The translations under genes were made by a program, and so were the position numbers. Shown here one piece after another: positions 1-64,000 of a stretch of DNA of 64,000 nt. A model generated the notes under the pieces. The model was not told where the DNA came from and did not search any database. It saw only the letters and a program-made list of their open reading frames with translations. This DNA comes from Marinomonas sp. SBI8L (GTDB lineage Bacteria; Pseudomonadota; Gammaproteobacteria; Pseudomonadales; Marinomonadaceae): NCBI RefSeq assembly GCF_001624705.1, contig NZ_JSEO01000012.1, forward strand, positions 62,001 to 126,000, written 5' to 3'. Positions within the stretch are counted from its first letter, which is position 1. Each line of letters starts with the position of its first letter.

Positions 1-29
1 AGATACGGCTTGTTTTTAGGAGCGACACA

Positions 30-1046
30 ATGCGAACACCTTATATTACTTCTATAGCGCTAGCTACCCTAGCCAGTTTGTCTTTATCGGCTACAGTTGT
101 ACAGGCTGACGAAGCTAAGACGTTGAATGTTTATACCTATGATTCATTTGCATCAGACTGGGGGCCAGGCCCTAAAATTAAGGCCAATTTTGAAAAAGAA
201 TGCGCTTGTACCTTAAATTATGTCACCTTGGACTCTTCTGTTGGAATCCTATCTAGAGTGCAGCTTGAAGGGAGTTCTTCAAAAGCAGATGTGCTTTTAG
301 GTTTAGATTTAAACCTAATGCAAGCGGCAAAAGCGAGCGGGTTAGTGTCGGAGCATAATGTGGATACTAGTAAGGTAACAACACCAGGCGGATGGAGTGA
401 TTCTTACTTTGTGCCTTTTGATCAAGGGTATTTCGCTTTTATCTACAATACCGAGACCTTGAACGAGGTGCCTAAATCATTAAAAGAAGTGGTCGAAAAT
501 CAAGATTTATCTGTTATTTATCAAGACCCAAGAACCAGTACGCCAGGCTTAGGTTTAATGTTATGGATGAAGTCTGTTTACGGTGACGATGCTGGAAAAG
601 CTTGGCAAACGCTAGCAAGTCATACCAAGACAGTCACCAAGGGTTGGTACGACGGCTACAGCATGTTCCTAAAAGGTGAAGCGGATCTTGTTTTAAGCTA
701 TACCACATCACCAGCCTATCATATGGTGGTAGAGAGTGAGTCTAAATATAAAGCAGTACCTGCATCTGAAGGTTTCTATCCTCAGGTTGAGGTCGCAGCT
801 CAGTTAAAAAATGCACCGAATAAAGCCTTAGCGGATAAGTTTATGCAGTTTATTTTGACTCAAGGCTTCCAAGGTGAAGTTGCAACGGGTAACTGGATGT
901 TTCCTGTGATTGAGCTAGGTGATGCTTTACCGAAAGCTTTTACTGATCTTGAGCAGCCAGCTAAAGTGCTGACTTTGCCAGCCGAGCAAGTTGCCGCTAA
1001 GCGTAAGCAATGGATTAATGAGTGGCTAGATTCAGTTACTCAATGA
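30..1046 (+). CDS. thiB: Thiamine ABC transporter substrate-binding protein ThiB
   Basis: This periplasmic protein captures thiamine (and its phosphates in known homologues) and delivers it to ThiPQ. The 338-residue length fits the family. Residues 1-26 form a signal peptide with cleavage likely after VVQA. The mature part starts with the LNVYTYDSF segment typical of ThiB, followed by a GPGPKIKANFEKEC segment. An AGGAG box lies about 7 bases before the ATG. The next gene overlaps it by four bases and encodes the permease, so it heads a thiBPQ operon. Only 29 bases upstream are visible, so a TPP riboswitch cannot be judged. Confidence 0.93.
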   Translation: MRTPYITSIALATLASLSLSATVVQADEAKTLNVYTYDSFASDWGPGPKIKANFEKECACTLNYVTLDSSVGILSRVQLEGSSSKADVLLGLDLNLMQAAKASGLVSEHNVDTSKVTTPGGWSDSYFVPFDQGYFAFIYNTETLNEVPKSLKEVVENQDLSVIYQDPRTSTPGLGLMLWMKSVYGDDAGKAWQTLASHTKTVTKGWYDGYSMFLKGEADLVLSYTTSPAYHMVVESESKYKAVPASEGFYPQVEVAAQLKNAPNKALADKFMQFILTQGFQGEVATGNWMFPVIELGDALPKAFTDLEQPAKVLTLPAEQVAAKRKQWINEWLDSVTQ

Positions 1047-2644
1047 GATTGGGTTCATTTGGAAGCAAGCTTACTATAAGTTTGCTTCCTGCTATCTTAA
1101 TCATTGGTTTTTTCTGCGTTATTGGTGTTGCAAGCTTTATTGCTTTACTTGCTTTTCAAGACCTTTCAAATTGGCATCAAACTCTTTCAAGTCGCTATAT
1201 CTGGCGATTACTTGAATTTTCTATTTGGCAGGCTTTATTAAGTAGTCTATTGAGCCTTGTTATTGCTATCCCTGTAACAAGTGCTCTTATGCATAGGCGC
1301 TTTATGGGGCGAGATTTTTTGCTACAACTTTTCTCTATTTCTTTAGTGGTTCCAACCATAGTTGCTATCTTAGGGATAGTTGTGGTTTATGGCCGTAGTG
1401 GCTGGATAACATCTGTAACTGACATTGAATTACCCTTGTATGGTTTGTTTGGTATCTTGCTAGCCCATGTCTTTTTTAATATGCCTTTGGCTGTACGTAT
1501 TCTTATTCAATCCCATAGTTTGATCCCTTCAGGTCAGTGGCGTTTATCTTATCAGCTTGGTTTCTCTCGATGGAACTTATTTAGATGGGTGGAATGGCCC
1601 TATTTACGTAAAGCTTTACCCGGTGCTTTTCTACTTATATTTATGCTTTGTTTTACAAGCTTTGCTGTTGTTTTAAGTTTGGGGGGAGGGCCTAAATCTA
1701 GCACTCTAGAGGTGGCAATTTATCAAGCGCTTAAATTTGAATTTGATATAGCTAAGGCGAGTGTTTTATCTTTGCTTCAAGTATTTGTTTGTACCTTAAT
1801 TGCTGTTCTAGTTTATCGGTTTGCTAGTGCTTACCAACAGGATTTTAGTTTAAAGCAATTAGATAGTTTTCCGGTGAAGGATAGCCTTCAAGCTAAATGT
1901 TTTGATTGGGGGGTTTTAGCCTTGGCCTTGTTGATTCTATTGCCTCCTTTTATTGCTATCTTGTCACCTATCTTTACACCGTTGTTTATAGATATGCTAT
2001 GGCAGGAAGCAACTTGGCAGGCTGTGTGGGTTTCAATCAAGATAGCTTTTCCAAGTGCTGCTTTGAGCTTGTTATTAGCGGTAGGTTTCGTTTCTTTGGC
2101 TAGGGCATCTATGGATCGACCAGGTTGGTCATGGCTTCCAAATAAGCTTGAGTATCTAGGTGGTATGATTTTAATATTGCCCAGTCTGGTGATGGCTACA
2201 GGTTTGTTTTTATTATTGCGTAACCTTGGCATAGCAGCATTTGATCAAGCGTACTGGGTGGTCGTTTGGGTTAATGCCGTAATGGCTTTGCCTTTTGTCT
2301 TAAGGGTTGTACTACCTACTTTTTATCAGCAAGAAAAGCGTTACCGCAAGCTGTATCAGAGCCTAGGTATAAGAGGCTGGGCGAGGCTTAAGATAGAGTG
2401 GCCCATGGTTCGAAATTCTGTTGCTCAAGCGACAGCTTATGCTTTGTTGTTAAGTTTAGGGGATATGAGTGTTATTGCTCTGTTTGGCTCCCAAGGGTTG
2501 CTTTCTTTACCGCTTTATCTTTTTCAGTTAATAGGTTCCTACCGTATTGAGCAGGGCGCATGTATTGCTGTGATTCTGGTGTTGTTATGTTTTGCTCTTT
2601 TTTCAATATCTACCAGATTAATAGGCGGAAAATCTCATGCTTGA
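1043..2644 (+). CDS. thiP: Thiamine ABC transporter permease ThiP
   Basis: Inner-membrane permease of the thiamine importer, 533 residues, made of two fused permease halves with many hydrophobic segments. Each half carries an EAA-type cytoplasmic loop that contacts ThiQ; the first lies near GQWRLSYQLGFSRWNLFRW and the second near YRKLYQSLGIRGWARLK. The chosen ATG overlaps the thiB stop codon (ATGA), which suggests translational coupling. An in-frame GTG at 1022 would add seven residues and is less likely. The gene overlaps thiQ by eight bases. Confidence 0.92.
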   Translation: MRLGSFGSKLTISLLPAILIIGFFCVIGVASFIALLAFQDLSNWHQTLSSRYIWRLLEFSIWQALLSSLLSLVIAIPVTSALMHRRFMGRDFLLQLFSISLVVPTIVAILGIVVVYGRSGWITSVTDIELPLYGLFGILLAHVFFNMPLAVRILIQSHSLIPSGQWRLSYQLGFSRWNLFRWVEWPYLRKALPGAFLLIFMLCFTSFAVVLSLGGGPKSSTLEVAIYQALKFEFDIAKASVLSLLQVFVCTLIAVLVYRFASAYQQDFSLKQLDSFPVKDSLQAKCFDWGVLALALLILLPPFIAILSPIFTPLFIDMLWQEATWQAVWVSIKIAFPSAALSLLLAVGFVSLARASMDRPGWSWLPNKLEYLGGMILILPSLVMATGLFLLLRNLGIAAFDQAYWVVVWVNAVMALPFVLRVVLPTFYQQEKRYRKLYQSLGIRGWARLKIEWPMVRNSVAQATAYALLLSLGDMSVIALFGSQGLLSLPLYLFQLIGSYRIEQGACIAVILVLLCFALFSISTRLIGGKSHA

Positions 2645-3365
2645 GTTCGATGTTCAATATCAGTGGCTTAATCAAAATGGAGAGGGCTTTAACGCAGATT
2701 ATAAAGCTTGCCTGAATACTGGTGTTACAACTCTACTTGGTAGAAGCGGAGAAGGTAAAAGTACCTTATTACATCTGATTGGTGGCTTTCTTGAAGGGGA
2801 CGGAAGTATTGACTATCAAGGTCAGAGCTTAGTTGATTTATCGCCTGAGAAAAGGCCAATAACTACGCTTTTTCAGAGTGATAATCTATTTCCGCAGTTA
2901 AGTGTTTGGCAAAATGTTGCGATTGGGTTAGCGACTAATTTAAAGCTTAATTTGATTCAAAAAGAAGCAGTGATCTGGGCTCTTGAGCGTACTCAGCTAA
3001 CGCAGATGCAATCAAAACTACCTGAGGCGCTATCAGGTGGTCAAGCTCAGAGAGTGGCTATTGCAAGGGCGGTTGCTCGTGCTGTTGTTGCTCAAGAGGA
3101 AAGAAAAAAATCTATCCTGTTACTGGACGAACCTTTTAGTGCACTTGACCCAAGCTTGCGTAGCCAAATGTTAGCTTTAGTTGCAGAACTTACTGAGCAA
3201 TTAGGCTTAACGAGCATAATTGTTTCTCACCTGCCTGAAGAGGCTAAATTAGTGGGAGGGCGACTTTTACTGATAGAAAAGGGTAAGGTGGTACTGCATC
3301 AAGGAGTAGAGGTATTGGAGCAACTTGATGAGCAGCCTGTGTTAATGCGTTATTTAAATTATTGA
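2637..3365 (+). CDS. thiQ: Thiamine ABC transporter ATP-binding protein ThiQ
   Basis: Cytoplasmic ATPase that powers thiamine uptake, 242 residues. The Walker A motif GRSGEGKST is at residues 35-43, a Q-loop glutamine lies in TLFQSDNLFP, the ABC signature is LSGGQAQRVAIARA, and Walker B with D-loop is ILLLDEPFSALDP. A histidine switch lies in IIVSHLPEEA. It is the third gene of the thiBPQ operon and overlaps thiP by eight bases. No terminator is obvious before the next gene. Confidence 0.92.
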   Translation: MLEFDVQYQWLNQNGEGFNADYKACLNTGVTTLLGRSGEGKSTLLHLIGGFLEGDGSIDYQGQSLVDLSPEKRPITTLFQSDNLFPQLSVWQNVAIGLATNLKLNLIQKEAVIWALERTQLTQMQSKLPEALSGGQAQRVAIARAVARAVVAQEERKKSILLLDEPFSALDPSLRSQMLALVAELTEQLGLTSIIVSHLPEEAKLVGGRLLLIEKGKVVLHQGVEVLEQLDEQPVLMRYLNY

Positions 3366-3405
3366 TATTTTATATGAGCCTTTTATCCTAGTTTGGAGTT
3401 AACTT

Positions 3406-4260
3406 TTGAAACAGAGCCTTTTAGCTAAAGGGGTACTGGCTACCTTGGCTTATGCCTTTATTATGTCTGTTACCAGCTTGGTAGCTAAGCTGGTACAAGA
3501 AGAGGTGGCAGTTTCTGTATTGGTTTTCTGGCAAAGTGTAATTTGTGTTCTGCTATTGTTGCCTCAACAAAAAGGATATTGGAAGCGACATCCGATCAAT
3601 ATATGGAAGACACACTTCTTTCGGAGTATTTCTGGCTTTTTAGGTTTTTACTTTTTTTATCTTGCGATAAATCACATTCCTCTAGTCGAAGCTTCTATGC
3701 TGAGGGCATGTGCTCCCTTATGTGTTCCTATTGTTGTCTTATTAATTCATAAAATAAGAGTGCCTAGTTCTCGCTGGCTGCCTTTATTATTGGGCTTTAT
3801 AGGGGTGGCTTTGATTATAAAGCCGACACCTAATCAGTTTGACCCTTGGCAACTTGTTGGTTTTCTTTCTGCTATTGGTTTAGCGCTTTCCATGGTAACA
3901 ACTCGTATGTTGTCTAAAAATGTTAGGCCAAAAGAAACCATGACAATATACTTCCTGATTTCGGCTTGCCTATCTTTGCTTTTGTCTCTGTATGATGGTG
4001 TAAGTTTAACTTTGCCGCTTCATCTCATTCCGCATGTCATGATAGTTGGCCTAACCTTGTATTTTGCTATGTATCTTTACACTCTGGCTTATGGGTTTGC
4101 ACCTGCCAGTATAGTGTCGCCAGTAAGCTATATTGGAGTGGTGTTTAGCGGTTTATGGGGAATGTTAATTTGGGGGCATGTGCCTGATCTGTTTGCTATT
4201 TCAGGCATGTTGTTGATTTTTTCGAGCGTCCTTTTGACGACTTATTTATCAAGTCGTTAA
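3406..4260 (+). CDS. DMT-superfamily (EamA/RhaT type) transporter
   Basis: A 284-residue polytopic membrane protein with about ten hydrophobic segments arranged as two repeats, the fold of EamA-type drug/metabolite transporters. The first repeat contains the typical FWQSVICVLLLLP and LGFYFFYLAI helices. The start is TTG, preceded by GGAG at 3395-3398 with a seven-base spacer; no better ATG fits. The substrate is not predictable from sequence. It follows thiQ after 40 bases, but a link to thiamine is only suggested by position. It converges with the next gene, another DMT protein, from which it is clearly diverged. Confidence 0.8.
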   Translation: MKQSLLAKGVLATLAYAFIMSVTSLVAKLVQEEVAVSVLVFWQSVICVLLLLPQQKGYWKRHPINIWKTHFFRSISGFLGFYFFYLAINHIPLVEASMLRACAPLCVPIVVLLIHKIRVPSSRWLPLLLGFIGVALIIKPTPNQFDPWQLVGFLSAIGLALSMVTTRMLSKNVRPKETMTIYFLISACLSLLLSLYDGVSLTLPLHLIPHVMIVGLTLYFAMYLYTLAYGFAPASIVSPVSYIGVVFSGLWGMLIWGHVPDLFAISGMLLIFSSVLLTTYLSSR

Positions 4261-4279
4261 GTTTAGTGTTCGTTCATTA

Positions 4280-5179
4280 CTATGTTTGAGATTTTGCTCT
4301 GCGAAGGTTTTGAGCACTAAGTCCGAGAAGAATACAAACTAACCCTATTATTGTTGAGCTTTGAATGGTTTCGCCCGCAAATTGTGACAACCAGAAAATA
4401 GAAAGTATGGGGGACAGGAAAATAAAGTTGGCAATACGACTGGCTTTATCTGTCAGTTTAAGCGCTTGGTTCCAAAGGACAAAAGTAATCCCCATTTCAA
4501 ATAAACCTATATAAAAAGCGCCTAAAATCCCCTCTATAGGCCAGTTTGTGAGGTTTCCGTTTGCCCAGCAATAAATGAAAATCATAGGAATGGCGAAGGC
4601 AAAGTTTAGCGTAAGCCCGATTAAACTAGGTCGAGTATCCTTGGTGTTAAATAGCCAGTACAGAGCCCAGATAATGGTGCTCAGTAAGGCTAGTAAAACG
4701 CCAGTTAAGTTACCAAAGTTTAAGCTTAGAGGGTGTCCTTGAGTTGCAATAACAAGAACGCCAAAATAGCAACAAAGGGCAGCAACTATGTCGTTTGACG
4801 TTAGCCTTTGTTTCATTATGGGGACGGCCAGAAGGCTAAGCATGATTGCCCAAGTGTAATTAATTGCTTGAGCTTCTTGAGCCGGCAGTAAATCATAAGC
4901 GGCCAGTAAGATTAGATAGTAAATAAATGGATTAATCGCGCCAAAAAAAAGTGAGCTCTTGTAGCTTTTTTGAGCTTCATGAATTAATAGATGAGCTTGT
5001 TTTTTGATTAGAACCAATGTCAGTAAAAAAATGAACGAGGTGATGCTCGCAATTAAAAGAAGCTGAGCTGGCTCTAAATGTTTTAAAGAAATGCTAAAGG
5101 CCGTTGCAACGGTTGACCAAAAGAAGACAGAAATAAGGCCGTATATTACGGCCTTTTGGTTGTTATTTTGTACAGGCAT
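4280..5179 (-). CDS. DMT-superfamily EamA transporter, YddG-like
   Basis: A 299-residue integral membrane protein with about ten predicted helices and two EamA repeats. The start region (VIYGLISVFFWSTVATAFS) and the QAINYTWAIMLSLLAVPIMK segment resemble YddG-type exporters of aromatic amino acids, so amino-acid or metabolite export is a reasonable guess, not a demonstrated role. It converges on the plus-strand DMT gene with only 19 bases between the stop codons, and no clear terminator hairpin is visible there. The upstream side faces the OmpV-like gene on the same strand, 42 bases away. Confidence 0.78.
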   Translation of the reverse strand: MPVQNNNQKAVIYGLISVFFWSTVATAFSISLKHLEPAQLLLIASITSFIFLLTLVLIKKQAHLLIHEAQKSYKSSLFFGAINPFIYYLILLAAYDLLPAQEAQAINYTWAIMLSLLAVPIMKQRLTSNDIVAALCCYFGVLVIATQGHPLSLNFGNLTGVLLALLSTIIWALYWLFNTKDTRPSLIGLTLNFAFAIPMIFIYCWANGNLTNWPIEGILGAFYIGLFEMGITFVLWNQALKLTDKASRIANFIFLSPILSIFWLSQFAGETIQSSTIIGLVCILLGLSAQNLRRAKSQT

Positions 5180-5221
5180 AAGTTCAAAACGTTGAGTTGG
5201 CTAAATGGTTGTAAAAATCAG

Positions 5222-5962
5222 TTAAAAACGAGCAAAAGCCCCTAAACTGATTGCGTTGCTAGTGTCATCTTCGACGATAGGGCTGTCGGTAATGTCATTG
5301 TAGCGGTTGTGCGTTAGTTTAAGGTTTAAGAAGGCTGTTTTTGTCATTGGGAAGTTCATCGCTAGAGAAAAGCTAACTTTTTGAGTGCTGCCTGAATTAT
5401 ATGCAGCGATATTTCCGCCTGTTCTATCAGATTCTGCTTGGCTTATGCCATAGATATGGTTGCTGAGCTTTTTGTCTAAGTAACGGTATGAAATAGCGGG
5501 AGAAACACCAATTTCATTTACTTTTAATCTTAGTTTTGCTGTGACTTCCCCAAAAAAACCATCATGTTCACCTAATACATCTTGCCCTGCTTTAAATGTG
5601 ACTGGGCCAATTCTGTATGCGGCAACTGTCATAAGGGTTAAATCTCTATCATCTAGTTTTTGTACATCGGCATTGTCTGAGTCATCAGGGTCATAATTTT
5701 CATTCTCAAGACTTAGGCCAAAACTAATATTTTGGAATGATTGTAAAGGGAGAAGTCGATATCCCAATTCTATCCCTTGAAAATAAACGTGCTCTCCTTG
5801 ATACACAACTAATGGCCAAACTTGTGTTTCTTCATCAGTATCAAGGTGAACTGATGAGCTAGTCGTTGCAATTGCGCCAAGAGTCCAAGGGGGAATTGTC
5901 TGTGCCATAGCTGAAGATGACGCAACTAGACTGATTAAGGCAAGCTTGGGTAGATATCTCAT
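5222..5962 (-). CDS. MipA/OmpV family outer-membrane protein
   Basis: A 246-residue secreted protein. A signal peptide covers about residues 1-21, ending ASSSAMA before QTIPPW. The rest shows alternating amphipathic strands and ends in phenylalanine (LGAFARF), as expected for an outer-membrane beta-barrel. The pattern of GIELGYRLLPL, PVTFKAGQDVLGEHDGFFGE and ISYRYLDKKLSNHIYGI matches the MipA/OmpV family. The ATG chosen here is preceded by AAGGAT. An in-frame start 24 codons earlier (6034) would bury the signal peptide and is rejected. Its exact role in this organism is unknown. Confidence 0.82.
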   Translation of the reverse strand: MRYLPKLALISLVASSSAMAQTIPPWTLGAIATTSSSVHLDTDEETQVWPLVVYQGEHVYFQGIELGYRLLPLQSFQNISFGLSLENENYDPDDSDNADVQKLDDRDLTLMTVAAYRIGPVTFKAGQDVLGEHDGFFGEVTAKLRLKVNEIGVSPAISYRYLDKKLSNHIYGISQAESDRTGGNIAAYNSGSTQKVSFSLAMNFPMTKTAFLNLKLTHNRYNDITDSPIVEDDTSNAISLGAFARF

Positions 5963-6124
5963 GAAAAGATCCTTTTCTTCAGTATGTTTAGGCTGTTTTA
6001 AAAATTTTGAGCATAGTCCCAGAAAATCGCTCATTAATATAGGCTTAAACTGTCAAAAAATAAGCAATCTTTCAATCAAATCTCACAGATTTCATAATAA
6101 GCAGGCATTACCCAAGATTCTGGC

Positions 6125-6153
6125 TAGGTTTTTTAAGATCTGTGTTATATAAT
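6125..6153 (+). promoter_or_regulatory. Putative sigma-70 promoter of the rpsF operon
   Basis: A perfect TATAAT lies at 6148-6153, about 85 bases before the rpsF start. The -35 position 17 bases upstream reads TAGGTT, a weak match. The AT-rich gap from 5963 to 6237 otherwise holds only the divergent upstream region of the OmpV gene and the rpsF leader. Confidence 0.5.
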
Positions 6154-6194
6154 GCGCCACCCCGTAAATCATACACTCCTTGTCTCACAGCTTT

Positions 6195-6237
6195 TAACGG
6201 GGGAGCTTCGGAGACTAAGAACCCATAAGGAGCTTCA
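6195..6237 (+). promoter_or_regulatory. Candidate rpsF leader (S6:S18 binding type)
   Basis: The rpsF 5' leader contains a GGGGG run (about 6199-6203) that can pair with ACCC at 6221-6224. The octamer GGAGCTTC occurs twice, at 6202-6209 and 6229-6236, the second copy being part of the ribosome binding site. In many bacteria the S6:S18 complex binds a structure here and represses translation. Position and pairing fit that model, but the fold was judged only by eye. Confidence 0.35.
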
Positions 6238-6645
6238 ATGCGTCATTATGAAATCGTCTTTCTGGTTCATCCAGATCAAAGCGAACAAGTTCCAGCGATG
6301 GTTGAGCGTTACACTAACCTAATCACTGAAGATGGTGGTCAAGTACACCGTCTAGAAGATTGGGGTCGCCGCCAATTAGCTTACCCAATTAACAAAATTC
6401 ACAAAGCTCACTATGTTCTTATGAACATCGAAGCTTCTGAAGCTGTTATGTCTGAATTAAACGACACTTTCCGCTACAACGATGCAATCATCCGTAACTT
6501 GGTGATCCGTCGTAAAGGTGCGGTAACTGAAGTTTCTCCAATTAAAGCTGCTGAAAGCCGTGAAGACCGTCGCGCACCACGCGAAGAGCGTCAAGAACGT
6601 ACAGAAGCTGTTGAAACACCTGCTGAAGAAAAATCTGCAGAGTAA
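6238..6645 (+). CDS. rpsF: 30S ribosomal protein bS6
   Basis: Small-subunit ribosomal protein bS6, 135 residues. It binds 16S rRNA together with bS18. The start [18 protein letters not shown] and the segment [19 protein letters not shown] are diagnostic. The C-terminal tail is rich in Arg and Glu; in relatives the tail is the target of glutamate addition by RimK. A strong AAGGAG lies seven bases before the ATG. It is first in rpsF-rpsR-(membrane protein)-rplI. Confidence 0.97.
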
Positions 6646-6667
6646 TTTATTAATTTAGGAGATCCTC

Positions 6668-6898
6668 ATGGCTCGTTTTTTCCGTCGTCGTAAGTTCTGC
6701 CGTTTTACAGCAGAAGGTACCGTTGAGATCGATTACAAAGATCTAGACACACTTAAAGGTTATGTTACTGAAACTGGTAAAATTGTACCTAGCCGTATTA
6801 CTGGCACTAAGGCACGTTACCAGCGTCAGCTAGCGACCGCTATCAAACGCGCTCGCTACATCGCACTATTGCCATACACTGATAGCCACTTCAACTAA
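6668..6898 (+). CDS. rpsR: 30S ribosomal protein bS18
   Basis: Small-subunit protein bS18, 76 residues, partner of bS6 on the platform of the 30S subunit. It starts [17 protein letters not shown] and ends in the conserved [14 protein letters not shown] block. AGGAG stands before the ATG. It follows rpsF after 22 bases and is clearly co-transcribed with it. Confidence 0.97.
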
Positions 6899-6919
6899 GA
6901 ATGTGGTTTTAAGTACCTA

Positions 6920-7774
6920 ATGAGTAAATTAGCGCAATGGGTAATGAATCGCCGAATGAATGCCATTATTGGCGTCGCGGCGTTTAGTGCCATTCCTTTA
7001 CTTGTTTTTATAGCCGGTGCAATTCAAGGCTTGGTGGTACTTAGAAAAGGTGTTGCAGAAGGCATATCTGTATTTGCGTGGGGAGGTCTAACAGCCTTAT
7101 TGCTGTGGGTCTTTCAAGGTGATGCGACGACCATTTTAATATTGGTTCAAGCTGCCTTATTTAGTTATGTGTTAAGAACTACCGTGTCCTGGGGGGCTTT
7201 GTTTGTAATAGCAGTGGTAATTGCTGTTGTTAACGTTTTTGCGCTCCCTTTGCTCATGTCTGGTGTGCTCGATCTTCTTCTTGAGATGATGAAAGAGTTG
7301 TTTTCCCAGATGAAGGTGACAGGTGTAAGTGATGAGAGCTTGTATCAAGAACTTGTCGTTTCTATGTCTGTGGCACAAATGTGTATATCAATTGCGGCTG
7401 TTTTCCTTGCTAGGAGTTGGCAGTCAAAGTTATATAACCCAGGTGGTTTGGCAAAAGAATTTTTGCAGTTAAGGTTGGCTTTGCCATTAACATTAACATT
7501 TGCAGTGATGGTTCTTTTAGGCGAAAGCTTGGGTGAATCATTTCAGTTTCTTGCTCACATAGTTATTCCTATTTTTGTCCTTGTAGGGCTAGCGTTAGTA
7601 CATGGTGTGTTTGCGAAAAAGAATATTGGGAAAGTTGGGTTGATTGCTTTTTACCTAGTAGGATTGTTTATATTAAACGCTTATATCGTCAATATACTGA
7701 TTGTATTGGTTATTGTTGATAGTTTTGTTGATATTCGCAGTCGTATTTCTGGTGCAGCGCCCACTTCTGACTAA
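6920..7774 (+). CDS. Polytopic membrane protein of unknown function between rpsR and rplI
   Basis: A 284-residue integral membrane protein with roughly eight hydrophobic segments and no catalytic motif that I recognise. It sits 21 bases after rpsR and 28 bases before rplI on the same strand, so it belongs to the ribosomal operon. Pseudomonads and relatives carry a similar hypothetical membrane gene in the same place, which is from memory. The ATG has only a weak ribosome binding site, suggesting low or coupled translation. The function is unknown; a YybS/DUF2232-like assignment is possible but was not tested. Confidence 0.75.
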
Positions 7775-7802
7775 AGCTAATGATTATTTAGAGGTGATCG
7801 AG

Positions 7803-8246
7803 ATGAATGTGATTCTACTCGACAAAGTAACTAAGCTAGGTGGTATCGGTGACCAAGTTGTCGTAAAACCAGGCTATGCTCGTAACTTTTTGATTCCGAA
7901 CAAAAAAGCTGTAATGGCAACGAAAGCTAACATTGCAACTTTTGAAGAGCGTCGTGCTGAGCTAGAAGCTCAAGCTGCAGAACGTACTGCTGCTGCGCAA
8001 GCACGTGCTGAACAATTGAATGGTAAAACTTTCACAATCGAAGCAAATGCTGGTGATGAAGGTAAACTATTCGGTTCTATCGGTACTCGCGATATCGCTG
8101 ACGTGATCTCTGCTACTGCAGAAGTATCTAAGTCAGAAGTACGTCTACCAGAAGGCGCTATTCGCCACACTGGTTCTTTTGAAGTTGACGTTCAACTACA
8201 CTCTGAAGTAGTTGCAACTGTTACTTTGGAAGTTGTTGCTCAGTAA
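7803..8246 (+). CDS. rplI: 50S ribosomal protein bL9
   Basis: Large-subunit protein bL9, 147 residues, close to the usual 149. The N-domain begins [14 protein letters not shown] and has the RNA-binding [13 protein letters not shown] loop; a long central helix follows, then the C-domain. The chosen ATG has GAGGTGAT before it. An open frame extends upstream to 7701 but overlaps the preceding gene, so that longer start is rejected. A strong terminator follows. Confidence 0.97.
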
Positions 8247-8279
8247 TCGTTGAGATTCTGAATAACAGACTGCAAAATA

Positions 8280-8312
8280 GGGCAGCTGACGTTTCGTCAG
8301 TTGCCCTTTTTT
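8280..8312 (+). terminator. Rho-independent terminator of the rpsF-rplI operon
   Basis: A hairpin with arms GGGCAGCTGACG and CGTCAGTTGCCC (one G-T pair) and a three-base loop is followed by six T residues. It lies 33 bases after the rplI stop and separates the ribosomal operon from dnaB. Confidence 0.92.
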
Positions 8313-8399
8313 ATGGTGTTTTTATATGAAGAGCAATTTACTTTTAATATAAGGTGAGTTGTTTTGTGATTAAGCTGATTATTACTTAATGGTGTAGAT

Positions 8400-9776
8400 T
8401 TGGAAAATTCAGATGTGAGTGCAATAAAGTTGCCGCCTTATTCGGTTGAGGCTGAGCGTTCTGTTGTGGGTGGCTTAATGCTTGACCCAAATGCATGGGA
8501 TAAAGTATCTGAATTGGTTGTATCTGATGACTTTTATCGTCCAGAGCATAAACAAATTTTTGCCGTTATCGCAAAGCTTGCTGATGAATCTGAGCCTATT
8601 GATGTTGTTACCATAGGCGAAAAGCTAGATAAGCGTGGTGAGCTTGAAGATGTCGGTGGGATGACTTATCTCATCGAGATGGCTGAGGCGACACCTAGTT
8701 CGGCTAACATTGCAAGCTACGCGGATATTGTACGTGAGCGCTCAGTATTAAGACGTTTGATTACCACAACGAATGAGATTTCTACCCGAGCCTTTCATCC
8801 TGAAGGTTTAACTGCTGCAGAAGTGTTAGATGAAGCTGAGCGTAAAATCTTCCAAATTGCTGAGGGTGGTGATAAGAAGGGTGGGCCGCGAATTGCGTCA
8901 GATATCTTAAGTGCTACCGTGGATAAGATTGATGAGCTTTACCATCAAGAGGGTGCAATTACGGGATTGAGTACTGGTTTTACCGATCTCGATGATATGA
9001 CGTCAGGGCTACAAAAGTCGGATTTGGTTATCGTGGCGGGTCGTCCTTCCATGGGTAAAACAACCTTTGCGATGAATTTGGTTGAAAATGCCGCCATGAT
9101 TACTGATATGCCTGTTATTGTATTTAGTTTGGAGATGCCCTCCGAACAGCTGATGATGCGTATGCTTTCTTCTTTGGGGCGAATTGATCAAACGCGCATG
9201 CGTTCTGGTCAGTTGTTGCAAGAAGATTGGGATAAGCTTATGTCTGCAGTAAAAATGTTAAAAGACAGAAAGTTATTTATTGATGATACCGCCGGCATTA
9301 GTCCGACGGAGATGCGTTCTCGGGTTAGGCGAATCGCACGTGAACATGGTGATGGTAAGGTGGCCCTGATCATGATCGATTACCTTCAATTGATGCAGAT
9401 TCCTGGCTATAGCGAAGGGCGTACCAATGAGATCTCTGAGATTTCTCGTTCCTTAAAAGCCATTGCGAAAGAAATGGAGTGCCCTGTGATAGCGCTTTCT
9501 CAGCTTAACCGAAGCTTGGAGAATAGACCAAATAAGCGCCCAGTTAACTCGGACTTGCGTGAGTCTGGAGCGATCGAGCAGGATGCGGACATTATTTCAT
9601 TTGTATATCGTGATGAGGTTTATAACGAAGACACGCCTTATAAAGGGGTTGCTGAAATCATTATTGGTAAACAGCGTAACGGTCCGATTGGTACATGTCG
9701 TTTGTCATTTGTTGGTAAGTTCACCCGTTTCGAAGATCTATCTCCCGATGCATATCAAGATTTTGATGATGAATAA
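8400..9776 (+). CDS. dnaB: Replicative DNA helicase DnaB
   Basis: Hexameric helicase that unwinds DNA at the fork and recruits primase, 458 residues. The N-terminal domain begins LPPYSVEAERSVVGGLM. The RecA-like C-terminal domain has Walker A GRPSMGKTT at residues 214-222 and Walker B in VALIMIDYLQLM. DnaB motif H4 is seen in ALSQLNRSLENRPNKRP. There is no intein. The start is unusual: TTG at 8400 after a GGTGT box, with an in-frame GTG five codons later as an alternative. Its place downstream of rplI is common in gammaproteobacteria. Confidence 0.95.
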   Translation: MENSDVSAIKLPPYSVEAERSVVGGLMLDPNAWDKVSELVVSDDFYRPEHKQIFAVIAKLADESEPIDVVTIGEKLDKRGELEDVGGMTYLIEMAEATPSSANIASYADIVRERSVLRRLITTTNEISTRAFHPEGLTAAEVLDEAERKIFQIAEGGDKKGGPRIASDILSATVDKIDELYHQEGAITGLSTGFTDLDDMTSGLQKSDLVIVAGRPSMGKTTFAMNLVENAAMITDMPVIVFSLEMPSEQLMMRMLSSLGRIDQTRMRSGQLLQEDWDKLMSAVKMLKDRKLFIDDTAGISPTEMRSRVRRIAREHGDGKVALIMIDYLQLMQIPGYSEGRTNEISEISRSLKAIAKEMECPVIALSQLNRSLENRPNKRPVNSDLRESGAIEQDADIISFVYRDEVYNEDTPYKGVAEIIIGKQRNGPIGTCRLSFVGKFTRFEDLSPDAYQDFDDE

Positions 9777-9922
9777 GGAAAAAGATTGGCAATATACGTT
9801 TTTTTTAGTAAAGCGATATTGATTTATCTAGCTTAGTTAATGGTTTAGAATTATTTTAATGTGAAGAGAATAACGCCCTTTTAAATATGGGTGATCATAA
9901 TAAAATAATATCGAGAAAACTT

Positions 9923-11485
9923 ATGCGTAAGATGTCAGCGACAAACAAAGAAACGGCTTTCCCTGCTGATTATGTGCTTGTTTCTAGTACAGATATTAAG
10001 GGAAAAATCACCTTCGTAAATGACGAATTCTGTGAAATAGCAGGTTACTCTAGAGAAGAGTTGATGGATCAGCCACATAACTTGATTCGTCATCCTGATG
10101 TGCCTCCGGCTGTTTTTGCCGATATGTGGGCTAATCTAAAGAAAGGAAACTGCTGGCTTGGTATTGTTAAGAACCGTTCAAAAAACGGTGACCATTATTG
10201 GGTGAGTGCTCATGTAAGCCCTTTGATTGATAATGGTAGTGTTATTGGTTATGAATCTGTGCGTCGTAAAGCGACAGCAGCAGAAGCCCTGCATGCTCAA
10301 GGTCTTTACGACAGAGTAAATAAAGGGAAACCTATTGTTCCTAACTCTGTTAAATTAGCCTCTTTTTTCCAATCAAGTTTTATTCCTTCAATTTTATCTT
10401 TGCTTGTCCTCATTTTGATCAGTCTTGGGACTGGTGTTGTTTGGGCGCAGGTTGCTGGTGTGATTGCTGGTGCAATTGGTTTATTTGCTGTACTTCAACA
10501 GCGCACAGGTTTGGATGAAAGTTTAAAGGCAATTCCAGTAGAGTCTCATAATGTGGTTGGGCAGTATTTATATTGTAAAAGGGTAGGTGCGAAAGCGGCT
10601 TTAAGTTTTGCTCAGCTACACCAGGAAGCTGCAAGAAATACCTTCCGCCATAGATTGTTAGAAAGTTCGAAAAACCTTACTGTGCGTGCTAGTACAGTTA
10701 AAAATGGTGTGTCAGTGAACCTTAAAGGGTTTGCTCTGCAAAATAGTAAATTCGATGCGGTTGCTGCTGGTGGCGCACAAATGCTATCCAGTATTCAAGA
10801 GGTAGCACAAAATGTTAATGCTGCAGCTGAAGCAACAGAGTCAGTATGTGCAGAAACACGAAGTAGTCAGACATTGGCAGAAGAGACTGGTAGTACAATA
10901 CGTCAGGTTTATAGTGAAATTAATGACGCTAAAAAAGTAGTCGATGTTTTGGCGAAAGAGAGTGATACCATTAATGAGGTGGTGAACTCTATCAGTGATA
11001 TTGCAGAACAAACCAACTTACTTGCTTTGAATGCTGCAATTGAAGCGGCACGTGCAGGTGAAGCGGGTCGTGGTTTTGCTGTCGTCGCTGATGAGGTGCG
11101 AGCATTGGCAACTCGAACTCAGCAAGCGACTCAGAATATCAATCAAATGACTGAAGAGCTTAAGCGAAATACAGAAGCTGTGTTAAAGACAATTGATCAA
11201 GGGACAGAGGTTGCTAAGCAAGGTGTTGATCGTATTGAGCAAGTGGCCTTGAATATGACATCAATTGAAGAAGCTATTATGAAAATAGTTGATATGACTT
11301 CTCAAATTAATGTAGCTGCTCATCAGCAGGAGCAAGTGGCAGAAAGCTTGAATCTACAAATGGGTGAAGTAACTGAATTAAACAGTAAGAGTATCGGACG
11401 AGCTGAAAACTCGGTTGCTGCTATTACAGCTATTGAAGAAGAAGTTTATGAGCAAGTGAACCTAGCTGAGCGTTTTAAAGGCTAA
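9923..11485 (+). CDS. Aer-like methyl-accepting chemotaxis protein with N-terminal PAS domain
   Basis: A 520-residue energy/redox taxis receptor of Aer type. A PAS domain covers about residues 13-118 ([42 protein letters not shown]). A hydrophobic hairpin is at about 153-192, with no real periplasmic domain. The rest is an MCP signalling domain with the tip [20 protein letters not shown]. Aer proteins bind FAD in the PAS domain. I chose the ATG whose product starts MRKMSATN because it matches the usual Aer N-terminus; an ATG at 9887 adds 12 residues. It stands alone, and a strong terminator follows. Confidence 0.88.
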
Positions 11486-11507
11486 TTTAACCTGTCATAA
11501 GATTGAT

Positions 11508-11546
11508 AAAAAAGCCCTGAGCTAATTTTTGGCTCAGGGCTTTTTT
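11508..11546. terminator. Bidirectional terminator between the Aer-like gene and bioA
   Basis: AAAAAAGCCCTGAGC and GCTCAGGGCTTTTTT form a perfect stem around a short T-rich loop. Because one side is an A run and the other a T run, it can end transcription from both convergent genes. Confidence 0.93.
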
Positions 11547-11582
11547 GATTAAATGAATTACTCGAAAATTATCGAGAGGGAA

Positions 11583-12896
11583 TTATTTATTGAGTTTTGC
11601 TAGTACATTGAAGATTGCTGATCCTAGTTTGTCTAGATCTGCTTTTTGGGCAACAAAAGGAGGCATTAGGTAAACGAGCTTTCCAAAAGGTCTTACCCAA
11701 ACCCCTTCGTCAACCAACATAGGTTGGATGATTTTTTGATTGACGGCTTCTTTTAGTTCAACCACGCCAATGGCACCAAGGCAACGAACGTCAGCGACAT
11801 TATCAAGCTCTCTGCAAGCTTCTAGGGCAGAATGTAAGTTGCTTTCTACATTGCCAATTAAGGCTTCAAGGTCGTACTCCATCAAAAGCTCAAGGCTTGC
11901 ATTGGCTGCACTGCATGCAAGGGCGTTACCCATAAAGGTTGGGCCATGCATGAAAACACCATCATTATCGCTTATGCCAAGAGCAACCTTGTCGTTGGTT
12001 AGAGTGGCTGCCAGCGAGCAGTTACCACCCGTTAGTGCTTTGCCGACACACATGATATCTGGGCTAACATTGGCGTGGTCGCAAGCGAACATCTTACCTG
12101 TGCGACCAAAGCCAGTTGCTATTTCATCCAGAATAAAAAGAATCTCAAACTCTTCACAAAGGGCTTGTATTTCGGTGAGGTATGCAGGGTTGTAAAAACG
12201 CATTCCTCCTGCGTTTTGTACAACGGGTTCAAGAATGAAACCTGCAATTTTTTCACCTGATTCTTTAAAGAGAGTGCGTATCTCATTTAGGTAAGTAGGG
12301 TCAACTTCTTTCTCTAAACCTGCAGGTGGTGGGCTCACGAAGTGTTGTGGTGTGAGGGCTTGATTAAATAGGCCGTGCATACCATTGACGGGATCACACA
12401 CAGACATGGCGGCAAAAGTGTCTCCATGGTAGCCGCTTCTTGGGGTAGCGAATTTTTGTTTATTCGGTTTGCCTTGAGTGTGCCAATACTGAATTGCCAT
12501 TTTCAAAGCAACTTCGACAGAGACTGAACCTGAGTCGCTAAAGAATACCCGCTCCAGTCCTTCTGGGCTTAGATGTATTAACTTTTGACCAAGCTCGATG
12601 GCGGGTTGATGAGTTAAACCGCCAAACATGACATGAGAGAAGTTGTCGATTTGAGTTTTCATTGCTTGGCTTATTCTAGGGTGGTTATAACCGTGAATAA
12701 CACTCCACCATGATGCCGTGCCGTCAATTAAGTATCGACCATCTGCTAGTTGAATTTGCATGCCTTGGGCTTTTTCAACTAGGTAATGGGCAATGGGTGT
12801 GCTCATTGAGGTGTAGGGGTGCCATAGCAGCTGTTTATCAAGTTCGACTAGCTCTGAGTGCTGATCTTTGTTTGCTGTTTGGATGGGAGCTGTCAT
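11583..12896 (-). CDS. bioA: Adenosylmethionine-8-amino-7-oxononanoate aminotransferase BioA
   Basis: PLP-dependent enzyme of biotin synthesis: converts KAPA to DAPA using S-adenosylmethionine as amino donor. The product is 437 residues. The N-terminal segment LLWHPYTSM is typical. A conserved Asp is in LDEIATGFGRTG (Asp257) and the PLP lysine is Lys286 in VGKALTGG. The chosen ATG has AGAAGG about nine bases before it; an in-frame ATG six codons earlier lacks a ribosome binding site. It is on the minus strand, away from bioBFHCD, with comF between. Confidence 0.95.
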   Translation of the reverse strand: MTAPIQTANKDQHSELVELDKQLLWHPYTSMSTPIAHYLVEKAQGMQIQLADGRYLIDGTASWWSVIHGYNHPRISQAMKTQIDNFSHVMFGGLTHQPAIELGQKLIHLSPEGLERVFFSDSGSVSVEVALKMAIQYWHTQGKPNKQKFATPRSGYHGDTFAAMSVCDPVNGMHGLFNQALTPQHFVSPPPAGLEKEVDPTYLNEIRTLFKESGEKIAGFILEPVVQNAGGMRFYNPAYLTEIQALCEEFEILFILDEIATGFGRTGKMFACDHANVSPDIMCVGKALTGGNCSLAATLTNDKVALGISDNDGVFMHGPTFMGNALACSAANASLELLMEYDLEALIGNVESNLHSALEACRELDNVADVRCLGAIGVVELKEAVNQKIIQPMLVDEGVWVRPFGKLVYLMPPFVAQKADLDKLGSAIFNVLAKLNK

Positions 12897-12975
12897 TAGT
12901 GTGCGCCTTCTCATGCTGATTTTATCTGGGCAATCTTAGCGAAACTCTTTTGACTGAGCTAGTCACAAAAATCTA

Positions 12976-13719
12976 TTAGTTGCTTTCGTCTCCCTTTGCA
13001 GGTGTTCTCGCTAGGCTCCATACATCGACTTTTGTTGCGCCTGCCTCTTTTAATTTTGTGATGCACGCATCTATGGTTGAGCCTGTGGTGATGACATCAT
13101 CAAATAAAGCTACATGGGAAGGAACTTCACTTGGGCAGTGAAAGCTTTTAGGTTTGAGTTTGTGCCTTTGCGACTTGTTTAGATCGTGTTGAGGTGCGGT
13201 GTCCAGCGTTTTTTCTAGCAGTTTGTTTGATAAAGGAAGGTCTATGGCGAGCTGAGCTAATAGGTTGCGACTTAGTAGTGTCATATGACAGAAGCCTCTT
13301 TGGCGCACTCTGTTTATATGGCTAGGAACTGGGATAAGTGCTTGAGGCCATGGTTTGCTGTTTGCTTGATAATGGTCTTGTAGTGTTTGAGCTAAGAAGT
13401 GGCATAAAACCTGAGTGTTTTGATATTTACTTGAAAACTTGAGTCCAGTTATCAGGGTTTTTGTGTGTCCTTGATAAACGAGCGGGCTAAGCAGCTGGTT
13501 ATATTGAGGTGGCTTTTTCTGGCATTCTCCACATAAGTTTATGGGCTTAGATGTTGGCAGTTTACAAGTTTGACAGTGTTGCTCGTTGAAGAAAAAACCA
13601 TTCAAACAATTTTTGCAAATGAGTTGAGTTGATTTAATTTGGCAGAAGAAACAGCGATCTAAAAAATGTCGGTAGTAAACTTGTGATATTTTTTGGGTTG
13701 ACAGAAAAGACCAGTCCAT
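12976..13719 (-). CDS. ComF family protein (phosphoribosyltransferase-like)
   Basis: A 247-residue ComF/GntX-type protein. Four CxxC pairs (Cys23/26, 35/38, 49/52, 63/66) suggest zinc binding in the N-terminal third. The C-terminal part is a phosphoribosyltransferase fold with the PRPP-binding loop FDDVITTGST. Homologues act in DNA uptake (ComF) or use of DNA/gluconate (GntX). The start chosen (MDWSFLS) has AAGGA upstream; an ATG at 13743 lacks one. It lies between bioA and bioB, a common neighbour arrangement in gammaproteobacteria, and has no known role in biotin synthesis. Confidence 0.85.
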   Translation of the reverse strand: MDWSFLSTQKISQVYYRHFLDRCFFCQIKSTQLICKNCLNGFFFNEQHCQTCKLPTSKPINLCGECQKKPPQYNQLLSPLVYQGHTKTLITGLKFSSKYQNTQVLCHFLAQTLQDHYQANSKPWPQALIPVPSHINRVRQRGFCHMTLLSRNLLAQLAIDLPLSNKLLEKTLDTAPQHDLNKSQRHKLKPKSFHCPSEVPSHVALFDDVITTGSTIDACITKLKEAGATKVDVWSLARTPAKGDESN

Positions 13720-13725
13720 TAGTAT
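13698..13725 (+). promoter_or_regulatory. Putative sigma-70 promoter of bioBFHCD, inside the comF 5' end
   Basis: TTGACA at 13698-13703, a 16-base spacer, then TAGTAT at 13720-13725, about 34 bases before bioB. The -35 box lies over the first codons of the divergent comF gene. I see no clear BirA-type TTGTAAAC/GTTTACAA palindrome here. Confidence 0.55.
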
Positions 13726-13758
13726 TGCTATCCTTGCAATCATTTATTTGGGGAAACC

Positions 13759-14814
13759 ATGTCTGCCACAAACCTTTTCGAAGCGAAACATAATTGGACT
13801 CATGCTGAGGTGCAAGCCTTATTTGATCTTCCTTTTATGGATCTATTATTTCAAGCGCAAACTGTTCATAGGCAGAACTTCAAACATAATGAGGTACAAG
13901 TTAGTACCTTGCTATCTATTAAAACAGGTGCGTGCCCTGAAGATTGTAAATATTGCCCTCAAAGTGGTCACTACAATACTGAGCTTGAAAAAGAAAAGCT
14001 AATGGAAGTGGAAAAGGTATTGCAAGAAGCAAACCTGGCTAAAGAAAAAGGCGCAACACGTTTTTGTATGGGGGCTGCGTGGAAGCACCCTTCTGAAAAA
14101 GATTTTCCATATGTATTGGAAATGATTAAAGGTGTTAAAAAGTTAGGCCTTGAATCTTGCGTAACGTTAGGAACGTTGAACGATAAACAAGCGGCTATGT
14201 TATCTGAAGTCGGCCTTGATTATTATAACCATAACTTAGACACCTCAGCTGAGTATTACAACAGCATTATTACAACACGCTCGTATCAAGACCGTTTAGA
14301 CACTTTGGATCGTGTTCGCGATTCGGGAATCAAACTATGTTGTGGCGGTATTATGGGAATGGGCGAAGAACAAAATGATCGTATTAGCCTATTGCGCCAA
14401 CTATCTGAAATGAAGCCACACCCAGAGAGTGTACCGATTAATATGCTTGTTAAAGTAGAAGGTACACCTATGGAAAATGTAGAAGATTTAGATAACTTTG
14501 AGTTTATTCGAACGATAGCGATTGCACGCATCATGATGCCAAAATCACATGTGCGTTTATCTGCGGGTCGTGAAGGTATGAATGAGCAGATGCAAGCTTT
14601 GTGTTTCATGGCTGGCGCAAACTCTATCTTTTATGGTGAGAAGTTATTAACAACACCTAACCCAGAAGCCCATAAAGATATGCAGCTATTTAATAAGCTG
14701 GGTATCAACGCGGAGACTCGCGAAGAGCACTCTGATGAAGAGCAGACGGAAGCGATTCTAGCGGATGTGCAAGCACATCAAGAATCAAAAGTATTCTATG
14801 ATGCTGCAAAGTAG
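13759..14814 (+). CDS. bioB: Biotin synthase BioB
   Basis: Radical SAM enzyme that inserts sulfur into dethiobiotin, the last step of biotin synthesis. The product is 351 residues. The 4Fe-4S cluster motif CPEDCKYC gives Cys59, Cys63 and Cys66. Further BioB blocks are YYNHNLDTS and GRE-containing [10 protein letters not shown] near the [2Fe-2S] arginine site. A GGGGAAACC stretch precedes the ATG. It heads the plus-strand bioB-F-H-C-D operon and is divergent from comF with 39 bases between the starts. Confidence 0.97.
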
Positions 14815-14823
14815 AGTGAGCTT

Positions 14824-16011
14824 ATGTCGACTAGTCCTGATTGGGTGCTTGCAGCATTAGAAGAGCGAAGAAAACAGGCCTTATTTCGTCATACTGTTAT
14901 TATGGAAGGTGCTCAAGTGCCTTCCATAGAAATTAATAAAAATGCCTATCTGGCATTTTGTTCTAATGATTACCTAGGTTTATCTAATCATCCTAACATG
15001 GTGAAAGCCATGTATGAATCCGCACAGCGCTATGGTGTTGGAAGTGGGGCATCACACTTAGTTAATGGCCATAATCGCGAACACCAAAGCCTTGAAGAAG
15101 AGTTAGCTGATTGGTTAGGTTATGACAGGGTGATGCTTTTTAGCACAGGTTATATGGCTAACTTAGGTGTGATTGCGGCGTTCGCTGGTAAAGATAATGG
15201 CGTAGTACAAGATAAACTTAATCATGCATCCCTTATTGATGGTGCTCAGTTAGCTGGGGCTAAAATGAGGCGCTATCTTCATTCAGACCTGGTATCTGCT
15301 CAAAAAACGCTATCTCGCTTTACCCAAGATCAAACAAAATCCACCATTTTAGCAACAGATGGTATTTTTAGTATGGATGGTGACAGGGCTCCATTAGCTG
15401 GGCTTGCCTCTTTGTGTGAACAAGAAAATGCGCTTTTAATGGTGGATGATGCACATGGCTTAGCTTGTTGTGGGGAAACTGGGCGTGGCTCCATGGAGCT
15501 TGAAGGTGTTACGCCAGATGACGTTCCGCTATTAGTGGGAACATTTGGTAAAGCGTTTGGTACTGCTGGGGCTTTTGTGGCTTGTTCTCATGACTTTGCA
15601 GACTATCTTACTCAGTTTTCTCGTCCATATATTTATACGACAGCTATGTCTCCTGCTATTGTTGGAGCGACAAGGGCAAGTTTAAGCATAATAAAAAGTG
15701 ATGAAGGTCTAATGCTTAGGCAAAAATTGGCTGCTAATATAGCTTTTTTTAGACAAGCTGTTGAGCAACTACCTATAACCTTATGTGAATCGGAAACTGC
15801 GATTCAGCCTATTTTGGTTGGTGATAGTGAGCTGGCATTAAGTTTGAGTGAATCTTTGAAGAAAAGTGGTATTTGGTGTACTGCCATTCGCCCTCCAACT
15901 GTACCTCAGGGGAGTGCAAGATTGCGTATCACTCTCTCTTCACAACATAGTTTTGATCAAATCTCACACTTGGTTAATAGCTTGACGTTAGCATTGGCGA
16001 CAAGGAATTAA
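14824..16011 (+). CDS. bioF: 8-amino-7-oxononanoate synthase BioF
   Basis: PLP enzyme that condenses pimeloyl-ACP with L-alanine to give KAPA. The product is 395 residues. Visible motifs include SNDYLGLSNHP, GSGASHLVNGH, the VDDAHG motif and the PLP lysine Lys243 in GTFGKAFGTAG. It follows bioB after nine bases and precedes bioH by six, so the operon is translated as a chain. Confidence 0.96.
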   Translation: MSTSPDWVLAALEERRKQALFRHTVIMEGAQVPSIEINKNAYLAFCSNDYLGLSNHPNMVKAMYESAQRYGVGSGASHLVNGHNREHQSLEEELADWLGYDRVMLFSTGYMANLGVIAAFAGKDNGVVQDKLNHASLIDGAQLAGAKMRRYLHSDLVSAQKTLSRFTQDQTKSTILATDGIFSMDGDRAPLAGLASLCEQENALLMVDDAHGLACCGETGRGSMELEGVTPDDVPLLVGTFGKAFGTAGAFVACSHDFADYLTQFSRPYIYTTAMSPAIVGATRASLSIIKSDEGLMLRQKLAANIAFFRQAVEQLPITLCESETAIQPILVGDSELALSLSESLKKSGIWCTAIRPPTVPQGSARLRITLSSQHSFDQISHLVNSLTLALATRN

Positions 16012-16017
16012 AGGTAT

Positions 16018-16815
16018 ATGCGTTATCGATTAGAACAAGAATATTTTGGTAACCCTGAGAATCAAGCGATTTTTATTTTGCCTGGTTGGGCTATGCCAAA
16101 AGAGTGTTTACATGAGTTGGCTCAAAAGTTAAGTGCTAATCATTATGTTGTTTTAGTGAATTTGCCTGGCATTTCAAGAGATGCTGACTTGATTCAAGAT
16201 GCCGTTATTGGGCCTAATTATGACATTGATGCCTTAACTGAGCAGTTAGTTGCTGCTGCGCCTAAAGATGCATGGTGGATTGGCTGGTCTTTAGGGGGCA
16301 TGATTTCAAGTTACGTTGCGGCTCATAGGGCTAGCTGTGTAAAGGGCTTGATCACTATTGCAACGAGCCCCGCTTTCGTTCAAACCCATGATTGGCAGCT
16401 CGCTATGCCTTTACAAGATTTTGAAGCTTTTGAGCAGCTCATTGCCAAGGATGCTGCAATGGGTTTAAAACGCTTTATTGCATTACAAACCAAAGGTGGC
16501 TTAGAGGCGTCTCGTGTACGTAAGCAATTGGCTAGTTGGGTTGAACCTGGCGTTTATATGTCTTTGGCTTTAGAAGGAGGCTTACGCCTTTTAAAGGATT
16601 TGGACGTGAGACGAGAACTGGAAATTCTGGATATGCCAAGTTTGCATATTTTGGGTGAACATGATGCTTTAGTGGACACTAGTTGGCCAAGAATGATCAA
16701 AAATGAGTGCGTACCTATCGAATATAAAATACTTGAAGGATGCGCTCATCAGCCATTTTTAGAAGACTTGAACTTGTTATACCCACATATAGAAAACTTT
16801 TTGAATGCCCACTAA
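16018..16815 (+). CDS. bioH: Pimeloyl-ACP methyl ester carboxylesterase BioH
   Basis: Alpha/beta hydrolase, 265 residues, that removes the methyl group from pimeloyl-ACP methyl ester and so ends the BioC-started elongation. The nucleophile elbow is GWSLGG with Ser91; an acid residue is in GEHDALVD and the histidine in GCAHQPFLED. Sequence similarity inside this family is loose, so the assignment leans on its place between bioF and bioC. AAAGG stands just before the ATG. It overlaps bioC by 11 bases. Confidence 0.88.
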   Translation: MRYRLEQEYFGNPENQAIFILPGWAMPKECLHELAQKLSANHYVVLVNLPGISRDADLIQDAVIGPNYDIDALTEQLVAAAPKDAWWIGWSLGGMISSYVAAHRASCVKGLITIATSPAFVQTHDWQLAMPLQDFEAFEQLIAKDAAMGLKRFIALQTKGGLEASRVRKQLASWVEPGVYMSLALEGGLRLLKDLDVRRELEILDMPSLHILGEHDALVDTSWPRMIKNECVPIEYKILEGCAHQPFLEDLNLLYPHIENFLNAH

Positions 16816-17602
16816 AAACATTATTCCCTGTTATAAGCAAGAAGTCGCAAAATCTTTTAATAAAGCGGCTTCGACTTACGATGATTTCTCTCAATTTCAA
16901 GCTAATGTGTTGATGCATTTAAAAGGTATGTGTCCACAGGATAGATTTAAACTAAGTTTGGATTTAGGTTGTGGCACTGGGAATGCTGCTAGCTTTTTAG
17001 ATTCCAACTCAGACTATCTTGTTAGCTTTGACTTATCTGTCAATATGCTGCAAAAAAACCAGCAAAAATCACCTGGTAGCTTTGCTGTGTGTGGTGATGC
17101 AGAGGCATTGCCTTTTCAAGATAATTGCTTTGATTTTATTTTCTCAAGCTTATCAATACAGTGGTGTGAAAATTTAAAATTGATTGGAAGTGAGGTCTCA
17201 AGGGTTTTGCTGCCTAATGGTGATTTTCTGGTTTCTACTTTAGCGCAAGGCTCAATGCCAGAGATTGCTCATTGTTGGCGTCAGGTTGACGGCCATACAC
17301 ATATAAATCACTACCCAAGTTATGATGACTTGGTTGCCCAAATAAGCTCCACTGGGCTTGTGGTTAAGCAGCTTGTATGCGAGCCAATGACTATGTGGTT
17401 CGACTCCCCCAAAGAAGCAATTGATTCCCTTAAAAAAGTAGGGGCGAGCGTGTTGGTGGAAGAAGATGAAAGGCAAGTTGTAACGCCAGCATCTTGGCGA
17501 GCCTTTCTTAGTGAGTATGAGAAGCTTCGTACCGAAAAAGGTATTCCTTTAACTTATCAGCTTGTTTATCTACATCTTAAAAAAGAACAAAGAGAGAATT
17601 AA
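16805..17602 (+). CDS. bioC: Malonyl-ACP O-methyltransferase BioC
   Basis: SAM-dependent methyltransferase, 265 residues, that methylates malonyl-ACP and diverts it into pimelate synthesis. The N-terminus has the BioC pattern VAKSFNKAASTYDDFSQFQ. SAM motif I is LDLGCGTGN at 52-60. The ATG lies inside the end of bioH and the stop codon directly abuts the bioD start, so it is translationally coupled on both sides. Confidence 0.94.
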   Translation: MPTKNIIPCYKQEVAKSFNKAASTYDDFSQFQANVLMHLKGMCPQDRFKLSLDLGCGTGNAASFLDSNSDYLVSFDLSVNMLQKNQQKSPGSFAVCGDAEALPFQDNCFDFIFSSLSIQWCENLKLIGSEVSRVLLPNGDFLVSTLAQGSMPEIAHCWRQVDGHTHINHYPSYDDLVAQISSTGLVVKQLVCEPMTMWFDSPKEAIDSLKKVGASVLVEEDERQVVTPASWRAFLSEYEKLRTEKGIPLTYQLVYLHLKKEQREN

Positions 17603-18283
17603 ATGGCAGCTAAAAAACGTTTTTTTATAACGGCAACAGACACTGATGCAGGTAAAACTTTTGTGGCTGCAGGTATTTTGGCTGCGGCAAAGCGTGCAGG
17701 TCTTGCTACTATGGGGCTGAAACCTGTTGCTGCTGGTGCTGAATTAGTTGATGGCGTCTTGCGTAATGATGATGCTTTAGCATTAATGGCGCAAACCAGT
17801 GTTAAGCTAACTTATGAACAAATTAATCCAGTGTTACTCAAAGAAGCGATAGCGCCTCACATTGCTGCTGAGAATGCAGGTGTTAGTATGTCAGTTGCAA
17901 GGCTTGAAGGTGTGATTAAAGGGGCGCTATTAACACCGCATGACTTTGCTCTTGTAGAAGGTGCTGGTGGGTGGCGGGTGCCGCTTAATTCTCGTGAGAT
18001 GTTATCGGATCTTGCAAAGTCGTTAAATTTCCCTGTTATTCTTGTCGTTAATATGAAGCTAGGCTGTATAAATCATGCCACTTTGTCGGCAGAGGCGATT
18101 CAAAGAGATGGGTTGAATTTAGTTGGGTGGGTTGCAAATATGGGAGACTCTATGCCCTATTATGAAGAGAATGTTGCTGCTATAAACTCCATAATTACTG
18201 CACCTTTACTTGCTAAGTTAACTCAATACCAAAATGTTGAAGACTCATTTTTAGAGTTTGATAACATCTTGTCCCAACTCTAA
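17603..18283 (+). CDS. bioD: Dethiobiotin synthetase BioD
   Basis: ATP-dependent carboxylase that closes the ureido ring of dethiobiotin from DAPA. The product is 226 residues. The P-loop is TDTDAGKTF near the N-terminus, with the Lys of GLKPVAAG and the ATP-binding VEGAGGWRVP further on. It is the last gene of the bio operon. No hairpin terminator is obvious in the 193 bases that follow. Confidence 0.95.
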   Translation: MAAKKRFFITATDTDAGKTFVAAGILAAAKRAGLATMGLKPVAAGAELVDGVLRNDDALALMAQTSVKLTYEQINPVLLKEAIAPHIAAENAGVSMSVARLEGVIKGALLTPHDFALVEGAGGWRVPLNSREMLSDLAKSLNFPVILVVNMKLGCINHATLSAEAIQRDGLNLVGWVANMGDSMPYYEENVAAINSIITAPLLAKLTQYQNVEDSFLEFDNILSQL

Positions 18284-18476
18284 ATTAAGTGACTTTAATG
18301 ACTATTTGGTCTTAACTTATGTAGAGACAGTGCCTATTTTTCTCCTATGACATTTTGCTATCTCGCCAAGATGCAATTACCTGTCATATTTTTAGCGATG
18401 AAAAAATTTATGAAACTTGTATAGATAGATGTTAGGTGCCAGTAGTCATTTAATTGTCCAATGAAAAGGTTAAGTT
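18284..18476. other. Intergenic region between the bio operon and the signalling operon
   Basis: These AT-rich 193 bases hold no ORF that I can support. The promoter of the hybrid kinase operon should be here, but no box pair is convincing. An AAGG ribosome binding site for the next gene is at the end. Confidence 0.5.
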
Positions 18477-21212
18477 ATGACGGTAAAGGTTGCTCCAGAA
18501 AGTAAGAATTTATCGCGTGTTAAAGTTCCTGTCTTAGTTCCCCTCGCAATTGCTCTAAGTGTTTTATGTACTGCTTTTTATCTAGTTGTATCAAATTTAT
18601 CTGATGATCATCAAGAAGATAACTTAATCAGTGCCGTAACACGTTTTGATGAGCAAACTTATCAAGTGTCACAGCAGCAAGGTAAGTTGATGCTACATAA
18701 CTTGCGTTGGATAACCGATCGCTTCACAAGCATGAGAGAGACAGATAGCCGTTTAATTGATGAGCACTTGCAGGAACTCTTTCGAGCTTCTAGGGATTCA
18801 ATTGATATTAGTCGCATTATGTATGTTTCTCCGAAATTAAAAATATTAGGAGAGGTGTGGGATGAACAAGCGATTTCTCAAGTTGAGAGCTCGGCTGTAA
18901 CCATGGCCGTAGAAGAGCGGAAGCCAGTCGTTGATCTCGTCCTGTTGGATAATGGCGAGCTTCTGTTGCGGGCTGTAATGCCTGTGATTATGGAAGATCG
19001 CCTTAATGGCTATTTAGTAATGGATAAACCGCTTGATAGGTTGGTAAAAAATTTAGCAATAGGCCAAAACATTTACTTATCTATGTTGGTTAATAAAGAA
19101 GGGTTGGATATTGAGTCTGTAAAGAGACGTTATCGTATTTACAGTAGGGATTTATCATTTAATCAATTTGGTCAATTTTTATCTGTTAACAACAATAATA
19201 GCCTCCTTAATCAAAGTGCTTTCTCTAGTCTTCTAAGTGATTATTATGACGACAATAGAGGTAATGAGATCTACTACGCAACAGATGTTGCTGTTGATAA
19301 ACGTATTTTTGATGTTGGTATCATCCCTATTTCGAATGTTTCTGGTGATCTTTTCGCTCATTTATTAATTGCTCAGGATACGACAAAGGTAAAACAAGAT
19401 CTGAAGTTTACTTTAGTGTTAACGGGGGCGCTGGTTAGTGTCATAGTGCTTCTATTATGTGGCTTTTTTTACGTGTTATTAGGGCGTATTGAAAGCCAAA
19501 TTAATCAAAGTGAAAGCAAGCTTTTGTTGGCAAATGATAAGGCTGAGAAGCATAGGCAGGAAGCTGAACAGAAGAAACTTGAAGCTGAGGAGCTTAAATT
19601 ACAGGCAGAACAAAGCCGTGATGAAGCTGAGCTTCATCGCCAAGAAGCGGAAGTAAGTCGGGATGATGCTGAGCAAGAGAGGAGAGAGGCTGAAAATGCA
19701 CGAGCCGAAGCTGTTAAGGCAAATGAGGTTAAATCAGAATTTTTAGCGAAAATGAGTCATGAATTAAGAACGCCTCTAAATGCCATTATTGGTTTGTCAG
19801 AGATGATGCATGAGGATGCATTGGAATTTGATGATGAAGATTATGTTGAGCCATTGGACAGAGTTCTAAGAGCTGCTAAGCATCTATTGAACCTTATTAA
19901 TGATATTTTGGATATTTCAAAAATTGAAGCTGGGAAGATGGAGCTTCACCGAGAAGCATTTGACTTAGAAATGGCGTTAGAAGATGTTTTAGCTTCAATT
20001 AAACCTTTGTCAGATAAGAAATCGATTCCTTTGGTTGGTGAATTTGAGGGGCTAGGTGATCACTTTAATGATCAGACGCGCCTGAAGCAAATCTTGCTAA
20101 ACCTCATGAGTAATGCGGTGAAATTTACTGACGAAGGTTCTGTGAAATTATCTGCCTTTGCTGATGAAACTAATCTTCATATCGCTGTTTCTGATTCTGG
20201 TATAGGGATGAATCAGGAGCAATGTGACAATTTATTCCAAGACTTTGTTCAGGTTGACTCCTCCAGCGTAAGAAAGCATCAGGGAACGGGTTTAGGCTTG
20301 GCAATCAGTCGTAAATTCGCTCGTATGATGGGGGGCGATATTTTAGTGACCAGTGAAGTTGGTAAAGGCTCAGTGTTTACGTTAACTATTCCACTTGCGC
20401 AAGATGAGGTTGCACTAGAATTAAGTGAAGATGAGCAGGTGCGAAATGGCGAATTAAATCCTGATCAAGATGAAGGTGTTACCTCTGTATTAGTGGTTGA
20501 TGATGATCCAGATATGCATACCTTAATGGCAAGGTATCTATCGGATGATAGGTTTGAGCTTTTCTTTACCAAAGACGGCAAAGAGGCATTGGAAATGGCC
20601 CTAGAGCTTAAGCCAGATTTAATTACTTTAGATATTCAAATGCCAGGAATGGATGGTTGGGAAACATTAGCAGAGCTTAAGGCGCATGTGGATTTGTCTC
20701 ATATTCCTGTTGTGATGGTTTCAGTGGATGATGAAAGGAAAAAAGGTATAGCGCTTGGTGCCAATGATTATTTAGTTAAACCGATTAATGAAAGTGCAAT
20801 TATACAGGTGGCTGATAGGTTTAAATCTAAATTTAATGGTGAACCTGACAATATTTTGTTGATTAATACCCATGAAAATGACGTGTCTGGTTTAGTTAAG
20901 GTATTTGAAGGCGAAGGCTGGCAGATTAATCAGGTGGAAAATGGAAATGAAGCGCTTGAGAGCATGTCGTCAACACCGCCAGATTTAGTTGTTGTTGATT
21001 TGATGATACCCAAAACAGATGCTTTTTCTTTATTGGGGCAAATAGAGCAAGACCCAAATTGGTCTGATACTTTTATTTTAGCCATAACATCGAATGATCT
21101 TGATGAAGAAGAAAAGCACCTACTTGATCAAAGGGTGGATAAAGTGATGTTGGAAGATGAAATATCAAAGGATGTAGTGATTAATCAAATTAAGAGATTG
21201 TTAGGTAGTTAA
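18477..21212 (+). CDS. Hybrid sensor histidine kinase with two receiver domains
   Basis: A 911-residue membrane sensor. TM1 is at about 18-40, an extracytoplasmic sensor region at 41-310, and TM2 at 311-335. A long charged coiled coil rich in EAE repeats covers 345-420. The HisKA phosphoacceptor is His428 in KMSHELRTPLN. The ATPase domain has NLMSNAVKF (N-box), DSGIGM (G1) and GTGLGLAIS (G2). REC1 (670-785) is complete with Asp719. REC2 (793-910) keeps Asp841 but its N-terminal acidic pair is replaced by INTHEN, so it may be non-switching. It heads a run of six genes with gaps of 0-19 bases ending in flrC. The signal it senses is unknown. Confidence 0.88.
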   Translation: MTVKVAPESKNLSRVKVPVLVPLAIALSVLCTAFYLVVSNLSDDHQEDNLISAVTRFDEQTYQVSQQQGKLMLHNLRWITDRFTSMRETDSRLIDEHLQELFRASRDSIDISRIMYVSPKLKILGEVWDEQAISQVESSAVTMAVEERKPVVDLVLLDNGELLLRAVMPVIMEDRLNGYLVMDKPLDRLVKNLAIGQNIYLSMLVNKEGLDIESVKRRYRIYSRDLSFNQFGQFLSVNNNNSLLNQSAFSSLLSDYYDDNRGNEIYYATDVAVDKRIFDVGIIPISNVSGDLFAHLLIAQDTTKVKQDLKFTLVLTGALVSVIVLLLCGFFYVLLGRIESQINQSESKLLLANDKAEKHRQEAEQKKLEAEELKLQAEQSRDEAELHRQEAEVSRDDAEQERREAENARAEAVKANEVKSEFLAKMSHELRTPLNAIIGLSEMMHEDALEFDDEDYVEPLDRVLRAAKHLLNLINDILDISKIEAGKMELHREAFDLEMALEDVLASIKPLSDKKSIPLVGEFEGLGDHFNDQTRLKQILLNLMSNAVKFTDEGSVKLSAFADETNLHIAVSDSGIGMNQEQCDNLFQDFVQVDSSSVRKHQGTGLGLAISRKFARMMGGDILVTSEVGKGSVFTLTIPLAQDEVALELSEDEQVRNGELNPDQDEGVTSVLVVDDDPDMHTLMARYLSDDRFELFFTKDGKEALEMALELKPDLITLDIQMPGMDGWETLAELKAHVDLSHIPVVMVSVDDERKKGIALGANDYLVKPINESAIIQVADRFKSKFNGEPDNILLINTHENDVSGLVKVFEGEGWQINQVENGNEALESMSSTPPDLVVVDLMIPKTDAFSLLGQIEQDPNWSDTFILAITSNDLDEEEKHLLDQRVDKVMLEDEISKDVVINQIKRLLGS

Positions 21213-21214
21213 TC

Positions 21215-21574
21215 ATGGCGGCAAAACAGATACTTTATGTAGAAGATAATGAAGATAATATTTATATGCTCAAGAGAAGATTAGAGCGTAAAGGTTATCA
21301 AATGCATATCGCCTACACTGGCGAGGAAGGTGTGCAAAAGGTTAAAGAGTTAGAGTTGGATCTTATTTTAATGGATTTAACCTTACCTGGTATTAGTGGT
21401 TTTGAGGCAATTGAACAGATACGGCTGACAAATACGAGTCTTCCTATTATTGTGTTGTCAGCCCATGCGATGGATTCTTATATGAACGAATCAACAGCCG
21501 CTGGGGCGAATGATTTTGATACAAAGCCTGTGGACCTTAAGCGTCTAATACTAAAAATAGAAAGTTTTATATAG
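21215..21574 (+). CDS. Single-domain response regulator
   Basis: A 119-residue stand-alone receiver of CheY size. The acidic pair is in YVEDNEDN, the phosphoacceptor Asp54 in LILMDLTLPG, and the conserved Lys is in DFDTKPVD. There is no output domain. It starts two bases after the hybrid kinase stop and is likely a phosphorelay intermediate or an output that binds a partner protein. The partner is unknown. Confidence 0.88.
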   Translation: MAAKQILYVEDNEDNIYMLKRRLERKGYQMHIAYTGEEGVQKVKELELDLILMDLTLPGISGFEAIEQIRLTNTSLPIIVLSAHAMDSYMNESTAAGANDFDTKPVDLKRLILKIESFI

Positions 21575-21582
21575 GTGCGATT

Positions 21583-23265
21583 ATGTCTGTAAAAATTCTT
21601 ATTGTTGATGATTATGAAGATAATCGATATACCTTGAAACGACGTTTAAAGAGAGATGGCTATAAAGAATGCGATGAAGCTGAAAATGGTCAAATTGCTT
21701 TAGAGATGCTTGCTCAAAAACAGTACGACTTAGTGCTGTTGGATCTTATGATGCCTATCATGGATGGCTTTGAAGTGTTAGAGAAAATGCGTCTTAAAGC
21801 TGAATATAGTCATTTGCCCGTGATTATGATTTCGGCGGCAGATGATTTGGAAAAAATTGCTAAGGGTATATCTTTAGGTGCTGAAGATTATCTACCTAAA
21901 CCTTTTAATCCCATTATTTTGAAAGCTAGGGTCAAATCTGCATTAGAAAAACGTTCTCGTTCTCTTGCTCAGATAAATGAACTTACATTCACAGATACTC
22001 AAACCGGCTTGCTAAACGAAGCCTATTTACTTAAATCATCCACCTTGACTGACTTTGAGCAACAAAGTGAGCTGGGTGATATGGCTTTTGTTGAAATATT
22101 TTTTGAAAAATACGAAGTGTTAGCATCAAGTTTGGGTAAGGTAAGTGCAGATGAGTATCTCAAAATCCAAATTGCTCGCATGCAGTCAGAGTTTGAAGAC
22201 TTTGGTGCTTTCTATGCGATTTCGCCTGGGCGCTTTGTGTTTGCAGTCTTTCAGTTAGAGTCTGTCGATGGCTTGATCTCGCGACTACAAGAACTGCTTC
22301 ATTTACTGCAATCAAACATAGATATGAAGGGTGTTAGTGTTGCTGAAGAGGCAAAGATTGGGGTAAGTGTAGAATCAAATTTAGAGCAAGGGCTAGAAAA
22401 AGTTTTGCACAAGGCGAATGTAGCCCGCTTACAAACGAATCAGTTCATGCCTTTATCATTTTACGATGATGCGATGAGTTCATCTGTTGTGGATAAGCTG
22501 AAGTTAGAAGCGGATTTACGTAAAGCTATATTGAATGATGAGCTTACCTTACACTACCAACCTCAAGTGCATGCGAAATCAGGTAAGGTCTGTGCCGCAG
22601 AGGCTTTGGTTCGCTGGCAGCATCCTGAAAAGGGAATGATATCGCCATTCCACTTTATTCCAATCGCAGAAGAAAGTGGCATGATAGTCGAGTTAGGTAA
22701 GAGTGTGATACGTAAGGCGACGAAGCAAATTGAAGATTGGCGTGCAAGCTATGACGGTACTTGGTCGTTTCCTATCAGTGTAAATGTATCAGCTCAGCAT
22801 GTGGCTCAACCAGAGCTGGTAGATTATATTGCTGGCCTGTTAGAGCAACATAACTTAGCGACCTCTATGTTAAAAGTTGAATTAACTGAGTCTGCATTGG
22901 TCGAAGATGAATCAGGTACACGCACTGTATTAAATGCAATACAGAGTACAGGTTTAAAGATTTCTTTAGATGATTTTGGGACTGGCTTTTCTTCTTTATC
23001 GTATTTACTTGAATTACCCTTGGATCAACTCAAGATAGATAAGATGTTTGTTGATAATCTTGTGCAGGACGAAAGGTCTCGTAGTGTATTTAAACATGTA
23101 GTTAGCCTTGCTCACGATCTAAACTTAGAGGTTGTGGTCGAAGGTGTTGAAGATGAAGAACAGGTGAAGTTGGTTAATCAATCAAACGTTGACTTTATTC
23201 AGGGCTATTACTTTTATAAGCCTTTGCCAGCGGATGATTTTTTCGATGTGATACAAAATCAATAA
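21583..23265 (+). CDS. Response regulator with degenerate GGDEF and EAL (c-di-GMP phosphodiesterase) domains
   Basis: A 560-residue protein. The N-terminal REC domain has Asp54 in VLLDLMMP. A GGDEF-like middle region (about 140-300) has no GGDEF signature; the corresponding place reads SPGRFVFAVF. The C-terminal EAL domain (about 310-555) keeps catalytic features: EALVRW, NVSAQH, ELTES, LDDFGTGFSSL, the Lys of LKIDKMF, VVEGVE and QGYYF. So c-di-GMP hydrolysis is likely and synthesis unlikely. It probably lowers c-di-GMP when phosphorylated by the upstream hybrid kinase, favouring motility; that control is inference. It sits directly before the FlrA-like gene. Confidence 0.9.
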   Translation: MSVKILIVDDYEDNRYTLKRRLKRDGYKECDEAENGQIALEMLAQKQYDLVLLDLMMPIMDGFEVLEKMRLKAEYSHLPVIMISAADDLEKIAKGISLGAEDYLPKPFNPIILKARVKSALEKRSRSLAQINELTFTDTQTGLLNEAYLLKSSTLTDFEQQSELGDMAFVEIFFEKYEVLASSLGKVSADEYLKIQIARMQSEFEDFGAFYAISPGRFVFAVFQLESVDGLISRLQELLHLLQSNIDMKGVSVAEEAKIGVSVESNLEQGLEKVLHKANVARLQTNQFMPLSFYDDAMSSSVVDKLKLEADLRKAILNDELTLHYQPQVHAKSGKVCAAEALVRWQHPEKGMISPFHFIPIAEESGMIVELGKSVIRKATKQIEDWRASYDGTWSFPISVNVSAQHVAQPELVDYIAGLLEQHNLATSMLKVELTESALVEDESGTRTVLNAIQSTGLKISLDDFGTGFSSLSYLLELPLDQLKIDKMFVDNLVQDERSRSVFKHVVSLAHDLNLEVVVEGVEDEEQVKLVNQSNVDFIQGYYFYKPLPADDFFDVIQNQ

Positions 23266-23284
23266 TTAGCGCGAAGGAGTTAAT

Positions 23285-23755
23285 TTGAATTGCTGGTTGT
23301 ACGGTTTAAGTCTTGAAGAAAGATGGCAGGTTGAAGCGATTCTTAACTATATAGGGATAGATGTTGATGATCCCGATTTAGCTACAAAAGCGCCTGTTTT
23401 TATCGTTGTTGGGTCTCAGGCTGGTTTGATTAACCATCCTGTTGAGGTGCCAATTATTTCGTTAAATCAAGAGTTTAAGCTATATACCTCTGGTCTTTAT
23501 TGGTATAGTCCTCTGCCTTGGCGGCAAGAGACGATGCAGAAGGTTTTAAAAGAGATTGATGCGTCACGAAAATTACCAAGGCGCCATGCACTCGATCTTA
23601 ATTTACATGTTAGGCACCTAGAGTCTTTATTAATTCGACAGGCGCTCGTTTCTTCGAGGGGCGTTGTCTCTAAGGCTGCTGCGAGCTTACAAATTCAGAG
23701 AACCACGCTGATTGAAAAAATGCGTCGTTATAAAATTGATAAATCGGAGTTCTAG
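23285..23755 (+). CDS. Short FleQ/FlrA-like regulator lacking the AAA+ domain
   Basis: A 156-residue protein. The C-terminal 45 residues form a Fis-type helix-turn-helix very like that of FleQ/FlrA (LIRQALVSSRGVVSKAA followed by QRTTLIEKMRRY). The N-terminal 90 residues resemble the atypical receiver of FleQ (AILNYIGIDVDDP, PVFIVVGSQAG). The sigma-54 activating AAA+ module of about 240 residues that normally lies between is absent: there is no Walker A and no GAFTGA. No frameshift or stop scar explains this. The start is TTG after GAAGGAG. It lies right before flrB, the place of flrA/fleQ. It cannot activate sigma-54 by itself and may be a DNA-binding repressor or a co-regulator. Confidence 0.8.
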   Translation: MNCWLYGLSLEERWQVEAILNYIGIDVDDPDLATKAPVFIVVGSQAGLINHPVEVPIISLNQEFKLYTSGLYWYSPLPWRQETMQKVLKEIDASRKLPRRHALDLNLHVRHLESLLIRQALVSSRGVVSKAAASLQIQRTTLIEKMRRYKIDKSEF

Positions 23756-24906
23756 TGACGAAGGATGAGGAAATTAGGGCGCTAAAGGCTGCATTCGAAG
23801 AATTTACGCAAACCTCCCAAATTTTAGCTAACTCCTATAACGAGCTACAAAATCAAGTTGCTGAGCTTGCGCAAAAACTCGCTCAATCTGAACAAGAAAA
23901 GCAAGATGAAGTGCGCAAGAATGAAATGCTGTTAGCTCAGTTTCAACAGTTGTTTCAATCTATGCCTGTTGGCGTGTTAATGCTTAATTCAAATGGTCTA
24001 GTGATAATGGCAAATAAAGTTGCGATTAATCTCTTTGACGTTGAGTTGGTTGGCAACCCTTGGGGAGCGATTGTACCTAAAAGTTTTGCTCCGCAAAAAG
24101 ATGATGGTCATGAAGTGACTATGGTGTCAGGGCGTCGAGTTAGGGTGGAAACCTCCTCTTTAGGGAATGTGCCAGGGCAACTGATTATTTTGATTGACCT
24201 GACTGAGACATTTAAATTGCAGCAACAGCTTTCTCATCATGAAAGACTTTCAAATATGGGAAAAATGGTAGCAGCACTTGCGCATCAAATCAGAACGCCT
24301 TTAGCAAGCGCTACCTTATATGCTGGTCACTTACAAAATCCGGAACTCTCTTTGCCAATGCGGGATAAGTTCTCCTCTAAACTGATGGGGCGTTTAGAGA
24401 ATATTGAGCGTCAAATCCGAGATATGCTGATATTTTCAAAAAGTGATATCAGGCTTGATCAAAAGCTAAGTTCCGATGATTTCTTCGAAGAATTGGTTGG
24501 GTTATCTCAGGATATATGTGAGCAGAAAAAAGCAAGGTTAGAGTTTGAGAATTTAATTACGGGTACTGCCGTTATCCAATGTAATAAAGATACTTTAACG
24601 GGTGCTTTATTGAATTTATTGAATAACGGAATTGATGCGCAGGAAACGAACCCTAAAATAAAGCTAGAAATGGACTTACAAAATGACCATTTGAGCATCA
24701 CCTATATTGATTTTGGGCCAGGAATGACTAATGATGAATTAGACAAGGTGCATGAAGGCTTTATTACAACAAAACAACATGGTACAGGCTTAGGTTTAAT
24801 GGTAGTAAAAGCAGTTGCTAGAGCTCATCATGGATTATTAGAATTACGCAGTGTGAAGAATCATGGTACTCGAGCACAAGTGCTTATACCAATAATTAAG
24901 GGTTAG
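23755..24906 (+). CDS. flrB: Flagellar two-component sensor kinase FlrB (FleS)
   Basis: A soluble 383-residue histidine kinase. An N-terminal coiled coil (1-60) is followed by a PAS domain (about 62-155, SMPVGVLMLNSNGLVIMANK), the HisKA domain with His177 in ALAHQIRTPLAS, and an ATPase domain with NLLNNGIDA and GTGLGLMVVK. No membrane segment is present, as in FleS/FlrB. It phosphorylates FlrC in known systems. The GTG start overlaps the preceding stop by one base and has CGGAG before it. flrC follows after one base. Confidence 0.92.
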   Translation: MTKDEEIRALKAAFEEFTQTSQILANSYNELQNQVAELAQKLAQSEQEKQDEVRKNEMLLAQFQQLFQSMPVGVLMLNSNGLVIMANKVAINLFDVELVGNPWGAIVPKSFAPQKDDGHEVTMVSGRRVRVETSSLGNVPGQLIILIDLTETFKLQQQLSHHERLSNMGKMVAALAHQIRTPLASATLYAGHLQNPELSLPMRDKFSSKLMGRLENIERQIRDMLIFSKSDIRLDQKLSSDDFFEELVGLSQDICEQKKARLEFENLITGTAVIQCNKDTLTGALLNLLNNGIDAQETNPKIKLEMDLQNDHLSITYIDFGPGMTNDELDKVHEGFITTKQHGTGLGLMVVKAVARAHHGLLELRSVKNHGTRAQVLIPIIKG

Positions 24907-24907
24907 T

Positions 24908-26254
24908 ATGTCTGAAGTGAATTTATTGATAGTTGAAGATGATAAAGAGCTTGCAGAAGCGCTTGAAGATACCCTGATGTTGGCAAACTATCATTGTGTT
25001 TTAGCTTATAGCGCAGAAGATGCTGTGTTGGCATTGCGTAATCAAGCATTTGATATGGTGGTTTCGGATGTCAACTTACCAGGTATGGATGGCTATGGTT
25101 TACTTTCTCATGTGATTGAAAAGTACCCTGATCTTCCTATTATGTTGATGACAGCATTTGGTGATATTGCACATGCTGTTGATGCAATGCGAGAAGGTGC
25201 GGTAGATTACTTATTGAAGCCGTTTCAAGCTGATGAGCTTTTAAGCACTATTGCTAAGCATGCTAGACACCATTCACAGGTAGAAGATGCTGGTCCTGTC
25301 GTTAAAGATAAAGCAAGTCTTGAGTTACTTGAATTAGCGAAGCGTGTTGCAGCAACTGATTCAACCGTTCTAATTAGTGGTGAAAGCGGTACAGGTAAAG
25401 AGGTGCTTGCAAACTATATTCATCAGCACTCAGATCGTCATCAAGGGCCATTTGTTGCCATTAACTGTGCAGCCATTCCCGAAAATATGTTGGAAGCCAT
25501 TTTGTTTGGTTATGAAAAAGGTGCATATACAGGCGCTATTTCATCTCAGGCAGGTAAATTTGAGCAAGCAAATGGCGGCACGCTTTTACTAGACGAAATT
25601 TCTGAAATGGATGTTGGCTTACAGGCCAAACTTTTACGAGTACTGCAAGAACAGGAAGTTGAAAGATTAGGTGGTAAAAAGCCGATCCCTCTTAATGTTC
25701 GAATTATAGCGACAACCAACAGAGATTTGGCTGATTATGTTCGTAATGGTGGTTTCAGAGAAGACTTATACTATCGACTTAATGTTTTCCCATTGAGGTG
25801 GTTACCTATACGTGAGCGTAAGGGCGATATAATTCCTATTGCGCAAAGCTTATTGGCTAAGTACACAGAAAAAATGAGGCTTAGTAGCAGTTCTTTAACA
25901 CCTTCTGCTCAAAGCCAATTGGAATCTCACCCTTGGCCTGGAAATATACGCGAACTAGAAAATGTCATTCAAAGAGCGTTAATACTTAGCCCTAATGGTG
26001 TAATTCAGGACTCTCATATTGCGTTTGATATGATGTCAGCTATGGCTGAGCCAGAAGAAGATGAGGAAGAAAATGATAACGCTGCTTCTATTTTAGGTCA
26101 GGGTGTTCAGCAGCATGAGTTTAGAATTATTGCTCAAGCTTTGATTGATGCAAATGGAAAGCGCAAAGATGTTGCTGAGAAATTAGGCATTAGTCCGCGA
26201 ACTTTACGCTATAAAATAGCTAAAATGCGTGAGTGTGGCTTAGAAGTTGATTGA
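24908..26254 (+). CDS. flrC: Sigma-54-dependent flagellar response regulator FlrC (FleR)
   Basis: Activator of class III flagellar genes, 448 residues. The REC domain has Asp54 in VVSDVNLPGMDG. The AAA+ domain has Walker A GESGTGKE (158-165), the sigma-54 contact loop written GAYTGA (205-210, Tyr for the usual Phe), and Walker B GGTLLLDEISEMD. A Fis-type HTH ends the protein (GKRKDVAEKLGISPRTLRYK). It is the only complete sigma-54 activator in this window, since the FlrA-like protein lacks AAA+. It is coupled to flrB and followed by fliE after 68 bases. Confidence 0.94.
   Translation: MSEVNLLIVEDDKELAEALEDTLMLANYHCVLAYSAEDAVLALRNQAFDMVVSDVNLPGMDGYGLLSHVIEKYPDLPIMLMTAFGDIAHAVDAMREGAVDYLLKPFQADELLSTIAKHARHHSQVEDAGPVVKDKASLELLELAKRVAATDSTVLISGESGTGKEVLANYIHQHSDRHQGPFVAINCAAIPENMLEAILFGYEKGAYTGAISSQAGKFEQANGGTLLLDEISEMDVGLQAKLLRVLQEQEVERLGGKKPIPLNVRIIATTNRDLADYVRNGGFREDLYYRLNVFPLRWLPIRERKGDIIPIAQSLLAKYTEKMRLSSSSLTPSAQSQLESHPWPGNIRELENVIQRALILSPNGVIQDSHIAFDMMSAMAEPEEDEEENDNAASILGQGVQQHEFRIIAQALIDANGKRKDVAEKLGISPRTLRYKIAKMRECGLEVD
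26236..26250 (+). promoter_or_regulatory. Weak candidate sigma-54 promoter of the fliE operon
   Basis: TGGC at 26236-26239 and TTGA at 26247-26250 have sigma-54 spacing, but the -12 element has GA for GC. It lies over the end of flrC, about 70 bases before fliE. A second imperfect match, with TTGG at 26271-26274 and TGC at 26283-26285, has one base too few between the elements. Confidence 0.25.
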
Positions 26255-26322
26255 TTTATCTATCTTGTTTTTGGTTGCATTATGCTAAGCTAGATTGGAT
26301 AACGAATTCGTAGGTGATTAAA

Positions 26323-26682
26323 ATGGTCAGCAATAGACCAGATATAAATCAAGTTTTGTCTCAAATGAGAGAAATGAAAACACAAGTGCAGCAGCCTGGT
26401 GTTGGACCTACTCCCCTTTCTGAAACCCAGAAAGTTGAAGGAGATGGAACAATTGAACGGGCTGATTTTGCGCAAATGTTGAAAGATGCCGTTGATAACG
26501 TTAATGATTTGCAGCAGGATGCCAAGTCGATGGCACAGGCTTACGAGAGAGGCGATGAAAACGTAGACCTACCTCAAGTTATGATAGGTTTACAAAAGTC
26601 GAGCGTATCTTTTGAGGCTATGACTCAAGTAAGAAATAAACTTGTAGATGCATATGAAAAAATTATGAATATGCCAATTTAG
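26323..26682 (+). CDS. fliE: Flagellar MS-ring/rod adaptor FliE
   Basis: A 119-residue rod-base protein that joins the MS ring to the rod. The C-terminal half carries the FliE pattern FAQMLKDAVDNVNDLQQDA, then LPQVMIGLQKSSVSFEAM and QVRNKLVDAYEKIMNM. The ATG has AGGTGA upstream; an in-frame GTG three codons earlier is possible. It begins the block fliEFGHIJ, 68 bases after flrC. Confidence 0.94.
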   Translation: MVSNRPDINQVLSQMREMKTQVQQPGVGPTPLSETQKVEGDGTIERADFAQMLKDAVDNVNDLQQDAKSMAQAYERGDENVDLPQVMIGLQKSSVSFEAMTQVRNKLVDAYEKIMNMPI

Positions 26683-26712
26683 GTGTGATGTATAAAATTT
26701 TGGCGATCCTAA

Positions 26713-28368
26713 ATGGATAATGTTCCAGTACAACAGTCAGATCAAAAACTCTATGTAGAGTTATTAACCGGCTTCAATAAACTTACTGTTATTAGACAGT
26801 TAGCTTTGATGGTCGGTTTAGCTGCGTCTATAGCTATTGGCTTGGCTGCTATTCTGTGGACAGATGGGCCTGAGTATAAGCCTGTACTTAGTAGCATTAC
26901 TGATTACAACGCTGATCAAATAGTTGAAGTGTTAAGCATTAACAATATTCCCTTTAAACTCGATGAGAATACTGGGGCTTTATTAGTTGAATCTGACTAT
27001 TATCATCAGGCTAGGCTAAAACTTGCCGGTTCAGGTATTGTTAATGATACCGTGGTAGGCATGGAGATAATGGACCAAGAGCAAGGTCTTGGAACATCTC
27101 AATTTGTTGAGGGAACTCGTTATCGTCGAGGTCTTGAAGGCGAATTAAGTCGAACCATTTCTAGCCTGCAAAGTATTAAATCCGCGCGAGTACACCTTGC
27201 TATTCCTAAAGAGTCTGTATTTGTCAGAGATACACGTAAACCTTCCGCGTCAGTCTTCTTAGAAATGTATCCTGGTCGTCGTCTTGATAGAAGCCAAGTA
27301 GAGGCGATTGTAAATCTTGTTTCATCTAGTATTTCTCAACTAAATGCAAAAAGTGTCACCGTTGTTGATCAAAGAGGAACCTTGCTTAGTGAAAAAGAGA
27401 CCAGCTCTGAACTTTCTGTCGCAGGGAAACAATTTGAATATACTCGAAAAGTAGAAGATGTACTGCTTAGTAGGGTCAACAACATTCTAGAGCCTGTTGT
27501 GGGTGCTGATAGGTTCAAGGCTGAAGTTTCTACAGATGTAGATTTTACTTCGGTCGAGCAAACCGACGAACAGTATAACCCTGATTTGTTAGCTTTGCGG
27601 AGTGAGCAAACGCTTAATGAAAGCCGAAATGGAACGACTAACTCTGGTATTCCTGGTTCTTTAACGAACCAGCCTCCTGGCGCGATTACCGCGCCAGAAG
27701 TTGCTAATAGTGCAGGAGCAACAACAGGAAGTAATGGTGAGTCACGTCAAGAAACGACTCGTAACTTTGAGTTAGATAGAAGTATTAGTTATACCCGTAG
27801 ACAACAAGGGACGATTAGACGTTTGTCTGTGGCTGTTGTTGTTGATGATCTTGTTAGTATTGATCCAGAAACGTCTGAATTAGTTAGAACCCCATGGAGT
27901 GATGATGAGTTAAGTCGTTTAACGCTTTTAGTCCGTGATGCTGTGGGTTATGACTCAGGACGTGGGGACAGTGTGAGTGTTATCAATTCACCTTTTGCTG
28001 TGCCTGAACCATTACCTGAGCCAGAAGAAGTACCTTTTTATCAACAGCCTTGGTTTATTAGTTTAATTCAACCTACTTTAGTTGGGTTCTTTGTACTTAT
28101 TCTTCTTATGGTTGTCGTCAGGCCCATACTTAAAGCCTTGGGTGAGCAAAATAAGATTGCTGTCGCAGAAGATGCAGAGGCGTCAATATTTGCTGATGAA
28201 ACAGATGAAATTTCAGATGATCAAGTATCACTTGTTAGTGCAGAAGATATTATGGTGCCAGGTTCACCTGAGAAAATTGAAAGGCAACTTAATGCAATTC
28301 GTGGCCTAATAGCAGAAGAGCCTGAGCGGGTTGCACAAGTGGTTAAACAATGGGTGATGGACGGTTAA
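26713..28368 (+). CDS. fliF: Flagellar MS-ring protein FliF
   Basis: A 551-residue protein of the MS ring. TM1 is at about 37-53 and TM2 near residues 447-470. Between them are ring-building domains with the sequence YKPVLSSITDYNADQIVEVL and the segment ARVHLAIPKESVF. The cytoplasmic C-terminal tail (VAQVVKQWVMDG) is the FliG-binding part. It follows fliE after 30 bases, and its stop codon abuts fliG. Confidence 0.96.
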   Translation: MDNVPVQQSDQKLYVELLTGFNKLTVIRQLALMVGLAASIAIGLAAILWTDGPEYKPVLSSITDYNADQIVEVLSINNIPFKLDENTGALLVESDYYHQARLKLAGSGIVNDTVVGMEIMDQEQGLGTSQFVEGTRYRRGLEGELSRTISSLQSIKSARVHLAIPKESVFVRDTRKPSASVFLEMYPGRRLDRSQVEAIVNLVSSSISQLNAKSVTVVDQRGTLLSEKETSSELSVAGKQFEYTRKVEDVLLSRVNNILEPVVGADRFKAEVSTDVDFTSVEQTDEQYNPDLLALRSEQTLNESRNGTTNSGIPGSLTNQPPGAITAPEVANSAGATTGSNGESRQETTRNFELDRSISYTRRQQGTIRRLSVAVVVDDLVSIDPETSELVRTPWSDDELSRLTLLVRDAVGYDSGRGDSVSVINSPFAVPEPLPEPEEVPFYQQPWFISLIQPTLVGFFVLILLMVVVRPILKALGEQNKIAVAEDAEASIFADETDEISDDQVSLVSAEDIMVPGSPEKIERQLNAIRGLIAEEPERVAQVVKQWVMDG

Positions 28369-29385
28369 ATGAGTGATACGGAACAAGGTGGTGACGACTT
28401 ATCATCTTTACAAAAAGCGGCTGTGCTATTGATGTCTTTAGGTGAGTCGGATGCGGCCCAGATTCTAAAGCATATGGGCCCGAAAGAAGTTCAGCGAATC
28501 GGTCAGTCCATGGCGCAACTTGCCAATGTGCAAAGACACCAAGTTGAAAAGGTGTTAGATGATTTTTTAGTTTTGGTTGGTGATCAGACAGGTCTAGGGC
28601 TAGGCGCTGATGGTTATATCCGAAACATGCTTAAAGAAGCTTTAGGTGAAGAAAAAGCGGGTAGTCTCATCGACCGAATTCTTTTAGGTGGCAATACCAC
28701 AGGTTTGGATACCTTAAAATGGATGGAACCAAGGGCTGTTGCCGATGTGATTCGTTATGAACACCCTCAGATTCAAGCCATTGTTATTTCTTACTTAGAC
28801 TCAGATCAGGCGGCGGACATTCTCTCCAACTTTGATGAACGAGTAAGGTTAGATATCGTTTTGCGTGTAGCATCACTTGAAACCGTTCAACCTGCTGCCC
28901 TACAAGAGCTTAACTCGATTCTTGAGCGACAGTTCTCTGGTAGTCAAGGTTCGCAATCTACTTCTATCGGTGGTGTGAGAACCGCTGCAAATATCATGAA
29001 CTTTATTGATAGTTCTGTAGAAGCTGATCTCATGGAATCTATCCGTGATGTTGATGAGGATCTAGCAAACACTATTCAAGATATGATGTTTGTCTTTGAT
29101 AACTTGATTGATGTAGATGATAGAGGTATTCAAGCAATCTTACGTGAGGTTGAGTCTGAAACCCTTATTTTGGCTTTGAAAGGAGCTGACCCAGATATGC
29201 AAGAGAAGATATATAAAAACATGTCTTCTCGTGCTGCAGATATGCTTAAAGATGACTTGGAGGCCAAAGGGCCTGTTCGAGTTAGTGAAGTTGAAGTTGC
29301 ACAAAAAGAAATACTTGCCATTGCTAGACGACTTGCCGACGCCGGTGAGATTATGTTGGGCGGTGGTGGTGAACAAATGGTTTAA
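28369..29385 (+). CDS. fliG: Flagellar motor switch protein FliG
   Basis: A 338-residue switch protein that couples stator work to rotor torque. The N-terminal FliF-binding part includes QKAAVLLMSLGE; the middle has EHPQIQAIVISYL (EHPQ motif); the C-terminal domain has MMFVFDNLIDVDDRGIQAIL with the charged torque helix after it. It starts at the base after the fliF stop. Confidence 0.96.
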   Translation: MSDTEQGGDDLSSLQKAAVLLMSLGESDAAQILKHMGPKEVQRIGQSMAQLANVQRHQVEKVLDDFLVLVGDQTGLGLGADGYIRNMLKEALGEEKAGSLIDRILLGGNTTGLDTLKWMEPRAVADVIRYEHPQIQAIVISYLDSDQAADILSNFDERVRLDIVLRVASLETVQPAALQELNSILERQFSGSQGSQSTSIGGVRTAANIMNFIDSSVEADLMESIRDVDEDLANTIQDMMFVFDNLIDVDDRGIQAILREVESETLILALKGADPDMQEKIYKNMSSRAADMLKDDLEAKGPVRVSEVEVAQKEILAIARRLADAGEIMLGGGGEQMV

Positions 29386-29388
29386 CCT

Positions 29389-30207
29389 ATGTCTGAAAGT
29401 GCAAAAGGAAATGAGCGTAAGTTAACCGCTTATGAGCGTTGGGAGCTGCCTCATTTGGAGGATGTCGCTCCGAAAGAAGACACGGGTACCTCTTTATTGA
29501 TCCGCAAAAACGAAGCTGTCGTTGTCGAAGAAATCGATGAGGACTCTTTAGTCTATGAGCCGTTAACCGCTTCTCAATTAGAAGAAATTCGCCTTGCCGC
29601 TTATGATGAAGGTTATGTTGAAGGACTTGAGGAAGGTCATCAAACTGGATTTGAAAAAGGTGAAACTCAAGGTCATGAAGAAGGGCATGCTGCAGGCCTA
29701 GAAAAAGGTTATGAGGAAGGTTATGAAAAGGGCTTTGCTCAATCTGTTGAAGATGCAACTGCTAAGCTAGCTGAAGTTGAGACGTTATTAAGGCAACTTA
29801 GTGATGATTTGAGTCGCCCTATTAAAGCTTGTAAAGATCAGGTTGAATCGATTCTTTATCTATCTGTAGCGAATATGGTCCAGAGTATTACTCAATCACA
29901 ATTAACAGAAGTATCTGAAAACCTTTTATCATCTCAGGTCGCATTTTTAACGCGTGAACTTGAGGAGTTGGAGCAACCTTTGAGAATTCGTTTGCACCCT
30001 GAAAGTGCTGATTTAATACAAACTTTTTCTGTGTTTGATCGGGTTGATATCAAAGTCGAGCAAGATGAAAGCTTATTGCCTGGTGGCTTTGTACTAGACT
30101 CAAAAGGTGCTTTTGTTGATGCTTCGATTGAGCATAAAATAGAATTAATCCTAGCTGACCTCGTTAAGCTGCATCCTCATCCAGAGCCAGATTCTGATGG
30201 AATCTGA
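29389..30207 (+). CDS. fliH: Flagellar export ATPase regulator FliH
   Basis: A 272-residue negative regulator and docking factor of the FliI ATPase. Residues about 75-125 form a run of GxxxG-type repeats ([20 protein letters not shown] and onward), the FliH hallmark. The C-terminal part resembles the V-ATPase E subunit, with [20 protein letters not shown]. It overlaps fliI by 11 bases. Confidence 0.93.
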
Positions 30208-31522
30208 TCTAGTTTCCCGGCTCAATAAATTAAAGCAATTTTCTTCAGATCACCTTCATCCAGTGCTAGAGGGGAAAGTCACCCGTATGGTTGGTCTAAC
30301 TATGGAGGCGGTTGGCTGTAAAGTCGCTTTAGGGGATAGGTGCTCTGTTCAGGTTAGAGAAGATAGATGGGTTGAATCTGAAGTTGTTGGATTTACTGGC
30401 AACTTAACTTATTTAATGCCAACTGAAGCTATCAATGGTATTGCTCCAGGTGCTCGTGTGAAGCCATTATCCGGTGAAGGAATGATGATGGTTGGCCCTG
30501 AGTTACTTGGCCGAGTTGTTAATGGTTTGGGTTATCCATTAGATGGCAAAGGGCCGATTAAAGCTCAGCACAGAATAGGAATGCAAGGCGATATTATTAA
30601 CCCATTGCAACGTAAACCTATCACCGAGCCTCTGGATGTTGGTATTAAGTCTATTAATAGCCTCCTAACGGTAGGAAAAGGGCAACGACTAGGTTTGTTT
30701 GCTGGTAGTGGTGTGGGTAAAAGTATGTTGCTCGGCATGATGACTCGCTTTACTGAGGCAGACATTACGATAGTCGGTTTAATTGGTGAGCGGGGACGAG
30801 AGGTTAAAGAATTTATTGAGCAGATTCTTGGGCCTGAAGGGCTTGCTCGCTCTGTTGTTATTGCTTCTCCTGCTGATGACTCTGCGTTGATGAGATTAAG
30901 GGCGGCTACTTTGACCACCCGTATTGCAGAGTACTACCGTGATCAGGGGAAGAATGTTTTACTTCTAATGGATTCACTAACCCGTTATGCCCAAGCTCAA
31001 AGGGAGATTGCATTATCGGTTGGGGAGCCTCCTGCCACTAAGGGTTATCCGCCTTCTGTATTTTCTAAAATCCCTCAGTTAGTTGAAAGAGCTGGAAATG
31101 GTGCTGCTGGTGGTGGATCTATTACGGCTTTTTATACTGTGCTTACTGAAGGTGATGATCAGCAAGACCCAATTGCTGATGCTTCTAGAGCAATATTGGA
31201 TGGTCATTTCGTATTGTCGCGTCGGTTGGCTGAGGAAGGTCATTATCCTGCAATTGATATTGAAGCCTCCATTTCTCGAGCTATGCCTCATATTGTTAGT
31301 GATGCTCACCTAAAAGGAGCGTTAAGGGTTAAGCAGCTATATTCTAAATATCAGCAAAATCAAGATTTGATATCTGTTGGTGCTTATACGAAAGGTGCAG
31401 ATCCAGATACAGACCAAGCAATAGCTCTTATGCCAGAGATAAAAGCTTTTCTACAGCAGGGTCTGGGTGAGCAATTTAATATTGATGCAAGCTTGGAAGC
31501 CCTAGTTAAAGCAATGACCTAG
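30197..31522 (+). CDS. fliI: Flagellum-specific ATPase FliI
   Basis: Hexameric ATPase of the flagellar type III export apparatus, 441 residues. Walker A is AGSGVGKS near residues 169-176; Walker B and the following motif read [17 protein letters not shown]. The segment [14 protein letters not shown] is diagnostic of FliI/YscN. It starts inside the end of fliH. Confidence 0.97.
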
Positions 31523-31577
31523 ACCTTTTGAGCTATAATGGGCATTATGCTTATTAACCTGTCTATTGGAAGATGTG

Positions 31578-32012
31578 ATGAAGCGGTCCCAGCGTATTCA
31601 AAAGCTCGTTGAACTATCTCAGAAAAAAGAAGATACAGTTGCCCGCTTGCTTGCTCGACAAAAAGCGAAAGTAGAGCAAGAAAAACAGAAGCTAGAGCAA
31701 TTGCAAGAGTACGCTTCTCAATATGAGTCTGAGCGAAATTTATTAGGTATGAGCCCTTATTTAGTCACTAACTATCAGCACTTTGTTACGCGATTAGAGC
31801 AGGCCGTGCAGCAGCAAAAAGGTGCTATTTCTCAGTCAGAACACCAGGCTGATCAGGCTCAGCAACAATGGTTGGCTGCCAGGGCTAAAACTAAGAGCAT
31901 GGATATTGTAAGAGATAAACATGCTCAGCAAGAGCAAAAATTAGAAGATAAGCTGGAGCAAAGGCAAACAGATGAATTTGCTATGCTCAGGTTTATGAAA
32001 TCTGGTTATTAA
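31578..32012 (+). CDS. fliJ: Flagellar export chaperone FliJ
   Basis: A 144-residue, almost entirely coiled-coil protein, rich in Gln, Lys and Glu, as FliJ is. In known systems it fits into the FliI ring and carries chaperones. The chosen ATG has GGAAG five bases upstream; an in-frame TTG at 31566 would add four residues. It ends fliEFGHIJ, and four non-structural genes follow before fliK. Confidence 0.88.
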   Translation: MKRSQRIQKLVELSQKKEDTVARLLARQKAKVEQEKQKLEQLQEYASQYESERNLLGMSPYLVTNYQHFVTRLEQAVQQQKGAISQSEHQADQAQQQWLAARAKTKSMDIVRDKHAQQEQKLEDKLEQRQTDEFAMLRFMKSGY

Positions 32013-32035
32013 GTTTGGTATGTTAATTTGCCATC

Positions 32036-33982
32036 ATGGAAGTGCTATTGAGTAAACTCAGTTATCGCCTTTATGAATTAGAAAGCTATAGTCTTTCCTA
32101 TGACTTTTCTCCCGTTGAAAGTTTAATAGATATTAGAGAAGGCTTAGATTGGCTGAGTGCAAATGCGGCTCAACAGTTTGAGTTAATGTCATTAAATGAA
32201 TTGTTGGATTCATTCTTACGTTTGGTTGCAGGTTTGCAGCACGAACTTTCACCTTTTAATTTTAAGTTTCGAGACCTGTTGCTTGAGTTTATTGACTTGG
32301 CGCGACAGCTTATTTTAGAGCAAGATTTCTATTTATCTTTTGAACCTAATCTAGCAACTAAATCACATCAAATAACTTTAATTTCAAACAAAATTGACTT
32401 ACTTGGTAATGAGCTAACAACTGGCTCTAATTTAGCAGTGAATGTTTATGAGTCAGACGTTAATCAAGATAATGATTATTGGCTGAATGATCTAATAGAC
32501 TTCATTGAAAGGTTTTCTCGCGTTGGTGCTTACTACTTTGAGGGCGGACTCAACTTCAAGCCTGAAGGGCTAATGAATGAGGACGTAAAGCTGATTTTGA
32601 ATAACACTTCATCCTCTTTGGTTTTAGGTGTAAAAACCTCACAATCTCTAGCTTGGATGAAGCATAATTTTAATAAATTTAGATGGAATAAAAGGCAAGA
32701 CTCTAAGCTGGTATCACCACTGAATCTAGCATCTTTATTTAAAGGTTTCAGGCATGCAAATGAATTGTTAGGTTGGCGAGAGAAGAAACGATTTAAATAT
32801 TCGAATTACTATAAAGAGCTTGAAAGTGTTTATCTTGCTTCTCAATCTCTAACCCTAAAACAGGCCGCTCAGCAACTTTCATCCACTTTGAAATTAGATA
32901 TAGAGGTGATGGCATATCAGAGTTCGCTGTATGTAGATCTTGATGCTTTTGATAAGTTGAAGCAGAGCCTTGCTAAGGCGATTAACTTAAACTCTTGTGA
33001 CCATAGCTTTCAGTATTATTTGTCTTTGAAGGATTGTGCAGGTTGCTCATATCTGTCTCTTGAAGAGGTGAATGAATTAGGACTACAGAGTGAATCAGAA
33101 GTAGGCTTAATAGGAGGGCCTAATCAAATTGATGTTGAGCTTAATAAGCTCAGTTTATCTGTCTCTGTTGATTTAGATGTGCTCGAACATTCTGTGTGGC
33201 AGATGAACTTTGCTAATGAAGTTATTTGTGTTCCAGATCACAAAATACATTCAATACAAATATTTGAAGTTAGAGATTTTGAATCATGTGATAACTTTTC
33301 CATCATTCAGATGACATTTGACTCCATAGGTGCCATTGATGTTTTTGTTGCGCCTCATGAGCAAAGCCAGCTAGAAGGAGATACTAGAGTTGTATTGATT
33401 GAGGAAATTGGGCGAACCTATGGCATATTGGTGACAGATATGCGGCTTCAAAGGCGCGCCTATAAAGTTGCTTCAAAAGGGGTGAATGCTAAAGTAAATA
33501 TGCTTTGGTGCTTAGGTGGTGAAAATGTGGTGCCAGAGATAAATCCATGTGCCTATGAAGAAACTAGTATAAACCTAATAGTGAAACAAGATGATATCAG
33601 AGTAGATAAGAGTGGTTGGCTCGCTAAGGTTGCAGGTATTCCTTGTTTTATAGGTGCAGATATAGTTGAAAAACATTTACCTGTCACTCTTGAAAATGTG
33701 GTGAATTTACCTGGGATAAGCCTTCCTTTAGCTAAGCTTGAGGGGGGGTGTTACCCCTACTTAGATATTGAAAAGGAACTGGCTATATCTTTAGTTTTAT
33801 TGACGTCTCAGGATAAATATATATGCCTTCCTGTGGAGGCAATTTATTACGAAGCAGATATGAGTAATAAGTTGCAAAGCATTGAAGGTATAGATCGGCT
33901 GGATTTAAGAGAGTTTAGCCTGCTTTCATCAAATTATGATGCTAACTTATTATATGTAATTGATTCTAATAGCTTTGGATAG
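32036..33982 (+). CDS. Degenerate CheA-like protein with two CheW-like domains (putative pseudokinase)
   Basis: A 648-residue soluble protein. By eye it lines up with the CheA encoded at 51371-53695. Residues about 24-95 match the P1 Hpt helices, but the FHTVKGG phosphoacceptor site reads LDWLSAN, so the His is gone. Residues about 272-345 follow the P3/P4 boundary (LKQAAQQLSSTLKLDIEV; N-box remnant INLNSCDH at 316-323), with no DxGxG and no GxG boxes. Residues 372-505 match P5/CheW (ANEVICVPDHKIHSI; VLIEEIGRTYGILVTD). Residues 526-646 match a second CheW-like unit (VVNLPGISLPLAKLEGG). ATP binding and phosphotransfer are therefore unlikely; a scaffold role is inferred. It lies 23 bases after fliJ. 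A CheA origin is my alignment, not a search result. Confidence 0.65.
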   Translation: MEVLLSKLSYRLYELESYSLSYDFSPVESLIDIREGLDWLSANAAQQFELMSLNELLDSFLRLVAGLQHELSPFNFKFRDLLLEFIDLARQLILEQDFYLSFEPNLATKSHQITLISNKIDLLGNELTTGSNLAVNVYESDVNQDNDYWLNDLIDFIERFSRVGAYYFEGGLNFKPEGLMNEDVKLILNNTSSSLVLGVKTSQSLAWMKHNFNKFRWNKRQDSKLVSPLNLASLFKGFRHANELLGWREKKRFKYSNYYKELESVYLASQSLTLKQAAQQLSSTLKLDIEVMAYQSSLYVDLDAFDKLKQSLAKAINLNSCDHSFQYYLSLKDCAGCSYLSLEEVNELGLQSESEVGLIGGPNQIDVELNKLSLSVSVDLDVLEHSVWQMNFANEVICVPDHKIHSIQIFEVRDFESCDNFSIIQMTFDSIGAIDVFVAPHEQSQLEGDTRVVLIEEIGRTYGILVTDMRLQRRAYKVASKGVNAKVNMLWCLGGENVVPEINPCAYEETSINLIVKQDDIRVDKSGWLAKVAGIPCFIGADIVEKHLPVTLENVVNLPGISLPLAKLEGGCYPYLDIEKELAISLVLLTSQDKYICLPVEAIYYEADMSNKLQSIEGIDRLDLREFSLLSSNYDANLLYVIDSNSFG

Positions 33983-34049
33983 TTTTTCTTTAATAAGTAT
34001 TTTTTATATGATTAGATTTTATGTTTAAACCTTGGCTTCAGGACGTTAG

Positions 34050-36017
34050 ATGACAGAAATTAACTTAAATGCTCGACGTAATAATGTAGTGACATTTTTA
34101 ACGCGCTCTGTGCTCGTCTTAATGCTATGGGTTTGCCTTGTTATGTCTGGGCTATTTTTCTTTATCACTGAAGAAAATAATAAATCCATGGTGGCTGAGC
34201 AGCGGGTTGATTTGATGCTTGAGCAATTGAATGAGCTTCAGTTAGAAGCTTTAGAGTTATTTATCTATTCGACGAATATTATTCCACATGATCCAGCTAG
34301 CGTTGAAGAATTATCAAATAAAGAGCAAGTTTTACAAGCTAGGGTAGCGGCAGAACTTGAAGAAATGATTCGAATTTATCGTGAAATCGATAATTTTCCG
34401 GTGATAGAGCTAGATTTAGAAAGGCTATTAGAAGTTCAAGATGTAGAGCAAAAGATGCTGATAATTGAAAGGTTTCAGGAAAGCCTTATTTTAGCGAGAT
34501 CTGTTTTACATGAATTTAAGTTATTAAAGAAACAAGAATACCTTATCAGCTTTCAGCTTTTTCAAAATTTGGTGATTGGCTTCGCTCTAGTAACTTTGCT
34601 GGGCTTACTTTTTACTTATGCTTTGATGCGAAAGAGGCTTTTAGTTGGTTTGGAAAGTGTTCTGAATTTAGTAAAAAAATTCCATCATAAACAATATTCT
34701 TATTCACCAGATTGGCATCATAATGATGAATTTAGGGATATCTTCTTTCACTTGCAACAACTTAAGGAATCTAATCTAGTTAATGCGCATGTGATTGAGC
34801 GGGATAAAAGCTTATTAGAGCATTATTTTCAAAATATTCAGGAGCCTTGTTTAGCCTTGAATAGTGACAGGCGCTATGTGTTCTGTAATCAGTTGTTTGA
34901 GTTGATATGGTCTGAATATCAGGTTGAAATTGAATCAAGCTTGTGTGATTTAGATGAGCCTTCGCTTGAGTTGGTTGATATTAAAATTGCTGAAACTAAA
35001 AATAATGATAATTTGCCGTCATTATTCCGTTTTAACGGTTTGGCCTATACTTTTAATGAAGAAGAAATCTTTGAAGAAGGACGTTTGATTGGTTATCTAT
35101 TAACCTTTACTCCAGTGTTTGATGAGCTAGAGTACGAAGCTGTCACTAAGCTTGTTTCATTAATGTCTAATGATGTTTGGAATGCGCCAGTTAGAGTGAT
35201 GAGAGAGGAGTCAAAGGTTGCTGCTTTAGCTGTCCAATTAGAGAAAATACGTCTATCAGTAACAAGTCTAATTAACTTATTTGATGGGATGACTGTTGCA
35301 GAAGAAAAGCAGAAAGTAACATCTTTAAAAGAAGTTGGTGAGTTGGTTATTATGCTCTCTGAGTCTTTAACTGATGCAAATGATAAATTAACAAAACAAG
35401 AAGTGACGTTTATTGAAGACGAGTCTGAAAGTGAATTTGAATCACAGGATGAGTTGGACTTTGAGCCATTAAAAGGTGCTGTTTTAGAGCTGAGACAAAA
35501 AGTTGAAAATAGCATATTCTTTGCCTCCCAATTAGGTAAAAAGAATACTGACTCATTGCAGGGGTTGGAATCTAATTTGTTACTTGGTTATGAGAACTTG
35601 AATCAAAGCCTAACGATTGTTCATAAAGGTGTTGAGGCGAGTGTTAATGCCTTGCAAGATAGTTCTGATTGTATGTCTGAGGTTAAAGTGGCTGTGTTGA
35701 ATGCCATAGTTAATAAAGATGAAAGTGATATTGAATTGGACGCTTTGCAAAGTATTGCTGTCGATTTAAGTCATGACATAGACACGGTTTCACAAATGTT
35801 ACAAGATTCATTAGCGCAAGAGAAAGAAAGTTTAGCTATATTAGAAAGTGACATAGAGTCTTGTCAGGAGAGATCGGTTAAAGCAAAAAATGCAATACAG
35901 GAGTTTAGCTTGAACAATCAGGAAGATGAATTAACTTCGCACTCTGAAAATATGATGAAGGATGTTTTCAGTTTGGACGATGTATTGGAACGTTTAATAG
36001 AAAAGAGTAAGCCTTAG
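34050..36017 (+). CDS. Chemoreceptor-shaped membrane protein without MCP signalling tip
   Basis: A 655-residue protein. TM1 at about 17-39, a helical extracytoplasmic region at 40-168, TM2 at 169-192, a HAMP-like stretch at about 193-245, and a PAS-like region at about 252-357 (YFQNIQEPCLALNSDRRYVFCN). A long acidic helical part follows to the end (475-650). The layout is that of a chemoreceptor, but the conserved MCP hairpin ([19 protein letters not shown] type) is absent, and there are no kinase motifs. AGGA precedes the ATG. It lies 67 bases after the CheA-like gene, and I infer that the two work as a receptor-scaffold pair. I recognise no named family. Confidence 0.6.
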   Translation: MTEINLNARRNNVVTFLTRSVLVLMLWVCLVMSGLFFFITEENNKSMVAEQRVDLMLEQLNELQLEALELFIYSTNIIPHDPASVEELSNKEQVLQARVAAELEEMIRIYREIDNFPVIELDLERLLEVQDVEQKMLIIERFQESLILARSVLHEFKLLKKQEYLISFQLFQNLVIGFALVTLLGLLFTYALMRKRLLVGLESVLNLVKKFHHKQYSYSPDWHHNDEFRDIFFHLQQLKESNLVNAHVIERDKSLLEHYFQNIQEPCLALNSDRRYVFCNQLFELIWSEYQVEIESSLCDLDEPSLELVDIKIAETKNNDNLPSLFRFNGLAYTFNEEEIFEEGRLIGYLLTFTPVFDELEYEAVTKLVSLMSNDVWNAPVRVMREESKVAALAVQLEKIRLSVTSLINLFDGMTVAEEKQKVTSLKEVGELVIMLSESLTDANDKLTKQEVTFIEDESESEFESQDELDFEPLKGAVLELRQKVENSIFFASQLGKKNTDSLQGLESNLLLGYENLNQSLTIVHKGVEASVNALQDSSDCMSEVKVAVLNAIVNKDESDIELDALQSIAVDLSHDIDTVSQMLQDSLAQEKESLAILESDIESCQERSVKAKNAIQEFSLNNQEDELTSHSENMMKDVFSLDDVLERLIEKSKP

Positions 36018-36051
36018 TTTGTTAATGTACTTAAATGTAATGGCGAGAAAC

Positions 36052-36072
36052 TTTATCTGGTAACAAGATAAA
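36052..36072 (+). other. Short perfect inverted repeat before the STAS gene
   Basis: TTTATCT and AGATAAA (7-base arms) flank the loop GGTAACA. It lies in the 165-base gap before the STAS gene and has no T tract after it. It could be an RNA hairpin or an operator; no other signal is clear in the gap. Confidence 0.4.
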
Positions 36073-36182
36073 ATTTGTTATTCAATTCTCTTATTTTCCA
36101 ATTTGCTTTAAGTGTCAAGGAAGGCAAATTATTAAAGATGAAGTTGTCATTACTTCATGAAGACTTTATAGGATTTAGTTGT

Positions 36183-36485
36183 ATGATCATGCAGACACAA
36201 TACGATGAAAAAAAACATGCCTTAGTAATTCAAATTGAAGGACGGTTTGATTTTAGTTGTCATAAGGCGTTTAAAGATGCTTACAGCTCTGTAGAAAGTA
36301 ATTGTAAGTTTGAGTTAGATATGACGAAAGTCACTTATGTTGATAGCTCAGCTTTAGGTATGCTTTTGCTTCTTAGGGATTATGCTGGTGGAGATCAGGG
36401 CGAAATAGTCTTGAGTCACTGTAATGACGCAGTAGAAAAAATCCTTCGTATTGCTAACTTTGATAGGTTGTTTTCACTGCATTAA
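36183..36485 (+). CDS. STAS-domain anti-sigma factor antagonist (HsbA-like)
   Basis: A 100-residue single STAS domain. The phosphorylatable serine lies in VTYVDSSALGMLLLL, the classical SpoIIAA-type motif. Its genomic neighbour is a PP2C phosphatase/anti-sigma kinase, so it should be the phosphorylated and dephosphorylated switch of that pair. In Pseudomonas the equivalent HsbA binds FlgM or a diguanylate cyclase depending on its phosphorylation. The ATG chosen has AGGA about nine bases before; the open frame extends up to a TTG at 36075, which would give a longer N-terminus not typical of the family. Confidence 0.82.
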   Translation: MIMQTQYDEKKHALVIQIEGRFDFSCHKAFKDAYSSVESNCKFELDMTKVTYVDSSALGMLLLLRDYAGGDQGEIVLSHCNDAVEKILRIANFDRLFSLH

Positions 36486-36488
36486 TCC

Positions 36489-38189
36489 ATGTCTTTAGTT
36501 TCTCTTAATATATTAATTGCTGACGATAACCCATCTGATAGGTTGTTACTAAAAGCTATGCTTAGTGGTCTTGGGCATAACGTAGAAGTTGCAGAGGATG
36601 GGTTAGAGGCAATAGAAAAGTTTGATCCAGATTCAACGCAATTGGTTTGTCTTGATGTTGTTATGCCTGAGTGTGATGGGCTAGAGGCAGCTATTAAAAT
36701 ACAAGAGATGAGTCGTGGACGTTTTATTCCAATTGTTTTTTTGTCTGGCCTTTCTGATACATCTTCTTTAGTAAACTGTCTCAAGGTTGGCGGTAGTGAT
36801 TTTATTTCTAAACCTTTTAATCTAGTGTTAATCGCTGCTAAATTGGATGCCATTATTCGCATTCTTTCTTTGCAGAAAACATTAGAGTCTCAAAGGGACA
36901 AGCTTTCATCTTATAATGAGCAGCTTATTCATGAGCAAGAAGTGGCAAAAGTTGTCTATGAAAATATTACCCATTCCAATTGCCTGTCTGACCCTTGTTT
37001 AAATACCTTTTATTATGGTCATCATTTGTTTAATGGTGATGTGATACTCGCTGCCTATAAGCCAAATGGCGGAATGCACCTTCTTATCGGAGATTTTACT
37101 GGTCATGGCCTTTCAGCGGCAATTGGTGCATTACCTTTAGCTGATATTTTCTTTGAGTGGACCCGTAAAGGCTTCTTAATGAGGCAGATAGTGCCAGAAA
37201 TTAATCGTAGGTTAAAAGCAATTTTACCTGCTGATATGTTTTGTAGTGCCTTATTTGTTGACATCAACATTACTGATAAAACACTAGAGGTTTGGAATGG
37301 CGGTTTACCTGATGCGCTTTTCTTTTCTCAGAGGCAAAAGAAACCTCAACCTTTAGTTTCCCATAACTTGCCGTTAGGAATAGTTGCGGAGTCAGAGTTT
37401 ACTTATTCAACAGAGATAGTAAGTTTTGAAAATGGTGATTCGTTTTTAGCCTGGTCTGATGGTATTTATGAAGCTATTGATTCTAAGGGGTTGATGTTTT
37501 CTGAGTATCAGCTTAACTCTTTGATTGAGGGGAGAGTTGAGGTCGGTGATATTATGCCATGGTTAAGGCGTAAGCTTGAAACCGAAGGTGTACTAGACTC
37601 TTCTCACGATGATATATCTTGCTTAAAAATAGAGTTGCATGATGCTATTGGGGTTGAGCAAGAATCGAGTCAAGATAAAGCCGCTGAGCTTGACATGCCA
37701 TCTGACTTTTCTTTCGAATATACCTTAAATGCAGACTCTTTAAAAAACACAGACCCTTTGCCTTATATCTTGCAAATTATTATGACAGTGTCTGGGCTTA
37801 AGCGTTATTCGGGACAGGTGTTTATGATGTTGTCTGAGCTTTATTCAAATGCTTTAGAGCATGGAGTGTTGCAATTAAATTCAGAGCTTAAGGCAACTAA
37901 CGATGGTTTCGTACTTTATTATATGGAGCGTGAAACGCGCTTAAGTACACTTGAAACTGGTTTTATTAGAATTAAAGTCTCTATTTCTTCTAATGAAGTT
38001 GGCGGTTTATTGAGTATTGAGCTTGAAGATAGTGGCGATGGTTTTGATACCTCAAAAGTTGGCTTGAAACTAGAAGACTCTGATGAGCTTTATAATCGAG
38101 GTTTACCTTTGCTTGGTCAGCTTTGCCAATCCATCACCTTCTCTGATAAAGGCAATCAGGTAGGTGTTCAGTATCAGTGGGATAAATAA
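36489..38189 (+). CDS. Response regulator with PP2C phosphatase and HATPase anti-sigma kinase domains (HsbR-like)
   Basis: A 566-residue partner-switching regulator. REC (1-125) has Asp56 in VCLDVVMPECDG and Lys108. A coiled coil covers about 125-155. A SpoIIE-type PP2C phosphatase spans about 165-385 (IGDFTGHGLSAA with Asp202, WSDGIYEA, HDDIS). An HATPase_c_2 kinase domain ends the protein (about 405-560, ELYSNALEHG, LEDSGDGFD). It should phosphorylate and dephosphorylate the STAS protein three bases upstream, with the balance set by REC phosphorylation. Pseudomonas HsbR has the same architecture and a partner HptB; no Hpt gene is next to it here. Confidence 0.87.
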   Translation: MSLVSLNILIADDNPSDRLLLKAMLSGLGHNVEVAEDGLEAIEKFDPDSTQLVCLDVVMPECDGLEAAIKIQEMSRGRFIPIVFLSGLSDTSSLVNCLKVGGSDFISKPFNLVLIAAKLDAIIRILSLQKTLESQRDKLSSYNEQLIHEQEVAKVVYENITHSNCLSDPCLNTFYYGHHLFNGDVILAAYKPNGGMHLLIGDFTGHGLSAAIGALPLADIFFEWTRKGFLMRQIVPEINRRLKAILPADMFCSALFVDINITDKTLEVWNGGLPDALFFSQRQKKPQPLVSHNLPLGIVAESEFTYSTEIVSFENGDSFLAWSDGIYEAIDSKGLMFSEYQLNSLIEGRVEVGDIMPWLRRKLETEGVLDSSHDDISCLKIELHDAIGVEQESSQDKAAELDMPSDFSFEYTLNADSLKNTDPLPYILQIIMTVSGLKRYSGQVFMMLSELYSNALEHGVLQLNSELKATNDGFVLYYMERETRLSTLETGFIRIKVSISSNEVGGLLSIELEDSGDGFDTSKVGLKLEDSDELYNRGLPLLGQLCQSITFSDKGNQVGVQYQWDK

Positions 38190-38244
38190 GTAAATTTTAA
38201 TTGGCCCTTGATTTGCATAGGTTATCTGTGAATCGGAGGGCTCT

Positions 38245-40311
38245 ATGTTAGCAAATTCAAATTTATCTGTAATTACCCCAAAATCTAACGTCAATTCTTC
38301 AAGTGCTGGAAGCGAGCCTTCCACTTCAACCGATTCATTTGATAGCGTCTTTCAGCAAGTTAGTGGTGAATTATCTACTGATTCACCCTCTCAAACAGTT
38401 CCTCCTTCGGGTAACTCTATAAAAGAGGATAGCGTTGAGACTGATGTACTTGTTGGTGATGAAGCTAATTTGGATGAGAGTAAAGAGCTAGTCTCTGACT
38501 CAACTCCCGTTGAGGCTAGTGTTGGTGCTGGTTTGGTCGCAATTGAGCAAGATAATATATCTAATTTAACTGCTGAGGGTTCTTCTGTTCAGGGTTCTTC
38601 TATTCAAGGTGCTTCGACAAATATCTCTCAGGAAGACATAGTAAATACAGAGCTAGTTTCAGCTCAGACTGACCTTGCTTTAGAGGGAAGAGGGAGTTTA
38701 TCTGACAATGATATGCCTGATAGCTTGGACCCTAAAAGTCTTGATGCCAGCCTAGTTTCTAACGAAGGGGTTGCATCAGGGACTTTTAATTCGATTAATT
38801 CAGCGCACAATGTTTCTGTTGAACATGAATTGGGTAAAGACGGTCTCATTGAAAATACTCAGCCCCCCTCAAGTGTATTAGCTGGTCAAGGGGAAAAATC
38901 AAACTTAGGTGGCAACTCTTTGCAAAGTCAGGGGGTAAAAGTTGCCAATCAAGGAGAGATTCAGCTTAACTCTGTTGAAGAAAATAAGTTGGTAAATAAT
39001 CAAAATGCAGAATTAACCACTAATACACTTGTTTCAGGATCTTTGGCTGCAACTGCAGGTTTAGCTAAAAGTGATACAAATCCTACTCATGATTTAACCA
39101 GCTCTGTTGAGGGGCATGTAGAGGCAAATTCAAAAGTCGCGAATGCTTCTACTAGCCTAGCTACTGGGTTGGCAGCTAGTGCTGCGACTACGAATCTTGC
39201 ATCAAGTTCTAAAGCAACCACTTCTGATAGTGAGGTATCCGGATTACTCAATGAACAGCTTGAAAATCTTGCTAAGAGTGATGCTAATAAAGCAACTCAA
39301 AGTCTTGTTCCAGAAAGTGATTCGCTTGATGTATCTGCTGGTTTAGCTTTGTTAGGTGTAGGTGCGTTATCGCGTGATACTAAGTCGCAAGTAGTAGCTG
39401 AAAGCGCTAAATCGATTACGCCTAGCTCTGGTCTTGTGTCATCAGAATTAGCCGAAAATGCTGACCTTGATTGGATAATGCAGCAAATGCCAAGGGAGCA
39501 ACAAGTAACAGCGGAGTTGGGAATGGGGGCTGAGTTGATTAAATCAACTGCTCCAGTAAGTCCCGCTTTGGCACAAAATACAGATCAAATGACAAAAGTA
39601 GCTGCACCTTTGTCCTTAGGCTTGGCTGCTGGTGAGTCAGGCTTGTTAGAGGCAGGTCCTGAATCTGAAATGTTAATTGAAACTGAGTTTAAAAATAATA
39701 ATGCCAATAAAATTGAGCCAGAGTTAGGTCGACAACTAGATACGTCTAGCTCGACTCGCTCTGGGCTAGGGGATAGTAGTTTGGGAACAAATACAATCAG
39801 TACGGCCCCAACTGCAGCTGTTGAGACAAAGCTTGGTCTGGCGACAGCAGTGACTAACACAAGTAATCCTGCAAATATGACAATGCAAGTTCCTCCAAAT
39901 CATCCTAACTGGTCTTCAGAGATGGGAGAAAAGATGATGTGGATGAATAGGCAAGGCATACAGCAAGCTGAAATTCATTTGGATCCTCCAGAGTTAGGAA
40001 GCTTAACAGTTAAAGTGTCTGTTGATTCTGATGTTGCTACTGTAAGTTTTGTTGCAGCATCAACTCAAGTTAAAGATTTGCTTGAAGGTCAGGTTCAAAG
40101 GCTGCGTGAAATGATGGCGCAGCAAGGTGTGGAGTTAGCCGAAGTAGACGTTAATGTTTCTCAGCAAGGATCTGGCTCACAACAATCAGGAGAGGATGCT
40201 GATAACCAGTTTGCTCAGCATGATTTAGATACAGATTCAGAAGAGGTTGATTCAAGTTTGATGATGAATGAAGCGAATGTGTCTCGTTCAAAAGTCGATT
40301 TTTATGCATGA
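38245..40311 (+). CDS. fliK: Flagellar hook-length control protein FliK
   Basis: A 688-residue secreted ruler protein. A long Ser/Thr/Ala/Asn-rich low-complexity N-terminal region ends at about residue 545. The C-terminal Flg_hook domain has QQAEIHLDPPELGSLTVKVS and LLEGQVQRLREMMAQQG. A Gln-rich tail follows. It binds FlhB and switches export from hook to filament subunits in known systems. A GGAGG box precedes the ATG. A second FliK-like protein is encoded on the minus strand at 59479-61599. Confidence 0.92.
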   Translation: MLANSNLSVITPKSNVNSSSAGSEPSTSTDSFDSVFQQVSGELSTDSPSQTVPPSGNSIKEDSVETDVLVGDEANLDESKELVSDSTPVEASVGAGLVAIEQDNISNLTAEGSSVQGSSIQGASTNISQEDIVNTELVSAQTDLALEGRGSLSDNDMPDSLDPKSLDASLVSNEGVASGTFNSINSAHNVSVEHELGKDGLIENTQPPSSVLAGQGEKSNLGGNSLQSQGVKVANQGEIQLNSVEENKLVNNQNAELTTNTLVSGSLAATAGLAKSDTNPTHDLTSSVEGHVEANSKVANASTSLATGLAASAATTNLASSSKATTSDSEVSGLLNEQLENLAKSDANKATQSLVPESDSLDVSAGLALLGVGALSRDTKSQVVAESAKSITPSSGLVSSELAENADLDWIMQQMPREQQVTAELGMGAELIKSTAPVSPALAQNTDQMTKVAAPLSLGLAAGESGLLEAGPESEMLIETEFKNNNANKIEPELGRQLDTSSSTRSGLGDSSLGTNTISTAPTAAVETKLGLATAVTNTSNPANMTMQVPPNHPNWSSEMGEKMMWMNRQGIQQAEIHLDPPELGSLTVKVSVDSDVATVSFVAASTQVKDLLEGQVQRLREMMAQQGVELAEVDVNVSQQGSGSQQSGEDADNQFAQHDLDTDSEEVDSSLMMNEANVSRSKVDFYA

Positions 40312-40378
40312 TATAGCAAGATTACCTAAAAGCTATGGTACTAGCATCAAAACCTAGTAGAATGACAGATAGTAATGT

Positions 40379-40405
40379 TTGTATTGTATCAATATGATAA
40401 TACAA
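40379..40405 (+). other. Imperfect inverted repeat between fliK and fliL
   Basis: TTGTATT...ATC pairs with GAT...AATACAA around AATAT, leaving a two-base bulge. A short T run follows seven bases later (40411-40415), so it may be a weak attenuator. The 124-base gap shows no convincing sigma-54 or sigma-28 boxes. Confidence 0.35.
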
Positions 40406-40435
40406 CACTTTTTAATGAGAGATTAAGGGTATTAC

Positions 40436-40960
40436 ATGGCTGATGAAGATTTAGATGTAACTGCTGAAGAAGGTGCTAAAGGTGGTAAGGGTAAGTTAAT
40501 TATCATTATCGTAGCTGCTGTTCTTGTATTGGCTATAGGTGGTGGTGCAGCTTTCTTTTTATTAAGTGATAGTAGTGAAGACGATGCTGCAGCGGCTGAC
40601 AGTGCTGAGACGAGTCAAGATGTTGGCGCAGCGGCAACTGGTCCTGCGATTTATTTAAAACTTGACCCCGCATTTGTCGTGGATTTTATTGTGGATGGAA
40701 AGCAAAGATATTTACAGCTAAACCTAACAGTTAAATCTCGTGATCAAGCACAAATTGATGCGATAAAGATACACATGCCATTAATTCGAAATAGCCTTGT
40801 CCTATTGTTTTCTAGCCAGGTCTTTAGTGAGCTGCAATCAACAGAAGGTAAGCTAGCGCTTAAGGCTGCTTCGGTAGAGTCTATCAATACAATTTTGCAG
40901 CAGGAAACGGGTGCCGCAGGTGTTGAAGATGTTTTATTTACTAACTTTGTGATGCAGTAA
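40436..40960 (+). CDS. fliL: Flagellar basal-body-associated protein FliL
   Basis: A 174-residue single-pass protein that supports stator function around the MS ring. A short charged N-terminus is followed by one membrane helix (KLIIIIVAAVLVLAIGGG, about 20-43) and an acidic linker. The periplasmic FliL domain begins IYLKLDPAFVVDF and contains LQLNLTVKSRDQ. AAGGG lies before the ATG. It starts fliLMNOPQR and is six bases from fliM. Confidence 0.92.
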   Translation: MADEDLDVTAEEGAKGGKGKLIIIIVAAVLVLAIGGGAAFFLLSDSSEDDAAAADSAETSQDVGAAATGPAIYLKLDPAFVVDFIVDGKQRYLQLNLTVKSRDQAQIDAIKIHMPLIRNSLVLLFSSQVFSELQSTEGKLALKAASVESINTILQQETGAAGVEDVLFTNFVMQ

Positions 40961-40966
40961 GAATTT

Positions 40967-41935
40967 ATGTCTGCTCAAGATCTATTATCCCAAGATGAGA
41001 TTGATGCTCTCTTACATGGTGCAGATGAAAAACCCGAAGAGGATGATAATTCGGATGAAGGAGGTGTTGCCTCCTACGATATAACAAGTCAGGAAAGAAT
41101 CGTTCGTGGCAGAATGCCAACGCTTGAAATGATTAATGAGCGTTTTGCCCGTTATACTCGTATTAGTTTGTTTAATTTGCTTCGAAGAACCGCTGATGTT
41201 TCTTCGGGCGGTTTGCAAATCATGAAGTTTGGTGAGTATGTACATACTCTGTACGTCCCAACAAGTTTGAACTTGGTTAAATTTAGACCTTTAAGAAGTA
41301 CCGCTCTTTTTATTTTAGATGCTAAATTAGTCTTTAAATTAGTTGACAACTTTTTTGGTGGTGATGGTCGACATGCTAAAATTGAGGGTCGAGAATTTAC
41401 TCCTACTGAAATACGTATTGTTCAGCTAATGTTGGAGCAAGTTTTTGTCGATTTGACAGAAGCTTGGGCGCCTGTATTAACAGTAGAGCTAGATTACATT
41501 AGTTCAGAAGTGAACCCAGCTATGGCAAACATAGTGAGTCCTAGTGAAGTTGTAGTTGTTTCAACCTTCCATATTGAGCTTGATGGAGGTGGTGGAGAGC
41601 TTCATATCACCTTGCCATACTCTATGATAGAACCTGTACGTGAGCTGTTAGATGCAGGTGTGCAGAGTGATGTGGACGAGAAAGATGATAGGTGGGGGAA
41701 ATCTTTACAGCAAGATGTCAAAGATTTAAAAGTTGAGTTGTCTGCAGCAGTTGCTCATGTTGATGTTCCTCTGCAAGATGTGTTGAAGTTTAAAGCAGGT
41801 GATATTATTCCTGTTGAAATTCCCGAATTTATTACTGTCAAAGCAAATGGCTTACCAACAATAAAAGGTAAGTTAGGAGTGAGTAATGAGAAGTATTCGG
41901 TTCAAGTTGTTGAAAATTATAAACTACCAAAGTAA
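40967..41935 (+). CDS. fliM: Flagellar motor switch protein FliM
   Basis: A 322-residue C-ring protein. The N-terminal CheY-binding peptide is LLSQDEIDALLHG. The middle domain contains RTADVSSGGLQIMKFGEY and the FFGGDGR loop, and the C-terminal SpoA-like domain resembles FliN. CheY-P binding here switches rotation. It is packed between fliL and fliN. Confidence 0.97.
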   Translation: MSAQDLLSQDEIDALLHGADEKPEEDDNSDEGGVASYDITSQERIVRGRMPTLEMINERFARYTRISLFNLLRRTADVSSGGLQIMKFGEYVHTLYVPTSLNLVKFRPLRSTALFILDAKLVFKLVDNFFGGDGRHAKIEGREFTPTEIRIVQLMLEQVFVDLTEAWAPVLTVELDYISSEVNPAMANIVSPSEVVVVSTFHIELDGGGGELHITLPYSMIEPVRELLDAGVQSDVDEKDDRWGKSLQQDVKDLKVELSAAVAHVDVPLQDVLKFKAGDIIPVEIPEFITVKANGLPTIKGKLGVSNEKYSVQVVENYKLPK

Positions 41936-41948
41936 CGAGATTAGATAG

Positions 41949-42401
41949 ATGTCTGAAGAATCCCCAGATCAAGCAGGAATGGATGAAGGTTTAGCCGATG
42001 AGTGGGCTGAAGCTATGGCCGAGGCTGGTGAAACTGGTGGGGATGGTGTCGAGGATGAATGGGCTGCGGCCATGTCCGAACAAGATGCTCAACCAGTTGA
42101 ACTTGAAGAGCTAACGCCAGCGGTTGGTGGGCAAGAAACGCCAGCTGGTATGGATCTTATCATGGATATTCCTGTTACTTTATCGATGGAGTTGGGGAGT
42201 ACATCCATAGCAATTCGAAACTTATTGCAATTAACACAGGGCTCTGTTGTAGAGTTAGATCGCTATGCAGGCGAGCCTTTGGATGTGTTGGTAAATGGCA
42301 CCTTGATTGCTCATGGTGAAGTTGTTGTAGTAAATGATAAATATGGGATTCGCTTGACTGATGTAGTGAGTCCGAGCGAACGAATTAAGCGTATTAAGTG
42401 A
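41949..42401 (+). CDS. fliN: Flagellar motor switch protein FliN
   Basis: A 150-residue C-ring protein. The first 70 residues are acidic and variable. The SpoA domain has DIPVTLSMELGSTSIAIRNL, LDRYAGEPLDVLVNG and the ending EKYGIRLTDV-like block. It overlaps fliO by four bases (GTGA). Confidence 0.96.
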   Translation: MSEESPDQAGMDEGLADEWAEAMAEAGETGGDGVEDEWAAAMSEQDAQPVELEELTPAVGGQETPAGMDLIMDIPVTLSMELGSTSIAIRNLLQLTQGSVVELDRYAGEPLDVLVNGTLIAHGEVVVVNDKYGIRLTDVVSPSERIKRIK

Positions 42402-42802
42402 AGTACTTTACTCTTAGTGTTAGTTTTTTAGTCTTAATGCTTCCGGGTTATCTTTTTGCCTCAGGTATTAATGATTTGATGTCAGCATCTTCTATTTGGA
42501 AGATGTTGCTGTCTTTGGCGTTTGTAATTGCGCTTATTCCCCTGTCTATTTGGGCAATGAAAAAAATTCAGAAGGTACAGGGGAAGTTTGGCAATACGCC
42601 AATTCAGATTCTGAACGTTCAGGCTCTGGGGGCAAAAGAAAAGCTTGTGGTGATTGAGGTTGATCAACAGAAATTATTGCTAGGTGTAACTGGGCAATCC
42701 ATTTCTTTAATTAAAACCTTATCGGAAAAAAACATCGCTTTTTCTGATTATATTCCTAATAATGTTCAGTCCGCATCTGAGAGTAAGGACGAGGCTGAAT
42801 GA
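42398..42802 (+). CDS. fliO: Flagellar export protein FliO
   Basis: A 134-residue protein with an N-terminal hydrophobic segment (1-20), a membrane helix near residues 33-51, and a cytoplasmic FliO domain ([33 protein letters not shown]). It assists FliP ring assembly in known systems. The GTG start overlaps the fliN stop, and its own stop overlaps fliP. Confidence 0.92.
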
Positions 42803-43548
42803 CTCGCTTTTCCTTTATTTTAATTCCTCTGATATCTCTTCTATTTTCTACTAATGCGATCGCTGAAGTCGGTTTACCTGCGTTAACTGTGACGACGAAT
42901 GATGATGGCACGCAAGACTATAGTGTGTCTTTGCAAATTTTATTCATAATGACTGCGCTGACACTTTTGCCTGCAGCGCTCACCATGATGACCGCATTTA
43001 CTCGAATTGTGGTAGTGCTGGCTATATTGCGACAAGCGATAGGGTTGCAACAAACGCCTTCCAATCAAATTATGGTAGGCATGGCACTTTTTCTAACGCT
43101 TTTCATAATGACTCCCACCTTGGATAAAATTAATGCTGTTGCTTTACAGCCTTATTTAAAGGAGGAAATGACTTCTATTCAAGCTGTTGAAGCGGCTTCT
43201 GTGCCTATTCGTGATTTCATGTTGGCCCAGACCCGAGAGAGTGATATTGCTTTGTTTGTTAAATTAGCAGGCAAAGAAGGGCAAATAGAGTCTTTAGAAA
43301 CCTTACCTTTTACTATTTTGATGCCTGCTTTTGTTGCAAGTGAACTTAAAACAGCGTTTCAGATTGGCTTTATGATTTTTATTCCTTTTCTAGTATTAGA
43401 TATGGTGGTGGCAAGTGTATTAATGGCGATGGGTATGATGATGCTATCGCCGATTATTATTTCTTTGCCTTTTAAAATTATGTTGTTTGTAATGGTTGAT
43501 GGCTGGGCGATGATAATGGGTACTTTAGCCGCTAGCTTTGGAGTCTGA
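42799..43548 (+). CDS. fliP: Flagellar type III export gate protein FliP
   Basis: A 249-residue component of the export gate. It has a cleavable signal peptide ending NAIA, then helices including [20 protein letters not shown] and [16 protein letters not shown], both diagnostic for FliP. The C-terminal helices contain [20 protein letters not shown]. It overlaps fliO by four bases. Confidence 0.97.
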
Positions 43549-43549
43549 C

Positions 43550-43819
43550 GTGGATCCACAGGTAGTATTAGATTTATATGGGCAGGCATTTCTTCTTATC
43601 GTTATTATGGTAGGAGCTGTGATGGTGCCAAGCTTAATTGTAGGTCTAATTGTGAGTGTGTTTCAGGCGGCGACCCAAATTAACGAACAGACCTTAACAT
43701 TTTTACCTCGTCTTATTGTTACTATTCTCGTAATCATCTACTTAGGGCCTTGGCTCTTGCAGAAGTTAGTCGACTTCACCTCTCAGCTCTTTATTGATAT
43801 TCCACTGATTATTGGCTGA
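43550..43819 (+). CDS. fliQ: Flagellar export gate protein FliQ
   Basis: An 89-residue protein with two membrane helices, typical of FliQ. Motifs include VPSLIVGLIVSVFQAATQ and INEQTLTFLPRL. The GTG start has GGAG six bases upstream, inside the end of fliP. An upstream in-frame TTG at 43538 is less likely. Confidence 0.95.
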   Translation: MDPQVVLDLYGQAFLLIVIMVGAVMVPSLIVGLIVSVFQAATQINEQTLTFLPRLIVTILVIIYLGPWLLQKLVDFTSQLFIDIPLIIG

Positions 43820-44601
43820 TGTTACAGATTTATCCGGATGAGCTCTTGGGGCTTACGGTAAGTTTCTTACTACCTTTTTTTCGAATAGGGGCTTTTCTGA
43901 TGGCCTTACCACTATTCGGTACTCAGCTTGTTAGTACTCGTATTCGAATAGCTTTTGCCTTTGTTATAGCCATTATTGTTACGCCTGTTGTTGCTGTACC
44001 TGCCTATGATCCCGTTTCTCCTTATTTTGTTGTTTTAATTGTTGAGCAAATGATTATTGGCGTAGTGCTTGGTTTCATTGTCAGTATTCTTTTTCAAGTC
44101 TTCTCTTTGGCTGGGCAGCTTGCTGCTATGAAGGCAGGCCTTGGTTTTGCTATGTCGAATGACCCTGCAAACGGTATTTCTGTTGCAACCTTAGGTCAGT
44201 ACTATTTAACTATGGTTGGTTTGGCTTTTCTTATGACAGATGGCCACCATGTGATGCTTGAGTATCTAGTGGAGAGTTTTGAGTACTGGCCAATAGGGCA
44301 AGGATTTAATTCTGAGTTTTATTATGACATAGTGCTTCTTGGTGGTTGGATGTTTGAGAAAGCATTACTTATGGTTTTGCCTTTATCTATTGCTGTGTTG
44401 GTAATGAATTTATCTTTTGGTGTAGTGGCTAAAGCCTCGCCTCAATTAAATATTTTTGCATTAGGGTTTCCGGTGATAATGCTTTTCTCCTTGTTCTTCT
44501 TTTGGATTATGTTAGAAGACTTTTTAGAAATTTATCGTCTTTTCTTTAGTGAGTTAACAACTTGGATGAAAGATAAGTGGGGGTTGAGGCTAGATGGCTG
44601 A
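43819..44601 (+). CDS. fliR: Flagellar export gate protein FliR
   Basis: A 260-residue integral membrane protein with about six helices. Motifs include FFRIGAFLMALPLFG and the QLAAMKAGLGFAMSNDP segment typical of FliR. The ATG shares one base with the fliQ stop, and the end overlaps flhB by eight bases. Confidence 0.95.
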   Translation: MLQIYPDELLGLTVSFLLPFFRIGAFLMALPLFGTQLVSTRIRIAFAFVIAIIVTPVVAVPAYDPVSPYFVVLIVEQMIIGVVLGFIVSILFQVFSLAGQLAAMKAGLGFAMSNDPANGISVATLGQYYLTMVGLAFLMTDGHHVMLEYLVESFEYWPIGQGFNSEFYYDIVLLGGWMFEKALLMVLPLSIAVLVMNLSFGVVAKASPQLNIFALGFPVIMLFSLFFFWIMLEDFLEIYRLFFSELTTWMKDKWGLRLDG

Positions 44602-45736
44602 AAACGAAGATGGCGCAGAAAAAACGGAGGACGCCAGTAGTAAAAAGCTGGACGAGGCCCGAAATAAAGGTAATTTACCTAGATCGAAAGACCTTAGTTC
44701 AGCGTTACTTCTCCTAATCGCCGCTGCAAGCCTTTACGCAACAGGCACTTTGTTGGCTCAAGATATGTCTAATGTTTTTGAGTTTAATTTCGTATTAACT
44801 CGTGCGGATATGTTTGATGTCTCGAAAATGGTAATCCATTTGTCAGACTCCTCTATTGCTATGATGGACTCCCTAATCGTTATGATGATAGTGCTTGCAA
44901 TAGCTGGCATAGTCGGGAGTGTTGCGCTTGGTGGCTTTAATTTCTCTTGGGAACCAGTTATTCCTAAGTTAAGTAAAATGAACCCTATCTCCGGTCTTAA
45001 GCGCATGTTTTCATTGAACTCATTAGTTGAGTTATTGAAATCGATTGCAAAAGTGTCGCTTGTCTTGATTGTGGCTTTTTTTGTTCTCAAAATATATTTG
45101 CCAGAGATGCTTCTAGTTCCTTTCCAATCTATAGAGCTAGCTTTAGAGCACGCTATCGATGTCGTAATTTGGGCGTTTGTTTATGTTTCTCTTGCTGTGT
45201 TGCTCATTGCTGCTGTAGATGTCCCCTATCAAGCCTGGACGCATAAAGATAAACTAAAGATGACCAAGCAAGAGACAAAGGATGAATATAAAAATGCTGA
45301 AGGTGACCCTCAAATTAAAGCAAGGATAAGGCAAACTCAGCGTCAAGCATCTATGCGGCGTATGATGGAGGATGTTCCTAATGCCGATGTTATTATTACC
45401 AACCCAACACACTTCTCTGTTGCATTAAAGTATGAGGCTGGTGCTAAGGGAGCGCCAAAGCTACTTGCAAAAGGTAACGATTTTGTCGCCCTTAAAATTA
45501 GAGAGATAGGGGCTTTCCATAATATCCCTGTGATACAATCCCCTGTTTTAGCGCGTTCTATTTACCATCATACTGACATTGGTGAAGAAATACCGACAGG
45601 TTTATTTCAGTCGGTCGCGCAAATTTTGGCTTACGTTTATCAGTTAAAGCAATCTCGCATGTTTGGTGCCAAAGCACCCGATGGGGTTCCAAATGTGGAT
45701 GTGCCTCAGGAGTTTCATTGGGACGGTGAATATTAA
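44594..45736 (+). CDS. flhB: Flagellar export switch protein FlhB
   Basis: A 380-residue export-gate subunit with four N-terminal membrane helices and a cytoplasmic domain that cleaves itself. The site NPTH lies at residues 270-273, in IITNPTHFSVALKYE. The N-terminus has EKTEDASSKKLDEARNKG, a typical FlhB start. It controls the switch from hook to filament export together with FliK. A free paralogue of its C-terminal domain (FlhX) is encoded at 59240-59479. Confidence 0.96.
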   Translation: MAENEDGAEKTEDASSKKLDEARNKGNLPRSKDLSSALLLLIAAASLYATGTLLAQDMSNVFEFNFVLTRADMFDVSKMVIHLSDSSIAMMDSLIVMMIVLAIAGIVGSVALGGFNFSWEPVIPKLSKMNPISGLKRMFSLNSLVELLKSIAKVSLVLIVAFFVLKIYLPEMLLVPFQSIELALEHAIDVVIWAFVYVSLAVLLIAAVDVPYQAWTHKDKLKMTKQETKDEYKNAEGDPQIKARIRQTQRQASMRRMMEDVPNADVIITNPTHFSVALKYEAGAKGAPKLLAKGNDFVALKIREIGAFHNIPVIQSPVLARSIYHHTDIGEEIPTGLFQSVAQILAYVYQLKQSRMFGAKAPDGVPNVDVPQEFHWDGEY

Positions 45737-45787
45737 ATTGACTGTTATTTTTTGTTAAAAGACATAGTGTAGTTTTAGGATTTAATA

Positions 45788-47911
45788 TTGAAGTTTGATC
45801 GTCAACAAGTACTTGGCCAAGCCAAGGGGCTAGCAAATGGTAACTTAGGAGTGCCATTCCTGCTTTTGTCTCTTTTGGCTATGATGATATTGCCAATTCC
45901 AGCATTTCTATTGGATGTACTTTTTACCTTTAATATTGCGCTCGCCATCGTTGTATTGCTTGTTTCTATTTATTCTTTACGACCTCTAGATTTTGCTGTA
46001 TTCCCCACTGTTCTCTTAGTTGCCACCTTATTACGATTAGCGCTAAATGTTGCTTCCACTAGGGTTGTACTTTTGTATGGCCACGAAGGAGGAGATGCTG
46101 CCGGTAAGGTTATTGAGGCTTTTGGCGAAGTGGTAGTCGGTGGTAATTATGTTGTTGGTTTTGTTGTCTTCGCCATCTTAATGATAATTAACTTTGCTGT
46201 AATCACAAAGGGTGCTGGACGAATATCTGAAGTAAGTGCTCGCTTTACGCTTGACGCTATGCCTGGTAAGCAAATGGCAATCGATGCTGATTTGAATGCG
46301 GGCATGATAAACCCTGATGAAGCAAAAATACGACGAGCAGAAATTGCCTCTGAAGCTGAGTTTTATGGCTCCATGGATGGTGCGAGTAAGTTTGTTAAGG
46401 GTGATGCTGTTGCCGGTTTAATGATTTTGGGTATCAACATCATAGGTGGCTTTGCTATCGGTATGGCGCAGCATGGATTGACTTTTAACGATGCTATTAC
46501 TAAATATTCATTGCTTACAATCGGTGATGGTTTAGTTGCACAAATACCTTCTCTAATGTTGTCTACATCTGCTGCCATTATGGTTACCCGAGTAAATGAG
46601 TCAGGTGATATGGGGAGTCAGGTTGTCAGACAGATGTTCTCCAGCTCTAAAGCGCTTTATGTGGCGGCGGCTGTGATGGGGATCATGGGGATAGTGCCAG
46701 GTATGCCACACTTATCCTTCTTGTCACTTGCTGCTTTGATGGCTGGTTTAGCTTACTTCTTTGAATATAGAGAAAAACAGAAAAGCCAAGCGAAGACAAA
46801 AACACGTGCCACATCAGCTGATGGTTCAGATGCTCCTCAGACACCAGAGTCAAAAGACTTAAGCTGGGATGATGTTGCTCCTGTTGATATCTTAGGTCTA
46901 GAAGTGGGCTACCGACTTATTCCTCTTGTTGATAAGTCTCAAGGTGGTGAATTGTTAGCAAGGATTAAGGGTGTAAGGCGTAAATTATCTCAAGATTTGG
47001 GTTTTTTAGTGCCCAGTGTTCATATTAGGGATAACTTAGACCTTCTGCCTAATGCCTATAGAGTGACGCTCATGGGTGTTAGTTTAGCGGATGCCGAGGT
47101 TCATTCGGACAAAGAGCTGGCAATCGACCCTGGACAAGTATTTGGAAAATTAGATGGAATACCTGATAAAGACCCTTCTTTTGGCCTAGATGCTGTATGG
47201 ATTGATCCTAAAAAAAGAGATCAAGCACAAACTTATGGCTATACCGTTGTTGATGTAAGTACCGTTGTTGCAACACATATTAATCAGATTATGCATAAGC
47301 ATGCTCATGAGTTGATTGGTCATGATGAAGTGCAGCAACTGCTAGAGTTATTAAAACAGCATAACCCTAAGTTGGCAGAAGAATTGGTACCTAACACTGT
47401 GCCTGTAAGTGTGTTGTTGAAAATACTGCAAAATCTTTTAGTTGAAGGAGTGCCTTTACGCGATATGAGAACAATTGCAGAAGCTATTATGGGAGTTGTT
47501 CCTAAGTCTCAAGACCCTATGGTGCTTACTGCTGCAGTGAGGACCTCTTTGTCACGTTTAATCGTACAAACTCTAGCTGAAGGGGTTGATGAGATTCCTG
47601 TATTAACCTTAGACCCTGAGCTAGAAAAAATGCTGATGCAAACGGTCCAGCAAAGTCAACAAGCGGGTGTTAAGAATGAAGAGGCTTTGATCTTAGAACC
47701 TTCAATGGCTGAGCAGCTACAAACTTCATTAAGGCAGTCTTCTGAACAGCAAGAAAGTAATGGTAATACACCTATATTGATTGTATCTGCACCTATTAGG
47801 CCTATGTTGGCAAGATTTATGCGTTATGGTGGTATAAATATGGCTGTTTTGTCGTACCAAGAGGTTCCAGATCATAAGCGAATTACAGTCGTAGGCGTTA
47901 TTGGTCAGTAA
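45788..47911 (+). CDS. flhA: Flagellar export gate protein FlhA
   Basis: A 707-residue export-gate subunit. About eight helices occupy the first 330 residues. The FHIPEP-type cytoplasmic loop reads RISEVSARFTLDAMPGKQMA. The cytoplasmic domain (about 360-707) binds chaperone-substrate complexes. The start is TTG, with AGGA seven bases before it. Gaps of 51 bases before and 99 bases after set it slightly apart. Confidence 0.96.
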   Translation: MKFDRQQVLGQAKGLANGNLGVPFLLLSLLAMMILPIPAFLLDVLFTFNIALAIVVLLVSIYSLRPLDFAVFPTVLLVATLLRLALNVASTRVVLLYGHEGGDAAGKVIEAFGEVVVGGNYVVGFVVFAILMIINFAVITKGAGRISEVSARFTLDAMPGKQMAIDADLNAGMINPDEAKIRRAEIASEAEFYGSMDGASKFVKGDAVAGLMILGINIIGGFAIGMAQHGLTFNDAITKYSLLTIGDGLVAQIPSLMLSTSAAIMVTRVNESGDMGSQVVRQMFSSSKALYVAAAVMGIMGIVPGMPHLSFLSLAALMAGLAYFFEYREKQKSQAKTKTRATSADGSDAPQTPESKDLSWDDVAPVDILGLEVGYRLIPLVDKSQGGELLARIKGVRRKLSQDLGFLVPSVHIRDNLDLLPNAYRVTLMGVSLADAEVHSDKELAIDPGQVFGKLDGIPDKDPSFGLDAVWIDPKKRDQAQTYGYTVVDVSTVVATHINQIMHKHAHELIGHDEVQQLLELLKQHNPKLAEELVPNTVPVSVLLKILQNLLVEGVPLRDMRTIAEAIMGVVPKSQDPMVLTAAVRTSLSRLIVQTLAEGVDEIPVLTLDPELEKMLMQTVQQSQQAGVKNEEALILEPSMAEQLQTSLRQSSEQQESNGNTPILIVSAPIRPMLARFMRYGGINMAVLSYQEVPDHKRITVVGVIGQ

Positions 47912-48010
47912 AATTGCTGTACTTGCCCTGATATCTTTCTATATTTATCAAATTCTTTCGGGTAAGCTATGGATTTGTAAGAGAAATTAACTTTAAAGGA
48001 TAGGTCTTTA

Positions 48011-49297
48011 ATGCAGATAAGGCGGTTTCGAGCAGCAGATATGCGCCAAGCGATTCGCAAAGTACGCGACGCTGTAGGCCCTGATGCCGTAATTCTGTCT
48101 AATCAACGCCTTGCAAGCGGAGAGATCGAAATAGTTGCCGCTCTAGATTATGACGGTAGCATGCCTTCAAACTACTCAAGTCAGCCTAAACCTGAGCCTC
48201 CTCCTGTTACTGCTAAAACAGCGCCTCAACAAAGCTATCAAGAGCGAATTGAACAAGCTAAGCAGCCTGAAATTTCACAAGTAAATCATCAAGCTGATCT
48301 TGCTCAGAAAATGTCGTCGGTACCTGCTAATAAATATGTTTCCATGGTAGATGAAGATCCTGTTATCGAAGAGTCTTTATCTATTAAGCAGCAAGAGGAA
48401 AGTGCTCAATTAAAAGAGATGGAAGCTGAACTGCAAAAGGTAAAGGAGTTGCTTGAGCAGCAGCGTAAGCTGGGTGATACCAAGAAAAATGACCTTGACC
48501 CTGCACAAGCAAAAGTAAAAGAGAGATTGACCTCCCTCGGATTATCGTCAAGTATTGTCTCTGGTATTCTGGATGATGTCGAGTTACTGGGACGTGAAGA
48601 CGATTGGAATCGAGTGTTATCTCATTTGGCTGAACATATACCAGTTAAGAAACAAGGTTCTGAAATGCATGGTTGTTATGCGTTTATGGGGCCAACAGGC
48701 GTTGGTAAAACAACAACAATTGGCAAGATTGCTGCGCAACATGTTTTAAAGCATGGCTCAGACAGTGTTGTTTTAGTGACAACTGATACATATAGAATTG
48801 CAGCGCATGAACAACTTCGTACATTTGGTCGTATATTGAATGTTCCTGTTGTTGTTGTTAATGAATATTCAGATTTGAATGAAGTACTTGATAAATATTC
48901 TAACTTTTCACTCGTTTTAGTTGATACTGCAGGTATGAATCCAAGGGATAGAAACCTAGAACGTCAATTGCTTATGATGAAAAGGGCTCATTCAGATTTA
49001 AAAAAATTGCTAGTATTACCCTGTACAAGTCAAAGACAAGTATTAAAAACTGTTGTTGATGTGTATGCTCAGGTGCAATTAGATGGTTGTGTGTTAAGTA
49101 AGCTAGATGAATCTGCTTCACTAGGTGAGGCGGTTAGTGTTGTTATTGAAGAGAGGTTGCCAGTCGTCTACATCGCAGATGGGCAGCGCATTCCAGATGA
49201 TATTCAACCTGCAAGAGCACACAATATAATAAGCCGAGCAGTTTATACTGCGGAGCAATATAGTCATATATACAGCTCATTGAAATACGGTAGTTAG
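48011..49297 (+). CDS. flhF: Flagellar placement GTPase FlhF
   Basis: A 428-residue SRP-type GTPase that marks the pole for flagellar assembly. The N-terminus MQIRRFRAADMRQAIRKVRD is the conserved B-domain start. A Gln/Glu-rich middle part precedes the NG domain with G1 GPTGVGKTTTIGKIAA (from about residue 227), TTDTYRIAAHEQLRTFG and LVDTAGM. It is normally followed by flhG/fleN, which is missing here; the next gene is fliA. Confidence 0.95.
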   Translation: MQIRRFRAADMRQAIRKVRDAVGPDAVILSNQRLASGEIEIVAALDYDGSMPSNYSSQPKPEPPPVTAKTAPQQSYQERIEQAKQPEISQVNHQADLAQKMSSVPANKYVSMVDEDPVIEESLSIKQQEESAQLKEMEAELQKVKELLEQQRKLGDTKKNDLDPAQAKVKERLTSLGLSSSIVSGILDDVELLGREDDWNRVLSHLAEHIPVKKQGSEMHGCYAFMGPTGVGKTTTIGKIAAQHVLKHGSDSVVLVTTDTYRIAAHEQLRTFGRILNVPVVVVNEYSDLNEVLDKYSNFSLVLVDTAGMNPRDRNLERQLLMMKRAHSDLKKLLVLPCTSQRQVLKTVVDVYAQVQLDGCVLSKLDESASLGEAVSVVIEERLPVVYIADGQRIPDDIQPARAHNIISRAVYTAEQYSHIYSSLKYGS

Positions 49298-49397
49298 TAA
49301 CTTTATGTTATTTCAACCAGTAAGTTATAGAACAATATAGTACAGTTATTTCAAGAGTATTGGTTTAACAAATATAAGGTTACGTTCATCTTTGATT

Positions 49398-50132
49398 ATG
49401 CAGTCCAGAACAGGTCTAAATGCCTATAATCAAAAACCGGCACCATCAGTTAATCAAATTATTGATGAATACGGTTTCTTGGTTAAAAAAATTGCCTATC
49501 ATCTGCTTGCGAGGTTACCAAGCAGTGTTGAGCTGGATGATTTAATTCAAGCGGGGATGATGGGATTGATTGAGGCGTTTAAACGCTTTGAGTCAACAAA
49601 AGGTGCTAGTTTTGAAACTTATGCCGGAATCCGTATTCGTGGCTCTATCATGGATGAGGTCCGTAAAAGTGACTGGGCTCCTAGGTCAGTACGTCGAAAT
49701 GGGCGAGCAATAGCTAGTGCGATTAAAGAATTAGAAGCTAAGCTTGGTCGTGAAGCTAGTGATTTTGAAATATCTCAAGCAATGGATATTGGGCTAAATG
49801 AATATCATGAGATGTTGCAATCAAGTATGTCTACTCAGTTATTTAGTTTTGAAGAGTTGCTTGACTCTGAAGGGTTAAATATTGAGACAGATAATGAAGA
49901 GGATAGTGCGCCATACTCTTTTGTTGAAGACTTAGGTTTTCAAAAACAATTGGCGCAAGAAATAGATTCTTTACCAGAACGAGAAAAGTTAGTTCTATCC
50001 TTGTATTACAATGATGAACTTAACCTTAAAGAAATCGGTTCTGTGTTAGGTGTGAGTGAATCGCGAGTGAGTCAGATACATAGTCAAGCAGCTATGCGTC
50101 TTAAAGCTAGATTAAGTGATTGGCGAGATTAA
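49398..50132 (+). CDS. fliA: Flagellar sigma factor FliA (sigma-28)
   Basis: A 244-residue sigma factor for late flagellar and chemotaxis genes. Region 2 includes VKKIAYHLLARLPSSVELDD and ASFETYAGIRIRGSIMDEVR; region 4 includes LPEREKLVLSLYYNDELNLK and SESRVSQIHSQA. The ATG has no strong ribosome binding site. A TTG two codons earlier lies nearer an AAGG and may be used instead. It follows flhF after 100 bases with no ORF between, and cheY follows after 42. No flgM is in the window. Confidence 0.95.
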   Translation: MQSRTGLNAYNQKPAPSVNQIIDEYGFLVKKIAYHLLARLPSSVELDDLIQAGMMGLIEAFKRFESTKGASFETYAGIRIRGSIMDEVRKSDWAPRSVRRNGRAIASAIKELEAKLGREASDFEISQAMDIGLNEYHEMLQSSMSTQLFSFEELLDSEGLNIETDNEEDSAPYSFVEDLGFQKQLAQEIDSLPEREKLVLSLYYNDELNLKEIGSVLGVSESRVSQIHSQAAMRLKARLSDWRD

Positions 50133-50174
50133 ATATGAGCTTTGATAGACTACCTTTGGGTTGTGGAGGTTGCA

Positions 50175-50567
50175 TTGGATAAAAACATGAAGATCCTAAT
50201 CGTTGATGATTTCTCAACAATGAGGCGTATCATCAAAAATTTACTAAGGGATTTGGGATTTACCAATACAGTTGAAGCTGATGATGGGACAACTGCATTA
50301 CCTATATTGCAGACAGGAACCATAGATTTCTTGGTAACTGACTGGAATATGCCAGGTATGACTGGAATTGAGTTGCTTCGCTCTGTGAGGGCGGATGAAA
50401 AACTCAAAACAATTCCAGTTTTGATGGTTACTGCTGAGGCTAAGCGAGACCAAATTATTTCCGCTGCACAAGCAGGGGTTAATGGTTATGTTGTAAAACC
50501 ATTTACTGCAGTGGCGTTAAAAGAAAAAATCGAGAAGATTTTTGAACGAATTGATGCCGGAAAATAG
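50175..50567 (+). CDS. cheY: Chemotaxis response regulator CheY
   Basis: A 130-residue receiver that binds FliM when phosphorylated. The acidic pair is in [12 protein letters not shown], the phosphoacceptor Asp56 is in [10 protein letters not shown], and the Lys is in GYVVKPF. The sequence is very like pseudomonad CheY. I chose TTG at 50175 because GGAGG lies five bases before it; the ATG at 50187 would drop four residues and has the box too far away. cheZ follows after nine bases. Confidence 0.95.
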
Positions 50568-50576
50568 GGGCTGAGA

Positions 50577-51359
50577 ATGTCTGATAATTCTAAGTTGCGG
50601 CTTGGTGAATTTGAGACTCAGGTGAAAGATGGTGCAGTAGATTTAATTAATCGTATTGAAACTGGCGACTTCGCTGGTGCGATTAAAATTATTCAAGATC
50701 TTAGTGAAGCGCGTCATAACAACTTCTATAACGAAGTTGGCTATCTGACTCGCAGCCTTCACGATGCTATCCGAGATTTCAAAGTTGATTCTGTTGATCA
50801 AATTGTTGATCAAGTTGATGGTGCATCAAAAATTACCGATGCGACTGACCGCTTGAACTATGTCATTGATATGACCAACAGCGCTGCAAACACTACTATG
50901 GATATGGTCGATAGTAGCGTTCCAGTTGCTAGCCAACTACAAGATCAAGCAAGAGACCTAAGAAAAGATTGGGGCCGACTTATTCAGCGTGATTTAACTC
51001 CAGCTGAATTTCGTGAGCTTTACAAACGAATTGATGTATTTCTGCAAACAGCAGATGAAAGTGCAACAACTCTGCATTCAAATCTGAATGCCATTCTTTT
51101 GGAACAAGGTTATCAAGATTTAACTGGACAAGTTATTACACGCGTAACAGAACTAATTCGTGATGTTGAAGAAAAACTTGTTCACCTTGTTGCTGTTGCT
51201 GGGCGTGTTGATAGCATTTCTGGTATGGAACATGAAGACATAGAAAATGAAGTTGATGACACAAAAGGTCATGGTCCAGCCATCAATAGTGATAACAACC
51301 CTGAAGTATTGAATAGCCAAGACGAAGTTGATGACTTGCTATCCAGTCTTGGTTTCTAG
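50577..51359 (+). CDS. cheZ: CheY-P phosphatase CheZ
   Basis: A 260-residue phosphatase that removes phosphate from CheY. The catalytic segment is EQGYQDLTGQVI, with the Asp and Gln that work in CheZ. Long helices form the dimeric bundle. The C-terminal CheY-docking peptide is QDEVDDLLSSLGF. It lies between cheY and cheA with very short gaps. Confidence 0.95.
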   Translation: MSDNSKLRLGEFETQVKDGAVDLINRIETGDFAGAIKIIQDLSEARHNNFYNEVGYLTRSLHDAIRDFKVDSVDQIVDQVDGASKITDATDRLNYVIDMTNSAANTTMDMVDSSVPVASQLQDQARDLRKDWGRLIQRDLTPAEFRELYKRIDVFLQTADESATTLHSNLNAILLEQGYQDLTGQVITRVTELIRDVEEKLVHLVAVAGRVDSISGMEHEDIENEVDDTKGHGPAINSDNNPEVLNSQDEVDDLLSSLGF

Positions 51360-51370
51360 AGGAGCTGAGG

Positions 51371-53695
51371 ATGAGTTTCGAAGTTGATGAAGAGATCCTA
51401 CAGGATTTTTTAGTTGAAGCAGGTGAAATCCTTGAACAGCTATCTGAACAACTGGTTGATTTAGAACAAAACCCAAACGATATTGCCTTACTGAATGCAA
51501 TCTTTAGAGGTTTCCATACAGTTAAAGGCGGCGCCGGATTTTTACAGTTAAATGCATTGGTTAACTGTTGCCATTATGCTGAAAACGTATTTGATATTTT
51601 GCGTAACGGTCAAAGAAACGTTACCGCAGAGCTTATGGATGTCGTTTTACAAGCTCTTGATGCCGTTAATGAGATGTTTGAGGTGGTTCGTTCTGGCGGG
51701 GAGCCAGAGCCTGCTGACCCTGAAATAATTGAAGCTTTAAGTAAGTACGCTTGTCCTGCCTCTGAAGATGAAGAGGGAGAAGATGAGTCTGAAGCAGAAG
51801 TTGAAGAGACAGTAGAAGAAGTAGAGGAGGCTCAGGTTGAAGAAGTAGATTCTGCTGCTCAAGACGAGAATGTTGATATCTCAGATGATGAGTTTGAATC
51901 GCTTTTAAATGCTTTGGGTGATAATGAAAGTACCCCAGCTGCAGTACAAGCAGAGACTTCTCGGCCTGACAATGCCGCTCCGGCTAATAGCGATGATATT
52001 ACTGAGAGTGAGTTTGATGCACTTCTAGATCAACTGCACGGTGAAGGAGTGCCTGGTGCAACAAATGATGCGGCTCCAGAGCAAGCTGAACCAGCAACAG
52101 AAACTCAAGCAGCTGACACAGCTTCTGATGAAATTACTGAAGATGAGTTTGAGAAATTATTAAATCAACTTCACGGTGAAGGTGCTCCTGGACAGGATTC
52201 AGCTAAAGAAAGTGAGCAACCAGAAGCAGAAAAGGTAACAGATAAGAAAGACGATAAAGTGGCAAATGCTGCTGGTCAAGATTCTGATTTAATTACAGAA
52301 GATGAGTTTGAATCTTTATTAGATACCTTGCATGCTGAGAAGCAACAAGCTCCTCAAGCATCAACGTCTGAAAATAAATCAAAGGCAGAGGCGAAAGCTA
52401 AACCTAAAGCAGAGGCGAAAGCTAAACCCAAGCCAAAAGCAGAGGCTAAGCCCAAACCGAAAAAAGCTGAGGTTGTAGCGAAAGAACCTGCGAAATCTAA
52501 AGATGATAAGCCGAATGCGCCAGTTGTTCAGGAAACGACAGTAAGGGTAGATACAAAGCGTTTAGACGATATTATGAATATGGTGGGAGAGCTAGTTTTA
52601 GTTCGAAACCGTCTAGTTCGTCTGGGTTTACAAAGTGAAGATGAGTCAATGGGGAAAGCTGTAGCTAACCTTGATGTTGTTACTGGCGATCTTCAGAATG
52701 CTGTTATGAAAACTCGAATGCAGCCAATTAAGAAAGTATTTGGACGTTTTCCTCGAGTTGTTCGTGACTTAGCTAGAAACCTTAAGAAAGAAGTTAATTT
52801 AGAGCTTAGAGGTGAAGAAACCGATTTAGATAAAAACTTGGTTGAAGCGCTTGCAGATCCTCTTGTTCACTTAGTGAGAAACTCTGTAGACCATGGTGTT
52901 GAAGCACCAGATGTTCGTGAGGCAAATGGTAAGCCTCGTGGTGGTAAGGTAATACTGTCAGCTGAGCAAGAAGGTGATCATATACTTCTATCCATCGAAG
53001 ACGATGGTGCTGGTATGGATGCAGATAAGTTGCGTCAAAAAGCAGTTGAAAAAGGCTTAATGGATACTGATGCTGCAGAGCGCTTATCTGATGATGAAGC
53101 CTTTAATTTGATCTTTGCTCCAGGTTTTTCTACTAAGGTTGAAATTACTGATGTGTCCGGCCGCGGTGTAGGTATGGACGTAGTTAAGACGAAAATTTCG
53201 CAACTTAACGGAACATTAGACATCAAATCTGTTTTAGGTAAGGGGTCACGATTCTCTATTAAGGTGCCTTTAACCTTAGCTATTATGCCTACGCTGATGG
53301 TGATGCTAGAAGATCAAGCATTTGCATTCCCTCTAGTGAGTGTAAATGAAATCTTCCATTTGAATCTTAAAAAGACAAACATAGTGGATGGTCAACAAGT
53401 GGTGGTAATTCGTGGTAAAACACTACCTATCTTCCATTTGAAACACTGGTTAGTTAAAGGTCAAGCTGCTGATCTTAACCCTGAAGAAGCTCATGTTGTT
53501 GTTGTTCAGGTTGGGATGAATGAAGTTGGCTTTGTTGTTGATCAGTTGGTCGGTCAAGAAGAGGTTGTGATTAAGCCTCTTGGTAAAATGTTGCAAGGTA
53601 CATCCGGTATGGCTGGTGCAACTATTACCGGAGACGGACGAATTGCATTAATTTTAGATGTTCCTAGCATGCTTAAGAGTTATGCATCGCGATAG
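51371..53695 (+). CDS. cheA: Chemotaxis histidine kinase CheA
   Basis: A 774-residue array kinase. P1 has the phosphoacceptor His49 in FRGFHTVKGGAGFL. Residues 130-385 are a long acidic, then Lys/Ala/Pro-rich linker with four copies of an I-[ST]-x-x-E-F-x-x-L-L-x-x-L motif; no globular P2 domain is apparent. P3 starts at about 390. P4 has LVRNSVDHG (N-box), EDDGAGMD (G1) and GRGVGMDVV (G2). P5 runs from about 635 and couples to CheW. It is followed by cheB after 27 bases. Confidence 0.96.
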   Translation: MSFEVDEEILQDFLVEAGEILEQLSEQLVDLEQNPNDIALLNAIFRGFHTVKGGAGFLQLNALVNCCHYAENVFDILRNGQRNVTAELMDVVLQALDAVNEMFEVVRSGGEPEPADPEIIEALSKYACPASEDEEGEDESEAEVEETVEEVEEAQVEEVDSAAQDENVDISDDEFESLLNALGDNESTPAAVQAETSRPDNAAPANSDDITESEFDALLDQLHGEGVPGATNDAAPEQAEPATETQAADTASDEITEDEFEKLLNQLHGEGAPGQDSAKESEQPEAEKVTDKKDDKVANAAGQDSDLITEDEFESLLDTLHAEKQQAPQASTSENKSKAEAKAKPKAEAKAKPKPKAEAKPKPKKAEVVAKEPAKSKDDKPNAPVVQETTVRVDTKRLDDIMNMVGELVLVRNRLVRLGLQSEDESMGKAVANLDVVTGDLQNAVMKTRMQPIKKVFGRFPRVVRDLARNLKKEVNLELRGEETDLDKNLVEALADPLVHLVRNSVDHGVEAPDVREANGKPRGGKVILSAEQEGDHILLSIEDDGAGMDADKLRQKAVEKGLMDTDAAERLSDDEAFNLIFAPGFSTKVEITDVSGRGVGMDVVKTKISQLNGTLDIKSVLGKGSRFSIKVPLTLAIMPTLMVMLEDQAFAFPLVSVNEIFHLNLKKTNIVDGQQVVVIRGKTLPIFHLKHWLVKGQAADLNPEEAHVVVVQVGMNEVGFVVDQLVGQEEVVIKPLGKMLQGTSGMAGATITGDGRIALILDVPSMLKSYASR
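51875..52333 (+). repeat. Four degenerate peptide repeats within the CheA linker
   Basis: The codons for CheA residues 169-183, 209-223, 254-268 and 307-321 encode a repeated motif: DEFESLLNAL, SEFDALLDQLHGEG, DEFEKLLNQLHGEG and DEFESLLDTLHAE. The second and third copies share the longer LHGEG tail. Confidence 0.85.
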
Positions 53696-53722
53696 GTTAA
53701 TTGGATTTTTAGGAGACGCTTT

Positions 53723-54787
53723 ATGCCAGTAAATGTACTGGTGGTAGACGATTCTGGTTTTTTTCGAAGACGTCTGGTTGAAATTTTTGATGCTGATCCA
53801 CGCTTAAAGGTTATAGGTACTGCTTCTAACGGACAAGAAGCCGTTGATAAGGTGCAGTCCCTAAAACCTGATGTAGTGACTATGGACTACGAAATGCCTG
53901 TTTTAGATGGCATTGCGGCAGTTGCTAGCATTATGAAATCACGCCCAACACCTGTTTTAATGTTCTCTTCATTAACTCATGAAGGTGCTAGGGTTACACT
54001 TGATGCGCTAGAAGCTGGTGCAGTTGATTTCATGCCAAAAAACTTTGAAGATATTTCGCGTGATTCTGCAGTGGTAAAGAAAACCTTAATTGAGCGTGTT
54101 TTAGCTGTAGCACGAACTCGTTTTATGGGGCAAACAAAAATTGCTGCTCCTGCTGAGAAGAAAGCAGCTCCTGCGCCTATTGTGTTAGAGCAAGGGGTGA
54201 TTATTCCTCGTAGGCGCAAGAATGTCAGTTTAATTGCAATAGGAACATCAACAGGTGGCCCTATGGCATTGCAGACAGTGTTAACTAAATTGCCTAAAAA
54301 TTTATCTGCACCGCTTGTTTTGATTCAGCATATGCCTGCAGCTTTTACAGGTGCTTTTGCTGAGCGTTTAAATCAGATTTGTGAAATCACCGTTAAAGAA
54401 GCCAAAGACGGAGATAAACTTGAAGCTGGTGTTGCTTTGTTAGCGCCTGGTGGCAAGCAGATGATGGTTGATCCAAGAAATGGTGGATGTGTCAGAATTC
54501 TAGATGGTGATGAGCGCTTAAACTATAAGCCTTCCGTTGATGTAACTTTCGGCTCTGCATCTAAATGCTACCCAGGAAGGGTGCTTTCAGTTGTTATGAC
54601 TGGAATGGGTGTTGATGGACGAGAAGGTGCTAGGATGCTAAAAGATACGGGTTCTCGAGTTTGGTCACAAAGTGAAGAAACTTGTGTTATCTACGGTATG
54701 CCAATGGCAGTAGAAAAAGCTAATTTATCTGATGACGTAATTCATCTAGAACAAATAGGCGAGCGTATTGTTAAAGAGGTTGGTTAA
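53723..54787 (+). CDS. cheB: Chemotaxis methylesterase/response regulator CheB
   Basis: A 354-residue protein that demethylates and deamidates receptors. REC has Asp55 in VVTMDYEMPVLDG. After a Pro/Ala-rich linker the esterase domain carries the catalytic triad Ser176 (GTSTGGP), His203 (LIQHMP) and Asp298 (TGMGVDG). AGGAG precedes the ATG. The stop codon overlaps the start of motC by one base. No cheR lies nearby. Confidence 0.96.
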   Translation: MPVNVLVVDDSGFFRRRLVEIFDADPRLKVIGTASNGQEAVDKVQSLKPDVVTMDYEMPVLDGIAAVASIMKSRPTPVLMFSSLTHEGARVTLDALEAGAVDFMPKNFEDISRDSAVVKKTLIERVLAVARTRFMGQTKIAAPAEKKAAPAPIVLEQGVIIPRRRKNVSLIAIGTSTGGPMALQTVLTKLPKNLSAPLVLIQHMPAAFTGAFAERLNQICEITVKEAKDGDKLEAGVALLAPGGKQMMVDPRNGGCVRILDGDERLNYKPSVDVTFGSASKCYPGRVLSVVMTGMGVDGREGARMLKDTGSRVWSQSEETCVIYGMPMAVEKANLSDDVIHLEQIGERIVKEVG

Positions 54788-55527
54788 TGGATCTATTGAC
54801 CTTAGCCGGCCTTGTTATTGCCTTTTCTTCAGTAGTGCTATCTAACCTTCTTGGTGGAGGGGAGATGGTACTACTGATTAACCTCCCTTCAGCAATTATT
54901 GTTATTTTTGGTAGTCTTGGGGCAGCGCTTGTCCAGAGTAATATTTTAGAAGCTACTAGATCCCTATCTCTATTAAAATGGTCGTTATTCCCTCCTGTTT
55001 TTGAATTTAATAATGCTCGAGAGCTGATTTATAAATTAGCAAATCAAGCCAGACGTCAATCTGTTGTGAGTTTAGAGTCAGAATTAAATTCATTAAATGA
55101 TGGGTTTTCTGAAAGAGCGTTACAGATGGCGATCGATGGTGCTGATCCTGATAGCTTCTCTGAGCTATTGCATGATGAAGTGCTTAGGTTTAGGGATAAA
55201 AGAATGGCTAGTGTCGACTTTCTTGAGTCGATTGGTGGATATGCGCCAACATTAGGAATTATGGGGTCAGTACTTGGCCTAATTCAAGCAATGGCAAACC
55301 TAGATAGCCCTGAAGCATTAGGGCATGGTATCGCAGTTGCTTTTGTTTCCACCTTGTATGGGCAAGGTTTTGCTAACTTAATTATCTTTCCAATTACAAA
55401 AAAGCTAACAAACTATGTTGATAAAGAAGCTCTTTATTATCAGCTTATAGTTGATGGTATTTATGGTATAGCGACAGGTAAAAACCCTCACCGTCTTGAT
55501 ATTGAGTTGAGTGGTTATGAGCAATGA
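54787..55527 (+). CDS. motC: Flagellar motor stator protein MotC (MotA family)
   Basis: A 246-residue MotA-type stator subunit with four membrane helices. The two C-terminal helices contain YAPTLGIMGSVLGLIQAM and GHGIAVAFVSTLYGQGFANL, both typical of MotA/PomA. The cytoplasmic loop carries charged residues (DKRMASVDFLE). Its position between cheB and motD matches the pseudomonad motCD pair. A motAB pair is not in this window. Confidence 0.92.
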   Translation: MDLLTLAGLVIAFSSVVLSNLLGGGEMVLLINLPSAIIVIFGSLGAALVQSNILEATRSLSLLKWSLFPPVFEFNNARELIYKLANQARRQSVVSLESELNSLNDGFSERALQMAIDGADPDSFSELLHDEVLRFRDKRMASVDFLESIGGYAPTLGIMGSVLGLIQAMANLDSPEALGHGIAVAFVSTLYGQGFANLIIFPITKKLTNYVDKEALYYQLIVDGIYGIATGKNPHRLDIELSGYEQ

Positions 55528-56362
55528 TAAGCTTGGTTCAAGATATCGTGCTAAACGTCGTCGGCACTTAGGTGTTCGTAATGACACTAATCAGAATAAA
55601 GATCGTTGGATTTTATCTTATGCTGATTTTATAACATTGCTTTTTGCTTTCTTCGTCGCGCTATACTCTATCTCTTTGAAAAATCAGGGCGATTCTAAGT
55701 TACTAACAGAGACTCTTGAGGGGGTTTTGGACGCTGTTCAATTGTCAGTAAAGCCTATTAATATCGGTCAAGTAACTACAGGTGAAGCTGAGGATGATGT
55801 TTTCCAAGAGTTAACACCAGATAGAGATAGTAACCCAATTCCTAGTCCAAAACAGAATCAAGAAACGATCGTAAAAAAAGAACTCAAGGTGGTTCAAGAG
55901 TTAAATCAAATGATTCTGACCCATATGGGGGAGTATCAACAGAATGGTTTGATATCAATAAATGAGAGTGAGCTTTGGATCGAGATTGAGTTAAAAGCAG
56001 GTTTGCTTTTTTCGTCAGGAGAGTTTGAGTTGACTAATGAAGCTGTCGCTGTGCTTATTTCGATTAGTCAGGTTCTGAATCGATATAGTTACCCTGTTGT
56101 TGTAGAAGGGCATACAGATGATTTGCCAGTTAACAACTTTTATACCTCAAATTGGCAGCTATCAAGTGCTAGGGCATCGTCTGTTGTAGATGAGTTAATT
56201 AGCGGAGGCGTTAATCCTAAGCTCATTGCTGTGATGGGGTTGAGCAGTGAGAAACCTAAAGTCAGAAACAACAGCGACTTTTCACGGGCAAGAAACAGAC
56301 GAGTGACATTGAAAATTGGTAAGATTGAAGCAGAAAACCTATACGACTACTTGTTTGAATAG
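55517..56362 (+). CDS. motD: Flagellar motor stator protein MotD (MotB family)
   Basis: A 281-residue MotB-type subunit. The membrane helix begins at WILSYADFITLLFAFFVAL, with the proton-carrying Asp in SYAD. The C-terminal OmpA-like peptidoglycan-binding domain has VVEGHTDDLPVNN and NWQLSSARASSVV. Its ATG overlaps the end of motC by 11 bases; a GTG two codons earlier is also possible. Confidence 0.93.
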   Translation: MSNDKLGSRYRAKRRRHLGVRNDTNQNKDRWILSYADFITLLFAFFVALYSISLKNQGDSKLLTETLEGVLDAVQLSVKPINIGQVTTGEAEDDVFQELTPDRDSNPIPSPKQNQETIVKKELKVVQELNQMILTHMGEYQQNGLISINESELWIEIELKAGLLFSSGEFELTNEAVAVLISISQVLNRYSYPVVVEGHTDDLPVNNFYTSNWQLSSARASSVVDELISGGVNPKLIAVMGLSSEKPKVRNNSDFSRARNRRVTLKIGKIEAENLYDYLFE

Positions 56363-56435
56363 TTATATACTTCAATAAGATAATCATAGAAACTGTAAGT
56401 AAAATAATAGTATAGGCATTATTAGGGGATAAAAG

Positions 56436-57209
56436 GTGCACATTTGGGCGGTAGCTAACCAAAAAGGTGGAGTAGGTAAAACAACTAGTGTGGTAACCCT
56501 GTCAGGGTTGCTCGCAGATGCAGGTCATCGTGTCTTGATGGTTGACCTTGATCCTCATGGTTCTTTAACTAGCTATTTTCGTTTTGATCCTGATTCAATT
56601 GAGCATAGTGCTTATGATTTGTTCTTAGGTAATGGAAAAATACAAGAAAGCTTACCGAAAGAGCTTATTTTAGAAACTGGGCATCCAAATTTATCCTTAC
56701 TACCATCTTCTACTGCCTTAGCAACGTTAGAGCGACATGCTCAAGCGCAAGGTGGTATGGGGCTTGTCATTTCTAAGACATTGGCCATTTTATGGGATGA
56801 CTACGACTATGTTTTGATTGATAGTCCACCTGTCTTGGGGGTATTAATGATTAATGCGCTTGCAGCTTGTCAGCAGCTTATTATACCGGTTCAAACTGAG
56901 TTTTTAGCAATCAAAGGCTTGGAAAGAATGGTTAGAACGTTAACCATGATAAATAGAGCTAGAAAAAGACCTGTTCCTTATTTAATCGTGCCGACTTTAT
57001 TTGATAGAAGAACTCAAGCTTCAAATAAAAGCTTGAGAAGCTTAAAAGAAGCCTATGATGAAGCTGTCTGGCACTCTGTTATTCCTATAGATACTAAGTT
57101 AAGAGATGCAAGTACGGCAGGTATTGCTCCATCTGCTTTAGACAATAACGCGAGAGGCGTTAAGGCTTATACTAGTTTGGTGACGACGTTATTGGAGCCA
57201 ATGAGTTAA
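56436..57209 (+). CDS. parC: ParA-family ATPase of the chemotaxis cluster (ParC)
   Basis: A 257-residue ParA/MinD-like ATPase with deviant Walker A KGGVGKTTS at the N-terminus and Walker A' DLDPHGSLTSYF. Its place between motD and a CheW-like gene is that of Vibrio ParC and the pseudomonad equivalent, which direct chemotaxis arrays to the pole. It is not FlhG: that family has a different N-terminus and lies beside flhF. The start is GTG after GGGGAT. The stop abuts parP. Confidence 0.85.
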   Translation: MHIWAVANQKGGVGKTTSVVTLSGLLADAGHRVLMVDLDPHGSLTSYFRFDPDSIEHSAYDLFLGNGKIQESLPKELILETGHPNLSLLPSSTALATLERHAQAQGGMGLVISKTLAILWDDYDYVLIDSPPVLGVLMINALAACQQLIIPVQTEFLAIKGLERMVRTLTMINRARKRPVPYLIVPTLFDRRTQASNKSLRSLKEAYDEAVWHSVIPIDTKLRDASTAGIAPSALDNNARGVKAYTSLVTTLLEPMS

Positions 57210-58235
57210 ATGAAAGATGAAAAACCATCAACAGAGGTGTTAATTGCGCCTCAACTTGCAGTTCAACGCTATTTGGATGAGTTACTCCAAGATGCAACTG
57301 TGAATGTTGAAGCTGTACCTGACGTTGAGGACGACTCAGTTAGTGAAGAGCTAGCTGATGAAAAACAAGCTGAAGAGTTAACAACACACGATAAAACGGA
57401 TGCTGAAATTAAGCATGATCAGCAAGATGAATTTGTTTTACACGAAATAGAAAATGAAGAAGATGCCTTTGCCGCTTTTGAGTTTGCTGTTGCAGCCCTA
57501 GAGAATGAAACTGAAGCCGTTGAGAGTGAACTGGCTTCTGAGCCTGAGGTAGTTGTAAACAATGAGCCAGTTGTAGAAAGTGAGATTATACAAGCAGAAA
57601 CTGATGAAAAAGGTGTTGAGCCCCCTGCGCTTGTTGAAACTGTCGAGCAAGAAACCGAATCAGAGGCTAAATTAGATAAAGGTACTCAAGAGACAATCGC
57701 TGTAGAACCAACGCAAGAAGATGCTGCAGATTTAGAGCCTGAAGTTGTATCAGATAAAACCAAGCCTTTACCTTGGGCCGAAAGTCGCTTTGAATGTCTT
57801 TTGTTTAATGTTGGTGGTTTGAAAATGGCCGTCCCTTTAGTTGAATTAGGTGGCATCCAAAAAGCTGATTATGAAAAAGTTACTAAGATCTTTGGTCAGC
57901 CAAATTGGTTTATTGGGGTATCCAGTGTAAATGATCTAAGGATTCGAACGGTAGATACTGCTCAATGGGTAATGCCAAATCATTATAAGGGTGAGTTGCA
58001 TGACTCATTTAAGTTTATAATTCAATTAGATCGCTCCAATTGGGGGCTAGCATGCGAAGATGTTGCAGAAGCAATTTCGTTAGAGCCTTCTGAAGTAAAG
58101 TGGCGATCAGATAGAAGTAAAAGGCCTTGGTTAGCAGGCACTGTAATTGATCATATGTGTGCTATTTTAGATGTACAAGGTTTTATAGAGCTACTTGATG
58201 ACCCTAAAAATGGATTTAAGGCTCATCTTAAATAA
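57210..58235 (+). CDS. parP: ParP-like CheW-domain protein
   Basis: A 341-residue protein. Residues 1-190 are very acidic (Glu, Asp, Ala, Val) and likely disordered. Residues about 195-335 resemble a CheW/AIF domain (FECLLFNVGGLKMAVPLVEL, PNWFIGVSSVNDLRIRTVD). In Vibrio, ParP binds CheA and MCPs and links arrays to ParC. The gene order parC-parP-cheW-DUF2802 supports that role here. It begins at the base after the parC stop, with no spacing. Confidence 0.82.
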   Translation: MKDEKPSTEVLIAPQLAVQRYLDELLQDATVNVEAVPDVEDDSVSEELADEKQAEELTTHDKTDAEIKHDQQDEFVLHEIENEEDAFAAFEFAVAALENETEAVESELASEPEVVVNNEPVVESEIIQAETDEKGVEPPALVETVEQETESEAKLDKGTQETIAVEPTQEDAADLEPEVVSDKTKPLPWAESRFECLLFNVGGLKMAVPLVELGGIQKADYEKVTKIFGQPNWFIGVSSVNDLRIRTVDTAQWVMPNHYKGELHDSFKFIIQLDRSNWGLACEDVAEAISLEPSEVKWRSDRSKRPWLAGTVIDHMCAILDVQGFIELLDDPKNGFKAHLK

Positions 58236-58277
58236 CAATGCAGGTAAACGCAGACTTTCCACATTTGGAGAAATAAT

Positions 58278-58760
58278 ATGACGACAGGTAGAGCGGTACA
58301 GGAAGTAGATGATCCAGTATTACAATGGGTGACCTTTCGATTAGATGATGAAATTTATGGTGTTAATGTAATGCAAGTGAAGGAAGTATTACGTTACTCA
58401 GAGATTGCTCCAGTACCTGGCGCACCGTCTTTTGTTCTTGGCATTATTAACCTGCGTGGCAGTGTTGTGACAGTGATCGATACTTGCCAAAGGTTTGGTA
58501 TTCAAACAGGTGAGATCTCAGACTCTACACGAATAATGATTTTAGAAGTGGATGGTCATGTTATTGGTATTTTAGTTGATGCTGTTTCAGAAGTGGTTTA
58601 TCTTCGTCAGTCTGAAATTGAACCATCACCAAATGTTGGTAATGATGAATCGTCGAAGTTCATCCAAGGTGTTTGTAATAAAAGCGAAACCTTATTGATT
58701 TTAGTTGATTTAGATCGATTGCTATCTGAAGATGAATGGTCTGATATTTCTTCCATGTAA
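58278..58760 (+). CDS. cheW: Chemotaxis coupling protein CheW
   Basis: A 160-residue adaptor that joins CheA P5 and the receptor tip. Motifs are VTFRLDDEIYGVNVMQVKEV, PSFVLGIINLRGSVVTVID and the C-terminal LLILVDLDRLL. GGAG lies before the ATG. It follows parP after 42 bases. Confidence 0.96.
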   Translation: MTTGRAVQEVDDPVLQWVTFRLDDEIYGVNVMQVKEVLRYSEIAPVPGAPSFVLGIINLRGSVVTVIDTCQRFGIQTGEISDSTRIMILEVDGHVIGILVDAVSEVVYLRQSEIEPSPNVGNDESSKFIQGVCNKSETLLILVDLDRLLSEDEWSDISSM

Positions 58761-58778
58761 GTTGAGTATGAGTGTTAA

Positions 58779-59189
58779 ATGGAATCACAATGGCTATTTA
58801 ATCTGCTGTTAGTCTTGTCTTTTATTTTGGTTGTTGCTTTATCAATTTGGATATTGGTGATTTCTAAAAAATTGAAAAAAGCATTACTTTTTCAAGCTGA
58901 AAGTGAAAGTAATCAAAAGAAACAAGTGCAAGTATTGGCCTCAGGTTCGATTGGCATGGGTAGACGCTTAGTAGCAATAGAGAAGAAACTTAATATTGCG
59001 GTTGAAAGGCAAACAGAAATTCTCTCCAAGGAAGGTGGTGTTTCATATAATAGAGCCATGGAACTATTAGAGATGGGCGCAACTGTTGATGACCTTGTTG
59101 CAAAATGTGGTTTGATTCGTGCCGAAGCAGAGTTAATAGATTTACTTTTTAAAGAATCTAAGCGAAGTGCTAATCATAAATATGAATAA
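58779..59189 (+). CDS. DUF2802-type single-pass membrane protein of the chemotaxis cluster
   Basis: A 136-residue protein with one N-terminal membrane helix (about 6-28) followed by a charged helical region and a C-terminal helical part (YNRAMELLEMGATVDDLVAK, EAELIDLLFKES) that resembles a small winged-helix-like unit. A similar gene ends the cheW cluster in Vibrio and Pseudomonas (from memory). The function is unknown. A terminator overlaps its stop codon. Confidence 0.8.
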   Translation: MESQWLFNLLLVLSFILVVALSIWILVISKKLKKALLFQAESESNQKKQVQVLASGSIGMGRRLVAIEKKLNIAVERQTEILSKEGGVSYNRAMELLEMGATVDDLVAKCGLIRAEAELIDLLFKESKRSANHKYE

Positions 59190-59208
59190 AGGCCTAAGGG
59201 CCTTTTTT
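59189..59208 (+). terminator. Rho-independent terminator of the che/mot operon
   Basis: AAGGCC and GGCCTT pair around TAAG, followed by a T run. It starts at the last base of the preceding stop codon and lies 31 bases before the convergent FlhX gene. Confidence 0.85.
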
Positions 59209-59239
59209 ATTGTCTGATGAGTTTATTGCTAATATGGAA

Positions 59240-59479
59240 TTACTTGAGAGAGTGGGCAAAGGCAATTATCTCTGCAACGGCAAGATACAGAGCTTCAGGT
59301 ATTTCATCTCCAAGCTCAAGGCTACTGAGTACTTCAACTAATTCAGGACTCTTATGAATGACAATGTCATTCTCTTCGGCAACCTGCATTATTCTTTCCG
59401 CAATTAGCCCACTACCTTTTGCACTAACTTTAGGGGCCCCATGATAATCATAATGAAGTGCAACAGCTTTTTTATTCAT
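59240..59479 (-). CDS. FlhX: stand-alone FlhB C-terminal-like protein
   Basis: A 79-residue protein similar to the cytoplasmic domain of FlhB after the cleavage site (KKAVALHYDYHGAPKVSAKG, VIHKSPELVEVLSSLELGDE, IPEALYLAVAEIIAFAHSL). It has no membrane helices and no NPTH motif. Such FlhX/YlqH proteins can replace the FlhB C-terminal fragment in some bacteria. Its start overlaps the stop of the FliK-like gene by one base, so the two form an operon. Confidence 0.85.
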   Translation of the reverse strand: MNKKAVALHYDYHGAPKVSAKGSGLIAERIMQVAEENDIVIHKSPELVEVLSSLELGDEIPEALYLAVAEIIAFAHSLK

Positions 59480-61599
59480 TAGGTCCTCACATCAATTAGG
59501 TTACGCTTAACTTTGGTTTGAACTTTGTCTTCAACAGGTTTGCAGAAACTATCTACTTGAGTAACCTCTAGCCCTTTGTTGGTTAATTGTTTTGTCAAAT
59601 TTTGAGTATATTGATGAATCTTGTTTGCTGTTTCTTTTTCTTCAGCAACAAAGATGACAGCTAATTTATTACCTTCAACATTGAGTCTAGCCTCAAATTT
59701 CCCTGTCTCTGGAAAGTCGAATAATAGCTTGGCTAACCAGCGACGTTTATTGGTAGAGGTTGTGTCGCTATCACTGTCTCTATCAACTTGAAGCTGAAAT
59801 ATAGAGGTGGCACCCTTATCTTGAATAGGAAACTCTATTGTTAAAGGTAAGTTCAGACCTTCAACTTTATTAGTTTCTAACAAATTTCTAATTTGTGAAG
59901 AGGTGATACGTTCTATGGCCTGGGAAATAGTTTGACCTGTCCTCTGATCGAGATTGTCCTTTATGTAGGTTTGGGTACTTGTTGATTCAGATTGAGCTAT
60001 GTTGGTTTGCAGTTTTAATAAATTAGCCTTGAAGTCATGATTTAAATTATCAGAACTTTTAAGTAGTTTATTCTCAAGAAATAGACCGCTATTTGATAAG
60101 GCCTGTTTTAACTCTTTAGGAGACTCAATATTCTGGCTTTGAGGGATGCTTGTTAAAATTTGCTGTATTAATCTCTGAGTATCCTTACTTGTTTCTGGGT
60201 TGTTCTGAAGTTGATTGAAAGTCTGAATAAGCTGACTTAGTTCGCCTTTTGTTAGTTGTTGAGGGAGGCTTTTAGCTAAACCTGAGTCTAGAGTTTTACT
60301 CGTCATTTCTTGTGTAATTGGCAATAGTTGAAGCTTACCATTTTCATCTCTTATAACAGGGATCGTATCCCCTACACTTAAGGGTTTAAGCGATTCAATT
60401 ATGAAGTTTTGAGATGACTGACTGACTTTATACTGATTAGATTTGTTTGTTAGTTCAGTTCTTAATACTTGCTCTTGAGTTATGCGGTTTTCGGGCTTTT
60501 CTTGATGATTGCCGATTAAAGCATAGCTGGGTTTGAAATTAAGATTAGGTGCGCCTGTTAATTGGGAGCTTGTGCCTTGACTGCTTTTTACTTGATTGCT
60601 TGAAAGCGTTTGTATTGGCTTTGCATTAAGCTGGCTCTGTTCCTGCGGTATTCCCGTTTGTGTTGATGAAATAGGTTTTGTTACTTGTTTAGGGATAAAA
60701 TCTGTCAGATGAGGCTTACTTATGTATGCTTGGCTTTTATCCTGTTGAGTTGTGATGTTTTGGCTTTGAGTAGATTGCCTTTGCTGAATTTCGGTTTCGG
60801 ATTGTGGTGTTTTAGTGTCTGCCACTAATGATTGTATTGGCGTATTGTTGCTATTAATAGAGGCTGTAGACTCTCTTTGAGTTAGTGCTTGGGGACTTGT
60901 TTTCGGTGTGATTTGGGAATAACTATTTACTGAAATGTCTGTTTTTTGCACTTGAGATTGAGCCCCTAATTGAGCTCCTATTTGAGAGCTGTTCTGATTA
61001 GGAGGAGTTGTTCTAGGGGGGTCTTGTGATGGGAGTTTTGCTATGACATTAATAAACTCGACTTTAGAGGCTAAGCGAACAGGTATTTCCTTACTCTGAT
61101 ATTGTTTGCTTTGTTCTACATTAGGCCTAGGGGCAGATGCTACAGTGGCTTGATTTTGATAGTGTTTATTAACGCTTCTTGCTTGAGAGGATGCTTCTAA
61201 GTTATTGTTTTTATAAATTATACCTTCTATTCCTTGAGTTGGTTTTTTGTTAAATTTCGCTTCTCTTAGATCTGTTCCATCATTAAAGCTCAAAGTAAAC
61301 TGTTTGTTTTTGCTATCTACCGTTAAACCAACCTGCTTTAACTTATCAATAGTTGGTTGTAATTGCTCGCTAATCATGGAAAAGCTTTTGTTATCTAATG
61401 TTCTCGCCTCTAATAACTGAGCAGGTTTATTATCAATAAAAATTTGCCTGTTACCTGTTAATTTAATGGGCTGGAAGCCCTCAATTAACTTAATTTCATT
61501 GACTAATTTCGTTAGTTTTCCAAGCTCTTTTGTCGAAACTGAACTGCCATTTAATTGGCTAAGCTTGTCATTTGTCATTGAGTTAATGAGGTTGGCCAT
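59479..61599 (-). CDS. Second FliK-like hook-length control protein
   Basis: A 706-residue Gln/Ser/Thr-rich protein. The long middle part (about 140-400) is low complexity. The C-terminal Flg_hook-like domain includes LPLTIEFPIQDKG, RRWLAKLLFDFPETGKFEAR and KLAVIFVAEEKETANK, different from the canonical FliK. Pairing with FlhX mirrors the FliK-FlhB functional pair. It is divergent from ccmA. The role may be in export control or may be a separate, more recent use of the domain. Confidence 0.75.
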   Translation of the reverse strand: MANLINSMTNDKLSQLNGSSVSTKELGKLTKLVNEIKLIEGFQPIKLTGNRQIFIDNKPAQLLEARTLDNKSFSMISEQLQPTIDKLKQVGLTVDSKNKQFTLSFNDGTDLREAKFNKKPTQGIEGIIYKNNNLEASSQARSVNKHYQNQATVASAPRPNVEQSKQYQSKEIPVRLASKVEFINVIAKLPSQDPPRTTPPNQNSSQIGAQLGAQSQVQKTDISVNSYSQITPKTSPQALTQRESTASINSNNTPIQSLVADTKTPQSETEIQQRQSTQSQNITTQQDKSQAYISKPHLTDFIPKQVTKPISSTQTGIPQEQSQLNAKPIQTLSSNQVKSSQGTSSQLTGAPNLNFKPSYALIGNHQEKPENRITQEQVLRTELTNKSNQYKVSQSSQNFIIESLKPLSVGDTIPVIRDENGKLQLLPITQEMTSKTLDSGLAKSLPQQLTKGELSQLIQTFNQLQNNPETSKDTQRLIQQILTSIPQSQNIESPKELKQALSNSGLFLENKLLKSSDNLNHDFKANLLKLQTNIAQSESTSTQTYIKDNLDQRTGQTISQAIERITSSQIRNLLETNKVEGLNLPLTIEFPIQDKGATSIFQLQVDRDSDSDTTSTNKRRWLAKLLFDFPETGKFEARLNVEGNKLAVIFVAEEKETANKIHQYTQNLTKQLTNKGLEVTQVDSFCKPVEDKVQTKVKRNLIDVRT

Positions 61600-61737
61600 T
61601 CACGAGTTCCAATAAAGTCGTTATTTAGATAGCTTTCTTTTATAATAAGTCGCTTTTTGATTTAGCAATATGTCTGTTTCTAGCAATTTAAGCTAAATCA
61701 AGTGTAGGTATGTAAGACAGTTTAGCGTCTTACTCTC
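61600..61737. promoter_or_regulatory. Divergent intergenic region between fliK-like gene and ccmA, with inverted repeats
   Basis: Bases 61659-61666 (GATTTAGC) and 61692-61699 (GCTAAATC) form an 8-base inverted repeat with TAGCAAT in direct repeat (61663-61669 and 61681-61687). GTAAGAC at 61712-61718 and GTCTTAC at 61727-61733 form a second inverted repeat ending four bases before the ccmA ATG. TATAAT at 61641-61646 is a possible -10 box for ccmA, with a weak -35. Confidence 0.4.
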
Positions 61738-62379
61738 ATGATATCGGCTGATTTAGGTAAACCTTTGCACTCAAATCTTGATTTATCCATTTCTGGTTTA
61801 GTGATAGAGCGATCAGAAAGAATCCTGTGTGACAACTTCTCTTGTGTGGTGAAAGCTGGGGAGGTGGCACGAATTATGGGAGAAAACGGTGCAGGTAAGA
61901 GCACATTATTAAAAGTAATTGCAGGAATACTTCAGCCACTTGAAGGGCAAATTTTTTTCTCTGGAGAAGATATTAGTTATCACAGAGATATGCTTCATAG
62001 AGAGCTTTTGTATCTTGGTCACCATGCAGGAATCAAAGCTGTATTTAGTGTTGCAGAAAACTTGAACTGGTATTGTCCTAATCAAACTTCTGATGCGATC
62101 GAATTAGCATTAGACGTTGTTGGCTTAGCTGGGTACTCGGATACGCCAGCGCATCAGTTATCTGCGGGTCAGCAAAGACGTATTGCCTTGGCTCGTTTAT
62201 GGTTAACTGACAAGAAAGTTTGGTTGCTAGACGAGCCTTTTACTGCTCTAGATGTAAAAGGAGTAGCTGTTTTAGAAGCCAAAATAAAACAACATACAGA
62301 TGCTGGCGGTTTAGTGATACTGACTACTCACCAAGCTCTAGATGACTCCTTGTCAGTTAAAGAAATAAAGTTGGTTTAA
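61738..62379 (+). CDS. ccmA: Cytochrome c biogenesis ATP-binding protein CcmA
   Basis: A 213-residue ABC ATPase that releases holo-CcmE from the CcmABCD complex. Walker A is GENGAGKST, the signature is LSAGQQRRIALARLWL and Walker B is WLLDEPFTALD. The ATG has no evident ribosome binding site; a short hairpin occupies that place. It overlaps ccmB by one base. Confidence 0.93.
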   Translation: MISADLGKPLHSNLDLSISGLVIERSERILCDNFSCVVKAGEVARIMGENGAGKSTLLKVIAGILQPLEGQIFFSGEDISYHRDMLHRELLYLGHHAGIKAVFSVAENLNWYCPNQTSDAIELALDVVGLAGYSDTPAHQLSAGQQRRIALARLWLTDKKVWLLDEPFTALDVKGVAVLEAKIKQHTDAGGLVILTTHQALDDSLSVKEIKLV

Positions 62380-63041
62380 TGACTTATTCATCCTTTTTCT
62401 ACTCTGAAATTCTAGCCATTTTTCGACGTAAGCAGGATGCGGTTAACGCGCTTGTGTTTTTTTTATTGGTTATAACGCTATTTCCGCTTGGAGTGAGCCC
62501 GTCAAAAGAATTTTTGCAGCCAGCCGCCGGTGGCATTATTTGGTGTGCTGTTGCTTTAGCGGTACTCATGTCTGTTGAAGGCATGTTTAAAGAAGATTAT
62601 AACGACGGTTCACTTGAACAGCTTGTCGTCAGCGGTTTGTATTTACCTGTTTTAGTCTTATTAAAACTTGCAGTGCATTGGTTTGCAATAATGCTTCCCT
62701 TACTGGTTTTAACCCCCATTTTGTCTCAGATGTTGTTCATAAATTGGGAAATATTGTGGGTTTTAATTTTAACTCTGATTTTAGGCAGCCCAGCACTGTT
62801 TTTGATTGGTACAATAGGTGCAGCTTTAACTGTTTCCCTAAGACGAGGTGCAGTATTAATGTTGCTTATCATTTTACCTTTTTATTTACCGGTAATTATT
62901 TTCTCAACCGGAGCAATAGCTGCGGCGCAGGTAGGTCAGCCATATAATGGTCAATTGGCTATCCTAGGAGCTATTTCTTTAATGACTTTGACCTTGTCGC
63001 CCATTATGGCTGCGGTCTCTATAAAAGCGAGTGTAAATTAA
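62379..63041 (+). CDS. ccmB: Cytochrome c biogenesis membrane protein CcmB
   Basis: A 220-residue membrane protein with about six helices. Motifs include EILAIFRRKQDAVNALVFF and the GSPALFLIGTIGAALTVSLR block typical of CcmB. It forms the membrane part of the CcmABCD ABC complex. It starts in the ccmA stop and ends in the ccmC start (TAATG). Confidence 0.94.
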   Translation: MTYSSFFYSEILAIFRRKQDAVNALVFFLLVITLFPLGVSPSKEFLQPAAGGIIWCAVALAVLMSVEGMFKEDYNDGSLEQLVVSGLYLPVLVLLKLAVHWFAIMLPLLVLTPILSQMLFINWEILWVLILTLILGSPALFLIGTIGAALTVSLRRGAVLMLLIILPFYLPVIIFSTGAIAAAQVGQPYNGQLAILGAISLMTLTLSPIMAAVSIKASVN

Positions 63042-63787
63042 TGAATTGGATATGGTTTCATAAACTGGGATCACCCAAGTGGTTTTTTCAATGGGCGAAT
63101 AAGTGGAGTAAGTTCGCGTTTGTCATCGGTCTTGTGATGCTTGTTGTTGGTATCGCTTGGGGGTTGGGTTTTGCTCCTGCAGATTATCAGCAAGGGAATA
63201 GTTTTCGTATTATTTACATACATGTTCCAAGTGCAATTTTAGCTCAATCTTGCTACCTAGGATTAGGTGTTGCTGGACTAGTCTCATTGGTTTGGCGAAT
63301 GAAAATGGCGCCAGTCTTTATTAAAGCTGTAGCGCCTTTAGGTGCTGTTATGGCTGTGATTGCACTAATCTCAGGTGCTATTTGGGGCAAACCAACCTGG
63401 GGCGCTTGGTGGGTTTGGGATGCAAGATTAACATCCGTGCTTATTCTCTTTTTACTTTATATGGGTGTAATTGCTATTCAAAATAGCTTGGATGATATGC
63501 AGTTAGCAGACAAAGCGGTTGCTGTTATCAGTGTAGTAGGCCTCATTAATTTACCTATCATAAAATATTCTGTTGAGTGGTGGAATACACTTCATCAACC
63601 TGCGACTTTTACCATTACTGCTAAACCTGCAATGCCTATGGAGATGTGGCTGCCGTTATTGTTATCAACCCTAGGCATGTATGGTTTTATTGCTGCAATT
63701 GCTATGTGGCGGATGCAAACAGAAGTGCTTGTTCGTGAGCACAGATCCAATTGGGTAAAAAAGGAAATTTTAGATAATGGCATTTGA
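63041..63787 (+). CDS. ccmC: Haem handling protein CcmC
   Basis: A 248-residue integral membrane protein with six helices. The tryptophan-rich motif WGKPTWGAWWVWDARLTS and conserved His residues in IIYIHVPSA and WWNTLHQPA are those that hold haem for CcmE. It overlaps ccmD by 11 bases. Confidence 0.96.
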   Translation: MNWIWFHKLGSPKWFFQWANKWSKFAFVIGLVMLVVGIAWGLGFAPADYQQGNSFRIIYIHVPSAILAQSCYLGLGVAGLVSLVWRMKMAPVFIKAVAPLGAVMAVIALISGAIWGKPTWGAWWVWDARLTSVLILFLLYMGVIAIQNSLDDMQLADKAVAVISVVGLINLPIIKYSVEWWNTLHQPATFTITAKPAMPMEMWLPLLLSTLGMYGFIAAIAMWRMQTEVLVREHRSNWVKKEILDNGI

Positions 63788-63953
63788 ATCAATAAATGAG
63801 TTCATTTCTATGGGAACTCATGGACCATACGTGTGGTCAGTATATGGCATTTCTCTGATTTTACTTTTAGGAAGTTATTTCGCCAGCGTAAAAGCGAAAA
63901 AAAATCAGATAAAAAGGCTTAAACAAAGGTACTTAAGGGAGCAGAAAAGTTAA
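63777..63953 (+). CDS. ccmD: Haem exporter small protein CcmD
   Basis: A 58-residue protein with one membrane helix (about 17-37, HGPYVWSVYGISLILLLGS) and a basic C-terminal tail (KAKKNQIKRLKQRYL), as in all CcmD. In known systems it helps release holo-CcmE. It is located between ccmC and ccmE, overlapping both. Confidence 0.9.
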   Translation: MAFESINEFISMGTHGPYVWSVYGISLILLLGSYFASVKAKKNQIKRLKQRYLREQKS

Positions 63954-64000
63954 TGCATCCAGTTAGAAAAAAACGCTTAGTCACGATAAGCGCTATCTTA
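63953..64000 (+). CDS. ccmE: Cytochrome c maturation haem chaperone CcmE (partial, N-terminus only)
   Basis: The ATG overlaps the ccmD stop. The first 16 codons, ending at the window edge, give MHPVRKKRLVTISAIL, a typical CcmE start that leads into its membrane anchor. The haem-binding His lies beyond the window. Confidence 0.85.
   Translation, partial: MHPVRKKRLVTISAIL

Follow-up and report, generated by a model that had tools for sequence, protein, structure and literature searches.

Between fliJ and fliK, the flagellar operon of Marinomonas sp. SBI8L carries a gene for a 648-residue protein that resembles a chemotaxis kinase and seems to lack the means to act as one, which raises the question of what such a protein does at this place. 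The gene, here called X and read as coding for a CheA-derived pseudokinase, spans positions 32036–33982 (+ strand) of the window, the 64,000-nucleotide stretch of DNA that was analysed, and its open reading frame is present as described in the first-pass annotation. CheA is among the best-studied bacterial kinases, and a true CheA encoded in the same window (51371–53695, +; Pfam Hpt, H-kinase_dim, HATPase_c and CheW) served as the comparison protein.

The P1/Hpt fold and the P5 CheW-like domain of CheA are both present in X. As in CheA, the predicted fold runs from a five-helix, Hpt-like P1 domain without the phosphoacceptor histidine (residues 1–130; 32036–32425, +) through a P2-like domain with a predicted beta-alpha-beta-beta-alpha-beta order (residues 136–219; 32441–32692, +) and P3-like helices with a cut-down P4 remnant devoid of intact ATP-site motifs (residues 226–372; 32711–33151, +) to P5 (residues 373–508; 33152–33559, +). 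A probable second CheW-like unit follows (residues 520–648; 33593–33979, +), with its strands in the same order as in the first. It is aligned by hhalign to CheA P5 with an E-value of 0.0041 and to the first unit with 0.0061 over 25 columns, and no fold match covers it in the structure search. The CheA of genome G272 also carries a second CheW domain, as do some of the CheA proteins described in the cited parts of PMC10782961.

Two checks proposed in the first-pass annotation lead to CheA. Sequence profiles compared by hhalign match P1, P5 and the second CheW unit, in CheA order by profile alone, and the predicted model of X matches the CheA structures 2lp4 and 1b3q. Foldseek pairs X with the P1–P2 fragment 2lp4 over 244 columns (E = 0.047), while 1b3q aligns to the window model over residues 250–508 and to that of the relative L072 over residues 208–452. 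Two helices occupy the place of the P3 hairpin and have no profile match; in L072, 1b3q is aligned from its own residue 297 onward and about 70 residues separate the P3-like hairpin from P5. By hhalign the P2-like and P3/P4 parts have no profile match to CheA, the pLDDT is low in the middle (the P3/P4 region) of the window model, and the majority-clade rows of X taken alone give a weak, partly shifted CheA match in which P1 is unsupported.

Could the resemblance be chance or a modelling artefact, and X an unrelated protein? With HMMER neither X nor the X profile matches a CheA domain among PDB sequences, and X alone finds no CheA match in Pfam, NCBIfam, PHROGs or PDB sequences. Whole-chain TM-scores are low (0.23), and helical bundles reach middling Z values by chance, a range that the 14.2 for P1 of L072 comes near. 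Against this, CheA P1 scores 15.0 in the structure search with X and the first unrelated helical bundle 9.6, the profile matches stand in CheA order, and all of the X profile matches outside the genus are CheA (3/3), so that coincidence is barely credible. The single weak CheW match (E = 0.056) that hmmscan reports for the 41 X members, among 18 scattered families, is not counted as evidence.

The catalytic parts are a different matter. The P1 phosphoacceptor motif H[ST]xKG is found in none of the 41 X members, compared with 35 of 38 CheA proteins. The codons of Leu37 and Asp38 (32144–32149, +) mark the place of the CheA histidine; Asp38 lies opposite it by hhalign and Leu37 when the preceding Arg is aligned by eye, a register taken from alignments and not from a structural superposition. 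Column 37 is Leu in 32/41 members and column 38 holds Asp in three and His in one, so neither has a conserved His or Asp. When the Hpt profile PF01627 is run against the window's own genome at E-values up to 1, X is not matched. The G2 motif is likewise missing from all 41 members; N-box-like strings occur in three and stand at the N-box place solely in the window protein. G1-like strings occur in two members (L037 and L047); a true ATP site was considered for these and rejected, the strings standing without a G2 box. Judged by its residues, then, X differs from CheA in having no phosphoacceptor histidine motif, a cut-down P4 and no intact ATP site. The first-pass annotation had called it CheA-like and lacking both sites, a description that fold, profile and motif counts in 41 members now back. 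The homology to CheA is well supported, and X is very probably a CheA homologue that has lost CheA chemistry; how it acts we infer below.

In the survey of thousands of CheA proteins by Berry et al. (2023; PMC10782961), the cited passages recognise CheA by HATPase plus CheW matches and report a HATPase domain in every one, so an X-like protein would escape. ChpA has Hpt domains without the histidine, and the same passages describe what these do as not yet established. Rhodobacter sphaeroides CheA3 is among the closest known systems to X.

Of the 49 genomes of the genus, counting that of the window, 48 have a FliJ match; the exception, G022, may have lost its flagellar operon. The X family was gathered by position, from the stretches downstream of fliJ in 47 relatives, and the search for orthologues between fliJ and the STAS gene that had been suggested at first pass finds X in 43 of these loci. 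An intact frame of 525–667 residues follows fliJ in 41, and in one (L056) X is cut by the contig end. In L016, the same locus as M. pontica L070, the gene is broken into two overlapping frames, one of 258 and one of 404 residues, by a frameshift or a sequencing error. X is absent from L022, L024, L027 and L033, all of which keep the neighbouring membrane protein (TM, described below), and on the TM tree these absences are spread over two or more distinct positions.

The family diverges so fast that blastp with the window X (E = 1e-3) finds only L010 and L012 among the relatives' X proteins; a scan of genome contigs with X alone found no relatives and a plasmid search gave no match. To ask whether this is one family, the X subgroups were aligned separately and then compared: the window pair matches the 18-row majority at E = 2e-8 over residues 6–221, and the majority rows match ten others at E = 1.6e-16. 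Between the window pair and the majority clade, good alignment is limited to the P1–P2 part. The genus relatives share a median pairwise identity of 15.6% in X, 23.1% in TM and 60.1% in PP2C. This very fast divergence, together with the four absences and the split frame, is what a decaying CheA remnant carried along in the operon would predict. The dN/dS ratio is nevertheless 0.15–0.31 in 12 of 14 pairs, with two saturated (for PP2C, 0.02–0.09 in 10 of 14 pairs; some pairs exceed a dS of 1 and their values are rough). The frame is intact in 41 of 47 relatives, with one more cut only by a contig end, and five columns are invariant, Trp491, Glu501 and Pro504 among them. X is thus under purifying selection at the level of its codons, and a mere remnant is very improbable.

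X is preceded by fliJ (31566–32012, +; Pfam FliJ, E = 5.1e-26) and adjoined by TM. Next come a gene for an HsbA-like anti-anti-sigma factor with a STAS domain (36105–36485, +; Pfam STAS, E = 2.1e-13; start codon not settled, open frame from 36075), which retains its Ser-Ser site, and one for an HsbR-like receiver–SpoIIE phosphatase–HATPase protein (36489–38189, +; Pfam), which retains its catalytic residues and shares 38–42% identity with its counterparts in the 47 loci fetched from outside the genus. These last two adjoin fliK (38245–40311, +; Pfam Flg_hook), as in the HsbA–HsbR–HptB module. The genome encodes FlgM, and a sigma-70-family gene of the window (49392–50132) is, by its place, probably fliA. 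In non-aeruginosa Pseudomonas the HptB–HsbR–HsbA module is placed by fliK, and in P. aeruginosa HptB, once phosphorylated, turns on the HsbR phosphatase, which releases HsbA to bind FlgM; HsbA and HsbR act there on FlgM and sigma-28 (PMC5085249, passages on the module). The first-pass annotation knew of no described system like this one, a statement that does not hold for the surroundings, which are the known hsbA–hsbR module. Its suggestion that X is a pseudokinase or scaffold with a part in flagellar gene control agrees with the neighbours, which are homologues of HsbA and HsbR; coupling through the CheW-like units and a role in motor placement, which it also proposed, are candidate functions.

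What is new is that X and a HAMP-type membrane protein stand where an Hpt gene is missing. Module loci were collected by a scan with the phosphatase–HATPase part, which gave 371 stretches with a relative. The best 80 of these were kept, 33 from Marinomonas or Maribrevibacterium and 47 from outside (mostly Pseudomonas, Marinobacter and Cellvibrio); 'outside' here means these 47 nearest loci and not all bacteria. Among the best 80 of 371, the closest named relative of the window locus is Marinomonas sp. MED121 (L057). Profiles for X, TM, STAS and PP2C, built from Marinomonas rows, and for Hpt, built from the outside rows, were run over all frames of at least 50 residues at E = 1e-5; matches within the source rows of a profile arise by construction, and absences do not. 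Outside the genus, Hpt is found in 46 of 47 loci, STAS in 47, and X and TM in none. In all 46 the end of the Hpt frame comes directly after PP2C, and the sole locus without Hpt (L092) stops at a contig edge. In the 47 Marinomonas loci downstream of fliJ, by contrast, Hpt is found in none, TM in 46 and STAS in 38, beside the 43 with X; 45 of them are long enough to show an Hpt gene, L036 and L056 being too short. The 33 genus loci of the module scan, a set that overlaps the 47, have Hpt in none, X in 31, TM in 33 and STAS in 31. In the window itself, the HsbR-like gene is followed by fliK, without the Hpt gene that comes after hsbR in the outside loci. As a pattern of genes, X therefore occupies an hsbA–hsbR module that lacks the Hpt gene of other genera: as in Pseudomonas, the STAS and receiver–SpoIIE–HATPase genes lie between fliJ and fliK, and unlike there X and TM precede the STAS gene, in a sigma-factor switch module instead of the che cluster of CheA. 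In L039 / L075 (M. colpomeniae), the HsbR-like protein is full-length and no STAS frame of at least 50 residues lies between TM and its gene.

TM (34050–36017, +) is a 655-residue membrane sensor-like protein with a HAMP-like region, its membrane segments being identified by eye only. It is present in 46 of the 47 relatives' loci, the 47th being cut by the contig end. Its profile matches HAMP-bearing sensors elsewhere in the order; six of the matched proteins, two of them from Marinomonas, were scanned, and in all six Pfam reports HAMP with the match lying over it. Sensory rhodopsin transducer sequences match the HAMP-like region weakly (E = 0.12). In 34 TM members scanned with Pfam at E-values up to 0.1, neither an MCP signalling domain nor HAMP is reported, nor is there a HisKA match in TM. 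A histidine (residue 575; 35772–35774, +) is conserved in 45 of 46 members, with Tyr in the other; its motif, DLxHDI, looks like the H-box of a sensor kinase without a kinase domain.

Our best explanation, held tentatively, is that X, descended from CheA, replaced HptB and acts by binding, driven by a membrane signal. X would take over the receiver-facing place of HptB, its P1/P2 part docking on the HsbR-like receiver domain much as DivL does on DivK~P, and the docked protein would tip the HsbR-like enzyme between kinase and phosphatase activity towards the STAS protein. The P5/CheW part may tie X to the HAMP-type TM or to the chemoreceptor array, whereby a membrane signal would set the FlgM/sigma-28 output; in species that keep the receiver Asp, phosphorylation may still contribute. 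Action by contact is what we infer from DivL of Caulobacter, a kinase relative without the histidine that works by binding a phosphorylated receiver (PMC4211667). Like DivL, X is a relative of histidine kinases that lacks the histidine, and receiver binding serves as a working analogy; unlike X, DivL is a PAS-bearing sensor kinase relative and not a CheA, and most of P4 is gone from X, which carries CheW-like units.

Several findings weigh against this explanation. The MCP signalling domain is the normal binding partner of a CheW unit, and none is found in TM by the Pfam scan, which does not report HAMP there either. X has been lost from four of the 47 relatives while TM stays, and two of them (L024 and L033) keep a full-length HsbR-like protein. 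The P2-like and P3/P4 profile matches are absent, the majority clade has no P1 support and the middle of the model is weak. Finally, the window's genome encodes other Hpt proteins, one of them stand-alone (on contig C69, beside a frame that by eye resembles a sensor kinase) and weighed as a relocated HptB, and these could still serve the HsbR-like receiver; among the matches listed, short frames that match Hpt also occur in many further genomes of the genus. Another reading makes X a receiver sink, in which the P1/P2 part would capture CheY or the HsbR-like receiver and leave less of it free, with no link to a membrane signal. Retention of the P1 and P2-like folds without the histidine would suit such a sink, which we consider improbable: it gives no role to P5, to the other CheW-like unit or to TM, the constant neighbour of X.

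The phospho-Asp of the HsbR-like receiver is kept in all 47 proteins outside the genus. Of the 45 Marinomonas rows, which do not include L055, three have no residue to align at this site; 37 of the other 42 keep the Asp, four have Gly and one has Asn. That 37 of 42 keep the residue counts against our explanation; the losses (5/42 versus 0/47, Fisher p = 0.02 with relatedness ignored) are found in L014, L018, L029, L035 and L047, all of which carry X. On the TM tree these losses occupy at least three positions: one shared by L014 and L018, one for L047, and an unresolved fork that holds L029 and L035. All 40 full-length Marinomonas HsbR-like proteins retain their phosphatase and HATPase residues, so, going by these residues, the enzyme probably works without the receiver Asp in the four full-length cases. 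In L047, L051, L052 and L055, X and TM are kept, the STAS and SpoIIE parts are gone and the HATPase is left; L047 keeps a Pfam receiver and the other three show the HATPase only. In those three, X cannot act through a recognisable receiver, which makes the contact model somewhat less likely.

The same four relatives favour another role for X, as a structural adaptor in the chemoreceptor array. In CheA, ring formation falls to P5 and CheW, and X retains two CheW-like units; with these it would fit into the rings of CheA and CheW and bring the array, or the flagellar gene module, to the pole. The HsbR-like receiver would not be read, so survival of X beside a missing STAS and SpoIIE, in three cases with no recognisable receiver, poses no difficulty. 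We regard this role as rather unlikely. It does not explain why the P1 and P2-like domains are retained, why P1–P2 should be the one well-aligned part between the window pair and the majority clade, or why X sits in an hsbA–hsbR module missing its Hpt gene.

Replacement of HptB by X would have wider consequences. Taken to its full extent, and more doubtfully, it would mean that in a flagellar sigma-factor switch a phosphotransfer protein gave way to a dead CheA, that the HsbR-like receiver is set by contact under a HAMP-type sensor, and that several species have since dropped the phospho-Asp or the whole receiver and phosphatase. If X did replace HptB, one genus would hold intermediates on the way from a phosphorelay to contact-based control of a flagellar sigma factor, a natural conversion of His–Asp phosphorelay to phosphate-free signalling with several stages preserved. 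A genus-wide CheA descendant without the chemistry would also show that the CheA scaffold has uses of its own. Searches of the open-licence PMC literature (bioRxiv preprints not included) for the module, the gene or a CheA pseudokinase list no title that describes the X gene. Since selection maintains the histidine-less Hpt-like domain, and does so in a module whose logic is otherwise understood, its function is directly testable. Elsewhere in the window, a 341-residue protein (57210–58235) that adjoins cheW has a CheW domain solely at its C-terminal end (residues 195–327).
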